A stretch of DNA of 64,000 bases from Planctomycetaceae bacterium. GTDB lineage: Bacteria > Planctomycetota > Planctomycetia > Planctomycetales > Planctomycetaceae. The stretch covers positions 1 through 64,000 of the forward strand of contig JAKFUG010000003.1 of assembly GCA_021732785.1 (NCBI GenBank). Reading direction: 5' to 3'. Of this stretch, positions 1 through 64,000 are shown in pieces. The translations under genes were made by a program, and so were the position numbers. Position 1 is the stretch's first letter. Every line of letters begins with the position of its first letter. The notes beneath the pieces are model-generated. The model saw only the letters and a program-made list of their open reading frames with translations. It was not told the DNA's origin and made no database searches.

Positions 1-1
1 A

Positions 2-385
2 GTGAAGCAACGGCCGCACACGTTGGTCGCCGACGCGGGGTATTACAGTGATGCCAACACGCAGTGCGTGGTGTCGCACGACATCACGCCGTACATTGCG
101 ACGCAGCGGTTGAAGCATCACGAAGAGTGACCGCCGGTGCCGCGGGGGCGAATCCCGCAGTCACTCACACCGAAGCAGCGCATGGCCCGATCGCTGCGGA
201 CGAAAACGGGCCGAGCGACGTACAAGAAACGGAAGGGCCAGGTCGAACCGGTGTTCGGGCAGATCAAACAGGGTGGCGGTTTTCGCCAGTTCGCGATGCG
301 GGGCCTGAAGAAGATGCAGGCCGAATGGCAACTGGTGTGCCTGACGCACAACCTGCTGAAACTCTTCCGCCACGCGATGGCGTAG
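2..385 (+). pseudogene. IS1182-type transposase remnant (3' part)
   Basis: The frame enters at the window edge (first full codon at base 2), is stopped by TGA at 128-130, and continues open in the same frame to 385. Both halves read as one DDE transposase: VADAGYYSD before the stop, then VEPVFGQIKQGGGFRQF and AEWQLVCLTHNLLKLF after it, which are typical of the C-terminal catalytic region of IS1182-family transposases. A GTG at 137 could restart translation but would give only 82 residues without the earlier catalytic part, so the element looks dead. The 5' part lies outside the window. I could not define a terminal inverted repeat on the right side. Confidence 0.8.
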
Positions 386-672
386 GCCGCCCCACGGCGG
401 CTCGGCCACCAGCCCCCACGCCGCGATCACTCCCCCGAAAAATCACACCAAACCCGCTGGCTTCAATTACGCGGACAGGCTCCTGGGAGATGGTGGCAAC
501 AGCCACGTCTGGTCCGGCTGCCACGGACGATACACTTTCTCGCTCACGCCAACCTCCCTGCCCACCAAATCCAACTGTCCCGCGACGCCCAAAACGTCGA
601 GACAATCTGTATCAGCGCTGCTCGCGGATTACCAAGACGGGCTCCGAGGGACGTGTTCGTCTGCCCGTCGAA
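386..672 (+). other. eroded 5' region of the carboxypeptidase gene next to the IS remnant
   Basis: No intact gene. From about 440 the three forward frames carry successive protein-like pieces: GRYTFSLTPTSLPTK (about 522-569), then IQLSRDAQNVET in another frame (570-605), then NLYQRCSRITKTGSEGRVR in the frame of the downstream gene. One base missing in the AAA at 567-569 and one near 601-604 would join them. I read this as the decaying N-terminal domain of the M14 gene, cut on its left by the IS insertion. This is inference from frame continuity only. Confidence 0.45.
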
Positions 673-1488
673 ATGCCGGGGCCGGTGCTCTATGTTGCGC
701 GCGTTGAGCCCTACCGCATTTCGGATCTGAACCAGTTTCTCTCGTCCATCGCGAAGCATCCGCGCGTTGAAATCACGCCCATCGGCAAAACGGCAGAAGG
801 TCGCGAACTGGAAATCATCCGCGTGGGAAAAGCGGATGCGCCGCATGGCGTGTTTGTCCGGGCGCGCGCCCATCCGTGGGAAGCGGGCGGCAATTGGGTC
901 GTGCAGGGACTCGTGCGGCGCCTGCTCCAGAACGATGCTGAAGCGGAGAAATTCCTCGGCGAATACAGCCTGTATGTGCTCCCGATGACGAACAAGGATG
1001 GCGTGGCTCTCGGGCGCACTCGCTTCAATATGCGGGGCAAAGACTTGAACCGAAATTGGGATCAACCGGCAGACCCGGAACTGGCACCGGAAAATCATGC
1101 ACTGGAAAAATGGATGGACGAGATGATCAAGACGGGCCGTCGGCCGCATTTGGCGCTCGAATTACACAACGACGGCAATGGGATGCTGCACATCAGCCGC
1201 CCGCCGGTGGTGGACATCGAACGGCATCTCGCGCGGATGAATACGTTCGAGCAATTGCTCCGCAAACATACGTGGTTTACAGAAGGCAGCACCAAGCCGA
1301 CGTTTCGCAACTCGGGAACACTCGGTGAAGGATTCCTGGTGCGGTACGGCATCGACGCCGCCGTCCACGAATTCAACTGCCACTGGATCGCCGGTCTCCA
1401 GCAGGCACCGCTCGGCAAGCACTGGGAAGACTATGGTGCGAACCTGGCGACCGTGTTCTACGAGTATCTGACGCAGGTGCAACCGTAA
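673..1488 (+). CDS. M14-family zinc carboxypeptidase, N-terminally truncated
   Basis: The product is a metallocarboxypeptidase domain that would hydrolyse C-terminal residues of peptides with one zinc ion. Visible family features are the first zinc pair in RAHPWEAGG (HxxE), the third ligand in LALELHNDG, the FNMRGKDLNRNWD segment around the substrate-binding arginine, and a likely catalytic Glu in AAVHEFNCHW. The ATG at 673 gives 271 residues. The frame is open back to 64, but that stretch overlaps IS-derived sequence and is not protein-like before about 600. Planctomycete relatives normally carry an extra N-terminal beta-rich domain and a signal peptide, both missing here. Without a signal peptide the remaining protein may be non-functional, so this is probably a pseudogene. 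Confidence 0.7.
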   Translation: MPGPVLYVARVEPYRISDLNQFLSSIAKHPRVEITPIGKTAEGRELEIIRVGKADAPHGVFVRARAHPWEAGGNWVVQGLVRRLLQNDAEAEKFLGEYSLYVLPMTNKDGVALGRTRFNMRGKDLNRNWDQPADPELAPENHALEKWMDEMIKTGRRPHLALELHNDGNGMLHISRPPVVDIERHLARMNTFEQLLRKHTWFTEGSTKPTFRNSGTLGEGFLVRYGIDAAVHEFNCHWIAGLQQAPLGKHWEDYGANLATVFYEYLTQVQP

Positions 1489-1495
1489 CGAGGCG

Positions 1496-3553
1496 CTAAT
1501 TCGCTGTGGCCTTCTTGTAGGCGGCGTCCGCGGCGTCGCGCAGATTCTGATCGGGGATCTGCCGCATGCTTTCGAGAAACTGGATGATCTCCGGGCGACC
1601 GCGGCCGAGTTCGCCGAGCATCTGCAACAATTGCACGGCGGCTTCCGGTTGCTCGCGGGTCAGGCGGGTCATCAGCACGGGCACCATCTGGTTGATTTCC
1701 TGTTGATCGGCCTTCACTTTCAGCACCGCCCATGCCGCGAGTGTGCGATCGAATAACGGTCCCTGCAGCGCTTCCTTTCGCAAGTTCGGCAAGGCATCGA
1801 TCGCGACCGGTCCCAGGCTGCCGAGTGCGAACAACACGGCCCGTCGTCCGCCCGCAGGCTCCGATTTCAACATTCCCACCAAGGCCGGAACCGCAGTCCG
1901 GCTGGCATCGCCCATTTGTGATAACGCCAGCGCACAACTGCCGCGCACCAGCGGGTCTTCGTCCTCACCGACCCGTTTTGCCAATGCGGGCACGGCTGCG
2001 GCGGCTGCGGTTCCCAATTGCCCGAGCGTTTCCGCGGCCATCTTGCGGACGCGCGGGTCCGGGCGATCCAAGCCTGTAATCAATCGCGGTACCGCAATCT
2101 TGATGTAGTCCGCATTTTTCATGTCGAACTGCAATAAGGCCCATGCCGCTCCCAGGCGGACGACGGGGTCATCATCTTCAACGGCATTGGTGATCAGCTT
2201 GAGGGCCGATCGATCGCCGATATTTCCGAGGGCGAAGATCGCGGCCGGTCGTGCCGGATTTTTTGTGTCCCGCGCGATGGTTTGCAAAGCCGCCCCGGCG
2301 ACCGCGGGGTCGGCTTTCATGAAGGCCAGCGTAATGCACAATTCACGGACGGAGAATTTGCCCGGCTTTGACAGGAGTGCAACGAGACTCGGCGCGGCCG
2401 CGGCGGCATCGGGGCCCATTTGCCCCAGCGTTTGCAGCGCGAGCTCTCCATAATTCGCGTCATCCAGACGTTGCACCAGTGCGGGAACAGCGGGCGAGCC
2501 GATCATCGCCAGAGCTTCCGCAGCACGAATGGTCACCGCCCCCTGTTGATCGGCGAAGGCGGCATTCAAGGCGGGAACGGCATCCCTGGCGGCCGGTCCC
2601 AATGCCGCGAGGGCATCAATCGCGGCTAACCGTACGGAAACCTCTTTGTCTTGCAGGGCCTTCACCAGGACAGGCACCGTCATCTGGGTGGCCGCGGGAT
2701 AGGTTCCCATGGCGGTGGCACTCGCTGCACGGACGGAGGCGGCCGGGTGATTAGCAAGGACCGTTAACACGGGAACGACCATCCTGGCATCGGGAGCAAT
2801 TGCGGCCAGAGTCCGTGCTTGTGCGGCGGCGATCATGGCATCATTGCCCGGTTTGAGAGCCAACACTGCCGGAATGGCCGGCTGGCTGTCCGGACCGAGC
2901 AAAGCCAGTGTTTCCAACACGGGAATCAGTGACCGTGGGTTCGCACCGCTTACGGCTTTGATCAATACCGGAACCCCCAGCGGACCCGCACCCACCAGCG
3001 CATGGGCGGACTCGCGGCAGAGATGCGATGAGTCGCTTTTCAAGCCTTCCGCCAGCACTTCCAAAGCTTTGATCGCCCGTTGTGGTCCGGTGGCCGGATC
3101 AAACCGAAGGGCGGCTTCCGCGGCAGCGACCCGCACGATCAGTTCCGGGTCGGCCATGCCACGATCGAGTTCGGCGGCGGCTTCCCGCGAGGCCGGAGCG
3201 ATCTGCCGCAACGCCGTCCACGCCGCGTAGCGCACCAATGTCGCTTTGTCTTGTGTCAGCGAGCGTAACGGAGTGACGGCGTCCGCGGCTCCTTCGCCAA
3301 TTTCACCCAGCGCCGCAATGGCTTCCACTTGCAACGCGAGATCTTGGGTTGCCAGCAGTTTGATCAAATCGGGCGTGAGCGTGGCGGCAAACGGTCCCAA
3401 TTCCGCAATGCGGGACACCGCCTCGGATTGTTGATCGGGGGTGCCGGACGCCAGATGTTTCTGCAATTCGGCTAACGGATCGGCAGCCGAGGAAGCGATT
3501 GGAACCGCGAACATTCCCCACAAGACTACGGTTGTCCAAACTTGCTTCGTCAT
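1496..3553 (-). CDS. secreted HEAT-repeat protein
   Basis: A 685-residue protein with an N-terminal signal peptide (hydrophobic VVLWGMFAVP, predicted cut near IASSA-AD, residue 23) followed by continuous HEAT/PBS-lyase-like repeats of about 35-40 residues. The recurring pattern is VRxxAAxALxxLG with conserved Pro and Ala-Val-Pro-x-L turns. Such arrays form alpha-solenoids that bind other proteins; no catalytic motif is visible. I chose the ATG at 3553 over the upstream ATG at 3652 because it begins the signal peptide and has AAGGCGG eight bases upstream. The gene ends eight bases before the convergent carboxypeptidase stop. Probably periplasmic; partner unknown. Confidence 0.85.
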   Translation of the reverse strand: MTKQVWTTVVLWGMFAVPIASSAADPLAELQKHLASGTPDQQSEAVSRIAELGPFAATLTPDLIKLLATQDLALQVEAIAALGEIGEGAADAVTPLRSLTQDKATLVRYAAWTALRQIAPASREAAAELDRGMADPELIVRVAAAEAALRFDPATGPQRAIKALEVLAEGLKSDSSHLCRESAHALVGAGPLGVPVLIKAVSGANPRSLIPVLETLALLGPDSQPAIPAVLALKPGNDAMIAAAQARTLAAIAPDARMVVPVLTVLANHPAASVRAASATAMGTYPAATQMTVPVLVKALQDKEVSVRLAAIDALAALGPAARDAVPALNAAFADQQGAVTIRAAEALAMIGSPAVPALVQRLDDANYGELALQTLGQMGPDAAAAAPSLVALLSKPGKFSVRELCITLAFMKADPAVAGAALQTIARDTKNPARPAAIFALGNIGDRSALKLITNAVEDDDPVVRLGAAWALLQFDMKNADYIKIAVPRLITGLDRPDPRVRKMAAETLGQLGTAAAAAVPALAKRVGEDEDPLVRGSCALALSQMGDASRTAVPALVGMLKSEPAGGRRAVLFALGSLGPVAIDALPNLRKEALQGPLFDRTLAAWAVLKVKADQQEINQMVPVLMTRLTREQPEAAVQLLQMLGELGRGRPEIIQFLESMRQIPDQNLRDAADAAYKKATAN

Positions 3554-3813
3554 CTTTAAGCCGCCTTTTGGATGATGGATTTTCCGACCGATTCCGAGCA
3601 TCGTCATCGCAGTGGATATTTTTTGAAGCCGAGAGAAGTTGCCGACCAACACGGCTCTCCTTGAGATGGGCTACGCCGTGCGGTACAACAGATTTCGTAA
3701 CGCAACGGCCATCGCGTCGCAAGGCGCAACGCCACCGAACCGCGATGAATCGCTGAGAACACCGGCATGATCATGTTGAACTCCACCGGGCTCGACGTGC
3801 AGGAGATATTTCA

Positions 3814-4515
3814 ATGAGCAGGGCACGCTGTCTTGTCGCGGTCTCGATATTGTTGTGTGGATTCTCCTCCGCGGTCTGGTCGCAGGTTCGCGTGGGACCC
3901 AACGGTGGTGTGCATCGCGCGTACCCCTATGGCGGCGGCTGGTGGGGCGGCTTCAATTACTCGGGTGACATCGGTATCACGCCGGCGGAAAGCCAGGCCC
4001 GCGGTTATGCCGATGTTGTGCGGGCTCAGGGGCAAGCCTACGAGAACATCTCGCGCGGAATGGTCGACTACGAAAAAGCCCGGTCGGCCTACATCGAGAA
4101 TCAGAAGCAATGGCAAATCACGGCCCAGGAACGACAGGACATGGGCATCGCGCAGCGTGAGAAGTATTACGCCAGCGAACGCGCCAAGCGCGACCGTCGC
4201 AATGCGACGACTTCCACCGCCGCACCGCCCGCGTTGTCCGCGTCTCAGTACGATCGCGCCACGGGCCATGTGGAATGGCCGGAATTGCTGTCCGCGCCCG
4301 ACTACGCCGATGATCGCAAGGCGATGGAAGAACTCCTGTCCGTTCGCGCCCACACCGGCGGGACAACCATCGTGAACGACCGCCTCTACGATGCCGCGAA
4401 AGCGATGCAGGCGAAATTGAAGGTGCAAATCCAAACCGTCACCCCGCAACAGTATCTGGAATCCAAGAAGTTTCTCGAACTTCTCGCCAGCGAAGCGCGT
4501 CGTGGAAACGCATGA
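3814..4515 (+). CDS. small secreted protein of unknown function
   Basis: A 233-residue protein starting with a signal peptide (VAVSILLCGFSSAVWS-Q, cut near residue 23). The mature N-terminus has a Gly/Tyr/Trp-rich patch (YPYGGGWWGGFNYSG), followed by a charged, probably helical segment (about residues 70-135, rich in Glu, Arg, Lys and Gln) and a C-terminal helical part with DDRKAMEELL and YLESKKFLELL. AGGAG lies nine bases before the ATG. I recognise no family. The composition suggests an exported, possibly periplasmic structural or accessory protein. It is followed 190 bp later by the efflux operon, but nothing visible links them. Confidence 0.75.
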   Translation: MSRARCLVAVSILLCGFSSAVWSQVRVGPNGGVHRAYPYGGGWWGGFNYSGDIGITPAESQARGYADVVRAQGQAYENISRGMVDYEKARSAYIENQKQWQITAQERQDMGIAQREKYYASERAKRDRRNATTSTAAPPALSASQYDRATGHVEWPELLSAPDYADDRKAMEELLSVRAHTGGTTIVNDRLYDAAKAMQAKLKVQIQTVTPQQYLESKKFLELLASEARRGNA

Positions 4516-4706
4516 CTTGGGCAGGCTCCCGGCTTATCGGTGTCGCCAGCTTCTCTGCGGGTCGTAAATCGCGCCGACGCTGTATTCTGAGCCGAGACAG
4601 CGGTTATCATCTGCTCACGATGTGATGCACAAGGGCTTGGCGGGACCGAGATCCTGCGGCTCTCTCGCCAGATCCTGGCACGTTGACGCGTTTCGGAAGG
4701 GACAAA

Positions 4707-5897
4707 ATGCGATCGTTTCCACCGCAATTCCGGTGCGCCGTGGGCTTGGCGTTCCTTGCCGCTGGTCTGGGATTCGTCTCGGGTTGCAGTGATGCGGCTG
4801 CCGGGCGAACCATGCCGATGGAAGCCCCGACCGTGCGGCTCGCGCTGCCGGAAGTCCGCGAAATGGGCGACTTCGCGGAATTCACCGGGCGAACGGAGGC
4901 CGTGGAAGCGGTCGAAGTGCGAGCGCGGGTCAGCGGCTATCTCAATGAAATCAAGTTCACCCCCGGCAAAGAAGTGAAGGCGGGGGAGGTGCTGTTTGTA
5001 ATCGATCCGCGGCCCTATGAAGCCGAAGTGGCCCGCAGTGAGGGAAGCAAAGCCACGGTCGAAGCCCGGCTGAAACGCTCTGTTGCGGAATTGACGCGCG
5101 CGGAAGATTTGCGACAAAAAGGCGTCAACACGCAGGCCGATTTTGATCTCGCCGTGGCAAACCAGGCCGAAGCCGCCGCCACTTTACAATCGACGCAGGC
5201 TTCGCTGGACAAAGCCAAACTCGACCTGAGTTTCACGCAAGTCACGGCCTCCATCGCCGGTCGCACCAGCCGCGAACGAATTACCGTCGGCAACCTCGTT
5301 TCTCCCGATACCACGCTGCTCGCCACCATCGTGTCGCTCGATCCGATTTATGCCTACTTCGATATCGATGAGCGCACCGTCCTCGAAATTCAGAAACGGA
5401 TTCGCGACAAGACGATGGTGTCGGCCCGCGAACAGGAAGTGCCGATCCGGCTGTCTCTCGCCAATGAAGAAGGTTTTCCACATGAAGGCGTGATCGATCT
5501 CGTGGATAACCGCATCGATGCCGGAACGGGAACGATCCAGGTGCGCGGACGGTTTGCCAACGCCGACCGTCTTCTGATGCCCGGCTTGTTTGTCCGGGTT
5601 CAATTGCCGATGGGTCCCCCTCGCTCGCGGTTGCTGATTCCCGAACGAGCCCTGTCGCGATTGCAGAGCATCTATTATGTCTATGTCGTGGGGGATGATC
5701 TCAAAGCCGAACGCCGCGATGTGACCGTCGGCCGGTTGGAAGGCGCGCAGCGGGTGATTGAATCCGGACTGACGGCGACGGACCGCATCATCGTGGTGGG
5801 ACAGCAGCGCGTGCGGCCGGGAATGGCGGTGAAAGAAGAAGTCGCCGCGGAAAAGAAGCCGCCCCAAGAGCCCGCTGCCGCCAACAAAGCGCATTGA
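4707..5897 (+). CDS. RND efflux periplasmic adaptor (membrane fusion protein), lipoprotein
   Basis: This adaptor would link an inner-membrane RND pump to an outer channel. The start at ATG 4707 (GGAAGGGAC upstream) gives a lipoprotein signal with lipobox GFVSGC near residue 28. Biotinyl-lipoyl halves follow at VRARVSGYLNEIKFTPGKEV and FTQVTASIAGRTSRERITVG, separated by a coiled-coil hairpin (about residues 110-165, rich in Ala, Glu and Lys). The beta-barrel and membrane-proximal domains come next (DEGTGTIQVRGRF-like segment, then RPGMAV at the end). The order matches AcrA/MexA-type proteins of the HlyD superfamily. The pump gene begins 77 bases downstream on the same strand, so they are likely one operon. 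No TolC-like gene lies nearby. Confidence 0.93.
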   Translation: MRSFPPQFRCAVGLAFLAAGLGFVSGCSDAAAGRTMPMEAPTVRLALPEVREMGDFAEFTGRTEAVEAVEVRARVSGYLNEIKFTPGKEVKAGEVLFVIDPRPYEAEVARSEGSKATVEARLKRSVAELTRAEDLRQKGVNTQADFDLAVANQAEAAATLQSTQASLDKAKLDLSFTQVTASIAGRTSRERITVGNLVSPDTTLLATIVSLDPIYAYFDIDERTVLEIQKRIRDKTMVSAREQEVPIRLSLANEEGFPHEGVIDLVDNRIDAGTGTIQVRGRFANADRLLMPGLFVRVQLPMGPPRSRLLIPERALSRLQSIYYVYVVGDDLKAERRDVTVGRLEGAQRVIESGLTATDRIIVVGQQRVRPGMAVKEEVAAEKKPPQEPAAANKAH

Positions 5898-5974
5898 TTC
5901 CTACTGCATCGGTCTAATTTCTTTGTGATTCGGCAATTCGCGAATTTCGTTTTAGTCTCGATCAGGACTCGGTA

Positions 5975-8900
5975 ATGCTGGCCCGCTTCTTTATCGAACG
6001 TCCGGTCTTCGCGATTGTCATTTCGTTGGTGATTGTGGGGGCCGGTCTCGCGGCGGCCATTACGCTGCCCATCGCGCAGTATCCCGAGATCACCCCCCCT
6101 ACGGTGGAAGTCTCGTGCATGTATGCGGGTGCCAGTGCCGGCGTGGTGCAGGAAACGATTGCTTCGCCGATCGAGCAGGAAGTCAACGGCGTCGAAGGCA
6201 TGCTCTACATGTCGTCTCAATGCACCAACGATGGCGGTTACCGGCTCAGCGTGACGTTCAAACTGGGCACCAATCTCGATATGGCGCAGGTTCTCGTGCA
6301 GAACCGCGTGGCCCTGGCGCTGCCGAAGTTGCCCGATGTCGTGAAGACGACCGGCGTGAGCACCAAGAAGAAGTCGCCGAGCATTCTGCTGGTCGTGAAT
6401 TTGTTCTCGGATGAGAATGAGACGACCGGCAAGCCGATGTTCGATCAGTTATTCCTCAGCAATTACGCAACACTGCAGCTTCGTGATGACTTGTTGCGAC
6501 TCGAAGGGGTCGGCGATGTGTCGTTTCTCGGCCAGCAGGATTACAGCATGCGGGTCTGGCTGAACCCGGAACAGATGGCGTCGCGGAATGTGACGGCCGG
6601 CGATATTGTGAAGGCCCTGCAAGAGCAGAACGTGCAAGTGGCGGCGGGACGCATCGGTCAGCCGCCCGTGCAATCCGCCGTCGATTTTCAATACACGCTG
6701 ACGACGCTCGGCCGTCTGCGCGAACCCGGTGAATTCGCACAAATCATTGTGAAAACGGGGGCCACCGGGCAGCCCACGCGGCTCGGTGAAGTCGCCCGGC
6801 TGGATCTCGGCGCAAAGAACGAAGACGTCAGTTGCACCCTCGATGGCAAAGCCTCGGTCGGGCTCGCAATCTATCAACTGCCGGGCTCAAACGCCCTCGC
6901 CACCGCGGACCGCATTCGCAAGAAGGTGAGCCAGCTCGAACAACGGGAAGACTTCCCGAAGGGCATTCACACCGCGATCGTGTACGACACCACGCCCTTC
7001 ATTGAAGAATCGGTCAACGAAGTCTTCAAAGCCCTGCGCGATGCCGTGATCCTGGTGGCCATTGTGGTGTTGCTCTTCCTGCAGGATTGGAAGTCGATGA
7101 CGTTGCCGATGATCGACGTGCCGGTGTCGCTCATCGGTACGCTCGGTGTCATGGCGTTGATGGGGTTTACGCTCAACAATCTCACACTGTTCGGACTGGT
7201 CCTCGCGATCGGGATCGTGGTGGACGACGCCATTGTGGTGCTGGAAGGGATTGAGCGCTGGCTGGAGCGCGGCCTCGATGCCAAAGCGGCCACCATCAAG
7301 GCGATGGATGAGCTGACCGGGCCGATCATTGCCATCACGCTCGTTCTCGGCGCGGTCTTTCTGCCCAGTGCGATGCTGGGCGGGATCAGTGGTCAGTTCT
7401 ATCGGCAGTTCGCGCTGACGATCTCGGCGTCGATGTTTATTTCGGCGATCAACGCACTCACAATGACGCCGTCGCGAGCCGTGCAGATTTTCAAGAACCG
7501 CAAGCACGGCCATGACGACCGCGAGGCTTTGCCGTGGTGGGGATATGCCGCGTTGCTGGGATGGTTCACCGCGGGTTGGTTAGAACCGCTCGTTGCCGGC
7601 GCGCTTCCCGCGGACAATCTGGCCGTGTTGTGGATTGTGCGTTTGGTGCTGGCCGCTCCGGGGGCAATCGTCGGCATCCTGATCGCCAAACGGGCGAACG
7701 CGTTTCTGGCGATGTGCTTCAAAGCGTTCAATCGCCTGTTCGATGGCATCACGCGGTTCTACGGCGGGATTGTTTCGCGTTTCGTTCGCTTCGCTGCCAT
7801 CGTGCTTGTTGTCTATGCCGGGTTGTTAGGTTTAACCGCGGTGGGTTTGAAGCGGACGCCGATCGGCTTTATTCCGTCACAGGACAAAGGCTATCTCGTC
7901 GTCAACATTCAATTACCAGATTCGTCATCGCTCGACCGCACCATTGAGGTCCTGAAAGCCGTTGAAGTCATCGCCCAGGAAACCGAGGGGGTCGCGCACA
8001 CGGTCGGCATCGCCGGGCAATCGGTGGTCTTGAATGCGGTCAGTTCCAACTATGCGTCGATGTTCATTGTGCTCGATGATTTTCATCATCGGCATGCCCC
8101 CCAGCTCGGCGCGAACGCGATTGCCCAGCATTTGCGGAAGCGGCTCTTCACCGAGGTGCTGGAAGCCCAGGTCGCCGTGTTCGGTGCTCCGCCGGTGGAC
8201 GGTCTCGGTTCCGCGGGCGGGTTCAAAGTGATGGTGCAGGATCGAGGCAATGTCGGACTGTCCGAATTGCAGCAGGCCGCCGAGCAAGTGGCCTTCACGG
8301 GGAACCAACGTCCCGGACTGATCGGCATGTTTAACGGACTCCGTTCCGACACGCCGCAATTGTTTATTGATGTCGATCGGACGAAGTGTAAGTCGCTCGG
8401 CGTGCCGCTGGGTGATGTCTTTCAGACGTTGCAGGTATGCCTCGGCGGGGCGTATGTGAATGACTTCAATCGCGATGGCCGCACCTGGCAGGTGAACGTG
8501 CAGGCGGACGCTCCGTTCCGCATGAAAGCCGACGATATCCGCCAGTTGAAGGTGCGGAATTATCAGGGAGCCATGGTTCCCTTGGGGACGCTCGCCACAA
8601 TTGAAGACGTCGGCGGGCCGGTGGTCATCAATCGCTACAACATGTATCCGGCGGCGCCCATCAACGGGGGGGCCTTGCCCGGCGTCAGTTCCGGCGACAT
8701 GGTGCATCGCGTGGAAGAAGTCATGGCCGTGGAGCTACCGGCCGGTGTCACGTTTGAGTGGACCGAGTTGACGTACCTGCAATTGCTGGAAGGGAGCGCG
8801 GCCATTTTCGCGTTCATCGGTGCGGTGCTCCTGGTGTTCCAGTTGCTCGCCGCCCAGTATGAAAGCTGGTCGATGCCGATGGCCGTGTTGATGGTGGTGC

Positions 8901-9343
8901 CGATGTGTCTGCTGAGCGCCGTGATCGGGCTGTGGATCACGCATCAGGACATCAACATTTTCGTGCAGGTCGGTTTCATCGTGCTGGTGGGACTCGCGGC
9001 GAAGAACGCGATTCTCATTGTCGAAACCGCCCGCGAACGCCGTCAGCACGGCAGCTCGCGCGCAGACGCTGCCAAAGCCGCGGCGACCGAACGGTTGCGG
9101 CCGATTATCATGACGTCTTTGGCGTTCATTCTCGGCGTGCTGCCGCTGGTGATCTCGCACGGAGCGGGAGCCGAAATGCGGCAGACGCTGGGCATTGCCG
9201 TCTTTTCCGGGATGCTCGGGGTGACGCTCTTCGGCATCTTTCTCACGCCGGTGTTCTATGTCGTTCTCGATTGGTTTGAACCGGAACCAACCCATAAGCC
9301 CGCGGAAGAAGTGGTTCCACCCGTCCCCGCCGAGCATCATTGA
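5975..9343 (+). CDS. RND multidrug efflux pump, inner-membrane subunit (HAE1 type)
   Basis: A 1122-residue proton-driven exporter of the AcrB/MexB type. It starts with the typical MLARFFIERPVFAIVISL helix. The proton-relay acids are present in TM4 (GIVVDDAIVVLE, about residue 417) and the Lys in TM10 (GLAAKNAILIVE, about 1009). Two large periplasmic porter regions follow TM1 and TM7. The protein is about 70 residues longer than AcrB because of a hydrophobic insertion at about residues 510-582, between TM6 and TM7 (see findings). AGGA lies ahead of the ATG. It should pair with the adaptor encoded upstream; substrates cannot be inferred. Confidence 0.95.
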   Translation: MLARFFIERPVFAIVISLVIVGAGLAAAITLPIAQYPEITPPTVEVSCMYAGASAGVVQETIASPIEQEVNGVEGMLYMSSQCTNDGGYRLSVTFKLGTNLDMAQVLVQNRVALALPKLPDVVKTTGVSTKKKSPSILLVVNLFSDENETTGKPMFDQLFLSNYATLQLRDDLLRLEGVGDVSFLGQQDYSMRVWLNPEQMASRNVTAGDIVKALQEQNVQVAAGRIGQPPVQSAVDFQYTLTTLGRLREPGEFAQIIVKTGATGQPTRLGEVARLDLGAKNEDVSCTLDGKASVGLAIYQLPGSNALATADRIRKKVSQLEQREDFPKGIHTAIVYDTTPFIEESVNEVFKALRDAVILVAIVVLLFLQDWKSMTLPMIDVPVSLIGTLGVMALMGFTLNNLTLFGLVLAIGIVVDDAIVVLEGIERWLERGLDAKAATIKAMDELTGPIIAITLVLGAVFLPSAMLGGISGQFYRQFALTISASMFISAINALTMTPSRAVQIFKNRKHGHDDREALPWWGYAALLGWFTAGWLEPLVAGALPADNLAVLWIVRLVLAAPGAIVGILIAKRANAFLAMCFKAFNRLFDGITRFYGGIVSRFVRFAAIVLVVYAGLLGLTAVGLKRTPIGFIPSQDKGYLVVNIQLPDSSSLDRTIEVLKAVEVIAQETEGVAHTVGIAGQSVVLNAVSSNYASMFIVLDDFHHRHAPQLGANAIAQHLRKRLFTEVLEAQVAVFGAPPVDGLGSAGGFKVMVQDRGNVGLSELQQAAEQVAFTGNQRPGLIGMFNGLRSDTPQLFIDVDRTKCKSLGVPLGDVFQTLQVCLGGAYVNDFNRDGRTWQVNVQADAPFRMKADDIRQLKVRNYQGAMVPLGTLATIEDVGGPVVINRYNMYPAAPINGGALPGVSSGDMVHRVEEVMAVELPAGVTFEWTELTYLQLLEGSAAIFAFIGAVLLVFQLLAAQYESWSMPMAVLMVVPMCLLSAVIGLWITHQDINIFVQVGFIVLVGLAAKNAILIVETARERRQHGSSRADAAKAAATERLRPIIMTSLAFILGVLPLVISHGAGAEMRQTLGIAVFSGMLGVTLFGIFLTPVFYVVLDWFEPEPTHKPAEEVVPPVPAEHH

Positions 9344-9580
9344 TCGCAGAGGATCGGCGCTGGTTTCGGCCGCTGCGGGTTCGGCAGTGTGGCCCGTTCG
9401 TGTTGCCAAAACGCCACGTCTTCGTACGCCTCTTCCGCGCCGTGATCGATTTATCGGGAACTCATTCCACAGCCTGCCATCGGAGTTGTCGCGGCTCTCT
9501 GGAATGGTAGAACTGTCTGAGTGAACGGCACCGGCCTGCTGGGAATTCGGCACAACCGTTGCTTCCGTTATCACCGACAT
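9337..9580 (-). pseudogene. small hypothetical gene with a one-base frameshift
   Basis: On the minus strand an ATG at 9580 sits behind a good ribosome site (AGGAG, eight bases upstream) and opens MSVITEATVVPNSQQAGAVH..., ending in LWNEFPI. In the +1 frame the protein-like text continues as DHGAEEAYEDVAFWQHERA and LPNPQRPKPAPIL to a TGA at 9337-9339. Removing one A of the run opposite 9450-9452 fuses them into one product of about 80 residues. Left unchanged, the first frame runs on antisense into the RND gene. No family is recognised. It converges with the pump gene, overlapping its last bases. Either a recent indel or a sequencing error would explain it. Confidence 0.45.
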
Positions 9581-9605
9581 CTCCGGTCTCCTGATACGGT
9601 TTATC

Positions 9606-11831
9606 ATGTCCCTGTGGTCGTCACTGTTTCGCCGGTCGCAATCGGTCTTTCGGGGCCGGGGTCTGCACATTACGGCGGCGGGGAAATCGCTTTCGCGTTC
9701 CATGTCCCGCACGGGCGTCTTTCTCCGGAAGCAGATCTGGATCTTCCCCGTGCTCGCGATCTTCGTGCTGGGGTCGATCGGCTTCGGGATGCGGTTGGCC
9801 ATCGAATCGACCATGCGCGAGAACCTGCGATCTCAATTGCAGACGCTGCTCGATGTCGAAACGTCCATGCTCGAAACCTGGATCAAGGTGCAGACCGCGA
9901 ATGCTTCCAGCCAGGCGAACACGCCCACGATTCGCAATCATGTGTATCAATTGCTGGATGCCGTGGACCCCACCGTTGAACAGCCCGCTACTTTGCCGGC
10001 TTTGAAGGTGCATGCCCTGCTGCAGAAAGATCTTGCTCCGGCGTTGTCGGCGGGAGATTACTTTGGGTATTTCGTCGCCGATAAATCCAAACGCATTCTT
10101 TCGGCGTCGGCTTCGGAGTTAATTGGGGAGCGAGACATCCCTGAGTATGACGCCGCGATTTCTCAGGCATTGGAAGGTGAAGCGGTCATCACGCCGCCCT
10201 ACGCCAGTGTCACTGTGATGCGTGATGAAAGCGGCAAACTGCGGACGGGCGTGCCGACGATGTTTGTCTGCGCACCGATCCGTGACGCGAGTTTTCAGGT
10301 GGTGGCCGTACTCGCCTTGCGGATTCGTCCCGATCGGGAATTCACGCGAATTCTTCAACTCGGGCGGATTGGCAAGTCGGGCGAGACGTATGCGTTCGAT
10401 AAGTCGGGGTTGCTCGTGTCCAACAGCCGCTTCGATGAAGATCTCTTACTGCTGGGGCTTTTACCGGACCAACCGCATTCCCGTTCGATTCTGCAATTGA
10501 GTCTTCGCGATCCCGGCGGCGATTTGACCACGGGATACCGCCGTGCCAAACGCCGCAATGATTTGCCACTCACGAAAATGGCCAGGAGCGCCGTCGAAGG
10601 AGAAGCGGGGCTCGATCTCGATGGATATCGCGACTACCGCGGCGTCAAAGTGATTGGTGCATGGCGGTGGCTGCCCAGGTATCGGATGGGAATCGCCACG
10701 GAAATCGATGGCCAGGAAGCCTTCCGCCCGTTGGTCATTTTGCAGCGGACATTCTGGGGCATGTTCGCGCTGCTGGGTCTGTGCTCGGTTGCCATATTCA
10801 TCTTCACCATCATCACTGCGCGACTGCAACGCGAGGCGCAGAAAGCCGCGGTGGCCGCCAAGAAACTCGGCCAATACCGCCTCGAAGAGAAACTCGGCTC
10901 GGGTGGGATGGGAATTGTCTACAAAGGTTACCACGCCGTGCTGCGCCGGCCGACGGCCATCAAGATGCTGCATGTCGAAAAGGTCAACGAAGATTCGATC
11001 GAGCGTTTCGAGCGCGAAGTGCAGATCACCTGCCAGTTGAATAATCCGCACACGGTGGCCGTGTACGATTTCGGCCGCACCGATGAAGGCGTGTTCTACT
11101 ACGCGATGGAATATCTCGACGGCATCGACTTGCAAACGCTGGTCGAAAAGTACGGACCGCTGCCGGAATCGCGCGTGATTCATATTCTCTCGCAGGTGTG
11201 CGGTTCGTTATACGAAGCCCATTGCCTCGGGCTCGTCCATCGCGATATCAAGCCGGCCAACATCATGCTCAACCGCCGCGGCGGCGAACCGGACGTCGTG
11301 AAAGTGCTCGACTTTGGACTGGTGAAAGCCCTGGATGAAGGCCAGCAGGCGGGACTCACGGCGTCCAATGGTTTGACGGGGACGCCGTTGTACATGTCGC
11401 CGGAAGCGATTCAGACGCCGAATGCCGTGGATGCCCGCAGCGATCTGTACGCCGTCGGTGCAACGGGATATTTCCTGCTCACCGGTAAGCCGGTCTTTGA
11501 AGCGTCCAACATTGTGGAGCTCTGTCAGTTCCACGTCGATAAGATTCCGGTGCCGCCGTCGCAATCGACGGGCAAGCCGGTCGCTGCCGATCTCGAAAAT
11601 CTGTTGTTGAGCTGTCTCGAAAAGGCGCGCGCGAAACGTCCGCAAACGGCGCGAGATTTGGCATTGCGACTCGAACACTGCGCCGCGGCCGCATCCTGGT
11701 CGATCGAAGAAGCCGATAGCTGGTGGAGCCGCCACGAACGGGGTGTAACTCCTGCTGTTACGAGCAACCCGTCGTCTTCCCCCAGTTCGGCTTATGATCG
11801 CACATATGTGGGTGGTGCCAGTGTGGATTGA
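9606..11831 (+). CDS. membrane Ser/Thr protein kinase with extracellular sensor domain
   Basis: A 741-residue receptor-like kinase. A first membrane helix (about residues 43-66) is followed by about 310 external residues resembling a double-Cache sensor, including GYFVADKSKRIL, GLLVSNSRFDEDLL and MGIATEIDGQEAF near the end. A second helix lies at about 378-402. The cytoplasmic Hanks-type kinase spans about 418-690: glycine loop LGSGGMGIVYKG, catalytic Lys in TAIKML, HRDIKPANIML, DFGLVKAL and TGTPLYMSPE. All catalytic residues are present. The tail is Ser/Pro-rich. Placing an extracellular ligand sensor ahead of a eukaryotic-like kinase is common in planctomycetes. The ligand and targets are unknown. 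Confidence 0.92.
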   Translation: MSLWSSLFRRSQSVFRGRGLHITAAGKSLSRSMSRTGVFLRKQIWIFPVLAIFVLGSIGFGMRLAIESTMRENLRSQLQTLLDVETSMLETWIKVQTANASSQANTPTIRNHVYQLLDAVDPTVEQPATLPALKVHALLQKDLAPALSAGDYFGYFVADKSKRILSASASELIGERDIPEYDAAISQALEGEAVITPPYASVTVMRDESGKLRTGVPTMFVCAPIRDASFQVVAVLALRIRPDREFTRILQLGRIGKSGETYAFDKSGLLVSNSRFDEDLLLLGLLPDQPHSRSILQLSLRDPGGDLTTGYRRAKRRNDLPLTKMARSAVEGEAGLDLDGYRDYRGVKVIGAWRWLPRYRMGIATEIDGQEAFRPLVILQRTFWGMFALLGLCSVAIFIFTIITARLQREAQKAAVAAKKLGQYRLEEKLGSGGMGIVYKGYHAVLRRPTAIKMLHVEKVNEDSIERFEREVQITCQLNNPHTVAVYDFGRTDEGVFYYAMEYLDGIDLQTLVEKYGPLPESRVIHILSQVCGSLYEAHCLGLVHRDIKPANIMLNRRGGEPDVVKVLDFGLVKALDEGQQAGLTASNGLTGTPLYMSPEAIQTPNAVDARSDLYAVGATGYFLLTGKPVFEASNIVELCQFHVDKIPVPPSQSTGKPVAADLENLLLSCLEKARAKRPQTARDLALRLEHCAAAASWSIEEADSWWSRHERGVTPAVTSNPSSSPSSAYDRTYVGGASVD

Positions 11832-11889
11832 GTGGTCGGGCTCGTTTTCTCAGAACCTGTTTTCAAAATCCCAGAGCGGAGAGCAGAAA

Positions 11890-11948
11890 GCGAAAGGCGG
11901 AAAGCCGGTCACCGGGAAAAGTGCCTTTTCTGGCTTTCCGCCTTCCGC
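11890..11948. terminator. bidirectional terminator-like hairpin
   Basis: Arms 11890-11906 and 11932-11948 are inverted copies of 17 bases with one mismatch (core AAGGCGGAAAGCC). The hairpin lies between the convergent kinase stop (11831) and DUF1501 stop (11979), where one structure can serve both. It has no strong T-run, so factor-independent termination is uncertain. Confidence 0.5.
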
Positions 11949-11978
11949 AGTCACTCGGTCGAATTAGAAAACACCTTC

Positions 11979-13433
11979 TCAGACCAATTCGCTGATCACG
12001 CGCGCCTTGTAAACATCCGTCAGCCGTTCATCACGGCTGTTGTGATGGAACGTTAACCGTTCGTGATCGAGCCCCAACTGGTGCAGAATCGTGGCGTGCA
12101 AGTCCGCGGTTTGAGTCCGATTCGTAATGGCGCGGTAGCCGAAATCGTCGGTTGCACCGTAGGCTTGCCCGCCGCGAATGCCCCCGCCGGCGAGCCAGAT
12201 GCTGAAGCCGTAGGGGTGATGGTCGCGCCCTTCCACGCCGGGCGTCTTGTTGCCGTCGCGGACTTCCGCTCCGGGCGTGCGGCCGAATTCGCCGCCCCAT
12301 TGCACAATGGTGGAGTCCAATAAGCCCCGTTGTTTGAGATCGGTGAGCAAACCCGCGACCGGCAGATCGGTCTGCTCGCAACAGCTTCGCGTCCCGGCAA
12401 CGTTGTTGGAGTGCGTGTCCCACGGTTGTCCCGCCATGAAAATCTGCACGAAGCGGACACCCCGTTCGACCAGCCGTCGGGCCATCAGGCAGCGCTTGCC
12501 GTAGGAACGCGTCTTGTCCTGGTTGAGTCCGTAAAGCTGCTGCGTCGCCGCGGTTTCCTGATTCAGATCGAGGGCATCGGTCGCCGTGAGTTGCATCCGT
12601 GCGGCTAATTCAAAACTCGCAATGCGCGCGTCGAGATCGAGTTCGCCGGGGCGTGACTGTTGATGCCGGGCGTTGAGTTTTCGCAGCAATTCCAGCCGCG
12701 CGGAATCGATCTCGGAAGCTCGCGGCGTTTTCGGCTGGAGATGCAGCACCGGCATGCCCTCCGAGCGAATCGCGGTTCCTTGATACAGCGGCGGCAGCCA
12801 CCCGCTCGACCAGTTCCGCGCCCCATCCACCGGCATGCCCCCGGGATCGGGTAGCGACACATACGCCGGAAGATTCTGGTTCTCCGCCCCCAATCCGAAC
12901 GCAACCCATGAGCCGATGTTGGGGCGGCCGGAAACCGTCAACCCCGTGTTGGCCATCCAGATGGCTTGTTCGTGATTGCGGTGCTCGGTGAACATCGAGC
13001 GAATGACGGCGATGTCGTCCGCATGCTGGGCGATGTGCGGGAGCACTTCCGAAAACGCGAGGCCGCTTTCCCCATGCTGCGAGAATTTGAACGGACTGCC
13101 GAGCAGGTGCTTCGTGCGATTCTCATCATCGGCGACTTCCGCGGGCGGGGCTTGGCCGCTGAGTCGCGATAGTTCCTTCTTTTCATCGAGCAAATCGACC
13201 TGGCTGGGACCGCCGTGCATGAAGAGTTGAATGACCGCCCGCGCTTGGGGCGCATGATGCGACGGTTTCGGCAGTACGCTGTGCGCTGCCGTTTCCGTCG
13301 CATGCGCGGCGCGATCGAAATCACCCAGCAGGGAACCGAGCGCGAGGCCACCAAATCCACAACCCATGCGCGCGATCGCATCCCGACGGGAAGACTGCGT
13401 GAAGTCAAAGGATGGCAGCGGGAACATCGTCAT
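11979..13433 (-). CDS. DUF1501 domain protein
   Basis: A 484-residue exported protein of the DUF1501 family, which is highly expanded in planctomycetes and related to the alkaline phosphatase/sulfatase fold. The N-terminus (SSRRDAIARMGCGFGGLALG) resembles a twin-arginine signal. Family hallmarks are LFMHGGPSQVDLLDEK near residue 75, RSMFTEHRNHEQA, RGVRFVQIFMAGQPWDTH and WGGEFGRTPGAE. It lies 42 bases after the DUF1549/DUF1553 gene on the same strand, the standard operon pairing. The biochemical role of the pair is not established; degradation of complex substrates at the cell envelope is often suggested. Confidence 0.92.
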   Translation of the reverse strand: MTMFPLPSFDFTQSSRRDAIARMGCGFGGLALGSLLGDFDRAAHATETAAHSVLPKPSHHAPQARAVIQLFMHGGPSQVDLLDEKKELSRLSGQAPPAEVADDENRTKHLLGSPFKFSQHGESGLAFSEVLPHIAQHADDIAVIRSMFTEHRNHEQAIWMANTGLTVSGRPNIGSWVAFGLGAENQNLPAYVSLPDPGGMPVDGARNWSSGWLPPLYQGTAIRSEGMPVLHLQPKTPRASEIDSARLELLRKLNARHQQSRPGELDLDARIASFELAARMQLTATDALDLNQETAATQQLYGLNQDKTRSYGKRCLMARRLVERGVRFVQIFMAGQPWDTHSNNVAGTRSCCEQTDLPVAGLLTDLKQRGLLDSTIVQWGGEFGRTPGAEVRDGNKTPGVEGRDHHPYGFSIWLAGGGIRGGQAYGATDDFGYRAITNRTQTADLHATILHQLGLDHERLTFHHNSRDERLTDVYKARVISELV

Positions 13434-13475
13434 TCCTTGGGGATAAAAGCGTTCGCGGAAAACGGGCGGCGGAAT

Positions 13476-16124
13476 TCAATCCACGTACACGAATTCATTC
13501 GAGGCCAGCAGCATGTGACACAAATCGGCCAGCGCCCGGCGGTGTGCGGCCTCCGGTTGGTCGCCCTTGCCGGTATAGCGTCCCTGTTGTTCCGCGACGA
13601 ACTGTTCATACAGTGTCGTTTCTTCGAACGTGGCATTTCGGCCCAGTGCCGCGAGAGCAATGTGCGACACCGCGGCGACCGGTGCCACATGCAGCGCCTG
13701 ATCGGCAAAGGCCGTGGCGTAGCTCACCGCCGTATCGCTGTTCAGCAAGGTCAAGGCCTGCGTGGAAACGGTGGATCGGCTCCGGCGAATGCAATTGGTT
13801 TCCATGACCGGTTGATCGTACGTGTGCAACATCGTCAGCGGATTGCCGCGCAGAATCTGCACGTACACCGAACGCCGCCGCTCATTCTGACCGTCCGCGA
13901 TGTTGACGTCTCCATCGGGGCGGCGCGCGACGGGAACCGGATTTCCAAAGCAGCGATCATCCAATAATCCCGCGACGCTGAGCATCGCGTCGCGTAATGG
14001 TTCCGCATCGATTCGCCGCAATCGCTGTCGCCACAGCAGGCGGTTGTCGGGATCGATGGTTTGTGCGTGTGTCTGTTCAGCATTACTACGGGAAGATCGC
14101 TGCTGATAGGTGCTCGAGGACAGGATGAGGCGGTGCATGTGTTTGATGTCCCAGCCGCTGTCGACGAATTCGCAGGCGAGCCAGTCGAGCAGTTGCGGAT
14201 GACTGGGCGAGGCACCCAGCGTTCCAAAATCTTCGGGTGTGGAAACGAGCCCCTCGCCGAAGTGGTGCAACCAGAGACGATTGACCATCACGCGGGCCGT
14301 GAGCGGATGATGGGGTTGTGTGAGCCAGAGGGCCAGGGCCAGACGGCGGCCGCTGGTTTTGGCTTCCGCCGCGGGGGGCGACCACTCAAACGACACCGGT
14401 GTCGTTAACGATGACAGCACGCCCGGTTCAACCGGTTGCCCCGGCGTCAGCGCATCGCCACGGCGCAACAACGGCGTGACAACCGGGCCCGGCAAATCGT
14501 ACAGCGCGCGGATTTCGTCAAATGCAATCCGTTGCCCTTCTTGTGCCGCAACGGCCGCTTGCCGTTCCGTGAGTGCCATGCGGTAATCGGCGTACGTTTC
14601 CGGCAGCACTTGATCGAGTGTTTTGTCGTCGGGCTGAAGCTGTGGCTGGAATTTCCCCGCGAGATATTTTTCCACCTCGGTCCGTTGATCGGCCGGTTTG
14701 CCGAGGGCGTTTTTGACGTCCTCGCGAATCACGTCCGGCAAAGCGGCGAGGCGATCATCAAACAGCTTTTGTTTGTGCTGCGCCCGCAGTTCAGCGAGTT
14801 CTTTCGTCAGCCGGGCGACCTCCGCGGTGATCTTGCCGTTGTGTTCGTCGGCCGCTTTCTTTTGAACGGCGGTCGCCACCGGCAAGCGGCGCTCCATCTG
14901 CGGAATCCATTGCTTCGGGCGAAACGCCGTCATGAAAATGGATTGCAGGCGGAAGTATTCCACCTGCGGGATGGGATCGAATTTGTGGCTATGACAGCGG
15001 GCACATTGCAGCGTCAGCCCCATCGTGGAAGACGCCACAATCTGCAATGTGTCGTTGATCGTCGGATAAAAGTATTGCGCATCGGCATTTTTGATCGTGG
15101 AAAAATCGGGGCGGCTGCTGTCTGGTGCGCACCGCAGATAACCCGTCGCGGTGATGGCGTCGACGACCTCTTCCGGCAAGCGATCTTGTGTTTCGTAGGC
15201 GGTCCAATAGTCGGTCAACTCATCACCCGCGATCTGCTCCTGCAGGAAGCGGTCGTACGATTTGTTGCTGTTGAAGGCGCGAATGACATAATCGCGGTAA
15301 CGAAACGCCGTCGGTAACGGGCGATCTTCCGACAACACCCCGGCGGAGTCCGCATACCCGGCGACATCGAGCCAGTGCCTTCCCCAGCGCTCGCCGTAAT
15401 GCGGATTGGTCAGCAAACGTTCGATCACACGTTCCAACGCACGCGGTTCCCGGTCGGCAAGAAATGTCTGGATGTCCTCCGGCGCGGGCGGCAGACCGAT
15501 CAGATCGAATGACGCACGCCGCAGTAACACGTCACGCGGTGCCTCGTCGGACGGTTTCAGGCCTTTCGCTTCCAGGGCCGCGATGATGAACGCATCGACC
15601 GGATTCTGAACTCGTTCCGTGTGTTGAACGGCGGGAACGGACGGACGCTGCGGCGGTCGAAACGCCCAGTGTTCGGACGCGGTTTTTTCGGAAGCCGTGT
15701 TGCCGTCATTGGCGTCATCCGTGGCCGAGGTCAGCGAGGCCGCGCCTTCATTGATCCACGTGCGAATGAACCCTTTTTCTTCCGCGGAAAGGGCCGGCCC
15801 CCCTTTCGGCATGTCGTTCGACGCGAGCTTCTCCCACAACAGGCTCGATTCTGCCGCCGCGATCCGCATCGCCGGTCCCGAACCGCCGCCCTGCAAGATT
15901 TCCCGGCGCGTCGTCAGTCGCAACTCGCCCGCCGGTTCCGCTCCGGCATGACATTTCACACACCGCGCTTTCAAGATCGGCAGGATGTGATCTTCAAACG
16001 TGACCTTCGGCGGCGCTGTCTTGGCTTCATCGGCACCCGTGACCGCGACGAGAGCCGCGCACGACCAGACAGTCATCAGCACGGCCAGCGAAAAAGGTCG
16101 CTGAATCGATTTGTCGTGAAGCAT
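13476..16124 (-). CDS. PSCyt1/DUF1549/DUF1553 protein (planctomycete cytochrome-type)
   Basis: An 882-residue exported protein. I chose ATG 16124 (GGAAGACGAG upstream) because it starts the signal peptide with [17 protein letters not shown]. The order is a PSCyt1 c-type haem motif (ARCVKCHAG), DUF1549 ([31 protein letters not shown], then [14 protein letters not shown] with a second CxxCH), a coiled middle region, and DUF1553 ([54 protein letters not shown]). The two CxxCH motifs suggest covalent haem attachment outside the cytoplasm. It forms an operon with the DUF1501 gene that follows. Confidence 0.93.
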
Positions 16125-16225
16125 CTCGTCTTCCACAGGAAACGATCGCGTAGCCGCGGACGAATCTACTTTACCCGATGGGTCGTGGCGGTGTCTCTCT
16201 GGAAGGGGGAAAGCGTGCGAATTTG

Positions 16226-16314
16226 GTCGTGTCCTAACTTGATGGCTGACGGCGCGGAAAGCACCCCGGCTGCTTCGGAGCAGCCGGGGTGCTGGCTTCA
16301 ACTTGGGACACGAC
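16226..16314. repeat. nested palindromic intergenic repeat
   Basis: The 309-base gap between divergent genes (16124 and 16434) holds a two-level palindrome. An inner perfect 15-bp stem (16260-16274 with 16279-16293, loop TCGG) sits inside 17-base outer arms (16226-16242 and 16298-16314, two mismatches). It would fold into one long cruciform or RNA hairpin. The form is like a REP/MITE-type element rather than a promoter. Confidence 0.7.
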
Positions 16315-16433
16315 CGAGAATTTCGAGGACACGGTTGGATATTTGTCGAAGAGTGTCGCTACAGTCCTATGCGCGATCATGATTTATCCCCTGAAACAAC
16401 ATCGGTAGCGCTTCCGTCGAGGGTTTCCACACC

Positions 16434-17642
16434 ATGAGTGCTGTTGTCTACGCGATTGCCACCATGGACTCGAAAGGGGCCGAGTTGGCGTTTGTCGCCG
16501 ACTTGCTGCGTGCGACCGGGGTGACTGTGAAAATGGTCGATGTCGGCACACTTTCCCCACCGACGATCACCCCGGAGATCACTCGCCAGGAGGTTCTCGC
16601 TGCGGTCGGGCAATTATCTTCACTGGATGGCTCGACCGATCGCGGGACAGCGATCCGTCAGATGGCGGATGCTCTGCGGAAGTATCTTATGGGAGAGGTT
16701 GCCGCGGGGCGGGTCGCCGGGGTGCTGGGACTCGGCGGCGGCGGCGGGACATCGTTGATCACGACCGCCATGAGGGCATTGCCGATCGGTTTGCCGAAGT
16801 TGATGGTTTCCACCGTGGCCAGCGGAAATGTGGGGCCGTACATCGATTGCAGCGACATCACCATGATGTACTCGGTCGTGGATGTCGCCGGGCTGAATGT
16901 TGTGTCGGAAGTGATTCTGGCCAATGCCGCCCATGCCATCGCCGGAATGGTGCAACATCCGCCGCGAGCCCGGTCCTCTCGGCCGGCGCTGGGAATGACC
17001 ATGTTCGGCGTCACTACCCCGTGCGTGAATCGGGTCCGGGAACAACTGGAAGCGGAAGGCTTCGATTGTCTCGTTTTCCATGCGACTGGAGCAGGGGGGC
17101 GAGCGCTGGAACAACTCGTCGCATCGGGATTGATCTCCGGCGTGCTCGATATCACGACCACCGAAGTCGCGGATGAAATTGTTGGCGGTGTTTTTCCCTG
17201 TGGACCGCATCGCTTCGAGAAATTGATTCAAAGCCGCGTGCCGTTGGTGCTCAGCCTGGGGGCGCTCGACATGGTCAACTTCGGTGCGATGGAAACCGTG
17301 CCGCCGCAATTCCGCCAGCGACGGTTGCACGTGCATAACGCACAGGTGACGTTGATGCGAACGACGCCGGAGGAGAATCGTCGGATTGCCGTGTGGATCG
17401 CGGACAAGCTGAATCAGTCCATCGCGCCGTTACGGCTGCTCATTCCCGAAGGGGGCGTCTCTCTGCTCGATGTCCCCGGGCAACCGTTTCATGACCCCGA
17501 AGCGGACGCCGCATTGTTCGACGAACTGGCGAAACGTTTACAGATCACCGAAACGCGACAATTGATCCGTCTTCCGTATGCGATCAACGCCCCTGAGTTC
17601 TCCGCGGCGCTGCTGCAGCACTTTCACGAATTGCTGATCTGA
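16434..17642 (+). CDS. Tm-1-like / UPF0261 family protein
   Basis: A 402-residue protein of the Tm-1-like ATP-binding family (UPF0261). The N-terminal half (about residues 1-185) contains AIATMDSKGAELAFVADLL and a glycine-rich loop GVLGLGGGGGTSLITTAM that would hold ATP. The C-terminal half has FGVTTPCVNRVREQLEAEG, VFHATGAGGRALEQL, DITTTEVADEIVGGVF and IPEGGVSLLD, all typical of the family. Bacterial members are poorly characterised; plant Tm-1 binds ATP and a viral replicase. It stands alone on this strand, 30 bases from the convergent dps stop. Confidence 0.9.
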   Translation: MSAVVYAIATMDSKGAELAFVADLLRATGVTVKMVDVGTLSPPTITPEITRQEVLAAVGQLSSLDGSTDRGTAIRQMADALRKYLMGEVAAGRVAGVLGLGGGGGTSLITTAMRALPIGLPKLMVSTVASGNVGPYIDCSDITMMYSVVDVAGLNVVSEVILANAAHAIAGMVQHPPRARSSRPALGMTMFGVTTPCVNRVREQLEAEGFDCLVFHATGAGGRALEQLVASGLISGVLDITTTEVADEIVGGVFPCGPHRFEKLIQSRVPLVLSLGALDMVNFGAMETVPPQFRQRRLHVHNAQVTLMRTTPEENRRIAVWIADKLNQSIAPLRLLIPEGGVSLLDVPGQPFHDPEADAALFDELAKRLQITETRQLIRLPYAINAPEFSAALLQHFHELLI

Positions 17643-17672
17643 TTCGTGCTCCAGTTCGGCATGTCGAAGCGA

Positions 17673-18152
17673 TCAGCCGTCTTGCAAGTGGGCTTCGACA
17701 AACCAGAGCGTCTTGTCGAGACTGCGCGAAATCCCGGTACAAAGATCGGCGGTATCCGCGTCTTCGAATTGGTTCGCCTGATCGATCGCGGCCCGCATTT
17801 TCTGACCGGTTTTGGCCAAAGCGGTCGACAGGGCCTCGACATGGTCGCGACCCTTGACGATCGTCGTGGCATACGCGGTCAACGACGTCCGTTTCCCGAC
17901 CGCCGCCAGCGTTCCTTCGGCAGTGCCTCCCAGGGCAACAATCCGTTCGGCCACATCGTCCACAAAGGGAATGATCTCGGCGGCCACGGAGTCAAATAAC
18001 TCGTGCAGGGCGATGAACTGCGGGCCTTTGACATTCCAGTGGGCTTGTTTCGCCTGCAGACCCAGATCAATCAAGTCGGCAAGACGTTCATTCAGCAAAT
18101 CGGCCACCGCCGCGCGAGTCTTCGCGCTGAGATCATTTTTCGTGGGATTCAT
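17673..18152 (-). CDS. dps: Dps-family ferritin-like DNA protection protein
   Basis: A 159-residue ferritin-like protein. Dps dodecamers oxidise and store iron and protect DNA in starvation. The ferroxidase motif is clear: KQAHWNVKGPQF (His), HELFDSVAAEIIPFVDDVAE (Asp/Glu pair), then ERIVALGG. The length matches the family. I prefer the ATG at 18152 (GGAATGA upstream) to a TTG at 18170. It opens a region rich in stress genes (csrA, DUF1328, CsbD), though it is transcribed from its own promoter on the minus strand. Confidence 0.93.
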   Translation of the reverse strand: MNPTKNDLSAKTRAAVADLLNERLADLIDLGLQAKQAHWNVKGPQFIALHELFDSVAAEIIPFVDDVAERIVALGGTAEGTLAAVGKRTSLTAYATTIVKGRDHVEALSTALAKTGQKMRAAIDQANQFEDADTADLCTGISRSLDKTLWFVEAHLQDG

Positions 18153-18224
18153 GGTTTCATTCCAATTCAATCGAGGTGAAGGCCATCATGATGGGGATTC
18201 TAGCAGCGTCGGCGCGTTGGTCGA

Positions 18225-18668
18225 GTGCCCAATGATCGGCACGCAAAATGCGGTGCTTTCACGCTCGGCAAACAATCGGACCGCGTCCGGTTGAGCGGAC
18301 CCAATTGGCGACTGGTCATCTGGTTTGTAAGTCTGAAAGGTGTTGAAACAATTCTGAATCGTGCAACGAACGATCCGGTGTCAGAGAATTCGCCGCGGCG
18401 ACACGACCGGACGGGGGACCGGGAATCGTCGTTCCCCGTTGAAGCCACCCCGTTGCTGGCGATGGTGATGGGAACGATTGTTCCTATCGGCTTGAGTGCG
18501 AGTGCGGCGCTGGCGTTACGGCGATCTGCATCGGAGCGCGTGGGCATTGCCGCGTGGGTCGCCGTGACGGTGGTGGGGACCGCTGCTGTGATCTCCGCCG
18601 CGCGTGCAATGAGATACGCACAAGGATCGGCGGAGTCATCAGCGAAGGCGGATAACCTCGCTGGGTAG
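18225..18668 (+). CDS. possible small membrane protein
   Basis: An open frame of 147 codons whose last 70 residues look like a real two-helix membrane protein (MVMGTIVPIGLSASAALAL and IAAWVAVTVVGTAAVISA with Arg-rich turns). The first half is poor in protein-like character, so a later start near 18462 is possible. There is no convincing ribosome site and no recognised family. The stop is four bases from the convergent csrA stop. Confidence 0.35.
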   Translation: MPNDRHAKCGAFTLGKQSDRVRLSGPNWRLVIWFVSLKGVETILNRATNDPVSENSPRRHDRTGDRESSFPVEATPLLAMVMGTIVPIGLSASAALALRRSASERVGIAAWVAVTVVGTAAVISAARAMRYAQGSAESSAKADNLAG

Positions 18669-18671
18669 CGG

Positions 18672-18887
18672 TCAGGCATGGACGAGGGCGAGTTCAGGTG
18701 AGGAGGAACGCCACTCGCTGGCATGCAGGGGGTCGAGAGCAAGTTCCACTTCACCCCGCATGACCGTCACGTCATCCGGCGCAGAGATGCCGAGACGAAC
18801 GCGGTTGCCTTGAATGCCCAGGACAACGACGCGGATCGATCCATCGATGTATACTTCTTCGTTCGTGCGGCGGCTGAGGACCAACAT
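18672..18887 (-). CDS. csrA: carbon storage regulator CsrA
   Basis: A 71-residue RNA-binding dimer that represses or stabilises mRNAs by covering GGA sites near ribosome sites. The start at 18887 has AAGGAA seven bases upstream and opens with the invariant MLVLSRRTNEEVYI. GIQGNRVRLGISAPDDVTV and the alpha-helical tail with a planctomycete-type extension complete the family. The frame extends further upstream, but that part is not CsrA and lacks a ribosome site. Its location beside envelope-stress genes suggests a role in stress or surface control (inference). Confidence 0.95.
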   Translation of the reverse strand: MLVLSRRTNEEVYIDGSIRVVVLGIQGNRVRLGISAPDDVTVMRGEVELALDPLHASEWRSSSPELALVHA

Positions 18888-19479
18888 GCGATTCCTTTCG
18901 GTGAGTGGCTTCCGTCCGACGCGAAATCGATTGCAAGTCTTACGCCGCATTCCCCGAAAAATAACGAGATTGTGTCCCATTCCGGCAGGGATGCGCGTCA
19001 ATCGCCTTAACTCATTTTTATGTAGCTCTTTGTGCCATTCGTGAAATGGTGTTTGCTGCACCTGCATTGATTGACGGATAGGCAGTTGTGAGAGAGGTTG
19101 TATCAATCAGCCTCAGTTTTTTGGTCGGGCAGCGGACAGTCTGTAGGATCACGCATCAACCCGGCGTGGGGCATTTCGCTGTGGGGTGTGCCAATTTGCC
19201 GTGGAACGGCGGCGAAGTCCGTAAGAAAGTCGAAGGCAGGAAGCCCGCCAGACGCGCTGACGTGATGAAAAACCGGATTGAACGGGCCCCGTGGATTGAC
19301 GAGGGCTCATTTTCCAGAACTTGGCGACGGTTTACCCGACGGATGGTATGCCGATTGCGATGGAGTCGTTTCATCCGCAATTTTTCCTGTGTGAACTCAG
19401 GATTTGCGTGCGAGCAAAAAGACCGATGATTCGTCGGCATGATGCCATTGCCATTGGCATCGAAGAAGGTGAGGGCGAC
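18888..19479. other. intergenic region between divergent csrA and DUF1328 genes
   Basis: 592 bases without a supportable gene. A 113-codon frame at 19088-19429 has no ribosome site and an unnatural Arg/Trp-rich composition, so I do not call it. The region should hold the csrA promoter and the sigma-54-like site at 19344. Confidence 0.5.
19344..19359 (+). promoter_or_regulatory. weak sigma-54-like promoter
   Basis: TGGTATGCCGATTGCG keeps the required GG-N10-GC spacing and TTGC at -12, with two changes in the -24 box. It lies about 120 bases before the DUF1328 start at 19480. Alone it would be weak evidence; it gains weight from the better sites at 21132 and 24888 in front of related genes. 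Confidence 0.35.
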
Positions 19480-19653
19480 ATGTTGGGATGGGCAATTACA
19501 TTTTTGCTGGTGGCGCTTTTGGCCGGCTTCCTCGGGATGAGTGGAGTGGCCGGAACCGCGGCGTGGATGGCGCATGTCCTCTTCGTCGTGTTCCTGGTTC
19601 TGTTCCTGTTGTCGTTGCTCTCCGGCCGCCGCATTGGTCCGCCGTTGGATTAA
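19480..19653 (+). CDS. DUF1328 small membrane protein (first copy)
   Basis: A 57-residue YtjA-like protein: MLGWAITFLLVALLAGFLGM, then a second hydrophobic segment and the conserved end LLSGRRIGPP. The start follows GGTGAGGG. DUF1328 proteins are tiny two-helix membrane proteins of unknown function, often stress-induced. The frame extends upstream without family similarity. The next small gene follows 23 bases later, then a strong terminator, giving a two-gene unit. A second copy is at 25254. Confidence 0.88.
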   Translation: MLGWAITFLLVALLAGFLGMSGVAGTAAWMAHVLFVVFLVLFLLSLLSGRRIGPPLD

Positions 19654-19676
19654 TCCCTTGAGTCAACGTTCAAAAG

Positions 19677-19889
19677 ATGCGCGTATTTCTGTTTATCGCG
19701 GTGGTCCTGGTGTTAATGGGGCTCCTGGGGTGGATTCAATTTCATCGCACGGCAGAGCACACCACGATCACTGTGGAAACACAAATGATGGAAAAAGATC
19801 TGCAGAAAACGGCGGATGTGGTTCGTGACAAAACGAAAGAGACGTTTCAGGAGTTCAGGGTTCCGGCCGCGAACTCGAAGCCGCAATAA
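19677..19889 (+). CDS. small membrane-anchored protein
   Basis: A 70-residue protein with an N-terminal hydrophobic helix (VFLFIAVVLVLMGLLGWIQF) followed by a charged, probably periplasmic tail (MEKDLQKTADVVRDKTKETF). No known domain. It probably shares a transcript with the DUF1328 gene 23 bases upstream, and a perfect terminator follows at 19936. The ribosome site is weak, so translational coupling is possible. Confidence 0.7.
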   Translation: MRVFLFIAVVLVLMGLLGWIQFHRTAEHTTITVETQMMEKDLQKTADVVRDKTKETFQEFRVPAANSKPQ

Positions 19890-19935
19890 AGTTACGATCA
19901 TGAACCGAGACCGGTTCAAATGTTTTTTGCGATTT

Positions 19936-19969
19936 CCCCAGGGATGAATCTTCGTCCCTGGGTTTTTTT
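19936..19969 (+). terminator. rho-independent terminator
   Basis: CCCAGGGA (19937-19944) pairs with TCCCTGGG (19955-19962), followed by seven T. It closes the DUF1328 unit and lies just before the Hpt gene. Confidence 0.9.
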
Positions 19970-19990
19970 ATCGAAGACGGTGCGATCTCG

Positions 19991-20431
19991 ATGGAACTCA
20001 CTATGGCCACATCATCACCCGCATCGCTTTCCAATGATGATCCGCGTAACGACGGAACCAGACAGGAGTCTAATCCCGCATTCACCCCCACGGAACTGCG
20101 TCTCGATGCCGTGCGCGAACGCATTGGGCACGACGAAAAAATACTCCGCATGCTGGCCATCTTTTTTATCGGAGATGCTCCGCAATTGGTCGCGCAGATT
20201 CATGCAGCGATTGAATTCCGCGATGGCGAACAGCTTTCGCTGAAATCGCATAGCTTGAAGGGCCTTGCCGCCAATCTCGACGTCAACGACGTGTGCCGAT
20301 TGGCTCACCAGTTGGAAGCCTGCGGGCGGCGCGAAGACTTCCCGACGGCAGCAACGGTACTGCTGTCCTTGCGCGGGTCTGTGGACCATGTCATCGTGCT
20401 GCTGCGCCGTGAGATTCTTCACGAAGCTTAA
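19991..20431 (+). CDS. stand-alone Hpt (histidine phosphotransfer) protein
   Basis: A 146-residue protein whose C-terminal four-helix Hpt domain carries the phospho-accepting His in LKSHSLKGLAANLDV (about residue 85), preceded by LRMLAIFFIGDAPQLVAQI. The first 30 residues are Ser/Asn/Asp-rich and probably flexible. Hpt proteins relay phosphate between receivers. There is no kinase in the same operon; candidate partners are the hybrid kinase at 27336 and the response regulator at 25633 (inference). Confidence 0.88.
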   Translation: MELTMATSSPASLSNDDPRNDGTRQESNPAFTPTELRLDAVRERIGHDEKILRMLAIFFIGDAPQLVAQIHAAIEFRDGEQLSLKSHSLKGLAANLDVNDVCRLAHQLEACGRREDFPTAATVLLSLRGSVDHVIVLLRREILHEA

Positions 20432-20485
20432 ACGGGTTTCGACGGTCTTTCTCGGCTCGGCAACCCGTGGAAGTATTCGGTTCTC

Positions 20486-20563
20486 TGTACCACGGCCGTG
20501 TCGGCCGTGCAATTTTGCAGAGCGTGTTGGCATCTCGCACGGCCAACACGGCCGGGGCACACA
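20486..20563. repeat. 78-bp palindromic repeat, copy A
   Basis: Imperfect inverted arms 20486-20510 and 20537-20563 (core CACGGCCGTGTCGGCCGTGC) surround a 26-base spacer. A second copy of the same length and structure is at 52586-52663. It lies after the Hpt gene. Confidence 0.8.
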
Positions 20564-20583
20564 ATCAATCCGCGGACTGTTAG

Positions 20584-20613
20584 AAAAATGCCGGTGCAAG
20601 TTTGCACCGGCAT
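20584..20613 (-). terminator. rho-independent terminator
   Basis: A perfect 12-bp stem (ATGCCGGTGCAA, 20588-20599, with 20602-20613) followed on the minus strand by a T-run (opposite 20584-20588). It serves the small minus-strand gene ending at 20644. Confidence 0.8.
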
Positions 20614-20643
20614 TTGCACATGATCAACGTCCTGCGGGGGCCA

Positions 20644-20796
20644 TCACCAATCGCAGCCGCGCACGAAGAGCGCGATAATAATGATGGGCAAGGGGAGCCC
20701 CAATAACCACGCGGCGACTCCATACCGGAGTTTCCCAGCCCGGTTTTTTGTGGACAGTGAGTTTTCGCCGTCGCTTTCGGAATGCTGTCTCTGCAT
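20644..20796 (-). CDS. tiny membrane protein
   Basis: A 50-residue product: a polar N-terminus (MQRQHSESDGENSLST) and one strong hydrophobic C-terminal helix (VAAWLLGLPLPIIIIALFV) ending RGCDW. The ATG at 20796 follows GGGAAC. The dedicated terminator at 20584 supports it being a real gene. No family recognised. Confidence 0.6.
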   Translation of the reverse strand: MQRQHSESDGENSLSTKNRAGKLRYGVAAWLLGLPLPIIIIALFVRGCDW

Positions 20797-21217
20797 GATT
20801 CTGTTCCCATCGTCTTTAACTGCTCGATATCCGTGCCCAATCACACGATTGGCAAGAGAGTGGGAGCAGCATTACGCAAATCCGACGCCATTCATGGAAG
20901 GGGCTTCCATTTGCGAAACAACGGGTGGGTTCTGGTTGTTCAGCGTCCAGTGAGCCCGTTCATCGGACGTTTTTGCTGACGCGCCTCCTGTGCGGACGAC
21001 CGGGCCGCCCCATCGCAGCACTGGTCTCTAACAATTCAACGGACTTCGGCAAGCTGAAACGCGGCAGAAAGCAGGCCATTTCGCCATTGCGGTAACCGTT
21101 CCCGACAGCCGGAAGGGGAAATGACGATCCGTGGCACGGCCCTTGCTAATTCTTATTTCTCGAAACCCGAGAGACCTTGGTCTTTCGGCAGTAACACCGC
21201 TTCTAAGGGGCACAATA
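20797..21217. other. divergent intergenic region with sigma-54 promoter
   Basis: 421 bases between a minus-strand tiny gene and the CsbD cluster. Apart from the promoter at 21132 and a short leader dyad (TCTCGAAACCCGAGA, 21157-21171), I see no gene or repeat. Confidence 0.5.
21132..21147 (+). promoter_or_regulatory. sigma-54 (RpoN) promoter, consensus match
   Basis: TGGCACGGCCCTTGCT matches TGGCAC-N5-TTGC(A/T) at every defined base, with GG (21133-21134) and GC (21145-21146) separated by ten bases. Transcription would start near 21158, about 60 bases before the ATG at 21218. Activation should need an NtrC-type protein; one is encoded at 25633. Confidence 0.8.
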
Positions 21218-21637
21218 ATGGCAACCGTTCAGCAGATGCGTGGGAAATGGAATGAAATCGCAGGGCGTCTCAAAGAGAAGTGGGGCGTGCTGACCGAGGA
21301 CGATTTGAGCCGCTTCGAAGGGAACCTGGAGCAACTCGTCGGCTTCGTGCAGCAGAAGACCGGCCGGGCTCGCGAAGAAGTCGAAAAGTTCATCGACTCC
21401 GTCGTCAGCAATTCCTCGCAGGTTTACGACAAGGTCGCCTCGTCGGCGAAGGAATATGCCACGGAAGCGACGGATGCGGTCCGTCGCGGATACGAGCAGG
21501 CTTCGGCGAATCTTGCGAATGGTTACGACCAGGCCGAAAACATGGTGCGTCAGCGGCCCGCCGAATCGCTCGCCGTTGTGTTTGGTGCCGGGCTGATCTC
21601 GGGCGTCCTGTTGACGTTGATCTTGCGAAATCGCTAA
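21218..21637 (+). CDS. CsbD-like / DUF883-like stress membrane protein
   Basis: A 139-residue fusion. The N-terminus (QQMRGKWNEIAGRLKEKWG, VLTEDDLSRFEGNLEQLVG) is a CsbD domain, known from general-stress genes. The middle is an amphipathic, Ala-rich helix region (residues 60-105), and the C-terminus ends in a single helix (LAVVFGAGLISGVLLTLIL) as in ElaB/YqjD (DUF883) proteins, which anchor to the inner membrane and can bind ribosomes. The start at 21218 follows AAGGGG; the earlier in-frame ATG is not family-like. It is the first gene after the sigma-54 promoter. Confidence 0.9.
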   Translation: MATVQQMRGKWNEIAGRLKEKWGVLTEDDLSRFEGNLEQLVGFVQQKTGRAREEVEKFIDSVVSNSSQVYDKVASSAKEYATEATDAVRRGYEQASANLANGYDQAENMVRQRPAESLAVVFGAGLISGVLLTLILRNR

Positions 21638-21718
21638 CGGCGGAAGGCTCACCATTCTGGTGTGAGCGCTCGACGCCTCGCGATGAAAACGCACATGGAA
21701 CGAAGAAAGGGACTGATC

Positions 21719-21946
21719 ATGATTCAACCTGTGAAAAACCGCATTGCGGATGTTTACAGCAGCCTGCCGGAAGCACCGATGCAGGCGATTCAAGGTTGTC
21801 TTCAATCGACTCAGGATGCGATTGAGGACAACCCCGGTGTGGCCGTGATGACGGCGTTTGCGGTCGGAATCGGTGTGGGGATCGGCATTGTCACGCTGTT
21901 GAATTGCAGTTCACCACCGGCCCGTTCGCGTTGGTCGCCCTACTAA
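21719..21946 (+). CDS. small DUF883-like membrane protein
   Basis: A 75-residue protein starting at 21719 behind AAAGGGAC. The second half contains EDNPGVAVMTAFAVGIGVGI, a glycine-zipper membrane helix like the C-terminus of YqjD/ElaB proteins. The first half is polar and helical. It lies in the same direction as its neighbours in a run of six tiny membrane-protein genes. Confidence 0.75.
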   Translation: MIQPVKNRIADVYSSLPEAPMQAIQGCLQSTQDAIEDNPGVAVMTAFAVGIGVGIGIVTLLNCSSPPARSRWSPY

Positions 21947-22007
21947 TTCAGGCGACTGAAATTCCGGTATGAATGCCGTCCGTTTTTTTTGATAAACGCG
22001 TAATACT

Positions 22008-22448
22008 ATGGCCACGACTGACGTCACAACCATTCGAGCACGCATGGCGCGGATTCGGTCCCGCGCTCAGGGTAAAGCCGTACGCCTCAGTCAGGAAACC
22101 AAGCGGTTTCTGGATTGGAAGCACTATGTGCGGTTATTTCCCTGGGGCATTGTCGGGGCCGCTGCCGTCGCGGGTTATTTAATCGTTCCCGCTCGTCGTG
22201 CAGCCCCGGTGGAAACGATCCCAGGTCAACCGAATCCGCCTACGGCTCCGTCGCCGCCACCACCGCCAGCGAAACAGGCTGGGCTGGTATCATCACTTTT
22301 TAGTGTGGCTGCCAATGCCGTGATGCGGTCCGCAGTCTCTTATGCGGGACAAGCAGTCGGACAGTACCTCGCGAATCTGCAACAACCATCAACAATTCCC
22401 CAACCTGCCAAGGAGCGATCTGAACATGAGCGTTACAGCGTCCGTTGA
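22008..22448 (+). CDS. small membrane protein with proline-rich linker
   Basis: A 146-residue protein with an Arg-rich N-terminus (TIRARMARIRSRAQGKAVRL), one hydrophobic helix (LFPWGIVGAAAVAGYLIVP, about 43-62), a Pro-rich stretch (PPTAPSPPPPPAK) and a second mildly hydrophobic region. No known domain. It overlaps the next gene by 23 bases, suggesting translational coupling. Confidence 0.7.
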   Translation: MATTDVTTIRARMARIRSRAQGKAVRLSQETKRFLDWKHYVRLFPWGIVGAAAVAGYLIVPARRAAPVETIPGQPNPPTAPSPPPPPAKQAGLVSSLFSVAANAVMRSAVSYAGQAVGQYLANLQQPSTIPQPAKERSEHERYSVR

Positions 22449-22620
22449 GAAGTCGGAATTGGCGGCTGCCAATGCCCCGTCGATGGGCGAGGATCTGCAA
22501 GCCGTCGCACAGCGTTCTCAACTGCTCGTTGAGCAATCGATTCAGCGTTTTCCAGGCCTGAGCGTCGGCGCAGCAATCGCCGCGGGAGTGGTGTTGGGAT
22601 GCCTCGTCAAGCGGAACTAA
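22426..22620 (+). CDS. tiny DUF883-like membrane protein
   Basis: A 64-residue protein with a strong AAGGAG eleven bases before ATG 22426. Polar N-terminus, then QRFPGLSVGAAIAAGVVLGC, a glycine-zipper helix ending LVKRN, as in YqjD-type C-termini. It overlaps its neighbours on both sides (23 and 22 bases). Confidence 0.8.
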   Translation: MSVTASVEKSELAAANAPSMGEDLQAVAQRSQLLVEQSIQRFPGLSVGAAIAAGVVLGCLVKRN

Positions 22621-23054
22621 ACGGCCACAGTGCTCCGGAAGCGACCGTTGGGGAAGTCACGACGCACGCGTCGGGGCTCGCTTACGATTTGATCACGCTC
22701 GCGGAATTGCAGGCTCGGTTGTTGTTTCTCGATATGCGGGAAGCCACTCGGCGTTCGGCGATTACCGCGGTGATCCTTTCGGCGATGGCCGTGTTTTCAG
22801 TCAGTGCCGTCCCGGTTTGCTTACTGGGGATATCGGAGCTGTTAATCGAATATGCGGAATGGCACCGCGCGGTGGCCTATCTCACCGTCGGCAGCGTGGG
22901 TGCCATTGCGGCGTTGATTGGGGCGTTCATAGCAGCGAAACGGCTGGTGAAAATCGGCGCGGTTTTTGGGCGGTCGCATCAGGAATTTCAGGACAATCTG
23001 GAATTCGTGAAACGTCTCGTTCGCGGTCCTGAAAATGATGAAGCGAACGGCTAA
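22599..23054 (+). CDS. phage-holin-superfamily (YqjE-like) membrane protein
   Basis: A 151-residue protein with two membrane helices (SAITAVILSAMAVFSVSAVP and VAYLTVGSVGAIAALIGAFI) after an amphipathic segment (LITLAELQARLLFLDMREA), the architecture of the holin-3-6/YqjE family. In enterobacteria yqjE lies beside yqjD and yqjK; here it similarly follows the CsbD/DUF883-like genes. Its function is unknown; lysis is not implied. Confidence 0.8.
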   Translation: MPRQAELNGHSAPEATVGEVTTHASGLAYDLITLAELQARLLFLDMREATRRSAITAVILSAMAVFSVSAVPVCLLGISELLIEYAEWHRAVAYLTVGSVGAIAALIGAFIAAKRLVKIGAVFGRSHQEFQDNLEFVKRLVRGPENDEANG

Positions 23055-23112
23055 CCCCGTCGTCACTGAAGAAGCAATTGCATTCCACGATCAAATTTGA
23101 AAGGACACTCCA

Positions 23113-23337
23113 ATGTCGAGTACATACTCTGGTCCGGGGATGAATGTTCCCACCCCGACTGCGGCACGCATCAATCCGAACCCTCCATTGGGTTCCGCTT
23201 GTGCGACGCCGGAAATGCGGCTGCTGAACGATGTGGGCCAATACCTGCAAAACTACGCCCAGGAACGCCCCGAAGTGGCCGCCCTGTGGTGCTTTGGCGT
23301 GGGCTTTATCCTCGGGTGGCGGTTGAAGCCCTGGTAA
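23113..23337 (+). CDS. small membrane protein ending the stress cluster
   Basis: A 74-residue protein behind AAAGGAC. It has a Pro-rich N-terminus (TPTAARINPNPPLG), an amphipathic segment (MRLLNDVGQYLQNYAQERPE) and a short C-terminal helix (ALWCFGVGFILGWRLKPW), again a YqjD-like anchor. The terminator at 23365 follows at once. Confidence 0.7.
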   Translation: MSSTYSGPGMNVPTPTAARINPNPPLGSACATPEMRLLNDVGQYLQNYAQERPEVAALWCFGVGFILGWRLKPW

Positions 23338-23364
23338 TGGTCCGTTGCGCGGCATGAATGAAAC

Positions 23365-23410
23365 AAGACGCGATGCTCGCCTACGGGACTCGGGCACCGC
23401 GTCTTTTCTA
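23365..23410 (+). terminator. rho-independent terminator
   Basis: AAGACGCGATG pairs with CACCGCGTCTT (one mismatch) and is followed by a T-rich run. It closes the 21.2-23.3 kb small-protein cluster. Confidence 0.75.
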
Positions 23411-23447
23411 TTTTGAACTTTACAGCCGATGATTTCAGGAATGCAAA

Positions 23448-24716
23448 ATGGCGGTCACCATGAACGACGTCCCCGACGCAATGGAGGCGAATGCGGCCAC
23501 ATCACGAACAGATGACTTTCAGCCATTTGAGGTGTGGGCCACGAGTATGATCAACACTCCTGAAGAAGCGTCGTTCGAATCTTTGGTCGTCAGCATTGAT
23601 CCGATCTCCATGACGAGTCCCTCGGCAGCAGTCGACGAACGTACTCGGCAGCGGAATTCTTTAGCCTTGCAACTCGTGAGCTTGCGTCGCTGGTTGATCA
23701 TGCTGTGTGGAATTGCCTTCGTCTGGATCTTGAGTTTCGCGCAGGCCATCGTGATTCCGTTCATGCTGTCGTTCGTCCTCTATTTGTTGCTGCGCCCGGC
23801 CGTTCGCTGGTTGTGGCGTCGGCATATTCCCGAATCCGTGGGTGCCGCCCTGTGCCTCATTGTCGTGGCTTCGGCCCTGGTCGTCGGGATTCTGCCGTTG
23901 GTGGGACCCGCGCGACAGTGGTTAGAGCATCTCCCGGAACATCTGCAAAATGCGGATCAAAAGCTCAAAGTCATCCGCGATCAGATCGGTCAATTTGCGG
24001 AAATTCGCACGCGGCTGAACGATCTGACATCCTCGGATGAGGATCATCGGACGATGACCGTCGCCGTGCAGCAGCCCGAATTGACGAGCAGCACCATGAT
24101 GTTGAGCACCACCGGCAATACGTTGGGAATGGTGGTCGTGATCATCGTGTTAACGTATTTCCTGCTGATTGCGGGCGATCAATTCATCAATAATGTTCTT
24201 TCGATTCTGCCGACATTCCGCGAAAAGCGACAAATGGTGGAATTGATTCTCGATGTTCAACGAGGGATCTCGTCGTATTTGCTCACCATCACGGGTATTA
24301 ACATTGGCTTGGGAGTCGTTGTCGCTTTCGCCCTGTGGTGCCTCGGCGTTCCAAACCCGGCCGTGTGGGGGTTGCTGACGACGATCTTCAATTACGTCCC
24401 GTTCGTCGGCCAGGGTGTCACCGGGCTCTTGATCGGGCTGGCAGCATTGCTGAGCTTCGATTCCGTGGGCTATGCGCTCCTGGTCCCCGCGGTTTTCTAC
24501 ACCATTGCCGCGATCGAAGGGAATCTGATCACGCCGTCCCTGTTGGGGCGACACATGAGTCTGAATCCGATCATGGTGCTGGTGTCGCTGCTGTTTTGGG
24601 GATGGCTGTGGGGCATCGCCGGGGCGGCGCTGGCGGTTCCCATTCTGGCGATGACGAAAATCAGTTGCGATCGCTTTGAATGCACGCGATCCATTGGCAC
24701 GCTGCTGGGGGGATGA
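23448..24716 (+). CDS. AI-2E family transporter (PerM/TqsA-like permease)
   Basis: A 422-residue polytopic membrane protein. After a polar N-terminus (about 75 residues, longer than usual) come several hydrophobic segments, including FVWILSFAQAIVIPFMLSFV, VVIIVLTYFLLIAGDQFINN, AVWGLLTTIFNYVPFVGQGV and LLFWGWLWGIAGAALAVPIL; the last two are signature regions of the family. Members export small molecules, including AI-2 in E. coli, or sodium. The gene is separate from the upstream cluster by a terminator. Confidence 0.92.
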   Translation: MAVTMNDVPDAMEANAATSRTDDFQPFEVWATSMINTPEEASFESLVVSIDPISMTSPSAAVDERTRQRNSLALQLVSLRRWLIMLCGIAFVWILSFAQAIVIPFMLSFVLYLLLRPAVRWLWRRHIPESVGAALCLIVVASALVVGILPLVGPARQWLEHLPEHLQNADQKLKVIRDQIGQFAEIRTRLNDLTSSDEDHRTMTVAVQQPELTSSTMMLSTTGNTLGMVVVIIVLTYFLLIAGDQFINNVLSILPTFREKRQMVELILDVQRGISSYLLTITGINIGLGVVVAFALWCLGVPNPAVWGLLTTIFNYVPFVGQGVTGLLIGLAALLSFDSVGYALLVPAVFYTIAAIEGNLITPSLLGRHMSLNPIMVLVSLLFWGWLWGIAGAALAVPILAMTKISCDRFECTRSIGTLLGG

Positions 24717-24831
24717 TGCTCCTCATCGGCGGAGGCGTTCGCTGTCGGATGGCGTAGCACCCTGGTGGCTGTTCCACCAATCCCAACGGCGAATCACAGG
24801 TGTTTTCCCAGAAAGCTTCTTGTGGATTTGG

Positions 24832-24860
24832 CGTAACTTATTCCTGTAAATTATGTTACG
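24832..24860. promoter_or_regulatory. dyad upstream of a sigma-54-like promoter
   Basis: CGTAAC (24832-24837) faces GTTACG (24855-24860) in an A/T-rich stretch, centred about 68 bases before the expected start of transcription. It could be an activator site; no regulator assignment is possible from sequence alone. Confidence 0.3.
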
Positions 24861-24887
24861 GCATGTTCAATAAAATCTTTTCCGAGT

Positions 24888-24903
24888 TGGCACACCGCGT
24901 GCT
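24888..24903 (+). promoter_or_regulatory. sigma-54 (RpoN) promoter-like site
   Basis: TGGCACACCGCGTGCT has a perfect -24 box and GC at the right distance (GG-N10-GC); only the first T of TTGCT is changed. Transcription would start near 24915, about 43 bases before the lipoprotein ATG at 24958. Confidence 0.65.
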
Positions 24904-24957
24904 CTTGTAGTCCTTCGCTAACGGGACAGTTTCCACGGTCACTTTAGAGGACTTCCA

Positions 24958-25125
24958 ATGCGTCTTTCTCTCGCGCTGTTCATGTGCGGCTTGCTGGCAA
25001 TGTTGCTGACAGGCTGCGAGCAGGCGCAAGAGAAAAAAATCCTGGAAATCAAGACGCCGGGAACCTCCATTGAAGTTCGAAAAAGTGATGACGGTGCGAA
25101 GGTCAATGTTGACCGCAAACCGTGA
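24958..25125 (+). CDS. tiny lipoprotein
   Basis: A 55-residue protein behind GAGGA. The signal peptide (SLALFMCGLLAMLLTGC) ends in a lipobox LLTGC, leaving a mature lipoprotein of about 36 residues that is charged (EKKILEIKTPG, VRKSDDGAKVNVDRKP). It resembles very small envelope lipoproteins found near stress genes. Probably sigma-54 dependent given the site at 24888, possibly with the DUF1328 gene downstream. Confidence 0.75.
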   Translation: MRLSLALFMCGLLAMLLTGCEQAQEKKILEIKTPGTSIEVRKSDDGAKVNVDRKP

Positions 25126-25253
25126 TGTGCCGACGAGCTGATTCCGTTTTGTGGTGATGCGCGAACGATGACGACAACGGCGTCGTGATCAGATGGTTCG
25201 TCAATGCTGACGAATGTGTGGATTCAAAGCGGTCGATTCTGAAAGGACCAATC

Positions 25254-25418
25254 ATGTTAGACTGGGCACTCACGTTCCTGATTATCGCTCTCCTCGCAGG
25301 GTTGTTCGGATTTGGTTTAGTAGGCGGTATGGCCTATGGAGCGGCAAAACTTTGCTTCTTTGTATTCCTGGTTCTGGCCATCGTTTCCATGCTGACCGGA
25401 CGCCGCCTCCCCCGTTAG
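25254..25418 (+). CDS. DUF1328 small membrane protein (second copy)
   Basis: A 54-residue paralogue of the protein at 19480: MLDWALTFLIIALLAGLFGF, a middle GAAKLCF and the conserved ending MLTGRRLPR. The start at 25254 follows GAAAGGA. The in-frame upstream extension is not family-like. A terminator follows at 25451. Confidence 0.88.
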   Translation: MLDWALTFLIIALLAGLFGFGLVGGMAYGAAKLCFFVFLVLAIVSMLTGRRLPR

Positions 25419-25450
25419 GTTTTGTTGTATTCACGCCGCGATGCGAAATC

Positions 25451-25486
25451 AAAAGCCTCCCGAACTGGATTCGGGGGGCTTTTTTC
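25451..25486 (+). terminator. rho-independent terminator
   Basis: AAAGCCTCCCGAA pairs with TTCGGGGGGCTTT (one wobble) and runs into six T. It ends the second DUF1328 transcript. Confidence 0.9.
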
Positions 25487-25632
25487 GTTGGGATGTCATT
25501 TCTTCAATGTAATCTGGCATAGAGCGATTGCGAAACAGGATGTGATCCTTGCGAATTGATCCGCTTGTGTTAGCCTGTCAGGTGTCGCGCAACGAACCGC
25601 CGCCGACAAGCGTTGAATCGAGAGGATGAAAT

Positions 25633-27096
25633 TTGCCCGCCACAGCCCTGGTGATTGACGATGATCGCAGCGTGCATCATTTGATTGCACGATCGCTGGA
25701 AAAGATCGGCGTGGAAGTGATTTCCGCGATGGATGGCCCGACGGGCGTGCAACTCGTCGCCTCGAAACATCCCGACGTGGTCCTGCTGGATATCCGTCTG
25801 CCCAATCAATCGGGACTGGAATTGTTCGGCCGCATTCGCGATCTGGATCGCCGTCTGCCGGTAGTCTTTGTGACCGCCGATTCGGAGAGCGAAACCGCCA
25901 TCGAAGCCATCAAGCTCGGTGCCTACGACTATCTGCGGAAGCCGCTCGATCTGAATCAACTCAATGACCTTGTGCAGCGTGCCGTGGAAACGCGGCGGAT
26001 GATGAGCGTCCCCGTCGCCATCCCCATTCGCAGTCTCGACGATTCTCCGGCCGATGCCTTCGTGGGTGCCGGGCCAGCGATGCTCGATGTGTACAAGATC
26101 ATCGGTCGCGTCGCCGGTCAGGATGTTCCGGTCCTGATTCGCGGCGAAAGCGGCACCGGCAAGGAGCTTGTCGCGCGGGCGATTTACCAGTACAGCCGGC
26201 GTTCCACGGAACCGTTCCTCGCCATCAACTGTGCCGCGATTCCGGAAAATCTGCTGGAAAGCGAACTGTTTGGTCATGAGAAAGGGGCCTTCACCGGGGC
26301 CGATCAGCGACGCATTGGAAAATTCGAGCAATGCAACGGCGGGTCTCTTTTCCTGGATGAAATCGGCGACATGCCCCTGTTGCTTCAGGGCAAGGTCCTG
26401 CGGCTCTTGCAGGATCAGAAATTCGAGCGCGTGGGCGGGAACTCCACGATCACCACAAACGTGCGGTTGATTGCCGCCACGAATCGCCCGCTCGAGCAGA
26501 TGGTCGAAGACGGCAACTTCCGTGAAGATCTGCTGTATCGACTCAATACGATTACGATCCGGTTGCCTCCTTTGCGTGATCGTCCGGAGGATCTCCCATT
26601 ACTGCTGGAACGATTCCTCTCCCGCTTTGCCGTGGAATTGAACCGGCCCGATCTGGAAGGGATTTCGCCGTCTGCCCTCGACTTGCTGAAGCAGTATCCA
26701 TGGCCGGGAAATATTCGCGAGCTGCAAAGCGTCGTCCGGAATGCCATTCTGCATACCCCCAGCACGGTCATCGTTCCCGACTTTTTACCGCCCGAAGTTC
26801 GCAACATGACACCGCCTCCGGTCAACGCGATTCCGGGCGCGCATGCCCCTTCTCACGGGCACATCTCCGAGTGTGATCTCGTAGGCTTTGTGGATACACG
26901 ACTCAAGCGCGGCAGTACGGATCTCTATGCCGAGTGTCTGGAAGTCATGGAACGCTTCTTGTTGACGCGTGTCTTGCAGGAGACGCAGGGAAATCAAAGC
27001 CGGGCCGCTGAGATCCTTGGTATCACCCGCGGCAAGGTTCGCGATCGAATCGCCGCTTTCGGCATCGTCGTCGACAAAGACGTGCGGATGGAATAG
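25633..27096 (+). CDS. sigma-54-dependent response regulator (NtrC family)
   Basis: A 487-residue activator. The receiver domain (residues 1-120) has the acidic pair in VIDDD, phospho-Asp53 in VVLLDIRLP and Lys in LRKPLD. The AAA+ domain follows: Walker A GESGTGKE (about 171), the sigma-54 contact loop GAFTGA (about 218), Walker B GGSLFLDEIGDMP and R-finger region FREDLLYRLN. A Fis-type helix-turn-helix closes it (GNQSRAAEILGITRGKVRDR). The start is TTG at 25633 with GAGAGG seven bases upstream; no ATG fits. With GAFTGA intact it should open sigma-54 complexes; sites of that type lie at 21132 and 24888. Confidence 0.95.
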   Translation: MPATALVIDDDRSVHHLIARSLEKIGVEVISAMDGPTGVQLVASKHPDVVLLDIRLPNQSGLELFGRIRDLDRRLPVVFVTADSESETAIEAIKLGAYDYLRKPLDLNQLNDLVQRAVETRRMMSVPVAIPIRSLDDSPADAFVGAGPAMLDVYKIIGRVAGQDVPVLIRGESGTGKELVARAIYQYSRRSTEPFLAINCAAIPENLLESELFGHEKGAFTGADQRRIGKFEQCNGGSLFLDEIGDMPLLLQGKVLRLLQDQKFERVGGNSTITTNVRLIAATNRPLEQMVEDGNFREDLLYRLNTITIRLPPLRDRPEDLPLLLERFLSRFAVELNRPDLEGISPSALDLLKQYPWPGNIRELQSVVRNAILHTPSTVIVPDFLPPEVRNMTPPPVNAIPGAHAPSHGHISECDLVGFVDTRLKRGSTDLYAECLEVMERFLLTRVLQETQGNQSRAAEILGITRGKVRDRIAAFGIVVDKDVRME

Positions 27097-27335
27097 TCCG
27101 GGGAGAATGACGCTGGTCGCTGCGCGATCACGTTAGTCGATAATCGACCGCGCATTTTGGACTGCCGAGCATAATTGCTCAATCTTTAGAAGATGCAACT
27201 CCTCTTGTGGAAAAGGCTTGCGGGGGTGTGACGCAAATTGCTCGCGATGCTGTGCGATTCGGCACGGCGGGTGCGGCGATGGGAAATTCATCAATGACTC
27301 CATCTCCGCGTCCTCCGATCATCTGAAACAAGCCC

Positions 27336-29801
27336 GTGTTGATGCTGGAATTACCCGACTCGCGATCGCCCTTGCCTGGGGGGGGGCCGTTATCAGAAGA
27401 GGCGAAGGGGCAGCCCGAGTTGTCGTCCCGCGACGTCATGCTGCGGCATCTCGTGGATGCGAATGTGCTCGGTGTCATCGTCTGCCAGCTCGATGGCCGC
27501 GTCACCGATGCGAATCGCGCCTTTCTGGAGTTGATCGAGTCGACCGAGGCCGAACTCGAAGCGGGAGCGGTCAATTGGAGACGGCTCACACCGCCGGAGT
27601 ACCGCGAGCTCGATGCAGGCCTGATCGAGCAACTGGAGAGGACCGGGCGCTTTGAAGCCGCGGAAAAAGAGTACGTGCTCGCTTCGGGCAAGCGGGTCCC
27701 GGTCTGGATTGCAGGTGCCATGACGCCCGCAGGCGAAGACGTGGTCTGCTTTGTGATGGACCGCACGCTGCAACAACAAACCGAAACCGCTCTCGTTCGG
27801 GCGAAAGACGAGGCCGAACGATCGAACCGAACGCGGGGCGAATTCCTCGCGAATGTCAGCCACGAGTTGCGAACCCCCATGAATGCCATTCTGGGAATGA
27901 CCGAACTGGCCCTCGATGAAGAGTTGCCTCCGCTGATTCGCGACTATCTGGAAACGTCGATTGAGGCCTCGCGGACGCTCTTGTTTCTGCTCGACGACCT
28001 GCTCGATTTTTCGCGCATCGAAGCCGGGAAACTGGATCTGGAATCGCGTCCCTTCAGCTTGCATACCACGCTGGATCAGGCGATGCGGATCCTCGGACTG
28101 CGGGCGTCCGAAAAGGGATTGGAGCTAGCCTATTCCATTGCCAGCGACGTTCCGGACCGCTTGATGGGCGATCAGGGACGTTTGCGGCAAATCGTGCTCA
28201 ATCTCGTGAGTAACGCCATCAAGTTTACGGCGCGGGGGGAAGTCGTCGTCGAATTGTCGTGCCCCCGGCCAAACGCCGACGTCCCTCGCGACGCGGACGA
28301 GACCGCAGTTGAGATTCGCCTTGTGGTCAAAGACACCGGGATCGGGATCAGTCCGGAAGATCAAGTACGGATCTTTGAACCCTTTACCCAGGTCGATGCC
28401 TCGTCCACGCGGCTGTATGGCGGGACCGGACTGGGGTTGGCGATTGTGCGGCAGTTAGCCCAGCATATGGGCGGCGATGTGACCGTCGAGAGTCAGCCCG
28501 GTCTGGGGGCACGGTTTTTCGTTAACTTGCGTTTTCAGTCGGCGGACATCGAAGCGGATGCGGTCGACTCGAATCACGCGGTCTTTCATCATCTGCGCGG
28601 CATTCGCGTGCTGGTGGTCGACGATAATCACACCAACCGAAATATCCTCTATCACATTCTTTCCAGTTGGTCGATGCGGTGTGTCGTCGTGGCCGATGCT
28701 CACACCGCGCTAACCGAAATGCGGCAATCCCAGCGGGAAAATCGCGAATTTCAGGTCATCCTCGTGGATGCGCTGATGCCGGCGATGGACGGCATGCAGT
28801 TCATTCAGAAGGCGACGAGCGAAGACCTGCTGCGGGGGGCTCCCATTCTGATGGTCTCTTCCACAGATCGAAAATCGCTGGAACCACAGCTCAAGTCACT
28901 TCCCGTACTCGGCAAGCCGATCTCGCAGTCGGAGCTGTTCGATACGCTCATGGAGTCGCTTCACGGGCCGGCGATCGCCACGCCGCTTGCCGATCGTGTT
29001 GCCACCGCCCGCCATGTGTATCGCGTTCTCGTCGCGGAAGATGCGCCGGCAAATCGAAAAGTGGTGAAGGCCATCCTTGAGAAACGCGGACATCAGGTAA
29101 CCCTCGCGTTGAACGGGCAGGAGGCGGTCGACCTGGTTCGCGAAGAAAACTTCGATGTCGTGCTGATGGATGTGCAGATGCCTTTGCTCGACGGGTGGGA
29201 CGCGACAAAAGCGATTCGCCAGTTGCCGGCGCAGGCGAAAATTCCGATCATTGCCATGACGGCCCATGCGATGCGCGGTGATCGGGAACGATGTCTTGCG
29301 GCCGGGATGGACGATTACATTTCCAAGCCGCTCGATGCTCACCAACTGATTCGGCTGGTCGAGCGTCTGGCCAGTAAGTCTTCCGCAGCGCAGAAAAAAT
29401 CCTCCGACACCATGGAGACGACCGTGGATGCAAAGGTTGAACGCACTGACGGTCTCGCCGGTACAACCTGGATCGATCGCCCCGGAGCGCTTCAGCGGAT
29501 GGGCGGCGATGCGACGTTGCTCCACGAAATGGCGGAATTCTTTCTGGAGGATGCGCCAGCCCTCATGCAGACCATTCGGGGTCAACGCACAGGAGAGGAC
29601 GCGGCTCGCGCGGCTCATTCGTTGCGGGGATTAGCGTCCAATTTTGGTGCGAAGTGCCTCACCGAGCCCGCCCTCAAACTGGAATCGGCGAGCACTTCTG
29701 CAGAGAGCAAAGAACAAGCCATCCAGGAACTCGAAGCCCAGTTGCCGCACGTCATTCAAGCGGTACAAGCGCTTGCGAACGAGGGTCGTGGGTCAGTTTA
29801 A
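27336..29801 (+). CDS. hybrid sensor histidine kinase with two receivers and Hpt
   Basis: An 821-residue soluble hybrid kinase without membrane helices. Order: PAS (about 35-150), HisKA with the phospho-His in NVSHELRTPMNAILG (His176), HATPase (NLVSNAIKFT, DTGIGISPED, YGGTGLGLAI), receiver 1 (LVVDDNHTNRN, Asp478 in ILVDALMP, Lys in GKPI), receiver 2 (LVAEDAPANRK, Asp612 in VLMDVQMP, SKPLD) and a C-terminal Hpt (AAHSLRGLASNFGA, His761). It resembles BarA/ArcB-type phosphorelay kinases. Translation begins at GTG 27336 or ATG 27342. A run of nine G (27378-27386) codes Gly15-17. Its position 240 bases after the sigma-54 regulator suggests a functional link. Confidence 0.93.
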   Translation: MLMLELPDSRSPLPGGGPLSEEAKGQPELSSRDVMLRHLVDANVLGVIVCQLDGRVTDANRAFLELIESTEAELEAGAVNWRRLTPPEYRELDAGLIEQLERTGRFEAAEKEYVLASGKRVPVWIAGAMTPAGEDVVCFVMDRTLQQQTETALVRAKDEAERSNRTRGEFLANVSHELRTPMNAILGMTELALDEELPPLIRDYLETSIEASRTLLFLLDDLLDFSRIEAGKLDLESRPFSLHTTLDQAMRILGLRASEKGLELAYSIASDVPDRLMGDQGRLRQIVLNLVSNAIKFTARGEVVVELSCPRPNADVPRDADETAVEIRLVVKDTGIGISPEDQVRIFEPFTQVDASSTRLYGGTGLGLAIVRQLAQHMGGDVTVESQPGLGARFFVNLRFQSADIEADAVDSNHAVFHHLRGIRVLVVDDNHTNRNILYHILSSWSMRCVVVADAHTALTEMRQSQRENREFQVILVDALMPAMDGMQFIQKATSEDLLRGAPILMVSSTDRKSLEPQLKSLPVLGKPISQSELFDTLMESLHGPAIATPLADRVATARHVYRVLVAEDAPANRKVVKAILEKRGHQVTLALNGQEAVDLVREENFDVVLMDVQMPLLDGWDATKAIRQLPAQAKIPIIAMTAHAMRGDRERCLAAGMDDYISKPLDAHQLIRLVERLASKSSAAQKKSSDTMETTVDAKVERTDGLAGTTWIDRPGALQRMGGDATLLHEMAEFFLEDAPALMQTIRGQRTGEDAARAAHSLRGLASNFGAKCLTEPALKLESASTSAESKEQAIQELEAQLPHVIQAVQALANEGRGSV

Positions 29802-29804
29802 AGA

Positions 29805-29876
29805 GTCGGGGCAGGGGCCCCGACCTAGGGATGTGAAAATCAACTGGAAATCATAGGTCGGGGCCCCCGCCCCGAC
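29805..29876. repeat. G/C-rich palindromic repeat
   Basis: Inverted arms of 23 bases (29805-29827 and 29854-29876, one mismatch, core GTCGGGGCAGGGGCCCCGAC) around a 26-base spacer. It lies three bases after the hybrid kinase stop and between convergent genes, so it may also act as a terminator. It shares arm and spacer size, but not sequence, with the 78-bp repeats. Confidence 0.75.
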
Positions 29877-29958
29877 ATTCTTAAATTCAAACGGACTCAC
29901 GACCCGAACGAGCGCTAGCGCAAGGTCCGCGTCGTGTGCCGTTCGGTCCGCTTCGATG

Positions 29959-32900
29959 TCAGCCCTTTCGTGACAGCGTCTGCATGAGCTGTTCCAGATC
30001 CGTCAGACTGACGGGCTTAGTGAGGTGGTGGCTGAAGCCAGCCTCGTAGGCCGCTTGCCGATCCGTTTCCTGACCGTACCCTGTGAGCGCGACCAACACC
30101 GGGGTACTGATGTTGGGGGTCCGTCGAATCTGCTCGGCGAGTTCATAGCCGCTCATGTCCGGCATGCCGATATCGGAAATCACGATCTCCGGATGATGTT
30201 CAATCAGCGCAGTTAGTGCCGTGCGACCATCGCAGGCCGTCTTCACGGAGTGTCCCAGCATCGACAGCAGACGCCCCAGCAAATGGACGGCGGCACGATT
30301 ATCGTCCACGACCAGAATGCGACGGCTGGTAAAGGCGGGACTCTTATCGGCGGCGCGCGTCAGATTTTCCATGTCATTCGTGGAGAGTGTCGCCAGCGGC
30401 AATCGCACCGTGAATGTACTGCCGCGGTTCTCGCCTTCACTCACGACGCCGATGGTTCCCCCGTGCATATCGACCAGCGTCTTGGCGAGCGTCAATCCGA
30501 TTCCGAGCCCGCCTTGCGAACGCGTGTGCGAGCTGTCCACCTGGGCAAAGATCTCAAAAATCCGGTCCATCATTCCGTGGGGGATGCCGATGCCGTTGTC
30601 GCAAACGCTGATGACTCCAGTGGTCCCATCGTGGTTTAACTCCAATGTGATTTTGCCACCGTTCGCCGTGTATTTGGCGGCATTGACCAGGAGGTTGGAG
30701 ACTACTTGTGCCAGGCGAACGGTATCTCCGCGGACATAAAGCGGATCGCTCGTGATGTGGGTCGTCAATTCGTGCTGAGAGGCTTCGACTGTAGCACGAG
30801 CGGTTTCCAGCGCGTGTTGAATCACATCCTGCAACCGAATGGGTTCGAGCTGCAAATTGAGTTTCCCGCGGGAAATTCGGGAGACATCGAGCAGGTCGTC
30901 CACCAGTTTTTTCAAATGCAGGCACTGCCGAGCCGCGAGTTGGGAGGTCGACCGCACTTGCGTTGCATTATCGGGCTGCATCAGCGTCAACTGCGTGGCC
31001 GCACTAATGGCGGAGAGGGGATTGCGGAGTTCGTGGGCCAGTGTCGCCAGGAACTCGTCCTTCCGTCCGTCGGCCGCCTTAATCTCCTCGTACAGTCTGG
31101 CTCGTTCGAGCGCGACCGACGCCATTTGCGCCAACTGCACCAGAATCGCTTCATCATCGGCCGTGAACTCGCCCGCCATCTTTCCCTGTAAATGAATCAG
31201 GCCGATATTTTTTCCCACCTGATTCGTGAGCGGGACCGCCAGACTGTTTAACGCGATGGGCGTGATTTCGGAAAGATTCGCCTCGGATGACACCGTCGGG
31301 GGAATGGCCGCGGTGATTCTCAGCGGCCGATTCGTGTCGCAAACGCGTTGACGGATCCAGTCGGCTTGTTCCCCGACGGCCGCCCCTTCCGCGGTCTGGT
31401 CTTCTTCTTTTACGGCGATCGATCGTACGAAACCGGCAGAGCCATCGTCGCTCACTCGAATCGTTTCAGCCGCAGCCGATTCGATCAACTTGCGGGCACC
31501 GATATTGACAATCTCGAGCGTCTCCCGCAGCGCCTTCGCGCCGCTGATTTCGACGGCGATCTCTGCCAGGCGTTGCTGTTGTGCCGACCAGCGCCGAGTG
31601 GCTTCTTCCGAGAGGACCCGGGAAGAAATGTCTTCGTGCGAGACCACCACGCGAATCGATTCCGAACTCGTGAGGCGATCGACCCGCATGAGAAACCAGC
31701 GTTTCTGCGTGGGGGAATGGCACGGATACTCCATAACGAACCAGGGCTGCGTTCCTTCGAGGACGGTCCGAATGCCGTTGGCCGCTTCCCTTGCTTCCGT
31801 GTCGCAATCCGCCGTGACCGGAGACGCGACCCGGAGAAAGTTTTCTCCCACCGAATAGCTGGACGAATCGAGACCGTTGTGATCAGCGAATTCGCGCCAC
31901 GCCCGATTCACCATCAGAATGACACCGTTTTCATCCAGCACCGCGATGTGACTGGCGAGGGCATCGAGGACCGACCGCAGGAATTCCTCCGAGGCGGACA
32001 GGCGATCTTCGGCTTGTTTTCTCGCCGTCACATCCACGCCCGACGGGATCACAAACAGCAGCTTGCCGTTATCGAAGACGGGCTGCAGCATGAAATCAAT
32101 CGTGTACGATTCGGATCCCTTTAACCGGATCTGCTCGTCGTAGCGGACCAGTTCTCCGCGAAGGGAACGCTCGAACGACTCGCGCATCCGCTGGCTGACC
32201 GTTTCATCGTGCGTCCACCACGGACAGTCCCAGAACTTGAGTCCGATCACCTCTTCTCGCGCCAGACCGGAGGCGATGAGCGGCGCCTGATTGATTTCAA
32301 TCAGCGTGCCGTCATCGGAAAGAATCGCGACGAACGCGAACATGGAATCGATCACGCGGCGCAAGCGCTGTTCGGCATTCCGCTGTTCGGTGACATCGGT
32401 ATTCGTGCCGAACCAGAGCCGGGTGCGTCCGTGTTCGTCGCGCACGGGGAGCATTTGACTGAGGTGCCAGCGAAACTCTCCGTCATGGCGACGGAGCGGA
32501 AACGTTTCCCGCCAGGGCGTGCCGGTGGCGAACGAATACCGAATCGATTCCAGCACGCGCGGTAATTCGTTGGGATCGTGGACCGCCTGCCAGCCCCAGC
32601 CTTGCATCTGCTGCAGCGTGGTGCCGGTGTAATCATACCAGCGCTGGTTGTACCAGAAGATATAACCATCGGGGCGTGCCATCCAGGCGAGCTGCGGGAT
32701 GGAATTGGCCAGCGTGCGAAACAGTTCTTCGCTTTCCTGGCGGGCCTCTTCGATGGCGCGGCGTTCGATGAACTGCGACAGCTTGAAACCCGCGAGGGCC
32801 AATTCCGAGGACGATAAATCACTCAGCGGCTTCCGGGTATAAACGGAAAGCACCCCCAGCCGCCGATCTTCAAACGTCAGCGGACAGACCCACAATGAAA

Positions 32901-34308
32901 CTTCCGGACGGCCAGTGACCGCGCCGAGCCAGCGGATTTCTCCCGTGTCCGCCGTGGCGGGGCAGCGGATGATTTCATGCTTTTCGATCGCCGCGCGCAG
33001 CGTTACATCATCGAGACACGAAGCCGCTGCCGGAGCAAATTCCCATTCCGGCAGGCAATAGGTGGCCGAACGTTGGAATTCTCGTTCGTGCGAGTCGAGG
33101 ATCCAGGCGGACACCGCCACGGCGGACAATTGTTCGCCGATCGAGTTCACGCATTGCTGCAGGGGTTCGCCCGTTTGCGACGCCCGGCTGAGGATCATGC
33201 CGATATCGGCCCGCAGCGACAGAATGCGTGCCCGTTCGGATTTCGCCGTTTCCGCACGCCGCTCTTCGCTCAACTCCCGCAGGACGACGACCGCTCCATT
33301 GACTCGGCGGGCCTGGTCGCAAATCGGCGAAATCCGCACCGAAACCGGCGCAGTGCGACCATCCAGCGCGAGCACCAGGCAGGGCGAATCCATTCCCCCA
33401 CCGCTCGCCCCCTGAATCACATGCTCCAGCGGGACCGCAACCGTCTGGCCGGAAAACTCGTCGACGAGTTGCAGCACATTCCCGAGATGACGGCCGACGA
33501 CCGATTCGCGAAGCTGATCGGTCAATCGCTCGGCATGATCACTCCAATGCGTCACGTGCCCCTGGCGATCGACCGAAATCACCGCGTCATCGATGCTCGC
33601 CAAAGTGACGGCCAGATGTTCGGTTTCTGCCGCGAGCTGCTGTTGTTGCCGCTGCTGGATCGACGCATTGCGCCGGATCAGTTCGATGATGCCCATGAAC
33701 AGCGCCAATCCCAGGGCGAACGTGATGACGCCGCTGATCAATGCCGTCCGCAGCGCGGCGCTGACATCATCTTCGCGATCCTGCAAGAGTCGACTTTCTT
33801 CGGCGCGAAAAGCCAGAACTTCGTTCCGCAGATGATCGAGTTGGCCGGTGATGGCCGTGGCTTCCAGCGACAATTCGTCCGAACTGACGCCATTCGACCG
33901 CAACTCCATCCCTTCGATGAGCGTCTTTTGAAATCCGTCCAGCGATTGTTTCAACTCGTTCAATCGCCGTTGCTGCTCGGGGTTGTCGAGAGTATTTTGC
34001 AGGAGGTCTTCATAGCGGACGAGGGCCTGATCGAGGGAAAATCGCGCGGCCTTCCGGGTGGCTTCGTTATGGCTAATGAGATAGCCGCGCTGCTTGGCGA
34101 CGGCCTCGGTCACCAGTCGCAGCAATTCGGCGGCCAGGCGATCGACATCATGCGTGTGCGCGACGAGCGTGGCGTTCCGCTGCACGGTCTGGACGTTGCG
34201 ATAGTTGCCGACCGCTCCAATCCCGAGGAGCGCAATCATCAAGCCGATGCCCAGCACAACGGATCGATCCAGCATCGCTTGCACGAGCGACTTGTCCTTT
34301 GTTGTCAT
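29959..34308 (-). CDS. large membrane hybrid histidine kinase (CHASE3-PAS/GAF-HisKA-REC)
   Basis: A 1449-residue kinase. Two membrane helices (about 15-36 and 190-212) flank an external CHASE3 domain (KQRGYLISHNEATRKAA). Cytoplasmic order: PAS (about 225-345, DDAVISVDRQGHVTHWSDHA), GAF-like (375-520), three PAS (IPQLAWMARPDGYIFWYNQR; VAILSDDGTLIEINQAPL; IAVLDENGVILMVNRAWREF), GAF (925-1075), HisKA (LATLAHELRNPLSAI, His near 1091), HATPase (VCDNGIGIPHGM, QGGLGIGLTLAK) and a C-terminal receiver (LVVDDNRAA, Asp near 1379 in IVISDIGMP, LTKPVS). All catalytic motifs are intact. It is divergent from the ANTAR gene at 34506, about 200 bases apart, suggesting joint control. Confidence 0.93.
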   Translation of the reverse strand: MTTKDKSLVQAMLDRSVVLGIGLMIALLGIGAVGNYRNVQTVQRNATLVAHTHDVDRLAAELLRLVTEAVAKQRGYLISHNEATRKAARFSLDQALVRYEDLLQNTLDNPEQQRRLNELKQSLDGFQKTLIEGMELRSNGVSSDELSLEATAITGQLDHLRNEVLAFRAEESRLLQDREDDVSAALRTALISGVITFALGLALFMGIIELIRRNASIQQRQQQQLAAETEHLAVTLASIDDAVISVDRQGHVTHWSDHAERLTDQLRESVVGRHLGNVLQLVDEFSGQTVAVPLEHVIQGASGGGMDSPCLVLALDGRTAPVSVRISPICDQARRVNGAVVVLRELSEERRAETAKSERARILSLRADIGMILSRASQTGEPLQQCVNSIGEQLSAVAVSAWILDSHEREFQRSATYCLPEWEFAPAAASCLDDVTLRAAIEKHEIIRCPATADTGEIRWLGAVTGRPEVSLWVCPLTFEDRRLGVLSVYTRKPLSDLSSSELALAGFKLSQFIERRAIEEARQESEELFRTLANSIPQLAWMARPDGYIFWYNQRWYDYTGTTLQQMQGWGWQAVHDPNELPRVLESIRYSFATGTPWRETFPLRRHDGEFRWHLSQMLPVRDEHGRTRLWFGTNTDVTEQRNAEQRLRRVIDSMFAFVAILSDDGTLIEINQAPLIASGLAREEVIGLKFWDCPWWTHDETVSQRMRESFERSLRGELVRYDEQIRLKGSESYTIDFMLQPVFDNGKLLFVIPSGVDVTARKQAEDRLSASEEFLRSVLDALASHIAVLDENGVILMVNRAWREFADHNGLDSSSYSVGENFLRVASPVTADCDTEAREAANGIRTVLEGTQPWFVMEYPCHSPTQKRWFLMRVDRLTSSESIRVVVSHEDISSRVLSEEATRRWSAQQQRLAEIAVEISGAKALRETLEIVNIGARKLIESAAAETIRVSDDGSAGFVRSIAVKEEDQTAEGAAVGEQADWIRQRVCDTNRPLRITAAIPPTVSSEANLSEITPIALNSLAVPLTNQVGKNIGLIHLQGKMAGEFTADDEAILVQLAQMASVALERARLYEEIKAADGRKDEFLATLAHELRNPLSAISAATQLTLMQPDNATQVRSTSQLAARQCLHLKKLVDDLLDVSRISRGKLNLQLEPIRLQDVIQHALETARATVEASQHELTTHITSDPLYVRGDTVRLAQVVSNLLVNAAKYTANGGKITLELNHDGTTGVISVCDNGIGIPHGMMDRIFEIFAQVDSSHTRSQGGLGIGLTLAKTLVDMHGGTIGVVSEGENRGSTFTVRLPLATLSTNDMENLTRAADKSPAFTSRRILVVDDNRAAVHLLGRLLSMLGHSVKTACDGRTALTALIEHHPEIVISDIGMPDMSGYELAEQIRRTPNISTPVLVALTGYGQETDRQAAYEAGFSHHLTKPVSLTDLEQLMQTLSRKG

Positions 34309-34505
34309 GGCCCTCTCCCGATTGTCGGAAGAGGACTCAATTTCCCATCGGCGCGAGAAAAACCGTCACTGCGGCGGAAATGATCGACGGGATATCGTAC
34401 ACCAATCCGCCGGGGAGCGGGTTCTCTTAAGCGTCGCAGTTGTTGCCGCGGGCGGCACCGGGCGGAAAAGCCGAAAGCAACGAATTGTTTTAAGGTCGTT
34501 GCATT

Positions 34506-35201
34506 TTGGGCGGTTTCCATCAGAATGATAATCGCCTTGCGGACGAAAATCCCCCAGTTTGCCTTTACGCGGGCTCCACGGTCTTGAAACCCATCGAAAT
34601 TCCGCCCCTCAAAATTGTTTTGGCGCATGGAGTCGAAGACGCGCGCACGGGACTTTACGAAGCGCTGCGGAAGCTGCGCTACGAGGAAGTCTACAGTTGC
34701 AACACGGGGCGCGAGCTGATCGCCTTGGCGAAGGAGCACACGCCCGATCTGATCATTAGCGGCGTCGATATGCCCGACATCGACGGTGTTTCGGCGTTGG
34801 TAGAAATCAGCGAAACCCTCAAAATCCCCGCGATCATCGTGACGCAGGAGCGATCGCTGGAGGTCGTCCAGCGGGCCCTGGAAGACCACGTGATGGCCTA
34901 CTTGCTGGAACCCGTCAACGTCGAAGAAATCCTGCCGACGATCTATCTGGTGCTGCGACGCTTCGAGCAGTTTCAAGATTTGCGGCAGGAAAATGAGTCG
35001 CTGAAACAGGCGCTGGCAGATCGCAAAGTGATCGAGCGGGCGAAAGGCGTGCTGATGAAGCAGGGCGGTATCGACGAAGAAACGGCCTACAAACGTCTCC
35101 GTCGCATGGCGACCGACAGCCGCATCCGCATGGTGGAAGCCGCGGAAAAAGTTCTCAGCGTGCTGGCCTTGCTGGAACCCGACCCCTGTGGGCAGGCATG
35201 A
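34506..35201 (+). CDS. ANTAR-domain regulator with degenerate receiver
   Basis: The protein has a receiver-like fold (about residues 35-150) and a C-terminal ANTAR helix bundle (RKVIERAKGVLMKQGGIDEE, TAYKRLRRMA, about 168-222). ANTAR domains bind paired hexaloop RNA hairpins and prevent transcription termination. The receiver has lost its chemistry: the expected phospho-Asp is Gly86 (LIISGVDMPDIDG), the acidic pair is replaced (IVLAHGVED), and the conserved Lys is Glu135 (LLEPVN). It thus resembles AmiR-type pseudo-receivers controlled by binding. The start is uncertain: TTG 34506 with AAGG upstream, or TTG 34584. A coiled helix (RRFEQFQDLRQENESLKQAL) precedes ANTAR. Confidence 0.88.
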   Translation: MGGFHQNDNRLADENPPVCLYAGSTVLKPIEIPPLKIVLAHGVEDARTGLYEALRKLRYEEVYSCNTGRELIALAKEHTPDLIISGVDMPDIDGVSALVEISETLKIPAIIVTQERSLEVVQRALEDHVMAYLLEPVNVEEILPTIYLVLRRFEQFQDLRQENESLKQALADRKVIERAKGVLMKQGGIDEETAYKRLRRMATDSRIRMVEAAEKVLSVLALLEPDPCGQA

Positions 35202-35489
35202 GGGATGCGAACGCCGGGAAGCGTTGGGCGCATGATCGCGGACGCGAAAAAGAAGCGGCAAAGTGACCAAGGAGTGTTCCGTCAGTGGCCCATTGAGAAC
35301 GCCTAACGACAGGGCGAAAAATCGTCCTGTCACGTTCCTACGGGTCGGGCTGACGTAGACCGACTCATTGAAAATACCGCAAACATTGCAGTCTGAGCAA
35401 GTTACGGCCTGGTCCCATCCGTGTCAAGGAATAGGACGCGAATGTTTCCGCTGGGGTACATTCGGTGTTTGGTGGGCGAGTCCGTGAAG
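35202..35489. other. intergenic region after the ANTAR gene
   Basis: No gene supported. A small hairpin GACAGGGCGAAAAATCGTCC..., pairing GACAGG with CCTGTC at about 35311-35335, may end the ANTAR transcript. The rest is featureless up to the repeat at 35490. Confidence 0.4.
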
Positions 35490-35719
35490 GGCCTTTAGCC
35501 CCGAAGGGGGCGCGATTCGATAGCCCAGCCCGAGGTCTTCCGAAGGGCTGGGTTTGTGATCGCCAGGCACCCGCAGCCCCACCGGGACGTGACTCTTTCC
35601 GGACAATACCGTTGCGCCCCGTTAAGGCTTGGTGATGTCGTTTGATCCGTTGACCCAGGGCTGCGCGAAGACGCTGCGCCCTGGGCTATCGAATCGCGCC
35701 CCTTTCGGGGCTGAAGGCC
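35490..35719. repeat. 230-bp element with 38-bp terminal inverted repeats
   Basis: Terminal arms 35490-35527 and 35682-35719 are inverted copies with two mismatches in 38 bases (inner part GCGCGATTCGATAGCCCA). Each arm contains a small hairpin around CCCCGAA, and the interior holds two more stem-loops (CCCAGCCC...GGGCTGGG; CCCAGGGCTGCG...CCCTGGG). No open frame fits inside, so it looks like a non-autonomous MITE/REP-type element. Confidence 0.75.
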
Positions 35720-35790
35720 AAACTTTCCGCGACCACCAATCGCCGGATGTCGCCCTTCCGCTGGCACAGATACCGCATTGAGTGCGCTGA

Positions 35791-38754
35791 TTAATCCACG
35801 AACGCAAACTCGTTCAGGTTGAAGATCACCCGGCAGGCATTCGCGAGCCCCGTGGTTCGCGCATAGTCGACCAGTATCGTGCGCTCCTCTCCGGTCGGCG
35901 GACGCCCGATGGCACGCAGAAACGCGGTCTCAATGGTTTGCTCCGGGGTCGGTTCCTCGCGGAGATCGGTCGCAAAGGCCTCCGCCATCACGACGGTCAA
36001 CCCGTTGTTCAGCAGGGCAAGGGCTTGCAGCGGGTTGATGGTTTCGTTCCGTTTGTCGACCGACATCGACGGATCCGCACAATCCAGCGTCACCATGAAC
36101 GGTTGCGGCTGTGAGCGAACGAGGAAGCGGTAGACCGAGCGGCGATGCGCACGGTTGTCCCGCGGGTCGTGCAACTGGTACTCGAAGTGCGGCGAGTGTT
36201 CGGGGCGTTCGATGACAAAATCCTGAAAGCCGGTGCCGCCCATGCGGGTGTCGAGATGCCCGGCCACAAACAGAATGCTGTCGCGCACCGCTTCCGCATC
36301 GAGCTTCCGGCGATTCGCCCGCCACAACAACGAATTTTGCGCGTCGATTGTGCCCGCCTCGGCTCGATCCGCGGACGACTGCCGATAGGTGTGGCTGCTG
36401 ACAATCAAGCGATGCAAGGACTTGAGGGAGCCCCCGTGACGCAGAAAATCGGCGGCGAGCCAATCGAGTAATTCCGGGTGCGTGGGGAGTTGTCCCATGC
36501 GACCGAAATCGTTGGGGGAATCGACGATGCCGCGGCCGAAGTGATAGTGCCACATTCGGTTCACAATCGATCGCCACGTGAGCGGGTTCCGCGGTGAAAC
36601 AACCCATTCTGCAAGCGCCGCGCGGCGTTCCGCTTCCGTGTGCTGAGGCGACAATTCGAAGGCCGCGGGATAGCCCGGCACAACGGGGGGAACTCCCGGT
36701 CCGACTTCTTTCAGCGGCTTGCGGACATCCCCTCGCGCCAGGACGTGAATCTGTCGCGGCTCTCCGTTTCGGGCACCGGTACCGCTGAAGTTGCCCGTCC
36801 CGGTATGCACGGCTCCGATATAAACCGGTTGCGACGGGGGCAGTGCCGCCAGCGTGGCTTGCAACTCGGTTCGTTGCCGAATGAGGGCGTCCGCTCGGTC
36901 CCGAATCTCGCGGGGGATGTTCTGCCGCCGCAGTTCCGCAATCCGCGCAGTCAGTGCCGTGCGTTCCTGTTCCGCGAGCCCATTGGCGGCGGCGGGATAC
37001 TTGCCATCCACGAGATTCGTCTTGCGCCAGCGCGGTCCGGCTTCAATGGAATCCCGGGCCGAAACGGCTTTGCCCAGCGCGACGTTTTTCCCCGTTGCCG
37101 TCCAGACCTGCAATTCGGAAATGGCCAGGATGAAGTCATTCATGCGGGGGGCGAGTTTGCTGGCCGTCACCCGTACATAACGCGCGGCGACCGGTTCGAT
37201 GGAAAAGGATTGCGGCTGAATCCCCGGCGACGGGTGATCGGCCGCCGCGCGATCAACGAGCAGGGTGACATCACTGAGAAACGCCGCGTCGTTGCTTGCT
37301 TCCACCTTGTAACGTGATGGAAAGCCAAAACCAGCACCAATGTTGTTGAAGTCGTCATGGCACGGAATCAGCACGATCCGGCAGATGTCCGTCGGTTGAC
37401 CCAGATCGATCTGCACCCATTTCGCGACATCGGGTTGCGATTCAATCTGGCTGTGATAACCGAATTCCGGGGGCACCTGCAGGGATTGCTTCGCCGCAAT
37501 TTCGCTCTCTTTCAGCCGCTGTTCCAGCGTCGTCAATTCCGGCCCCGCGAGTTGTTGCATCTCCGCAGTGACTTTGGCCAAGGCGGCCGCAATGTCGCGC
37601 TCCTGCGTCTGCAATGCACGGCGACGTCCGGCCACATGCGGGTCCGTATCGAACGGTTTGTCGGTTCGATCCACCGCCGCAAACACGGCTTGCAACCGGT
37701 AATAATCGGTCTGGCTGATCGGATCGAACTTGTGCGCGTGGCAACGAGCGCATTGCACCGTCAAGCTGCAAAAGGTGTTCAACGTGTTGACGACCATGTC
37801 GTCGCGATCGAGACTCCGCGCGATTTGCCCGTCGATCTTGTTTTCGGGGACTTCGACGTGACTGATGAAGTCCCACGGTCCCGCCGCGATGAAACCGAGC
37901 GCGGGGATGCCATCGGGCGAATCCGGCGTGAAGACATCGCCCGCCAGTTGTTCGCGGCTAAAATCGGCGTAGGGTTTGTCGCTGTTGAGAGCGCGGATCA
38001 CATAGTCGCGGTACGGCCACGCATTCGGTCGCAGCTTGTCCTTGTCGTAACCGTGTGTATCGCCGTAGTGGACGACATCGAGCCAGTGTCGCGCCCAGCG
38101 TTCCCCATAGTGTGGTGATGCGAGGAGACGGTCGACGAGTTGTTCGTACGCATCGGGTCGCGGGTCGGCGACGAACGCGGCCATCTCGTCCGGTGTGGGA
38201 GGGAGGCCCAGCAGATCAAACGACAACCGGCGCATGAGCGTGCGGCGGTCGGCCTCGGGCGATGGTGACAACCCCCGCGCGGCCAATGTCGCGCCGATAA
38301 AACGATCAATCGGGTGATGCGACGGAAAATCTCGAACCGCAGTCGGGATGGGACTCTCACCCAGCGGCCGCAGCGACCACCAGTCGTTGTCCGCTTGCGG
38401 GCGTTCTTCCAGCAGCAACCCCTCCGGCCAAATCGCGCCCTGCTCGAGCCAGGTCCGAATCGCGGCCACTTCTTTCGCCGTAAGGGGGGGGCCCGTCTTC
38501 GGCATTTCCGGTTTGTCGCCGGTGATGGCCGCGAGTAAGAGGCTTTCCGCCGGTTTGTCGCGTTGAACCGCCGGCCCGCTGTCGCCCCCCTTGAGCAAGC
38601 CGTTTGCCGATTGCAACGACAGCCCCCCTTTCTTCAACTCCTCGTTGTGACAACTGACGCATCGGCGTTCCAGAATCGGCGCGACGTCATCACGAAACCC
38701 GCGCTCCGCGATCGGATCGGCAGCGAGAAAGACAAACAGTAACGACAGAATCAT
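35791..38754 (-). CDS. PSCyt1/DUF1549/DUF1553 protein with discoidin-like insert
   Basis: A 987-residue exported protein with a short signal peptide (MILSLLFVFLAADP). It carries PSCyt1 haem motif RRCVSCHNEE, DUF1549 (LLGLPPTPDEMAAFVADP, ERWARHWLDVVHYGDTHG, VQCARCHAHKFDPI) and DUF1553 (NPLTWRSIVNRMWHYHFGRG, HPELLDWLAADFLRHGGSLK, NPLQALALLNNGL). Unlike the copy at 13476, its middle contains a beta-rich insert similar to F5/8-type discoidin domains (about residues 420-580: WVQIDLGQPTDICRIVLIPC, RYVRVTASKL, ALGKAVSARDS), which often bind carbohydrate. A Uma2 gene is 42 bases upstream and DUF1501 beyond it. Confidence 0.93.
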   Translation of the reverse strand: MILSLLFVFLAADPIAERGFRDDVAPILERRCVSCHNEELKKGGLSLQSANGLLKGGDSGPAVQRDKPAESLLLAAITGDKPEMPKTGPPLTAKEVAAIRTWLEQGAIWPEGLLLEERPQADNDWWSLRPLGESPIPTAVRDFPSHHPIDRFIGATLAARGLSPSPEADRRTLMRRLSFDLLGLPPTPDEMAAFVADPRPDAYEQLVDRLLASPHYGERWARHWLDVVHYGDTHGYDKDKLRPNAWPYRDYVIRALNSDKPYADFSREQLAGDVFTPDSPDGIPALGFIAAGPWDFISHVEVPENKIDGQIARSLDRDDMVVNTLNTFCSLTVQCARCHAHKFDPISQTDYYRLQAVFAAVDRTDKPFDTDPHVAGRRRALQTQERDIAAALAKVTAEMQQLAGPELTTLEQRLKESEIAAKQSLQVPPEFGYHSQIESQPDVAKWVQIDLGQPTDICRIVLIPCHDDFNNIGAGFGFPSRYKVEASNDAAFLSDVTLLVDRAAADHPSPGIQPQSFSIEPVAARYVRVTASKLAPRMNDFILAISELQVWTATGKNVALGKAVSARDSIEAGPRWRKTNLVDGKYPAAANGLAEQERTALTARIAELRRQNIPREIRDRADALIRQRTELQATLAALPPSQPVYIGAVHTGTGNFSGTGARNGEPRQIHVLARGDVRKPLKEVGPGVPPVVPGYPAAFELSPQHTEAERRAALAEWVVSPRNPLTWRSIVNRMWHYHFGRGIVDSPNDFGRMGQLPTHPELLDWLAADFLRHGGSLKSLHRLIVSSHTYRQSSADRAEAGTIDAQNSLLWRANRRKLDAEAVRDSILFVAGHLDTRMGGTGFQDFVIERPEHSPHFEYQLHDPRDNRAHRRSVYRFLVRSQPQPFMVTLDCADPSMSVDKRNETINPLQALALLNNGLTVVMAEAFATDLREEPTPEQTIETAFLRAIGRPPTGEERTILVDYARTTGLANACRVIFNLNEFAFVD

Positions 38755-38796
38755 AGGGATGACTCAGAAGTGACGGTCAATGGTGTCGTGGACATC

Positions 38797-39396
38797 CTAC
38801 TCATCCTCGACACGGATTGCCGGAGGCATTTCGGTCTTGGCATAGATCGAAGAAAGCGACAATTCCACATCGAGCGCTGCGATCCGCACGGTGTCTTCGC
38901 GGCGGGTCAGCACGGTTGTGATCCACTCCACAGATTTCGGATCGGCTCGTTCCCGCAATTCCACGCGAACTTCTTCCGAACTGACAAGCAGCATCGCTCG
39001 CAGTGAGTCGAACCGCGCATATCGATCCGCTTTGTCCCCGAGATCATAGGCCTGCGTCGCGGGAGACAACACTTCGCACACCAGGACGGGATTGATCAGC
39101 GAAGTTGAATCCTTCGCATCGAACTTCGGCCCACACGCCACCGAACAGTCGGGATAGAAATACGTGTCACCAGCCTGATTGCGAACGCGCTGGTCGCTGT
39201 TGTAGACCAGGCATTTTGTCTCTTCGAGTGCGGCATCCAATCGTGAGATGATCTTGACTGCGATCTGGTTATGTGCCGGTTTCGCCCCGGCCATCAAGTA
39301 AACGAAGCCGGAAACGAATTCGTGCTTCATCTGAGCACGCTCTTCACTTTCCAGATAGTCCGCAGCAGAAATCGACGGAACGCGGAGAGCGGTCAT
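38797..39396 (-). CDS. Uma2 family (DUF820) restriction-endonuclease-fold protein
   Basis: A 199-residue protein with the PD-(D/E)xK nuclease fold of Uma2. Visible motifs: SAADYLESEERAQMKHEFVS, HNQIAVKIISRL, the Asp of TYFYPDCSVACG, the Glu of LVCEVLSPATQAYD, and the following LGDKADRYA. Uma2 genes are numerous in planctomycetes and cyanobacteria; their target and role are unknown. It sits between a DUF1501 gene (72 bases upstream) and a DUF1549/1553 gene on one strand, which normally adjoin. Confidence 0.9.
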   Translation of the reverse strand: MTALRVPSISAADYLESEERAQMKHEFVSGFVYLMAGAKPAHNQIAVKIISRLDAALEETKCLVYNSDQRVRNQAGDTYFYPDCSVACGPKFDAKDSTSLINPVLVCEVLSPATQAYDLGDKADRYARFDSLRAMLLVSSEEVRVELRERADPKSVEWITTVLTRREDTVRIAALDVELSLSSIYAKTEMPPAIRVEDE

Positions 39397-39467
39397 GATG
39401 ATTCTCGATTACCTGAGTCAAATGCGTACCGTGGCCGTGTGACGAATGACCCGGCTCATTCTATCAC

Positions 39468-40919
39468 TTAGCCCAATTCTTGAATCACGCGGCCCTTGGG
39501 AGCCAGGAAAATCGGTCGGCGTTCGGCATTGTACAGCGGTTGTTCGCGGTCGATGCCCAGGTATTCGTAGATCGTCGCCGCATAGTCTTCCGGGGTGTAG
39601 GGATTCGACTTCACATACCCGCCGTCGCGGTCGGTTTCGCCGATGATTTGCCCGCCGCGGATGCCCGCCCCGGCGAAGACAATCGAGTACGCATCGGGCC
39701 AATGGTCGCGGCCCCCATGCACGTTGACCCGCGGCGTGCGGCCGAACTCCGTCACCAGGCAGACGAGCGTTTCGTCCAGCAATCCGCGCTGTTCCAGATC
39801 GAGAATGAGCGTGGAAAACGCCCGATCGACGCTGCCCATCATCACCCAATGGCCGATGCCGTATCGTCCGGCCCCGGCCCCGCTGGCCCCCGGCAATTCG
39901 CAGGTGCCCGTCGAATAAATATGGTCGTGATGATCCCAGTTGAGGTTCCCACCCTTCGGCGTTTCCGGCCCGAACGGCCAACGGACATCGATGGCAACGG
40001 TGCGCACGCCCGCTTCAATCAACTTGCGGCCGAGCAGGTAACATGCCCCGCGATGTCCTTGACCATAACGCTCGCGAACGTCCGCCGTTTCGGTCGAAAT
40101 GTCGAAGGCGCGCAACGCATCCTGACTGAGTAGAATGTTGGAGGCCTGATCGTAAAACGTGTCCAGGGCGGCGGCTGACGGATCGGCGGAGAGTCGCGAG
40201 GAATGATTTAATGATGTCAGCAAGGAACGGCGCTGTTGAAATCGCGATTCGGTGATCGCCGATTGCAATCGTAACGAGGGCACCTGCCACTTCGGATCGG
40301 AAGCATCCCGCGCCGTCGCTTTGAAAACCGCATATCCTTCGGGCAGAAAGCCGGTCCGTGTGAAACTTGCCATTTCCGATGTCGCGGGCAATTGAATGTA
40401 CGGCGGCAGATACTGGCACTGAGAACCGAGTCGCAATGCCGCAACGCAACCCATGTCCGGCATCTCGACGGGACCGCCCGGAGCTTCCCCCGTGAGCATG
40501 TACTGCATGCCGCGGGGATGGTCATCCACCCGCGTGACATGGTGCATCGAGCGCACGACCGCCAGCCGATCGGCGATCTGGGCGGTGTGCGACAACAACT
40601 CCGTGAACTGCACGCCGGGGACATTGGTGTCGATCATCTTGAACGGCGTGCGATGATCGACCGGCGCTTCCGGCCGCGGATCCCAAGTGTCGACGTGCGA
40701 CATGCCGCCGTGTTCGATCAAGAGCAGCACGTTTTTGGCACGGGCACGGCCGCTCATTTTGCTGGCTTGCACAGGGCGATGAACACCGAACGGCAACAAA
40801 CCACTGGCGGCACCGAATGCTCCGGCGCTGAGCCACTGCCGCCGATTCCACTCGGCCCATTCCCAGCGCTCCCGTGGTGGAGACAAACGTGGGATTTGAA
40901 ATGTCCGAGGGTCGCTCAT
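39468..40919 (-). CDS. DUF1501 domain protein (second copy)
   Basis: A 483-residue exported protein. The N-terminus (WNRRQWLSAGAFGAASGLLP) has the twin-arginine style of the family. Hallmarks: NVLLLIEHGGMSHVDTWDPR, RSMHHVTRVDDHPRGMQYML, GVRTVAIDVRWPFG, NWDHHDHIY and CLVTEFGRTPRVN. It differs clearly from the copy at 11979 and precedes Uma2 and DUF1549/1553 genes in the same direction, reversing the usual gene order. Confidence 0.92.
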   Translation of the reverse strand: MSDPRTFQIPRLSPPRERWEWAEWNRRQWLSAGAFGAASGLLPFGVHRPVQASKMSGRARAKNVLLLIEHGGMSHVDTWDPRPEAPVDHRTPFKMIDTNVPGVQFTELLSHTAQIADRLAVVRSMHHVTRVDDHPRGMQYMLTGEAPGGPVEMPDMGCVAALRLGSQCQYLPPYIQLPATSEMASFTRTGFLPEGYAVFKATARDASDPKWQVPSLRLQSAITESRFQQRRSLLTSLNHSSRLSADPSAAALDTFYDQASNILLSQDALRAFDISTETADVRERYGQGHRGACYLLGRKLIEAGVRTVAIDVRWPFGPETPKGGNLNWDHHDHIYSTGTCELPGASGAGAGRYGIGHWVMMGSVDRAFSTLILDLEQRGLLDETLVCLVTEFGRTPRVNVHGGRDHWPDAYSIVFAGAGIRGGQIIGETDRDGGYVKSNPYTPEDYAATIYEYLGIDREQPLYNAERRPIFLAPKGRVIQELG

Positions 40920-41017
40920 ACGGGACTCACTGGCGGGAAAACGGTCACGCAGCAGAACACATCAATTCTGCCGCATCAATCCCCCATTGTGAAGCCCGAT
41001 GTCGGTGAACAGCCCCA

Positions 41018-41236
41018 TTATCGCGCGCGGCGATGCAGCGGCGCGTCGCAGAAGGGCTGGCCGAGAAGTTCCCGCTCGGTTGAGCCGCAGCGTTTGGGCA
41101 CCGACGGCTGCAAGTCTTCCGCGGGGGGAACGTCGACCATTGCTGTGCCGGGGTTGGTTACCGAAGTCCGGCCGGTTTCGCGGTCGATTTCCTGTTCCAG
41201 TTGACGGACCGGTTCTTCAATTTCATAAGGGGCCAT
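41018..41236 (-). CDS. small hypothetical protein
   Basis: A 72-residue polar protein: MAPYEIEEPVRQLEQEIDRE, then a flexible middle and a Cys/Arg-containing end (KRCGSTERELLGQPFCDAP). AGGAG lies nine bases before the ATG at 41236. No family. It follows gltX on the same strand after 128 bases. Confidence 0.55.
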   Translation of the reverse strand: MAPYEIEEPVRQLEQEIDRETGRTSVTNPGTAMVDVPPAEDLQPSVPKRCGSTERELLGQPFCDAPLHRRAR

Positions 41237-41364
41237 GATTTGAACTCCTGGGACCGGGCCCACAGGGAGAAACAACCGGCCAGAAGGAGCGCACTTTGGC
41301 CGATTGCGTTGCATGATACCGCGCGCATTCCGGCCGTCCAGAAAAATCGCGGGGAAAGAAATCA

Positions 41365-42945
41365 TTAGCAGCGGGCGAGTGTCGCTGTAATGCGCGAGAC
41401 GCACAGATCGCGGCCTAGCAGGGCAAGCGTCTCGAACAACCCGGCCCCTACGGCTTTGCCAGTCACCGCAATCCGCAGAGCATGCACAATCTGCCCGATC
41501 TTAATGCCTTCCGCGGTCACGAAATCGTGAACGAGTTTGTCGAGCGTCGGGGCATCGAACGGTTCCACGGTGGCCAGCAGGTCGCGCACATTGGTCAATA
41601 ACCCCGGGGCTTCCGTTGCCGTGACCAAGCGCTGCTGGAAGGCTTTTTCGTCATAGACGAGCGGTGCATCAGTCGACAGGAACAATTCAGGGTAATCGAG
41701 AATATCGCTGAAGACCCGCAGGCGTTCGCCGAGCATTGCCACCACGCGGCCGAGGAATTCGCGATCGATCGGTGTCGTCGTCCCGGCGACTTCCTGCTTC
41801 CGTTGCAGGTACGTCAGACAGCCATCGATTTTTTCATCGAGCGGCAAGGCGTTCATCCAGTTGGCCTGATAACTCTGCAACTTCTCGGGATCAAACCCGG
41901 CCGGGGCTTTCACGATGCGGTCGAGCGTGAAATTCTCAATCACCGTCGGCAACGGAAGATGCTCCGTCTTGTCATCGAGCGACCAACCCAGCCGTGAGAG
42001 CGCATTCAGAATCCCTGCGGGGAGATAACCGAGGCGTTCGTAATACTCGACCATTACCGGGTTGAGCGTCGACGAATCGCCCCAACCGAGTTGCGGCAGA
42101 ATTTCGTCCGCCCGGTCAAACATTTTCTTCAATGCCGGGCTGTTGCGAAGCTTGAGCAGATCGCGCTTGCTGAGCTTCTTGTTCGATCCCGGTGCGGTGA
42201 TGAATGGAATGTGTGCGAACACCGGCGGCGGATTGCCGAGTGCTTCGTGCAGTAGCGCCTGCACCGCCGTGTTGGTGAGATGTTCTTCCGCGCGGATGAT
42301 GTGCGTGATCTGCATCTGCGCGTCATCGACGACGGTCGCAAAGTTGTAGAGAAAGCTGCCGTCGCTGCGCATCAGGACCGGATCGGGCATCAATCCGCAA
42401 TCCCATTCGACGTGCCCGCGCACGGCGTCATCCACGGCGATTTTCCGATCGCGCGGCACCAGCAACCGCACCACCGACGGCTTTCCCTGGGCTGTCCACT
42501 CCGCCTGCTGTGCCGGGGTGAGATCGAGGGACCGGCGGACTGTGACGTAGTTCTGCTTCTGCGACTCCGCGGCTTGCCGATCTGCGGCGATCTGCTCCGG
42601 CGTGTCGAAATCGCGATACGCATGCCCGGACGCAAGGAGTTTCTCCACGGCGTCACGATACAGGTGCGACCGCTGCGATTGAAAATAGGGTCCGAACGGA
42701 CCGCCGACTTCGGGGCCTTCATCCCAGTTCAAGCCGAGCCAGCGGAACGCGCGGAAAATCGGTTGCAACGCTTCTTCCACGTGCCGCTGCTGGTCGGTGT
42801 CGTCAATCCGCAGAATGAAGGTGCCGCGGTTGTGTCGCGCCCACAACCAGCAGAAAAGCGCGGTTCGCATGCCACCAATGTGCATGTAACCGGTGGGACT
42901 GGGGGCAAACCGGGTGCGAACAGGAACGGTCATCGGCAGAAACAT
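41365..42945 (-). CDS. gltX: glutamyl-tRNA synthetase
   Basis: A 526-residue class I synthetase that charges tRNA-Glu in the cytoplasm. The HIGH-type signature is RFAPSPTGYMHIGGMRTAL (about residues 12-30) and the KMSKS-type loop is NKKLSKRD (about 260). FILRIDDTDQQR and HIIRAEEHLTNT are further family motifs. The C-terminal anticodon-binding region is complete. The start may be ATG 42945 or ATG 42933 (MTVPVRTRFAPSP); neither has a strong ribosome site. No linked tRNA gene. Confidence 0.96.
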   Translation of the reverse strand: MFLPMTVPVRTRFAPSPTGYMHIGGMRTALFCWLWARHNRGTFILRIDDTDQQRHVEEALQPIFRAFRWLGLNWDEGPEVGGPFGPYFQSQRSHLYRDAVEKLLASGHAYRDFDTPEQIAADRQAAESQKQNYVTVRRSLDLTPAQQAEWTAQGKPSVVRLLVPRDRKIAVDDAVRGHVEWDCGLMPDPVLMRSDGSFLYNFATVVDDAQMQITHIIRAEEHLTNTAVQALLHEALGNPPPVFAHIPFITAPGSNKKLSKRDLLKLRNSPALKKMFDRADEILPQLGWGDSSTLNPVMVEYYERLGYLPAGILNALSRLGWSLDDKTEHLPLPTVIENFTLDRIVKAPAGFDPEKLQSYQANWMNALPLDEKIDGCLTYLQRKQEVAGTTTPIDREFLGRVVAMLGERLRVFSDILDYPELFLSTDAPLVYDEKAFQQRLVTATEAPGLLTNVRDLLATVEPFDAPTLDKLVHDFVTAEGIKIGQIVHALRIAVTGKAVGAGLFETLALLGRDLCVSRITATLARC

Positions 42946-43165
42946 CTCGGAAATCAGGGAAAGAATTACGATTCGGTAATCCGAATATCATACTGCGAAA
43001 ATGTATGGAAACGTATGGACGGTAAAGATTTCCGCGAAGCGGCGCGACTCGTTTGCAGTTGGTCGACGGTCCTCTATAATCCAGAGAACAACCTGCCTGA
43101 AGACGGAAAACCGCCTTCCGAATCGCATCCTGCCTGCTGGTTCACCCCCCGGAGCGTTTGTTGCC

Positions 43166-43951
43166 ATGGGAAGCTCGACCGTCGAACCGAAATCCTCGGT
43201 CGTCGAGAAGTTGAATCTGAAGTGGGCCTTGCAACTGCTCAGTTCGTCCATCGGCCGCAAGTTTGTGATGGGAATCACCGGCCTGCTGTTGTGCGGCTTT
43301 CTTGTTGCCCACCTTGCGGGAAATCTGCTGCTGTTCGCGGGCAAGGCTCAGTTCGATCATTACGCCCATACGCTCCATTCGCAGGAATGGTTGCCCCTCG
43401 CGGAAGCCGGGCTGTTCGTGTTGTTTCTGGCCCACATTTATCTCGCGTTCGTGACGACGAAGGACAACAAGAGCGCCCGCTCGGTCGAATATGCGGTCAA
43501 GCAATCAAAAATCAAAGTGCTGGGCCGTGTGCTCGACATCTCGCCTCCGGGCAACTGGATGTTCGTCTCCGGTGCGGTCGTGCTCGGCTTTCTGATTGTG
43601 CATCTGATTGATTTGCGACTCGGCATGCGCCCGGACATCGCTTACGGCGAGGAAGCGGACGCCTTTCACAATACGGCGTCGGTCGTCAGCAATTCCTACA
43701 GCCGGCTGGTGTATGCCGTGGGGATTCTGTTTCTCGGATTCCATCTGTCTCACGGTTTCAGCAGCGCATTTCAATCGGTGGGGCTGTCGCATCGGAAATA
43801 CACGCCCACGATTAAGCTGTTGGGGAAGATTTTCGCCATTCTGATCGCCGTGGGGTTTGCCGCGATTGTGATTTTCGTGCCGATGATGAAGCACGTGCAG
43901 GACGAACTGAAGAATCCGCCGGTCGTGATCGAGACACACAAGTTGGATTAG
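43166..43951 (+). CDS. sdhC: succinate dehydrogenase cytochrome b558 subunit
   Basis: A 261-residue membrane anchor of the single-subunit type found with Bacillus- and Bacteroides-like succinate:quinone reductases. Five hydrophobic helices include FVMGITGLLLCGFLVAHLAG, LFVLFLAHIYLAFV, WMFVSGAVVLGFLIVHLIDL, YAVGILFLGFHLSHG and a last one near 235. Haem-binding His residues lie in the first four. I use ATG 43166 (GGAG upstream); the upstream frame is not family-like. sdhA and sdhB follow, but only after 1.1 kb of toxin-antitoxin genes. Confidence 0.92.
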   Translation: MGSSTVEPKSSVVEKLNLKWALQLLSSSIGRKFVMGITGLLLCGFLVAHLAGNLLLFAGKAQFDHYAHTLHSQEWLPLAEAGLFVLFLAHIYLAFVTTKDNKSARSVEYAVKQSKIKVLGRVLDISPPGNWMFVSGAVVLGFLIVHLIDLRLGMRPDIAYGEEADAFHNTASVVSNSYSRLVYAVGILFLGFHLSHGFSSAFQSVGLSHRKYTPTIKLLGKIFAILIAVGFAAIVIFVPMMKHVQDELKNPPVVIETHKLD

Positions 43952-43964
43952 CACGGAGTGTTCC

Positions 43965-44183
43965 ATGTCGTCGACGATGCAGGAACTCGGGATCGACCAG
44001 TGGACTCCGGATGAACGTCTGCGTCTGGCGAGTGAGATTTGGCAAAGCCTCGACGACACCGATGCAGGACAGTTGACAGACGTACAAAAGGCCGATTTGA
44101 AGCTTCGGATGGCAGAGTATCGAAAGAATCCGAACAATGTGATTCCGTGGGAGGAAGCCAAGAAACGGCTGGGCTGGGACTGA
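43965..44183 (+). CDS. addiction-module antitoxin (module 1)
   Basis: A 72-residue putative addiction module component: ELGIDQWTPDERLRLASEIW, QSLDDTDAGQLTDVQKADLK and IPWEEAKKRLGWD. It has the length and ending (PWEEA...RL) of antitoxins paired with RelE/ParE toxins. The toxin follows after six bases. It starts 14 bases after sdhC. Confidence 0.88.
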   Translation: MSSTMQELGIDQWTPDERLRLASEIWQSLDDTDAGQLTDVQKADLKLRMAEYRKNPNNVIPWEEAKKRLGWD

Positions 44184-44189
44184 GCGATC

Positions 44190-44483
44190 ATGCGCGAGTT
44201 CGTGCTGACTCCCATTGCAATGTCCGATTTGGAAGAAGCGGAGACTTGGTACGAGTCGCAGCAGTTCAAATTGGGAACTCGTTTCAGTGAGTGTGTGACG
44301 ACCAAGTTCTCTGAGATCCAAGCTGCACCGCACCATTTTCCGCTTCAATTTGACGCCGTTCGGATCGCCGTATTAAAGCCTTTCCCTTACTTGATCTTGT
44401 TTGAAGCGGATAAAGTGCGAGTGACGATCCTGGCGGTCTACCACTCACATCGGGACCCGCAGGTTTGGAAGCAGCGACAATAA
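44190..44483 (+). CDS. RelE/ParE-family toxin (module 1)
   Basis: A 97-residue toxin: MREFVLTPIAMSDLEEAETW, YESQQFKLGTRFSECV, AVRIAVLKPFPYLILFEADK and ILAVYHSHRDPQVWKQR. The fold and the ending (V...HxxRDPxxW) mark the RelE/ParE superfamily, which either cut ribosomal mRNA or poison gyrase; which applies cannot be told. Intact and preceded by its antitoxin. Confidence 0.9.
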   Translation: MREFVLTPIAMSDLEEAETWYESQQFKLGTRFSECVTTKFSEIQAAPHHFPLQFDAVRIAVLKPFPYLILFEADKVRVTILAVYHSHRDPQVWKQRQ

Positions 44484-44544
44484 AATGGGATACGAGTACT
44501 GTCGAAGATCGGAACATAATGGCTGATTCTGAAGAGGAAAGATC

Positions 44545-44763
44545 ATGCCCGCAATGATGCAAAGCCTGGGGATTGATCAGTTGTCCCGAGAGGAGCGTTG
44601 GCAACTCGTCGAAGAAATCTGTCAAAGCCTATTTAACGATCCGGGCGATTTCCTATCCCTTGATCAGATGGAAGAGTTGAAGGAGTGTCTGGAAGACGAC
44701 CGTCGGAATCCGGACGAAGGTTCACCTTGGCGGGAAGTGATGGCACGGTTGAAGGCAGAATAG
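44545..44763 (+). CDS. addiction-module antitoxin (module 2)
   Basis: A 72-residue paralogue of the antitoxin at 43965: MMQSLGIDQLSREERWQLVE, EICQSLFNDPGDFLSLDQM and GSPWREVMARLKAE. Intact and 10 bases upstream of a damaged toxin gene. Confidence 0.88.
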   Translation: MPAMMQSLGIDQLSREERWQLVEEICQSLFNDPGDFLSLDQMEELKECLEDDRRNPDEGSPWREVMARLKAE

Positions 44764-44773
44764 TTGATCAGTC

Positions 44774-45072
44774 ATGTCGCTTATCGTTTCATCTCGAGCG
44801 GAACGCCAGATGTTGGCTGCTAAGAACTGGTATGACAAACAACGTCTTGGGCTTGGATCGGATTTTCTGGATTCCGTTGAAACACAGTTTGAAATGATCG
44901 AGGCCTTTCCGACGCGGTTCGCGGTTCGCGGTTCGCAGTTCAGTTCGGCAATGTCCGAATCGCGATGGTTGATGGATTCCCGTACTTGATCTTGTTTCGA
45001 GCCGACCAGAAGAATGTAAGAGTGATTGCTGTTTTCCATAATCGCCGCAATCCACAATTGTGGAAGCGATAA
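44774..45072 (+). pseudogene. RelE/ParE-family toxin, frameshifted (module 2)
   Basis: The start MSLIVSSRAERQMLAAKNWY and KQRLGLGSDFLDSVETQFEM matches the module-1 toxin, but the frame turns to nonsense and stops at 44989. The rest of the toxin (NVRIAMVDGFPYLILFRADQ, VIAVFHNRRNPQLWKR) is in another frame, ending at 45072. The break is in three tandem copies of GCGGTTC (44914-44934). Deleting two copies gives a continuous protein aligning with module 1 (FPTRFAVQFGNVRIAM against FPLQFDAVRIAV). Confidence 0.88.
44914..44941 (+). repeat. 7-bp tandem repeat breaking a toxin gene
   Basis: Three perfect GCGGTTC units and one variant GCAGTTC. The unit length is not a multiple of three, so each copy gained or lost shifts the frame. 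Confidence 0.95.
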
Positions 45073-45111
45073 CGGCATGATCGCGAGTTTGGTTTTCGAG
45101 TGGAATTGAGC

Positions 45112-47049
45112 ATGTCGACGGTCGCTATCAGCGAAAAAGAATTGGACGGGCGCTGTCCGACGGGGCCGATTGCCGAGCGGTGGGATCGCCGCAAACGCGA
45201 ATTGAAACTCGTCAACCCGGCGAACAAACGCAAATACACGGTGATCGTCGTCGGCACCGGACTCGCTGGCGGTTCCGCGGCGGCTTCACTGGCGGAACTC
45301 GGTTACAAAGTCCTCTCGTTCTGCTTGCAGGACACTCCCCGGCGAGCGCACAGCATCGCCGCCCAGGGGGGGATCAATGCCGCGAAGAATTACCAGAACG
45401 ACGGCGATTCCGTCTGGCGGCTGTTCTACGACACGGTGAAGGGGGGCGATTACCGCAGCCGTGAATCGAACGTCTACCGCCTCGCGGAAGCCAGCCGCAA
45501 TATCATCGATCAATGCGTCGCGCAGGGCGTGCCGTTCGCGCGGGAATACGGCGGCAGTCTCGCGAACCGGTCGTTCGGCGGTGCGCAGGTTTCGCGGACG
45601 TTTTACTGCCGCGGTCAGACCGGTCAGCAACTGCTGCTCGGTGCCTACCAGGCGATGATGCGCCAAGTGGCCGCCGGAGGCGTGAAGTGTTTCGCTCGCA
45701 AGGAAATGGTCGATCTCGTTGTGATCGACGGCAACGCCCGCGGCATCATCACCCGCGATCTCGTCACCGGGAAATTTGAATCGTTTGCTGCCGATGCCGT
45801 GCTGCTCTGCACCGGCGGGTATGGCAATGCGTACTACCTTTCGACGATGGCGAAAACCTGCAACGTTACCGCTGCATGGCGGGCTCACAAGCGCGGGGCG
45901 TTGTTTGCGAATCCGTGTTACACGCAGATTCATCCGACGTGTATCCCCGTCAGCGGCGATCATCAATCGAAGCTCACGTTGATGAGCGAAAGCCTCCGCA
46001 ACGATGGCCGCGTGTGGGTCCCGAAGAAGCAACACGACCATCGTCGTCCCGGGGAAATTCCCGAGGAAGAACGGGACTATTACCTCGAACGCCGTTATCC
46101 GTCGTATGGCAATCTCGCCCCGCGGGATATTTCCTCCCGCGCGGCGAAAGAACGCTGTGATGCCGGGTTCGGTGTCGGGCAATCGGGGATGTCGGTGTAC
46201 CTCGATTTCGCCGCGGCCATTCAGCGCGATGGTGAAGCCACGATTCGCGCGAAGTACGGCAACCTGTTCCACATGTACGAACGGATCACTGCCGAGAACC
46301 CGTATCAGGATCCGATGCGGATTTACCCCGCGGTCCACTACACCATGGGCGGGCTGTGGGTCGATTATCACCTGCAAAGCAACGTCCCCGGGTTGTACGT
46401 GCTGGGCGAAGCGAACTTCTCCGACCACGGGGCGAACCGCCTCGGTGCCAGTGCATTGATGCAGGGTCTTGCCGACGGTTACTTCGTGGTCCCCTATACC
46501 GTCGGCGATCACTTCGCGACATCGAAACAGGAAAAAGTCACTACCGATCATCCCGAATTTCGCGGAGCACTCGAAGCCAGCCAGCAGCGCGTCAAAACAT
46601 TGCTCGGCGTGAACGGCCGCCGCAGTGTCGATCAGTTCCATCGGGCGCTCGGAAAGATCATGTGGGATCACGTCGGCATGGCCCGCAACGAAGCCGGTCT
46701 GAAAGAAGCGGTTCAGCAGATTCGCCAACTGCGCGATGATTTCTGGAAAGACGTGAAAGTCGTCGGCAGCGGCGAGGCCTTCAACCAGAACCTCGAACAC
46801 GCCGGGCGCGTCGCCGATTTCATGGAGTTTTCCGAACTTCTCGCGACCGATGCGTTGTACCGCGATGAATCGTGCGGCGGCCATTTCCGCGAGGAACACC
46901 AGACGGAAGAAGGCGAGTGCCAGCGGAACGACGACGATTTCTGTCACGTCGCCGCCTGGGAATTCAAAGGTGTCGGCGCGGCTCCGGTTCTACACAAAGA
47001 ACCGCTCGAGTTTGAAGAAGTGCCGCTGGCGACCAGGAGCTACAAGTAA
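45112..47049 (+). CDS. sdhA: succinate dehydrogenase flavoprotein subunit
   Basis: A 645-residue FAD protein that oxidises succinate to fumarate. The N-terminal dinucleotide fold is [20 protein letters not shown]; the covalent FAD His lies in [16 protein letters not shown]; substrate-site regions include [20 protein letters not shown] and [15 protein letters not shown]; the FAD-binding end is [20 protein letters not shown] use ATG 45112 (GAGTGGA upstream). Its stop overlaps the sdhB start (TAATG), so the two are translationally coupled. It is of the type that pairs with single-subunit cytochrome b558 anchors. Confidence 0.95.
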
Positions 47050-47822
47050 TGTCCGCGTCCAGTTCCACCGACCTCAACCTGACGCTCAAAATCTGGCGGC
47101 AACCGAGTGCCGCCGCGGCGGGGCAATTCAAAACGTACGAGCTGCGTGGTGTCTCGCCCGATGTCTCGTTCCTCGAGATGCTCGACCAGCTCAACGAGCA
47201 ACTCATTGCGAAAGGTGAAGAACCGGTCGCGTTCGATCACGACTGCCGCGAGGGTATCTGCGGCACCTGCGGCGTGATGATCAACGGTCAGGCGCACGGT
47301 CCTGACAACGAAACCACCACGTGTCAGTTGCACATGCGGCGGTTTCAGAACGGCGATTTGATCGTCATCGAACCGTGGCGGGCGAATGCTTTTCCCGTGG
47401 TCCGCGATCTCGTCGTGAACCGTTCCGCGTTTGACCGCATCATTCAGGCCGGCGGCTACGTTTCGGTGAACACCGGCGGCGCACCCGATGGCAACGCGAT
47501 CCCCGTCCCGCGGCATCAGCAGGAAGCGGCGATGGATGCCGCCGCGTGCATCGGCTGCGGAGCCTGTGTCGCCTCGTGCAAAAATGCCTCCGCGATGCTG
47601 TTCGTTTCGGCGAAGGTGTCGCAGATGGCGAATCTGCCACAGGGACTGGCCGAACGGAGCCAGCGCGTGCTCGGCATGGTCGCGCAGATGGATAAAGAAG
47701 GGTTTGGAGGTTGTTCCGTCACGGAAGAGTGCGAAGCCGCTTGTCCGGCGGGCATCAAGCTCACTAATATTGCCTTGATGAATCGCGAATACATGCGGGC
47801 CGCACTCACCGCCACTGAATAG
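47049..47822 (+). CDS. sdhB: succinate dehydrogenase iron-sulfur subunit
   Basis: A 257-residue electron-transfer subunit. The [2Fe-2S] cluster is bound by [10 protein letters not shown] with later Cys near TTCQLH; the [4Fe-4S] motif is [11 protein letters not shown]; the [3Fe-4S] cysteines are in [17 protein letters not shown]. The final CPAGI motif is standard. It shares one base with sdhA. A short hairpin follows at 47832. Confidence 0.96.
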
Positions 47823-47831
47823 CGACAGAAG

Positions 47832-47853
47832 CCCAGGCATTCTGATGCCTGGG
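47832..47853 (+). terminator. hairpin between sdhB and gcvT
   Basis: CCCAGGCAT (47832-47840) pairs perfectly with ATGCCTGGG (47845-47853), loop TCTG, starting ten bases after the sdhB stop. There is no T-run, so it may be a processing or attenuation structure rather than a full terminator. Confidence 0.5.
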
Positions 47854-47877
47854 TCGCTTCCTGAACGGAATCACCCG

Positions 47878-48972
47878 ATGTCCGCATTACTGCGCACCCC
47901 GCTGTACGACTGGCACGCAGCCCACGGCGGCCGAATTGTGGAGTTCGGCGGCTGGGAGATGCCCGTCCAATATGGCGGCATCGTGGAAGAGCATCACGCC
48001 GTCCGCAAGCAGGCCGGGATGTTCGACATCAGCCACATGGGCCGGCTGCGATTCACCGGTCCCGACGCCGAACGCTTTCTGAATTACATCGTTACGAACG
48101 ATGTCACCGCGATTCGTGAAGGACAGGTGCGGTATGCCCTCGTCTGTCAGACTCACGGCGGTGTTCTCGATGACGTGCTGGTGTACCGCCTTCCCGATGC
48201 CCTGTGGCTGGTCGTGAATGCTTCGAATCGCCTCAAGATCATCGAGTGGTTGAAGCAGCGTCAGTCTGGGTTTGATGTCCAGATCGACGACCTCACCGCG
48301 ACCACCGGGATGATCGCCGTGCAGGGACCGCAGTCGCGTGCGGCGATGTCCGACGTCGATGGCAGGTGCTGGGATGGTTTGAAATACTACGGCGTGAGCA
48401 GCGGTACCTCATACTCGCGCGACGGCATGCTCAGCCGCACGGGCTACACCGGGGAAACCGGTTTCGAGGTGATTGTCCCCGCCGCCGCCACGGTCACGGT
48501 GTGGGAAGATTTGCTGGCACGCGGCCAACCGGTCGGCTTGAAACCGTGCGGGCTCGGTGCCCGCGACACGCTGCGACTCGAAGCCGCCATGCCGTTGTAT
48601 GGACACGAACTGACGGAAAAGATCGATCCGCTGACCGCGGGTCTGGAGTTCGCGGTGAAACTCAACAAACCGGACTTCGTCGGCAAGGTGGCGCTCACAG
48701 AAATCGCGGCCCGCACCGATCGCTACGTCCGCGTGGGATTGGTTCTCGCCGGACGGCGGATCGCGCGCGAAGAAGCCGGTATTTTTCTCGGCGAGAAACC
48801 CGTGGGCATCGTGACCTCCGGCACGTTTTCGCCGACGCTCGAACTGGCGATCGCAATGGCGTACGTCACGCCGAACGTTTCGGCAATCGGAACCACGCTG
48901 GAGATCGATATCCGTGGCCGCCGCGAAACTGCGACAGTGGTGAAGCTGCCGTTTTATGCGCGCGGGAAATGA
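47878..48972 (+). CDS. gcvT: aminomethyltransferase (glycine cleavage T protein)
   Basis: A 364-residue tetrahydrofolate enzyme that takes the aminomethyl group from H protein, releasing ammonia. Signatures: TPLYDWHAAHGGRIVEFGGW, MPVQYGGIVEEHHAVR, GMFDISHMGRLRFTG, LSRTGYTGETGFEVIV and LGARDTLRLEAAMPLYGHEL. The start at 47878 is shown by the conserved LRTPLYDWH. The other glycine cleavage genes are not in the window. A small gene follows 91 bases later. Confidence 0.95.
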   Translation: MSALLRTPLYDWHAAHGGRIVEFGGWEMPVQYGGIVEEHHAVRKQAGMFDISHMGRLRFTGPDAERFLNYIVTNDVTAIREGQVRYALVCQTHGGVLDDVLVYRLPDALWLVVNASNRLKIIEWLKQRQSGFDVQIDDLTATTGMIAVQGPQSRAAMSDVDGRCWDGLKYYGVSSGTSYSRDGMLSRTGYTGETGFEVIVPAAATVTVWEDLLARGQPVGLKPCGLGARDTLRLEAAMPLYGHELTEKIDPLTAGLEFAVKLNKPDFVGKVALTEIAARTDRYVRVGLVLAGRRIAREEAGIFLGEKPVGIVTSGTFSPTLELAIAMAYVTPNVSAIGTTLEIDIRGRRETATVVKLPFYARGK

Positions 48973-49063
48973 ATATAGACGGCGGTCTGCCTCGTCTGCA
49001 AAGCGCAAGCGGGAATCGTTTCTTTCTGACCATCAACCCTCAACCAGAGACCCTCAACCTCCC

Positions 49064-49372
49064 ATGGCTGATCGCGACTACTCCAGATTTCAGAAAAAAG
49101 TGATCCAGCGGTACTACGACAACCGCGATGGGCTCGATGGTCAACGGCTGAGCGAGCTCGTCGCCGATCTGTACCTCGCCGAGGGAAAGAAAAAGGCGAA
49201 GCTATGGGAGACGGCGAAGGAGTTGATGACACGGCTCAACGTCCCGGCATCACGCATCGAACACGTGGTCACCACCGGTGACGCGGCGATTCTCGCCGAA
49301 GTGGTGAAGGACATCGCCTCGGGCAAAATCCGCCCCGCGCCGAAACAACCTCCAAGTCCACCGACGGCATGA
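49064..49372 (+). CDS. small hypothetical protein
   Basis: A 102-residue soluble protein: MADRDYSRFQKKVIQRYYDN, LSELVADLYLAEGKKKAKLW and VTTGDAAILAEVVKDIASGK, with a Pro-rich tail. It is helical and charged. The start at 49064 lacks a clear ribosome site but begins the protein-like part. No family recognised; it may be co-transcribed with gcvT. Confidence 0.65.
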   Translation: MADRDYSRFQKKVIQRYYDNRDGLDGQRLSELVADLYLAEGKKKAKLWETAKELMTRLNVPASRIEHVVTTGDAAILAEVVKDIASGKIRPAPKQPPSPPTA

Positions 49373-49411
49373 TTCTCCGCTTGCGGTTTCGCGTCCCGCG
49401 CCGATCGCTTC

Positions 49412-50668
49412 TCAGTGATCCGCCACTTCCAACTCTCCGGCAATCGCATTCGCGCGCGATTCGTCCGTCTCGGCATCGAGATGTTGCATCGCAATCAACG
49501 TGTACAGAATCCCCACCGTTAATGCCGTCGCGCTCGATGTCCAGAACATCCGCTGGAATCCCACAGTGACGTGGGGCTCCGCGGCGACGATGATCCGACC
49601 CAGCAACGGGGCGAAGACCAGCGAACCGAAATCGGTGAACGCCAGAATGATCGCCGTGCCCGAACCGCGGGCACTGGATGGAAATGCTCCCGATCCCAGC
49701 GACACCACCGCGGGGAAGAGCAGCGCATGACCGAAGCCGCACACGATCGACGGGAGAATGAACTCCCAGCCGTTGTCGGCAAACGACAACAGAAAATGAC
49801 CGGCGGCGTGGCCCATCAACCCGCGAACCAGCATCCAGTGCCGACCGATCGTGCGACTCCATTTCGCCGCAATGATCCGAAAGCCGAACGCCGACAGCGC
49901 ATAGCCGGTGAAGAACATGCCGATGCCATCGATCTGCTGACTGGTGGCGAATCGGGTCAGAAACACGGTCGTCACCGTCACGCCCAGGCCCATCACCATC
50001 GACACGAGGACGACCATTCCCGGCCAATGGCGCAGCAGCAGCCAGAAGGCATACGGTGACGGTTCGGCGGGACGCTTCGATTGCCCGCGGGTCAACGCCA
50101 GCACGATGAACAGATAGAGCACGCCGATCGCGAGTGCTCCGCCGAAGAGCACGAGAAATTGCGTCCGGCCCGGGGGAATTGCATGGACGATCCAATCGCC
50201 GGCATTCGATCCGACAATGATCCCGATGAACCCGCTGCTGCCGAGATTGCCGATAACTTCCGTTCGGCGATGCGGCGGGACGACGTTCTGAATGTGCGTC
50301 ATCGAACACGCAAACATCCCGGTGAGACCCACGACGAATGCCACCCGCGCGGCATAAATCATCCATGACAGATCGCGGCATTGCAGAAACATCGCACAGC
50401 CGCCGATGAACAGCAGCGTACACAGCGGCCACATCCGCTTGGTGCCGTAGTCGTCGAGAACATGCGAGACGCTCAACCGCACGGCAACGGAAATCGTCAG
50501 TGCGATGGCGACAATATCGCCCACGCGTTGTTCGGTCCCGCCGAGAAAGACAACGAGTTCCGCGAACCGGAATGTCAGCGAATTCGCCAGCACGAGCAAC
50601 GTGTTGGCGATGTAAGCCAGCCAGAACGTGCGGCCGTAGACAGATTCGTCCGGGGTCCCGACGCTCAT
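49412..50668 (-). CDS. major facilitator superfamily transporter
   Basis: A 418-residue membrane protein with about twelve helices, including FWLAYIANTLLVLANSLTFR, IYAARVAFVVGLTGMFACSM, GMVVLVSMVMGLGVTVTTVF and ILPSIVCGFGHALLFPAVVS. The cytoplasmic loop between TM2 and TM3 has DDYGTKRMWP in the place of the MFS signature, and the middle loop is charged (TRGQSKRPAEPSP). Substrate unknown. It lies 24 bases after the ABC permease gene on the same strand, so it may be the last gene of that operon. Confidence 0.9.
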   Translation of the reverse strand: MSVGTPDESVYGRTFWLAYIANTLLVLANSLTFRFAELVVFLGGTEQRVGDIVAIALTISVAVRLSVSHVLDDYGTKRMWPLCTLLFIGGCAMFLQCRDLSWMIYAARVAFVVGLTGMFACSMTHIQNVVPPHRRTEVIGNLGSSGFIGIIVGSNAGDWIVHAIPPGRTQFLVLFGGALAIGVLYLFIVLALTRGQSKRPAEPSPYAFWLLLRHWPGMVVLVSMVMGLGVTVTTVFLTRFATSQQIDGIGMFFTGYALSAFGFRIIAAKWSRTIGRHWMLVRGLMGHAAGHFLLSFADNGWEFILPSIVCGFGHALLFPAVVSLGSGAFPSSARGSGTAIILAFTDFGSLVFAPLLGRIIVAAEPHVTVGFQRMFWTSSATALTVGILYTLIAMQHLDAETDESRANAIAGELEVADH

Positions 50669-50692
50669 GGATCGGTCCGATGTCGTGGCACA

Positions 50693-51523
50693 TCAGCCTC
50701 CATAAGCGCTGTAGCGGTGCAGGCCGCGGTTGAGCGTCCAGCGGTTGAGCCACCACAGGACGAGCACCCAGCCGAAACCGAGCGCCAATTCCTGCGCCAT
50801 GGCCATCGGTGTATACTTCTGCAATACAATCGCCGCCGGGACGTAGGCGAGGTATTTAAATGGGGACCAGAGAATCCAGTCACTATACGGATGGGGTAAC
50901 CAATCTAACGGTAACATATGTCCCGACAGGAAATAGTTCAGTAACATATACACAAAGACCAGCGAACTGACTTCGAGATACCAGAACGCGATCAGCCCCA
51001 TGAGCGCTTCGATGTAGAAGCCGATGAGAAAGGCGAGGATCAGCGAGACCGCGGCACCACACAGCGTGATCGCATCGGGCCAGCCGGGGAAGTAGCTGCG
51101 GCACAGCCAGAAAACGAGTGCAAACGGCCCGGTGGCCACCACGTAGTAGACGACCTTATGGGCCACGCGATGCCAGAAAAGATAGTCGAACAGGTCGACC
51201 GGTTGCGTGAGAAACTTCTTGATCGTGCCGTCACGGATATCGCGCGCGATGCCGCCGGTGAGGCCCGGCATGCTGGAGAACGCCCGGCCGAGCATCACGA
51301 GCAGCGAGTACGCCACCATGTCGCCATAGCTGTAGCCATACATGCTTTTCCGCGGGGAATCGCTGAATTCGCCGTAAATCGCACCCCATAGAAAGATCTG
51401 CGTCACGATCGGCAGAAACCGGACCAGCGTCGCAAAAGCGAAGTCCCCGCGATACGCCAACCGTTCGGCGATGCACGTTTTGAGAATGAACCACTGCGTC
51501 CGCAGCGAGTCCGTGTTCATCAC
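50693..51523 (-). CDS. ABC-2 type exporter permease (DUF990-like)
   Basis: A 276-residue membrane protein with six hydrophobic segments. Family markers are [39 protein letters not shown] and [18 protein letters not shown], followed by the [20 protein letters not shown] loop. Such permeases usually occur as two different subunits encoded side by side with one ATPase. Here only one gene is present, so it may work as a homodimer or use a distant partner. The start overlaps the ATPase stop by four bases. Confidence 0.9.
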
Positions 51524-52509
51524 GCGGCCTCCGTCGGTCCGGTGGTAAAGAACTCGGCGATCACATCTTCCAGCGGGCGTTCCTGTACGCCCACATCTTC
51601 GATGGCGTACTTGGCTAGCACCGCCGAAAGGACCTCCGGAATCTTGGTCCGCGGGACTTCAATCTTCACCCGCGGCCCGATGCGCTCGGTGATGCGGCCG
51701 AACTGGTCCAGTCCTTCGGCGGAATCTCCATCGGCAAATTGCAGTTGAATAATCTTCTGGCTGCTCAATCGATCAATAATGTTGGCGAGCGGGCCATCGT
51801 GTTTGATTTCGCCCTCGTTGATAATAATCGCCCGGCTGCAGAGCGCTTCCACATCTTTCATATAATGACTGGTTAATAGCACCGTAATCTGCCGCTCGGC
51901 CTGATAATGGCGGAGGAAGCCCTGCACGTTGCGTTGCGACACGACATCGAGCCCGATCGTTGGTTCGTCGAGCAGCAGGACTTCGGGATCGTGCAGGAGC
52001 GCGGCGATGAGTTCCATCCGCATTCGCTCCCCCAGCGAGAGATCCCGCACCGGTTGCCGGACGAGCTTGCGGACATCGAGCAGCGCCGTCAGTTCATCGA
52101 GTCGTTTCGTGAACTGGGCTTGTTCGAGCCGATAGATTTCGCGGTGCAGCGCGAACGATTCCTGTGCAGGGAGGTCCCACCACAACTGATTTTTCTGGCC
52201 CATCACCAGTGAAAAACGACGACGGTAAGCGTGCTCGCGTTTCCAGGGGACATAACCGAGCACCGTCGCCGTTCCGCCGGACGGATAAATGAGCCCCGAA
52301 AGGAGTTTCAGCGTGGTCGTTTTGCCCGCACCGTTGGGGCCGAGGAAGGCGACCATTTCGCCTTTTTCAATGCGAAAACTCACCTCGCGGACGGCGCGCA
52401 CCGTCGCGGTTTCACGGTGAAACAGGCTGCGCCACGCCCCCGCCCACCCGGGCTGCTTGCGGACGACGCTGTACGTTTTGGCTAACGACTCAACAACAAT
52501 GGCAGTCAT
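51520..52509 (-). CDS. ABC transporter ATP-binding protein
   Basis: A 329-residue ATPase: Walker [19 protein letters not shown]-loop [12 protein letters not shown], signature [16 protein letters not shown], Walker [13 protein letters not shown] and the H-loop SHYMKD. An extra C-terminal domain (about 85 residues) is typical of exporters of the NatA/DUF990 class. It is coupled to the permease gene. Function: probably export of a lipid, antibiotic or other hydrophobic compound. Confidence 0.93.
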
Positions 52510-52585
52510 GCCGAAATCATAGCCGGAAATCGTCGTGGCAACAGCTATACGGGGAACCGGTGTTCCATTTGTCCTTCATGTCTCT

Positions 52586-52663
52586 TGTGCCACGGCCGTG
52601 CCGGCCGTGCGATGGAACAAAGCGTTTTGCTTGGTTGCACGGCCGACACGGCCGTGGCACACA
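52586..52663. repeat. 78-bp palindromic repeat, copy B
   Basis: Same design as copy A at 20486: arms 52586-52610 and 52637-52663 (core CACGGCCGTGCCGGCCGTGC), 26-base spacer containing AAAGCGTTTTGC. The spacer aligns best with the reverse complement of copy A's spacer, so the copies are in opposite orientation. It lies four bases beyond the sppA stop. Confidence 0.85.
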
Positions 52664-52666
52664 AAA

Positions 52667-54475
52667 TCAGCGCACCTGCAATTGGAACGGCATGATCGTC
52701 AGCGCCGGTTCGCGGCTCAGCGTCTGCAGGGCGTGCAGACTTTGCAGTGATTGTTGCAACGGTTCTGGCAACTGTTGCAACAGGTCGCGCCAGGCAACGG
52801 AACGGAGTTTTGTTTCCGGCTCCAGCGGACCGAGGAATTGTTCCAGCGGACTGGTGGCCCGCGGCAAGCTCAGTCGTTCGAGTTTGTCGTTCGGATCGAG
52901 CCCGGCGGCTTTTTTGGCGTAGGCGATGGCGTCGTCGAGAGTGCCGATTTCGTCGACCAGCCCGAGTTCCTTCGCCTGATTGCCCGTGTAGATGCGGCCG
53001 CGGGCGAGATTTTCCAGCTTCTCGACATCCATTTTGCGACCGGCGGCCGCTTTGCCGGTGAATTGGGCGTAGATGTCGTTCATCAGTTTCTGCAAGGCGT
53101 TTCGTTCGGTGTCGGACAACGCCATCATCGACGTTTCGGCCACGCCGCTGTTTTTCCCGCGGGTGACCACGCTGGTGGTGACGCCGATTTTCGCGAGGAA
53201 TTTATCGAGGGCGATTTTGCCCCCGACAACACCGATGGAACCGGTAATGGTGCCCGGTTCGGCAAAGATGCGGTCGGCACCCATCGCGATGTAGTAGCCG
53301 CCACTCGCGGCGGTGTCGCCCATGCTGACGATGAACGGTTTCTTCACCGTTTCGAGTTCGTGCCACATCAGATCGCTGGCGAGCGCGCTGCCGCCGGGGC
53401 TGTCGACGCGGAGCACGATCGCCTTGACCGTTTCGTCGTCCCGGGCCTGACGAATGGCCTTGATCATCGTCGCCGAACCCATGGTCGAATCGCCGAAGAA
53501 ATCGACCTGGCTCGGACCGGACATGATCGGTCCCACGGCGGCGATAATGGCAATTTTCGGAGCAAACGATTTCCGCGGCGGCGGCTCGGTTCCCAGCAAG
53601 AGGTTCATCATTTTCATCATGCCGGCCATGCCGCTGAAGTCGGTATCAATCTTTTTCTTGCCGTAACTCTTCACCACTTTCAGATCCACGGGGCGATCGC
53701 CCACGATCAGTTTTTCAATCGCATCTTCGTAACCGATGTGATCGACCAAACCGAGTTTCTTTGCATCGCCGCCGGTCATCACGCCTTGATCGATGGCCGC
53801 CTTCACCTGCTCGGCGGTGAGCTTCCGGCTGGTGGCAATCGTGTCGACAATGTAGGCATAAAAACCGTCGAGAACGGCTTCGAGTTCTTCGCGGAATTGC
53901 GGGCTCATTTCCGAACGGGTGTACGGTTCCGCCGCCGATTTGAACTCGCCGACGCGGAGCATTTGCGGTTCGATCTGCAGCGAATCGAAGAGATTCTTGT
54001 AGAACATCACCTCGGCCCGCAGACCGGGCAGCATCAGCACGCCCGATTCCGGCAGGACGATGTGATCGCACGCCGAAGCCAGCAGGTAATCGCGTGTGGA
54101 ACCGCTTTCCATCCAGGCATAAACCGGTTTGCCTTTGGCGCGAATGCGGGCAATGGCCGTTCGCAGTTCATGGACCTTGGCCCAGCCAACCGTGGGGTTA
54201 TCGAGGTGGATAATCACCCCGGTGAGCTTTTCGTCTTCGGACGCTTTCTTCAGGCGGGCGAGGGCGCTATCGAGATTCTCAATCACATCGCCAAAGAGCC
54301 CGATCGCGGTCGGACCTTCCGGCAGGCTGCCCTTCAGTTCGATGTGGGCATACGAAAGTTTCTTCCGTGGCGGGGCATCGTCCTTTTCTTTGGTTTCTTC
54401 TTGAGCGAAGGCCGAGCCGATCGCGAGCGCCGACATGATGCCGGCGATGATGAACTTGCTGAGAAGCTGACTCAT
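52667..54475 (-). CDS. sppA: signal peptide peptidase SppA (67K type)
   Basis: A 602-residue membrane-bound serine protease that degrades cleaved signal peptides. I use ATG 54475 (AAGGGTGAG upstream), which gives a signal or anchor (FIIAGIMSALAIGSAFA). Two tandem S49 domains are visible. The N-terminal half holds the catalytic Lys region (RVGEFKSAAEPYTR) and the C-terminal half the nucleophile Ser (MGDTAASGGYYIAMGADRIF) with VLRVDSPGGSALASD and GSIGVVGGKIALDKF. This matches the long E. coli-type SppA. A 628-codon frame on the other strand is only its shadow. Confidence 0.94.
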   Translation of the reverse strand: MSQLLSKFIIAGIMSALAIGSAFAQEETKEKDDAPPRKKLSYAHIELKGSLPEGPTAIGLFGDVIENLDSALARLKKASEDEKLTGVIIHLDNPTVGWAKVHELRTAIARIRAKGKPVYAWMESGSTRDYLLASACDHIVLPESGVLMLPGLRAEVMFYKNLFDSLQIEPQMLRVGEFKSAAEPYTRSEMSPQFREELEAVLDGFYAYIVDTIATSRKLTAEQVKAAIDQGVMTGGDAKKLGLVDHIGYEDAIEKLIVGDRPVDLKVVKSYGKKKIDTDFSGMAGMMKMMNLLLGTEPPPRKSFAPKIAIIAAVGPIMSGPSQVDFFGDSTMGSATMIKAIRQARDDETVKAIVLRVDSPGGSALASDLMWHELETVKKPFIVSMGDTAASGGYYIAMGADRIFAEPGTITGSIGVVGGKIALDKFLAKIGVTTSVVTRGKNSGVAETSMMALSDTERNALQKLMNDIYAQFTGKAAAGRKMDVEKLENLARGRIYTGNQAKELGLVDEIGTLDDAIAYAKKAAGLDPNDKLERLSLPRATSPLEQFLGPLEPETKLRSVAWRDLLQQLPEPLQQSLQSLHALQTLSREPALTIMPFQLQVR

Positions 54476-54720
54476 GATCTCACCCTTGAGTTTTCCGCCG
54501 TGGATTTGTGCCTCCGTGAAAGGCGACGGCGGCGGTTTTTTCCAAGCTTCACGGTATCGAGCCACTGGCGTTTCGGGAAGCGGATTGATGCGGGAAGGAA
54601 ACACCGTCTCTCGAAACGATCTCTTTCCGCGCGTTGAGGCTATGATGAATACCTACTCGTGATGGGACGCGATGGCTTCGATGGATCTCCGCAGGTTGCA
54701 GTTTCTTAAGGGTTGTCCGG

Positions 54721-55221
54721 TTGCATCCCGTTTTGTTGTCCGACGCCGAGTTGATGAAGCAGTGCGAACTGCGGACGGCGCGGCGGCGCGGGCCGGGCGG
54801 ACAGCATCGGAACAAGACCGAATCCGCGGTGATTCTCAAGCATGTGCCGACGGGGGTTGAAGGCCAGGCGGCGGAACGTCGCAGCCAGCCGGACAACGCC
54901 CGCAATGCCCTGAAGCGGTTACGCATGAATCTGGCGCTCGAAGTCCGTGATCCGTCGTTCCCGGAATGTGCGCCGACGGAACTCTGGCGAAAACGATGTC
55001 CCAACGGGCGGATCGCGGTCAATCCCGAGCACGCGGACTTCGCCCCGTTGATCGCGGAAGCCCTCGCTGTGATTCTGGAGCATGCGGGCCATCTGCACGG
55101 AGCGGCGGAGCAACTCGGCTGCACGTTTTCACAGCTCTGCAAGTTTCTGAAAGAAGAGCCCCGTGCGTGGCTGCTCGTCAGTCATTGGCGAAAAGAACGT
55201 GAATTGCCGGCCCTGCAATAG
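54721..55221 (+). CDS. release-factor-like protein with GGQ motif
   Basis: A 166-residue protein of the RF-1 domain class: RRGPGGQHRNKTESAVIL carries the GGQ motif that enters the ribosomal peptidyl-transferase centre. There is no codon-recognition domain, as in ArfB/Pth4-like rescue factors, but the C-terminus (HAGHLHGAAEQLGCTFSQL and LKEEPRAWLLV) is not the basic tail of ArfB. It matches a planctomycete family usually annotated as peptide chain release factor-like. The start is TTG 54721 (MHPVLLSDAEL) after AAGGG. The stop is seven bases from the convergent SGNH gene. Confidence 0.85.
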   Translation: MHPVLLSDAELMKQCELRTARRRGPGGQHRNKTESAVILKHVPTGVEGQAAERRSQPDNARNALKRLRMNLALEVRDPSFPECAPTELWRKRCPNGRIAVNPEHADFAPLIAEALAVILEHAGHLHGAAEQLGCTFSQLCKFLKEEPRAWLLVSHWRKERELPALQ

Positions 55222-55228
55222 AGCGCGC

Positions 55229-56383
55229 TCACGGCAGCCGGGCTTCCAGTTGCGGTTGCAGAATCTTCGCCACCACGTCATTGCCGTACGGCGTGAGGTG
55301 GCGGTCGGCGTAGTAATACAACTGCTTTCCGTGGGCTTGCCATTCGGCTTGCAGATCGGGCAGCAAGTCAATCATCGCGATGCCGAGTCGATCGCAGGTG
55401 GTCCGCAATCGATCCTGCACGTCGAATTCAAACGGGCCGATGTTTTTGATCACGGCGTGCGGGTCGACCTGATTGTGATCGGGTAACGACACGATCACCA
55501 ACTTGGTGCCCAATTCGTCGGCACGGTGATGGAGCATGTCGAGATACCGCTCGGTGATTTCCCACGCGGCGGTCCGCTGTTCTTCGGTGGTGATGCGGCG
55601 GTCTTTCGCCCCGATGAAGCGATACCGCGCCCCTTTCAGTCCTTCCTTGACCATCGCCGCCAGATACGACGTCGTCCATTTGTTCTTGTCGGCACTTTCG
55701 ACAGCCGGCAGTTCGGCAAGCGGTTGAAAGTCCTCTGGGACGGAATCCGTACGGGTAATTTTGCCATCAGCGGAAATCGCGAAGTCGGGGATCTTGCGGA
55801 CGAAATTGTCCTCCGGGTCATTCCAGAAGAAGACGAGAACCGTGAGATCCGGCCGGAATTCGGCCCCGAAACGATCGAGCACGGCGAGGCAATTGCGCGT
55901 GCCATAACCGTTCGCGCCGCCGTTGGCGACTTCGCGATCCGGCCAGGCGGCGGTCAGGCGACCGACAAACGTTTCGTCGTCGGCGGCACCCAGTCCATAC
56001 GTGAACGAGTCTCCAAGGAAAAGCACGCGGTTGCGAACACCGGCCGGGCGTTCGGCGCTGAACACTTTCGTCCCGCGTTGTCGTTGCGTGGTGTGATGAA
56101 TCGGGTGGGCGTATTCGATGGTTTCGATCTTCCCCGACACTCCCGACAGTGGCGCGTAACCATACGCCGGGTGCGGTCCCCAGGCCGGGGTCGACAGCAA
56201 GCTCGGCGGCGTCCACACCAACCGCAGCCCAAGTTCGCCCGCCAATAGCGCAAACCCGACCGCCATCGCGAGTGCCATCAGTTTCACGGTCCAGCGCACC
56301 GGCTTGCGTCGCCGCGGGGCAACCGTTGTGTTGACCGTCGACGGGGCAAGCGGATTGGCTGTCAGCGATGTCGGCACAGACAC
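55229..56383 (-). CDS. membrane-anchored SGNH/GDSL hydrolase
   Basis: A 384-residue protein with a basic N-terminus and one membrane helix (LMALAMAVGFALLAGELGLR, about 36-55). The outside domain is an SGNH esterase: block I VLFLGDSFTYGLG (Ser), block II NGGANGYGTRN (Gly), block III FFWNDPEDN (Asn) and block V YADRHLTPYG (Asp/His). Such enzymes remove acyl groups from sugars or lipids. There is no operon partner; the substrate is unknown. Confidence 0.9.
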   Translation of the reverse strand: MSVPTSLTANPLAPSTVNTTVAPRRRKPVRWTVKLMALAMAVGFALLAGELGLRLVWTPPSLLSTPAWGPHPAYGYAPLSGVSGKIETIEYAHPIHHTTQRQRGTKVFSAERPAGVRNRVLFLGDSFTYGLGAADDETFVGRLTAAWPDREVANGGANGYGTRNCLAVLDRFGAEFRPDLTVLVFFWNDPEDNFVRKIPDFAISADGKITRTDSVPEDFQPLAELPAVESADKNKWTTSYLAAMVKEGLKGARYRFIGAKDRRITTEEQRTAAWEITERYLDMLHHRADELGTKLVIVSLPDHNQVDPHAVIKNIGPFEFDVQDRLRTTCDRLGIAMIDLLPDLQAEWQAHGKQLYYYADRHLTPYGNDVVAKILQPQLEARLP

Positions 56384-56564
56384 GGGAAGTCCTCCTTGAC
56401 CGATCTTCGCGCGCGGTCTCGTGCCGCACGGAAGATTTGTTCTAACTCATGATGTGAGAAGAGACAACGGCAGTTTGGAAGCATGAAGTAGGATGCCACT
56501 GCGTGAATCATTGTGAGTCGCGAAACCGCAAGCGAATGTTGCCCAGTTTGCCACGGTGATCAGA

Positions 56565-56672
56565 ATGCGTCTTGCTGTGTTTTTGCGTTTCTGCGACGAT
56601 CCCGCCGCGCGGAAAAAGGTGGCGGATTTTTTGGGAATTGGCGCTTCAACGCTTTATCATAGCGACCCGTGA
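56565..56672 (+). CDS. possible upstream small ORF
   Basis: A 35-residue frame (MRLAVFLRFCDDPAARKKVA, then DFLGIGASTLYHSDP) whose TGA overlaps the GTG start of the next gene in GTGA. The last part looks like a short helix-turn-helix. The ribosome site is weak. It could be a translational-coupling leader or chance. Confidence 0.25.
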   Translation: MRLAVFLRFCDDPAARKKVADFLGIGASTLYHSDP

Positions 56673-57550
56673 TTCAGACGCGTTCCTCGACTGACGTTTG
56701 TCCGTCGGAGCGAGTTTTCTCGACCCGTGCGCTCCTCGTCTGCGCGCTGCTCGGCTCGCTCGCCATCACGGGTTGCCGGATGACCAACCGGGCCGATACG
56801 GTCGGTCTGCCGACGCGGCACTCGGTCAAGAATGACCAGTTGATGATCCAAAGCGACATCAAGCTGCCCAAAGATCATCCGCTGCTCAAAGACCTGGAAG
56901 CGTTACGCGGCATGATCTCGCAAACGCTGGACCTGCCGATGCAGGAGCAACCGGTGAAGGTGTATCTCTTTGGCGATGAAACGCGGTACTCGCAGTATCT
57001 GCAAACCGCGTATCCCAACCTGCCGCCGCGGCGAGCCTACTTCGTGGGGACATCGCAGGAACTGGCGGTCTACACATTCTGGGGCGAACGGATTCAGGAA
57101 GATCTGCGGCACGAATACACGCACGGCGTGTTGCACGCCTCATTGAAAGACGTCCCGCTGTGGCTCGATGAAGGCCTCGCGGAATACTTCGAAGTCGCGG
57201 AGCCGCCGGTCGGTTTCAATCGCGATTATGTGCAGCGGATGCGGTCTGCGCTGCATGAGGGCTGGCGTCCCGATCTCGATCGCCTCGAAACCCTGGAAGC
57301 CGTCGGCGACATGAAGAAGCCGGACTACTTCGAATCGTGGGCGTGGGTCCACTTCATGCTGGAAGACAGCCCGGACAGCCGCGGCGTGCTCGTCGATTAT
57401 CTGCACGAACTGCGCACCACCGCGAGTCCCGGCCGATTGTCACAACGCCTCCGCAAAGAGCTGCCCGACGCGGACGCCCGCTTCCTCGCCCACTGCGCCA
57501 CCCTCAGCGAAGGCGTGATCGCCGCCAGCGGCATGTCGAACCGCGAGTAA
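56669..57550 (+). CDS. lipoprotein with HExxH-type metalloprotease domain
   Basis: A 293-residue lipoprotein starting at GTG 56669. The signal (ALLVCALLGSLAITGC) ends in a lipobox. The mature domain carries a gluzincin signature: LRHEYTHGVLHASL (two His, catalytic Glu) and WLDEGLAEYFE, which supplies the third ligand. This resembles the DUF1570-type peptidase-like domain common in planctomycetes. All ligands are present, so it may be active at the envelope. Alone in its direction. Confidence 0.85.
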   Translation: MIQTRSSTDVCPSERVFSTRALLVCALLGSLAITGCRMTNRADTVGLPTRHSVKNDQLMIQSDIKLPKDHPLLKDLEALRGMISQTLDLPMQEQPVKVYLFGDETRYSQYLQTAYPNLPPRRAYFVGTSQELAVYTFWGERIQEDLRHEYTHGVLHASLKDVPLWLDEGLAEYFEVAEPPVGFNRDYVQRMRSALHEGWRPDLDRLETLEAVGDMKKPDYFESWAWVHFMLEDSPDSRGVLVDYLHELRTTASPGRLSQRLRKELPDADARFLAHCATLSEGVIAASGMSNRE

Positions 57551-57630
57551 CCAAAGTTTCTTGCGATGATAGCCGTGATTGATGATTGAGCCGTGGCTCA
57601 TGTCGTCCACACGGCCTAATGTCGCTTGGT

Positions 57631-58044
57631 TTACATGCCAGACGGCCCGCGGACCTCAAATTTGAGATCCTTGTTTTCGCCTTGTTTGACCGTTGTTTTC
57701 AAAGTCGTCTTGCGATTGAACTCCGGGCCCACGAGTTCCACCGAGATTTTGGAACCGTATTCATCGACCGCATCGGTTTGCTTGGCGGAATTGATGCGGA
57801 CAATCTTTTCACCGGGACTCGATTTGAACTCGAACTTTCCATCCTTGACGCCCCCGCCCGCCGGTGTGGCCTTGCCGTCGATGGTATCAAAAACAATGCT
57901 GCCGTCGGCGAGTGGCTTGCCATCCAGTGTGACGGTTCCACTGACAGGAAAGGTCGGTGGCATTGTCGGACCGCTACTGCAACCGGCAAACATGACCAAG
58001 GCGACCAGGAATTGACAACGAGCCGATGTTGAGCGCAGGGCCAT
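57631..58044 (-). CDS. small lipoprotein, carboxypeptidase-regulatory-like
   Basis: A 137-residue lipoprotein: LVALVMFAGCSSG lipobox, then a beta-sandwich-like domain (FPVSGTVTLDGKPLADGSIV, GGVKDGKFEFKSSPGEKIVR, VRGPSGM at the end). It is the family typically located directly after DUF1559 genes in planctomycetes, as here (125 bases after the DUF1559 stop). The ATG at 58044 has AAAGGTG upstream. Role unknown; the Gly-rich turns suggest a peptidase-associated regulatory fold. Confidence 0.85.
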   Translation of the reverse strand: MALRSTSARCQFLVALVMFAGCSSGPTMPPTFPVSGTVTLDGKPLADGSIVFDTIDGKATPAGGGVKDGKFEFKSSPGEKIVRINSAKQTDAVDEYGSKISVELVGPEFNRKTTLKTTVKQGENKDLKFEVRGPSGM

Positions 58045-58103
58045 GAGTCGCACCTTTTCTACGTTTTTGATTTCAAGAAGCGGTCGGTTCAATGTGGAAC
58101 GAG

Positions 58104-58145
58104 AAAAAGAATCCCTGGCGACGACAGACGCCGTTCGCCAGGGAT
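58104..58145 (-). terminator. rho-independent terminator after DUF1559
   Basis: On the minus strand ATCCCTGGCGA pairs with TCGCCAGGGAT (opposite 58135-58145 and 58111-58121) and is followed by TCTTTTTC. It lies 24 bases after the DUF1559 stop and ahead of the lipoprotein gene. Confidence 0.9.
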
Positions 58146-58168
58146 CGGGGATCAAATTGTCAGGCGAA

Positions 58169-59128
58169 TTAGAACTCGCCGACCGTCTCACTGCCGCTAA
58201 TGGTGCCGATACCCTGGAAAATTGCGGTATCGATATTGTTGCCGATGAATTTCACGGCACCGTCGGCCATCGTGGCGTGGACACCGCCGGTATGCCAGCT
58301 GCGTGCATGCACTTCCACGCCGCCGCCGCCAGAGCACGCGCGGCAGGGAACGTTCACGGTCCCCTGGCAATACTGCATCACATCGCCGACCGCGGTATTG
58401 GGCGGACGCATCGTCGTGAAGGTGGCGTTGCCGTGGTGCGTGTTGTGATAGCGACCGCGCAAATCGTGCGGGTTGCCGCAGACGACATTGCCGGCACCAA
58501 TGGGAGCGCCCGCATTATCCGCTTGCAGCCGGATTTCGCTGAACATGATGGTGTTGGAAGTGCCGTCCGTAATGCTCCGCATCGCCGTGCGGGACAAGGG
58601 GTAGAACAAACCGTTGGTGACCGCGAACGTGTTGTTGGCACCACTGTCCGTCGAACCATGGCACGGGAGATAGTTTCCGTGAAATCCCTGATTCACGATT
58701 TTGGGGTTCGCTGGGTCCGAAGGACATTGAAACATGGGAATGACCGTCGTGTTCCCAGTCCAACTGCCCGGGAAAACGTTCGCTTCCCATTGTGGCGAGA
58801 ACGAATTGTACAACGGGGCCTGATCCACATACGGCAGGATCATATGGAACCAGTTCTGTCGAGTATTGCTGGTTCCGGGGGCCGGTGCGACTCCGTTGAT
58901 GCGGGAAATGCAGGCAAAAGGAAACACCAGCACGCTGTCGTGATAGTTGTGCATGGCCAGACCCAACTGCTTCATGTTGTTCTTGCATTGGGTACGGCGG
59001 GCAGCTTCGCGCGCTTGTTGCACCGCGGGCAACAGCAGAGCGATGAGGATCGCGATAATCGCAATCACCACCAGCAGTTCAATGAGCGTGAAACCACGAC
59101 GGCGCAGGGGATGACGAACCGATGACAT
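58169..59128 (-). CDS. DUF1559 prepilin-like protein
   Basis: A 319-residue secreted protein with a type IV pilin-like N-terminus: RRRGFTLIELLVVIAIIAIL, cleavable by prepilin peptidase after Gly. Next are the family's LLLPAVQQAREAARRTQCKN, NNMKQLGLAMHNYHD, ITDGTSNTIMFSEI and, near the end, HTGGVHATMADGAVKFIGNN. DUF1559 proteins are massively expanded in planctomycetes; their function is unknown but a pseudopilin-like role in surface fibres is likely. Confidence 0.95.
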   Translation of the reverse strand: MSSVRHPLRRRGFTLIELLVVIAIIAILIALLLPAVQQAREAARRTQCKNNMKQLGLAMHNYHDSVLVFPFACISRINGVAPAPGTSNTRQNWFHMILPYVDQAPLYNSFSPQWEANVFPGSWTGNTTVIPMFQCPSDPANPKIVNQGFHGNYLPCHGSTDSGANNTFAVTNGLFYPLSRTAMRSITDGTSNTIMFSEIRLQADNAGAPIGAGNVVCGNPHDLRGRYHNTHHGNATFTTMRPPNTAVGDVMQYCQGTVNVPCRACSGGGGVEVHARSWHTGGVHATMADGAVKFIGNNIDTAIFQGIGTISGSETVGEF

Positions 59129-59400
59129 GATGGACTCCTCAAAGAGTTAAGACGACAGGAACCGGAAGACCAGATGATGACGGGCGAGAGAATTCTCGCA
59201 GATGGGAAGAATTCCCATCAAAACCACCTTACACGATATCGGCAACCCGCGGTGTCGTAAACCCACGCCATAAGGGAAAAGTCCGCAAACAGTCGCATTG
59301 TTACGAAAAAGCAATCTTCTGCGAGTGGATTTTTTTTCGCTCGCACGTTTTCTGTGCCGCGTAAGTCGCTCTGGCTTTCAACCGGTCGGCTCAGAGGTCG

Positions 59401-61095
59401 CTACTTCGGTAGCGCGTCCGCGCCTTGGCGGGTGCAGTAGTCGCCGAAGGATTCGCTGCCGTGGCGGTTCGCCTTGTAGTCTTGCAACAGGGGTTGCAGG
59501 GCGGGGACGAGATCGGCTTGCGGAATCAGGTCTTTGTAGATGAACCCGAGCCGCGTCCCCTGCACGTTGCCGCCGACGTAGATCGTGTACTTGCCCAGCG
59601 TCTTGCCGACGAAACCCAAATCCGGCGTGTAGGGCCGGGCACAGCCGTTCGGGCAACCGGTCATGTGAATCGAAATCCGTTCCTGCGGCAGTCCGAGCTT
59701 TGCCAGTTCGACTTCGAGTTGATCGATCACCGCGGGCAGCGCCCGTTCCGATTCCGTCACGGCGAGACCGCATGTCGGGAACGCCGGGCAGGCGATGGAA
59801 TAGCGTCGCAGCAGGGACAATTCACCGGCCGATTTGATGCCGTGCTCGACGAGAATCGCATCAATCGCCGCACGGTCTTCCGGCCGGACATCGCACAGGA
59901 TCACGCCCTGCAATGCCGTCAGTCGGGTTTCGAGCGGGAATTTTTTCAGGAGCGCCCGGAAGCCGGTTTTGAGCCGCAGTGAGCCTTCATCTTTGATGCG
60001 GCCGTTCTCGACGTTGATGCCGAGGAACCATTTGCCGTCGCCCTGTTCGTGCCAGCCGATGTGGTCATCGACATCGGTCACGTCCGCGGGATGTGGTTCG
60101 GGCAGTGGGAGCCCGCAGTATTCTTCCACGGCGGCTTTGAACTTCGGCAAGCCCCAGTTGTGAATGAGGTATTTCAACCGCGCGACTTTACGGTCGACAC
60201 GGTTGCCGTAGTCGCGCTGCACTTTCACGACCGCTTCCGCGACGGGGAGCAGTTGTTCGGGGGTGACATACGCCAGGCGATGCGCGAGCGCGACAAACGT
60301 CTTTTCCGCAGAGGGCGTCTGTCCCATCCCGCCGCCGACGAGGACGTTGTAGCCGACGATCTTGCCATCCTGCACAATCGCGAGAAACGCCATGTCGTTG
60401 GTGTAAACGTCAACGCAGTTGTCTTCCGGCAGCGCGACCGCCATCTTGAATTTACGCGGGAGATAATGCTCGCCGTAGATCGGCTCTTCGACCTTGTGCC
60501 ATTCGGCGGCATTGGTCTTTTCGCCGTTTTCATCGGTCAGCCAGATTTCGTGATAGGCCGCAGTTTTCGGTTTGAAGTGCGCGGCGATCCGATCGGCCAT
60601 CGCCTGCATTTCATCGTGAACCGGGTTGTTGCGAATGGGTGCGGGGCAGCACATCACATTGCGGTTGACGTCGCCGCAGGCTGCAAGCGTGGTCAGCAGC
60701 GTCTTGTTGATTCCCGCAACGGCGGCTTTGAGATTCGCCTTGATCACCCCGTGCAGTTGAAACCCCTGCCGCGAGGTAATGCGGAGCGTGCCATTACCGT
60801 ACTCATCGCACAAATCGAGATGGTCGAGGAATTGTTTCGCCGTAACCTTTCCGCCGGGAACGCGGGTGCGAACCATGCAGATATACTGTTTCCCCTTGGC
60901 GGTCCCGTCGGCGTTCTTGTCCTTGCGATGATCGCGGTCGTCCTGCTGATAGATGCCGTGCATCTTCAGGAGTTGTTCGGTGTCATCGGCGAAGGGGGTG
61001 GAGGTGCTGGGAAGTTCGTCGGCGATGGTGCCGCGGAGTTGCCGGCTGGCGTCCTTGATGCCTTCGATTTTGCTCAGCTTCGGTTCGTCGGCCAT
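59401..61095 (-). CDS. sulfite/nitrite reductase, sirohaem [4Fe-4S] type
   Basis: A 564-residue enzyme of the CysI/Sir/NirA class that reduces sulfite to sulfide (or nitrite to ammonia) for assimilation. Sirohaem and the cluster are held by CPAFPTCGLAVTESER and MTGCPNGCARPY. Substrate-binding regions include LRITSRQGFQLHGVIK, GDVNRNVMCCPAPI and VGYNVLVGGGMGQ. The start at ATG 61095 begins the conserved KLSKIEGIKDASRQLRGTI. The sequence is closer to sulfite reductase hemoprotein (CysI) than to NirA, but the electron donor is not encoded nearby. Confidence 0.9.
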   Translation of the reverse strand: MADEPKLSKIEGIKDASRQLRGTIADELPSTSTPFADDTEQLLKMHGIYQQDDRDHRKDKNADGTAKGKQYICMVRTRVPGGKVTAKQFLDHLDLCDEYGNGTLRITSRQGFQLHGVIKANLKAAVAGINKTLLTTLAACGDVNRNVMCCPAPIRNNPVHDEMQAMADRIAAHFKPKTAAYHEIWLTDENGEKTNAAEWHKVEEPIYGEHYLPRKFKMAVALPEDNCVDVYTNDMAFLAIVQDGKIVGYNVLVGGGMGQTPSAEKTFVALAHRLAYVTPEQLLPVAEAVVKVQRDYGNRVDRKVARLKYLIHNWGLPKFKAAVEEYCGLPLPEPHPADVTDVDDHIGWHEQGDGKWFLGINVENGRIKDEGSLRLKTGFRALLKKFPLETRLTALQGVILCDVRPEDRAAIDAILVEHGIKSAGELSLLRRYSIACPAFPTCGLAVTESERALPAVIDQLEVELAKLGLPQERISIHMTGCPNGCARPYTPDLGFVGKTLGKYTIYVGGNVQGTRLGFIYKDLIPQADLVPALQPLLQDYKANRHGSESFGDYCTRQGADALPK

Positions 61096-61309
61096 TCCGT
61101 CCCACTCCGTCCAAATTCGATTCCCAGCCACGTTGGATCAACCCGGCCGGATCGTCTTCCTCAGATGCACAACTTGCCACGCTTTCGGTCTTGCCGGAAC
61201 TGTTCAATTCTAGCCGGGAGACACCGTTCTTACGAGCGGAGTTCGGCGGGTGAACCGTCAGGACAGATTGTCAAAATTGAGAATCAAAGCCGGGACAGGC
61301 AGTCATTTC

Positions 61310-61388
61310 GTAGGGTTTGCCGAGTCCGCGAGGCGAACCACATCCGACGCAAAATCGAGGTTCGCCTCGCGGACTCGGCAAACCCTAC
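61310..61388. repeat. perfect 30-bp inverted repeat
   Basis: Arms 61310-61339 and 61359-61388 are exact inverted copies over 30 bases (inner part CCGAGTCCGCGAGGCGAACC) with a 19-base spacer. It lies eight bases after the SUI1 stop, upstream of the sulfite reductase gene on the same strand. Confidence 0.9.
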
Positions 61389-61395
61389 ACTGGAT

Positions 61396-61740
61396 TCACT
61401 TCGGCAATTTGTAGCCGAGTTTTGCGAGCACCTTCGCGATTCGATCGGCATGATCGCCCTGGATTTCGAGGATATCGCCGTCGATCGTGCCCCCCGCGCC
61501 GCAGGTGGTTTTGAGCTGCGTTAACAAGCCGGGCAGATCGTTTGCCTCCGCTTTCAACCCGCGGATGACCGTTGCGACTTTACCTTTCGGGCGTTTCTCG
61601 ATGGCAATTCGCGCGGTTTGTTTCCCCGGCGGCGTTAATAGCGGGGCAGGGGGCGGACAGAGGCACTCGGTTTCGAGTTTTCCGCAGCGTTCACACGTCG
61701 GCGGCTTGTCGAATGGTGTTCCAGCAAAAAGTCGTGTCAT
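61396..61740 (-). CDS. SUI1 family translation initiation factor (YciH-like)
   Basis: A 114-residue protein: a short N-terminal zinc-ribbon-like segment (TCERCGKLETECLCPPP), then the SUI1 domain (KRPKGKVATVIRGLK, LTQLKTTCGAGGTIDGD, LEIQGDHADRIAKVLAKLGY). Bacterial members resemble eIF1 and may tune start selection. A strong palindrome follows directly. Confidence 0.92.
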   Translation of the reverse strand: MTRLFAGTPFDKPPTCERCGKLETECLCPPPAPLLTPPGKQTARIAIEKRPKGKVATVIRGLKAEANDLPGLLTQLKTTCGAGGTIDGDILEIQGDHADRIAKVLAKLGYKLPK

Positions 61741-61980
61741 GCCATTCGTTTTAACGGAAAGGCCCGCCGGTGATCAACGTCCCGCCTTGCCATCAGAAAT
61801 TGGTGGAAAGGAATTCCGGATCGGCAGGAATTGCCATTGAGGCGTTGTCAAGATGGACTCCGCCGCACGGATTCTCCGGATCGCATGAGGGGGATCGAGT
61901 TTTCTCGTCGATGTGCTAAGATAATGGTTCGCAGGAGGCCGACGAATCAGACCCTCTGAGCGGCTCGAAGGAGCGACATT

Positions 61981-62400
61981 GTGCCGTTAAAGACCTTGGC
62001 GCTCGAAGAACCGAGCATCAATCTCACGTCCATGCTGGATGTCGTGCTCAATCTGATCATTTTTTTCATGATCAGCACACAGTTTATCCAAGACGAGCGG
62101 CAATACGACGTCAAGCTCCCGACCGTGTCCGAAGCGACGGCGCTCAGCGGCCAGCCGGATGAGATCGTCGTGAATATCGCGGCGAACGGCAGTCTGCAGG
62201 TCAAGGGGACGAGCCTCGGCAGTCCGGAGCTCGAATTGTTGCTGAAAACCGCCCGCGAACGGTTTCCCGGTCAGGCCGTGATCGTGCGGGCTGACGGCGA
62301 CGGAAAATATCAGCCCGTCATGGATGTTCTGGCCGTCTGTCGACGGGTCGGCATTCGGAATGTGTCCCTGGCCAATCGCCTGTCGGGAACCACACCCTGA
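61981..62400 (+). CDS. ExbD/TolR family protein
   Basis: A 139-residue inner-membrane protein with one N-terminal helix containing the proton-site Asp (INLTSMLDVVLNLIIFFMIS), then the periplasmic domain (VKLPTVSEATALSGQPDEIV, IVRADGDGKYQPVMDVLAVC). It works with ExbB/TolQ/MotA-type channels to drive envelope processes. Start GTG 61981 after AAGGAG. No ExbB/TolQ gene lies in front of it, which is unusual. Its TGA overlaps the next ATG by one base (TGATG). Confidence 0.9.
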   Translation: MPLKTLALEEPSINLTSMLDVVLNLIIFFMISTQFIQDERQYDVKLPTVSEATALSGQPDEIVVNIAANGSLQVKGTSLGSPELELLLKTARERFPGQAVIVRADGDGKYQPVMDVLAVCRRVGIRNVSLANRLSGTTP

Positions 62401-64000
62401 TGACGGCCTGGTTCTATTACCTGATGGAAATTCTGACCGGCGGCCCGAATGCCTCGACGGCAGAAACGGTCCTGCGCGGCACATTGGTGGCCTGCACCTT
62501 ATTCGCCTGTCTCCAGATGATGACCATGCTGGCAACACGCTGGGGTGATCATAATGCGATGACGAAATCGTTCATTCTTTCGATGCTGGTCCATTTGTGC
62601 ATTGCTCTGGGCTGGGCGACCATCGCGTTGTCGCCGCCGCAGTTGCTGGAAGTCCCCGGCGATCCCGCGCCCCTGGCCATCCAAATGGTGTTGAGCGAAG
62701 CGGACGACGAAGTCCCAAAGCAGGAAACGGGCAATACACCGATTTTTTCGCAGTTATCCGCATCACCGGCTGGCCAACTGACGCGGACGGAGCGAACGGC
62801 GGCGACAACGGCTGCCGATGCAGCGCTCCCCCCCGCGACACCCATTCCCACCCCGCCCGTCGCTCCGGTGATGCCCGAATTGACCTCGACTCTGGAACCG
62901 ACCGTAGCGGCTCCGCAAACGGCCAACTTCGCCACGCCAGCGCCGAGTGCCAAATCCCCGGCCATCGTCGCGATGATTCCCGAAGCGGCGGCGGTGGAGT
63001 CCCGGCCTGAAGTTCGCAGCAATGCCGGCAACAAAGGGCGTTTGTCCGCACAGGATCTTGCCAGAATCACTCCCAACGAGGTGACCGAACCGCCGCCCCG
63101 GACGGGGGGAGCCCAGCGATCGTCCCCGCAAATTGATGAGTCCGCCTTTGCCGTTCCGTTGGAGGTGGACGATGCGGCGCCGACGTTGCCGCGTCCGGTC
63201 GGGCCGAACGGCGACACAATCGCCCGCAAAGCGAGTCCTTCCGCAACACCCCTCGAAGATCAACCCGCAGGAGGAACACTTCCCGCGGAGGCGACCGCAG
63301 GCGGCGCACCGTCAAACGGATCGCGGTTTCAGCGTGCTGGCAGCCGGGGGCCAACGGCCGTCGCCGACAGTTCCATGACCCCCGCGCCGGGGCGCACTTC
63401 CAAACCGGTGCTGGACATGAATCGCGACCGGCTGGCCGCCGCGGCAAAACGAACGACCAGCGGCACGGGGAGTGACGACATGCTCCCCACGCCCGTCCGC
63501 CTCACGCCCACGCAGGAAGGCATCGGCACCCGGCCGCAATCCGCCGCAACCACGTATCGGCTGCGTCGTCTGGAGAAGCGGAAAGAAATCGCCCTGAAAA
63601 ACGGCGGGACCAATGCGTCCGAACGGGCGGTCGAGCGGGCACTGGCCTGGTTGAGCGATATTCAGGAAGCGGACGGATCGTGGGATGCCAGCCAATACGG
63701 CGGCGGTGTGCGGGAAGTTCGCCAGATTGAGGACGGCAAACTCGCCGGGGGAACCGAGACCGACACCGGCATCACCGGATTGGTGATTCTATCGTTCCTG
63801 GGGGCCGGTTATACCCACGAAGAAGGGGACTATGCCCGTACGGTCGATCGGGCGATTCGCTGGCTGATCGAAAACCAGCGGGTCGACGGTTATCTCGGCG
63901 GCAAAGCCCGGTATTACGACCAGATGTATTGCCACGCGATCGCCACTTATGCCCTCGCGGAAGCCTTGGGGATGCAGAATGACCCCGGTCAGTTTCCCGA
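62400..64000 (+). CDS. membrane protein with alpha-alpha toroid (squalene-cyclase-like) domain, partial
   Basis: The frame from ATG 62400 is open to the window end (533 codons so far). Two membrane helices near the start (TLVACTLFACLQMMTMLAT and SFILSMLVHLCIALGWATIA), then about 330 residues of Pro/Ala/Thr-rich linker, then from about residue 405 a toroid domain with QW-like repeats (VERALAWLSDIQEADGSWD, AIRWLIENQRVDGYLGG, YCHAIATYALAEALGM). The domain resembles prenyltransferase/squalene oxidase repeat proteins found in planctomycetes next to ExbB/ExbD genes. A proton-driven periplasmic role with ExbD, using the linker like TolA/TonB, is inference. Confidence 0.8.
   Translation, partial: MTAWFYYLMEILTGGPNASTAETVLRGTLVACTLFACLQMMTMLATRWGDHNAMTKSFILSMLVHLCIALGWATIALSPPQLLEVPGDPAPLAIQMVLSEADDEVPKQETGNTPIFSQLSASPAGQLTRTERTAATTAADAALPPATPIPTPPVAPVMPELTSTLEPTVAAPQTANFATPAPSAKSPAIVAMIPEAAAVESRPEVRSNAGNKGRLSAQDLARITPNEVTEPPPRTGGAQRSSPQIDESAFAVPLEVDDAAPTLPRPVGPNGDTIARKASPSATPLEDQPAGGTLPAEATAGGAPSNGSRFQRAGSRGPTAVADSSMTPAPGRTSKPVLDMNRDRLAAAAKRTTSGTGSDDMLPTPVRLTPTQEGIGTRPQSAATTYRLRRLEKRKEIALKNGGTNASERAVERALAWLSDIQEADGSWDASQYGGGVREVRQIEDGKLAGGTETDTGITGLVILSFLGAGYTHEEGDYARTVDRAIRWLIENQRVDGYLGGKARYYDQMYCHAIATYALAEALGMQNDPGQFP

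Follow-up and report, generated by a model that had tools for sequence, protein, structure and literature searches.

The sequence data from the window, as the whole 64-kb stretch of DNA analysed here is called, are best explained jointly, and with good probability, by a sigma-54 promoter at 21132, an operon behind it, a stress regulon to which this operon would belong, a likely activator encoded at 25633 and a membrane role of the operon products. We propose that a NtrC-type activator, once switched on, would allow the RpoN-dependent promoter at 21132-21147 to drive a single operon for six small membrane proteins, the first of which has a CsbD domain and a membrane tail at its C-terminus. This operon would be part of a wider sigma-54 regulon of CsbD, DUF1328, DUF2383 and, probably, BON and DUF4142 genes, in this bacterium as well as in its class. 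The protein encoded at 25633, with receiver, AAA and HTH domains, would be the likeliest activator and would receive its signal from the hybrid kinase encoded at 27336. The operon products would probably insert in the inner membrane by glycine-rich tails and probably serve there, like YqjD and ElaB in E. coli, in stress or the stationary phase.

The -24/-12 element TGGCACGGCCCTTGCT (21132-21147, + strand) matches TGGCAC-N5-TTGCT exactly, with GG at -24, GC at -12 and the fixed spacing between them. The first-pass annotation had called it the only full match noticed in 64 kb, located 70 bases ahead of a start codon, and both statements hold: a single exact match was found in the window, with a mean of 0.03 in dinucleotide shuffles (at least one match in 3 of 100 shuffles), and the site is intergenic, 70 bases upstream of the ATG of the CsbD gene at 21218. 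Transcription would be expected to start near 21158. Sites were then scored by keeping GG and GC fixed and counting matches over 11 consensus bases. Three sites reached at least 10/11, at 9548, 21132 and 24888, respectively 42, 70 and 54 bases from the next start on the same strand, and all three are intergenic in a window that is 83% coding according to a hand-made gene list. At 9/11, twelve of the fourteen sites were within genes and two were intergenic. A matrix-type scan, suggested earlier as a check for equally good matches in coding regions, thus set the sites apart at 10/11 or better but not at 9/11. The site at 9548-9563 (+), CGGCACAACCGTTGCT, matches 10/11 and precedes a gene for a Ser/Thr kinase that has a Cache-like region.

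The element at 21132-21147 is very likely a sigma-54 promoter. The support for this earlier proposal comes from conservation and not from the string, since CsbD homologues have a comparable element at a similar distance upstream in most relatives examined, with antisense, reversed and unrelated-gene controls mostly without one. For each gene the upstream 260 or 300 bases were scored and the best site with fixed GG and GC was taken. Among relatives, CsbD genes showed a site of at least 9/11 in 17 of 28 loci (our own included) and of at least 10/11 in 12, compared with 2 and 0 on the antisense strand and 1 and 0 for the reversed control; this set leaves out L028, at a contig edge, and L037, which is the same gene as L017. 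In a set of loci from named genomes, 37 of 63 CsbD genes had a site at 9/11 or better and 25 at 10/11 or better, with 5 and 0 in antisense and 2 reversed matches at 9. The two sets are not independent, 13 of the 76 named loci sharing sequence with the relatives' set, and removal of the overlapping loci leaves 32 of 52 by subtraction. The other 26 of the 63 loci lack a 9/11 site within 300 nt; some of them have one further upstream and some have none.

Similar results were obtained with two other gene families. DUF1328 genes of relatives carried a site of at least 9/11 in 22 of 30 loci (at least 10/11 in 13; antisense 1), and those of the named set in 13 of 13 (antisense 0). For DUF2383, the counts were 13 of 19 and 6, respectively, with 1 in antisense. 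The base rate in 6000 random 260-nt windows, drawn from source loci that include true sites, was 4.1% at the lower and 1.1% at the higher threshold, and the succinate dehydrogenase cytochrome gene used as a control gave 1 of 29 and 0 (another locus was left out, its upstream stretch being short). The letters flanking 51 sites showed T or C ahead of TGG in 39 and a purine after CAC in 41, which we take to be leanings of the sigma-54 consensus.

The site tends to go with the first gene of a unit. In G019 and G034, DUF1328 lies ahead of CsbD in the unit and the site is found before DUF1328, not before CsbD. The gene for the 74-aa protein described below was preceded by a site in 9 of 18 loci when detached, compared with 5 of 54 inside operons (p 6e-4), and this evidence is weakened by antisense matches that are also high for the detached gene, 5/18. 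The sigma-54 link looks mainly class-bound, because only 4 of 21 DUF1328 loci from the phylum's other classes had a site (antisense 0).

Six small genes, coding for proteins of 139, 75, 146, 64, 151 and 74 aa, follow the 21132 site on the + strand, the third, fourth and fifth of them overlapping, and each product contains hydrophobic segments as judged by eye. The first gene (21218-21637) codes for a protein of 139 aa with a CsbD domain (PF05532, 1.6e-16; 60.3 bits, above the cut-off of 40), a long helix and, at the C-terminus, a membrane tail. The helix gave a weak, sub-cut-off match to PspA_IM30, and the structure model of this protein was helical with a mean pLDDT of 61.6, too poor for a fold search. 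It is followed by a 75-aa protein with a glycine-rich membrane segment (21719-21946), a 146-aa protein with one membrane segment and homologues in relatives, for which no Pfam family match was obtained (22008-22448), and a 64-aa protein ending in a glycine-rich membrane tail and basic residues (22426-22620). The fifth gene (22599-23054) encodes a 151-aa membrane protein of the Holin-X superfamily III (PF07332, 7.6e-10; 39.3 bits, above the cut-off of 28.4), and the sixth (s6, 23113-23337) a 74-aa protein with a C-terminal membrane segment, CFGxGFxLGWxLKPW, that is strongly conserved in alignments. An intrinsic terminator, a hairpin then a T run, lies at 23365-23409 (+; -24.9 kcal/mol, z -2.9), and a gene for an AI-2E family transporter at 23448-24716 (+; PF01594, 5.7e-51), which comes after the module in many relatives. 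Near the module, at 17673-18887 on the - strand of the window, a Dps/ferritin-like gene is found together with csrA; in E. coli, CsrA is described as a repressor of yqjD and elaB (PMC10746276).

Homologues of the operon genes were counted in two sets of loci. In 20 loci of relatives, selected for a CsbD match, the 146-aa protein was present in 18, the 74-aa protein in 17, Holin-X in 13 and the AI-2E transporter in 10. The 76 named loci came from searching named genomes with two short peptide patterns for the 74-aa protein as a marker, so that distant relatives would be missed; 75 of them are from planctomycetes, including Kuenenia, which we count as one, and the remaining locus is given only as bacterium. 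CsbD was found in 68 of these 76 loci, the 146-aa gene in 62, Holin-X in 58, the 75-aa protein in 44 and the AI-2E transporter in 38, in 20 of those on the same strand, and the order CsbD, 146-aa, 74-aa on one strand was kept in 49. The six genes are a conserved planctomycete module. The earlier description of a cluster of six small membrane-protein genes closed by a terminator at 23365 was therefore correct on both points, and the cluster is in addition conserved. In Isosphaeraceae-type loci (L171-L188), the module is split, with the 74-aa gene apart and CsbD often on the opposite strand.

Three of the products, perhaps four, appear to end in glycine-rich membrane tails that are related to each other and resemble the YqjD tail of E. 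coli. By hhalign, whose scores for tails may be inflated by short membrane segments, the tail of the CsbD protein was related to the 75-aa (97.6%), 64-aa (95.0%) and, less surely, 74-aa (66.2%) partners, and the YqjD tail to the CsbD protein (93.0%), to the 64-aa protein (94.8%) and weakly to the 74-aa protein (35.3%). The C-terminal glycine zipper of DUF883 (DUF883_C, PF19029) was recognised at E<=1 in 13 of 17 CsbD homologues, with a best value of 1.7e-5; the window protein itself gave E 0.2 and 11.8 bits, below the cut-off of 27. The DUF883 N-terminal domain (PF05957) was absent among the matches of the window CsbD protein and was found in 2 of the 17 homologues (best 0.0057); these are therefore not DUF883 proteins, and they look anchored like them. 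Two further relationships were considered and rejected: homology of the 151-aa Holin-X protein to E. coli YqjE (hhalign 7.9%) and homology to YqjK, for which no profile match was obtained.

A second unit, preceded by the site TGGCACACCGCGTGCT (24888-24903, +, 10/11), lies 54 nt further on and contains a gene for a lipoprotein-like protein of 55 aa (24958-25125, +; LTGC lipobox by eye), without a family match, and a gene for a DUF1328 small membrane protein (25254-25418, +; PF07043, 1.7e-11); it ends with a terminator, a hairpin and T run, at 25452-25486 (+; z -3.7). In G001, from the same genus, the same lipoprotein/DUF1328 pair is preceded by a 9/11 site (L224, position 3026); no such site was found before the pair in G026. 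Another DUF1328 gene of the window, at 19480-19653 (+), had no 9/11 sigma-54 site upstream in the window scan. Downstream of the second unit, the gene at 25633-27096 (+) codes for a NtrC-type activator with receiver (PF00072), sigma-54 AAA+ (PF00158) and Fis-type HTH (PF02954) domains, whose translation contains GAFTGA. The gene at 27336-29801 (+) codes, by domain matches, for a hybrid histidine kinase (PAS-HisKA-HATPase-two receivers-Hpt), a candidate partner of the activator. An antiterminator-type regulator with receiver and RNA-binding ANTAR domains is encoded at 34506-35201 (+), beside two hybrid kinases.

The 25633 activator is a plausible switch of the regulon. Its orthologues (E<=1e-130) were found in 35 of 59 genomes and DUF1328 in 31 of 59. 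Of the 26 genomes with both, 13 have the activator no more than 4 kb from DUF1328, in several orientations, and the co-occurrence counts, uncorrected for relatedness, were 26/9/5/19 with DUF1328 (p 7e-5) and 23/12/4/20 with CsbD (p 2e-4). These figures bear on an alternative that we consider possible but unlikely, namely that the operon is sigma-54-dependent and responds, through another strong NtrC-type activator, to a narrow signal, for example envelope or osmotic stress, and not to general stress. The genome holds one rpoN (one Sigma54_CBD gene) and 14 strong Sigma54_activat matches, which leaves room for another activator, and the operon products, being membrane proteins, would suit an envelope or osmotic signal. 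CsbD has the linked activator within 6 kb in only 4 of the 23 genomes that contain both, and in 11 of the 76 named loci; the proximity to DUF1328 and the co-occurrence with both families speak for the 25633 activator. In G001 the activator and CsbD are on different contigs, and the hybrid kinase is the neighbour of the activator in 2 out of 20 activator loci, those of G001 and G026. Dyad counts and a palindrome EM search established no binding motif for the activator. A weak dyad, TGANCGNTCA, gave 13 matches compared with 4.6 in shuffles at one mismatch, the motif being derived from the same data, and it was absent at one mismatch from both window promoters.

It is very improbable that the element is a chance string and that transcription of the operon depends on a sigma-70 or ECF promoter. 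Across the whole 6.69-Mb genome the exact string occurred 7 times, compared with 6 for the reversed control, the TTGCA form 2 times compared with 1 and the TGGCAT form 4 times compared with 2. No fewer than 5 of these 13 sites fell within ORFs of at least 390 codons. Exact-string enrichment in the own genome was ruled out as proof of a promoter, the counts being about those of the reversed control, and the perfect string alone is a weak argument because such an excess is lacking and copies lie inside long ORFs. A weak sigma-70-like site is also present at 21191-21219 (9/12), but one such site was found where shuffles gave 2.6, and the conservation of the -24/-12 element before CsbD, DUF1328 and DUF2383, and not before the control gene, argues against chance. 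A phage-derived or lysis cassette, suggested by the family name Holin-X of the fifth gene, is barely credible given the conserved order with CsbD across planctomycete chromosomes and the lack of phage genes, by eye, among the window ORFs.

Another region of the genome, L221 (G000:C27:30000-45000), surrounds a second CsbD gene. Sigma-54-like sites were found there at 4514, 4728, 5677, 6758, 8151 and 10509, among them sites before genes for DUF4142 (10/11), an unknown 195-aa protein (10), BON (10) and DUF2383 (9). Sites at this locus also precede a large glycosyltransferase-like gene and a gene for an exported protein, behind which CsbD lies. By analogy, DUF4142, BON, DUF2383, CsbD and DUF1328 would be of the kinds found in general stress regulons, and a sigma-54 regulon of general-stress-type genes is likely. 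RpoS dependence is reported for the CsbD-like YjbJ and the DUF1328 protein YtjA in Salmonella (PMC5437024) and for yqjC and yqjD in E. coli (PMC10746276). The recurrent pairing suggests that many planctomycetes rely, for part of the general stress response, on another sigma factor than do E. coli and Bacillus. If the class-wide link is true, the response would be controlled by an activator that uses ATP and, through it, by a specific kinase. Tentatively, and with more doubt than confidence, we extend this to Planctomycetia as a whole: sigma-54 may have taken the job of RpoS/sigma-B, with one NtrC-type activator and a hybrid-kinase phosphorelay as the general-stress switch of a scattered regulon of CsbD, DUF1328, DUF2383, BON, DUF4142 and tail-anchored membrane proteins. 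The analysis yields a promoter list for probing planctomycete stress signalling and a regulatory context for the tail-anchored membrane proteins of this conserved and so far unnamed module.

As a rule, general stress regulons depend on factors of the sigma-70 family (RpoS, sigma-B, EcfG), and the phage-shock (PspF) response is a sigma-54-driven inner-membrane stress operon. The operon described here would likewise be sigma-54-driven, with the differences that the activator has a receiver domain and that no PspA gene accompanies it. PspF is listed in PMC3162934. No paper that links CsbD or DUF1328 with sigma-54 in planctomycetes was found in the openly licensed literature, which was partially covered. 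The closest is a matrix survey that predicts a Planctomycetia sigma-54 regulon with UspA, chaperones, MscS, CsrA and activators (PMC12316311); CsbD and DUF1328, both part of the regulon proposed here, do not appear in the main text of that survey. From array data in Rhodopirellula, rpoN control has been suggested for one stress gene (PMC2754498). In Listeria, csbD is described as activated by sigma-B and lowered by sigma-54 (PMC8568364), the opposite sign to that proposed here.

The CsbD domain, above the Pfam cut-off, is common to the 139-aa protein and the CsbD/YjbJ general-stress proteins. The E. coli yqjCDEK operon, with YqjD, ElaB and YgaM as C-tail-anchored ribosome-binding proteins, is likewise an operon of small inner-membrane proteins. 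It differs in that CsbD stands here in place of the DUF883 N-terminal domain of YqjD, that the Holin-X protein is not recognisably YqjE, that YqjK has no match and that sigma-54 would act here and RpoS there. The glycine-rich C-terminal tails of the CsbD and 64-aa proteins are like those of the YqjD group (hhalign 93-95%), the stress or stationary-phase setting described for yqjCDEK (PMC10746276) would be shared, and by this analogy a YqjD-like membrane role of the operon products is plausible.
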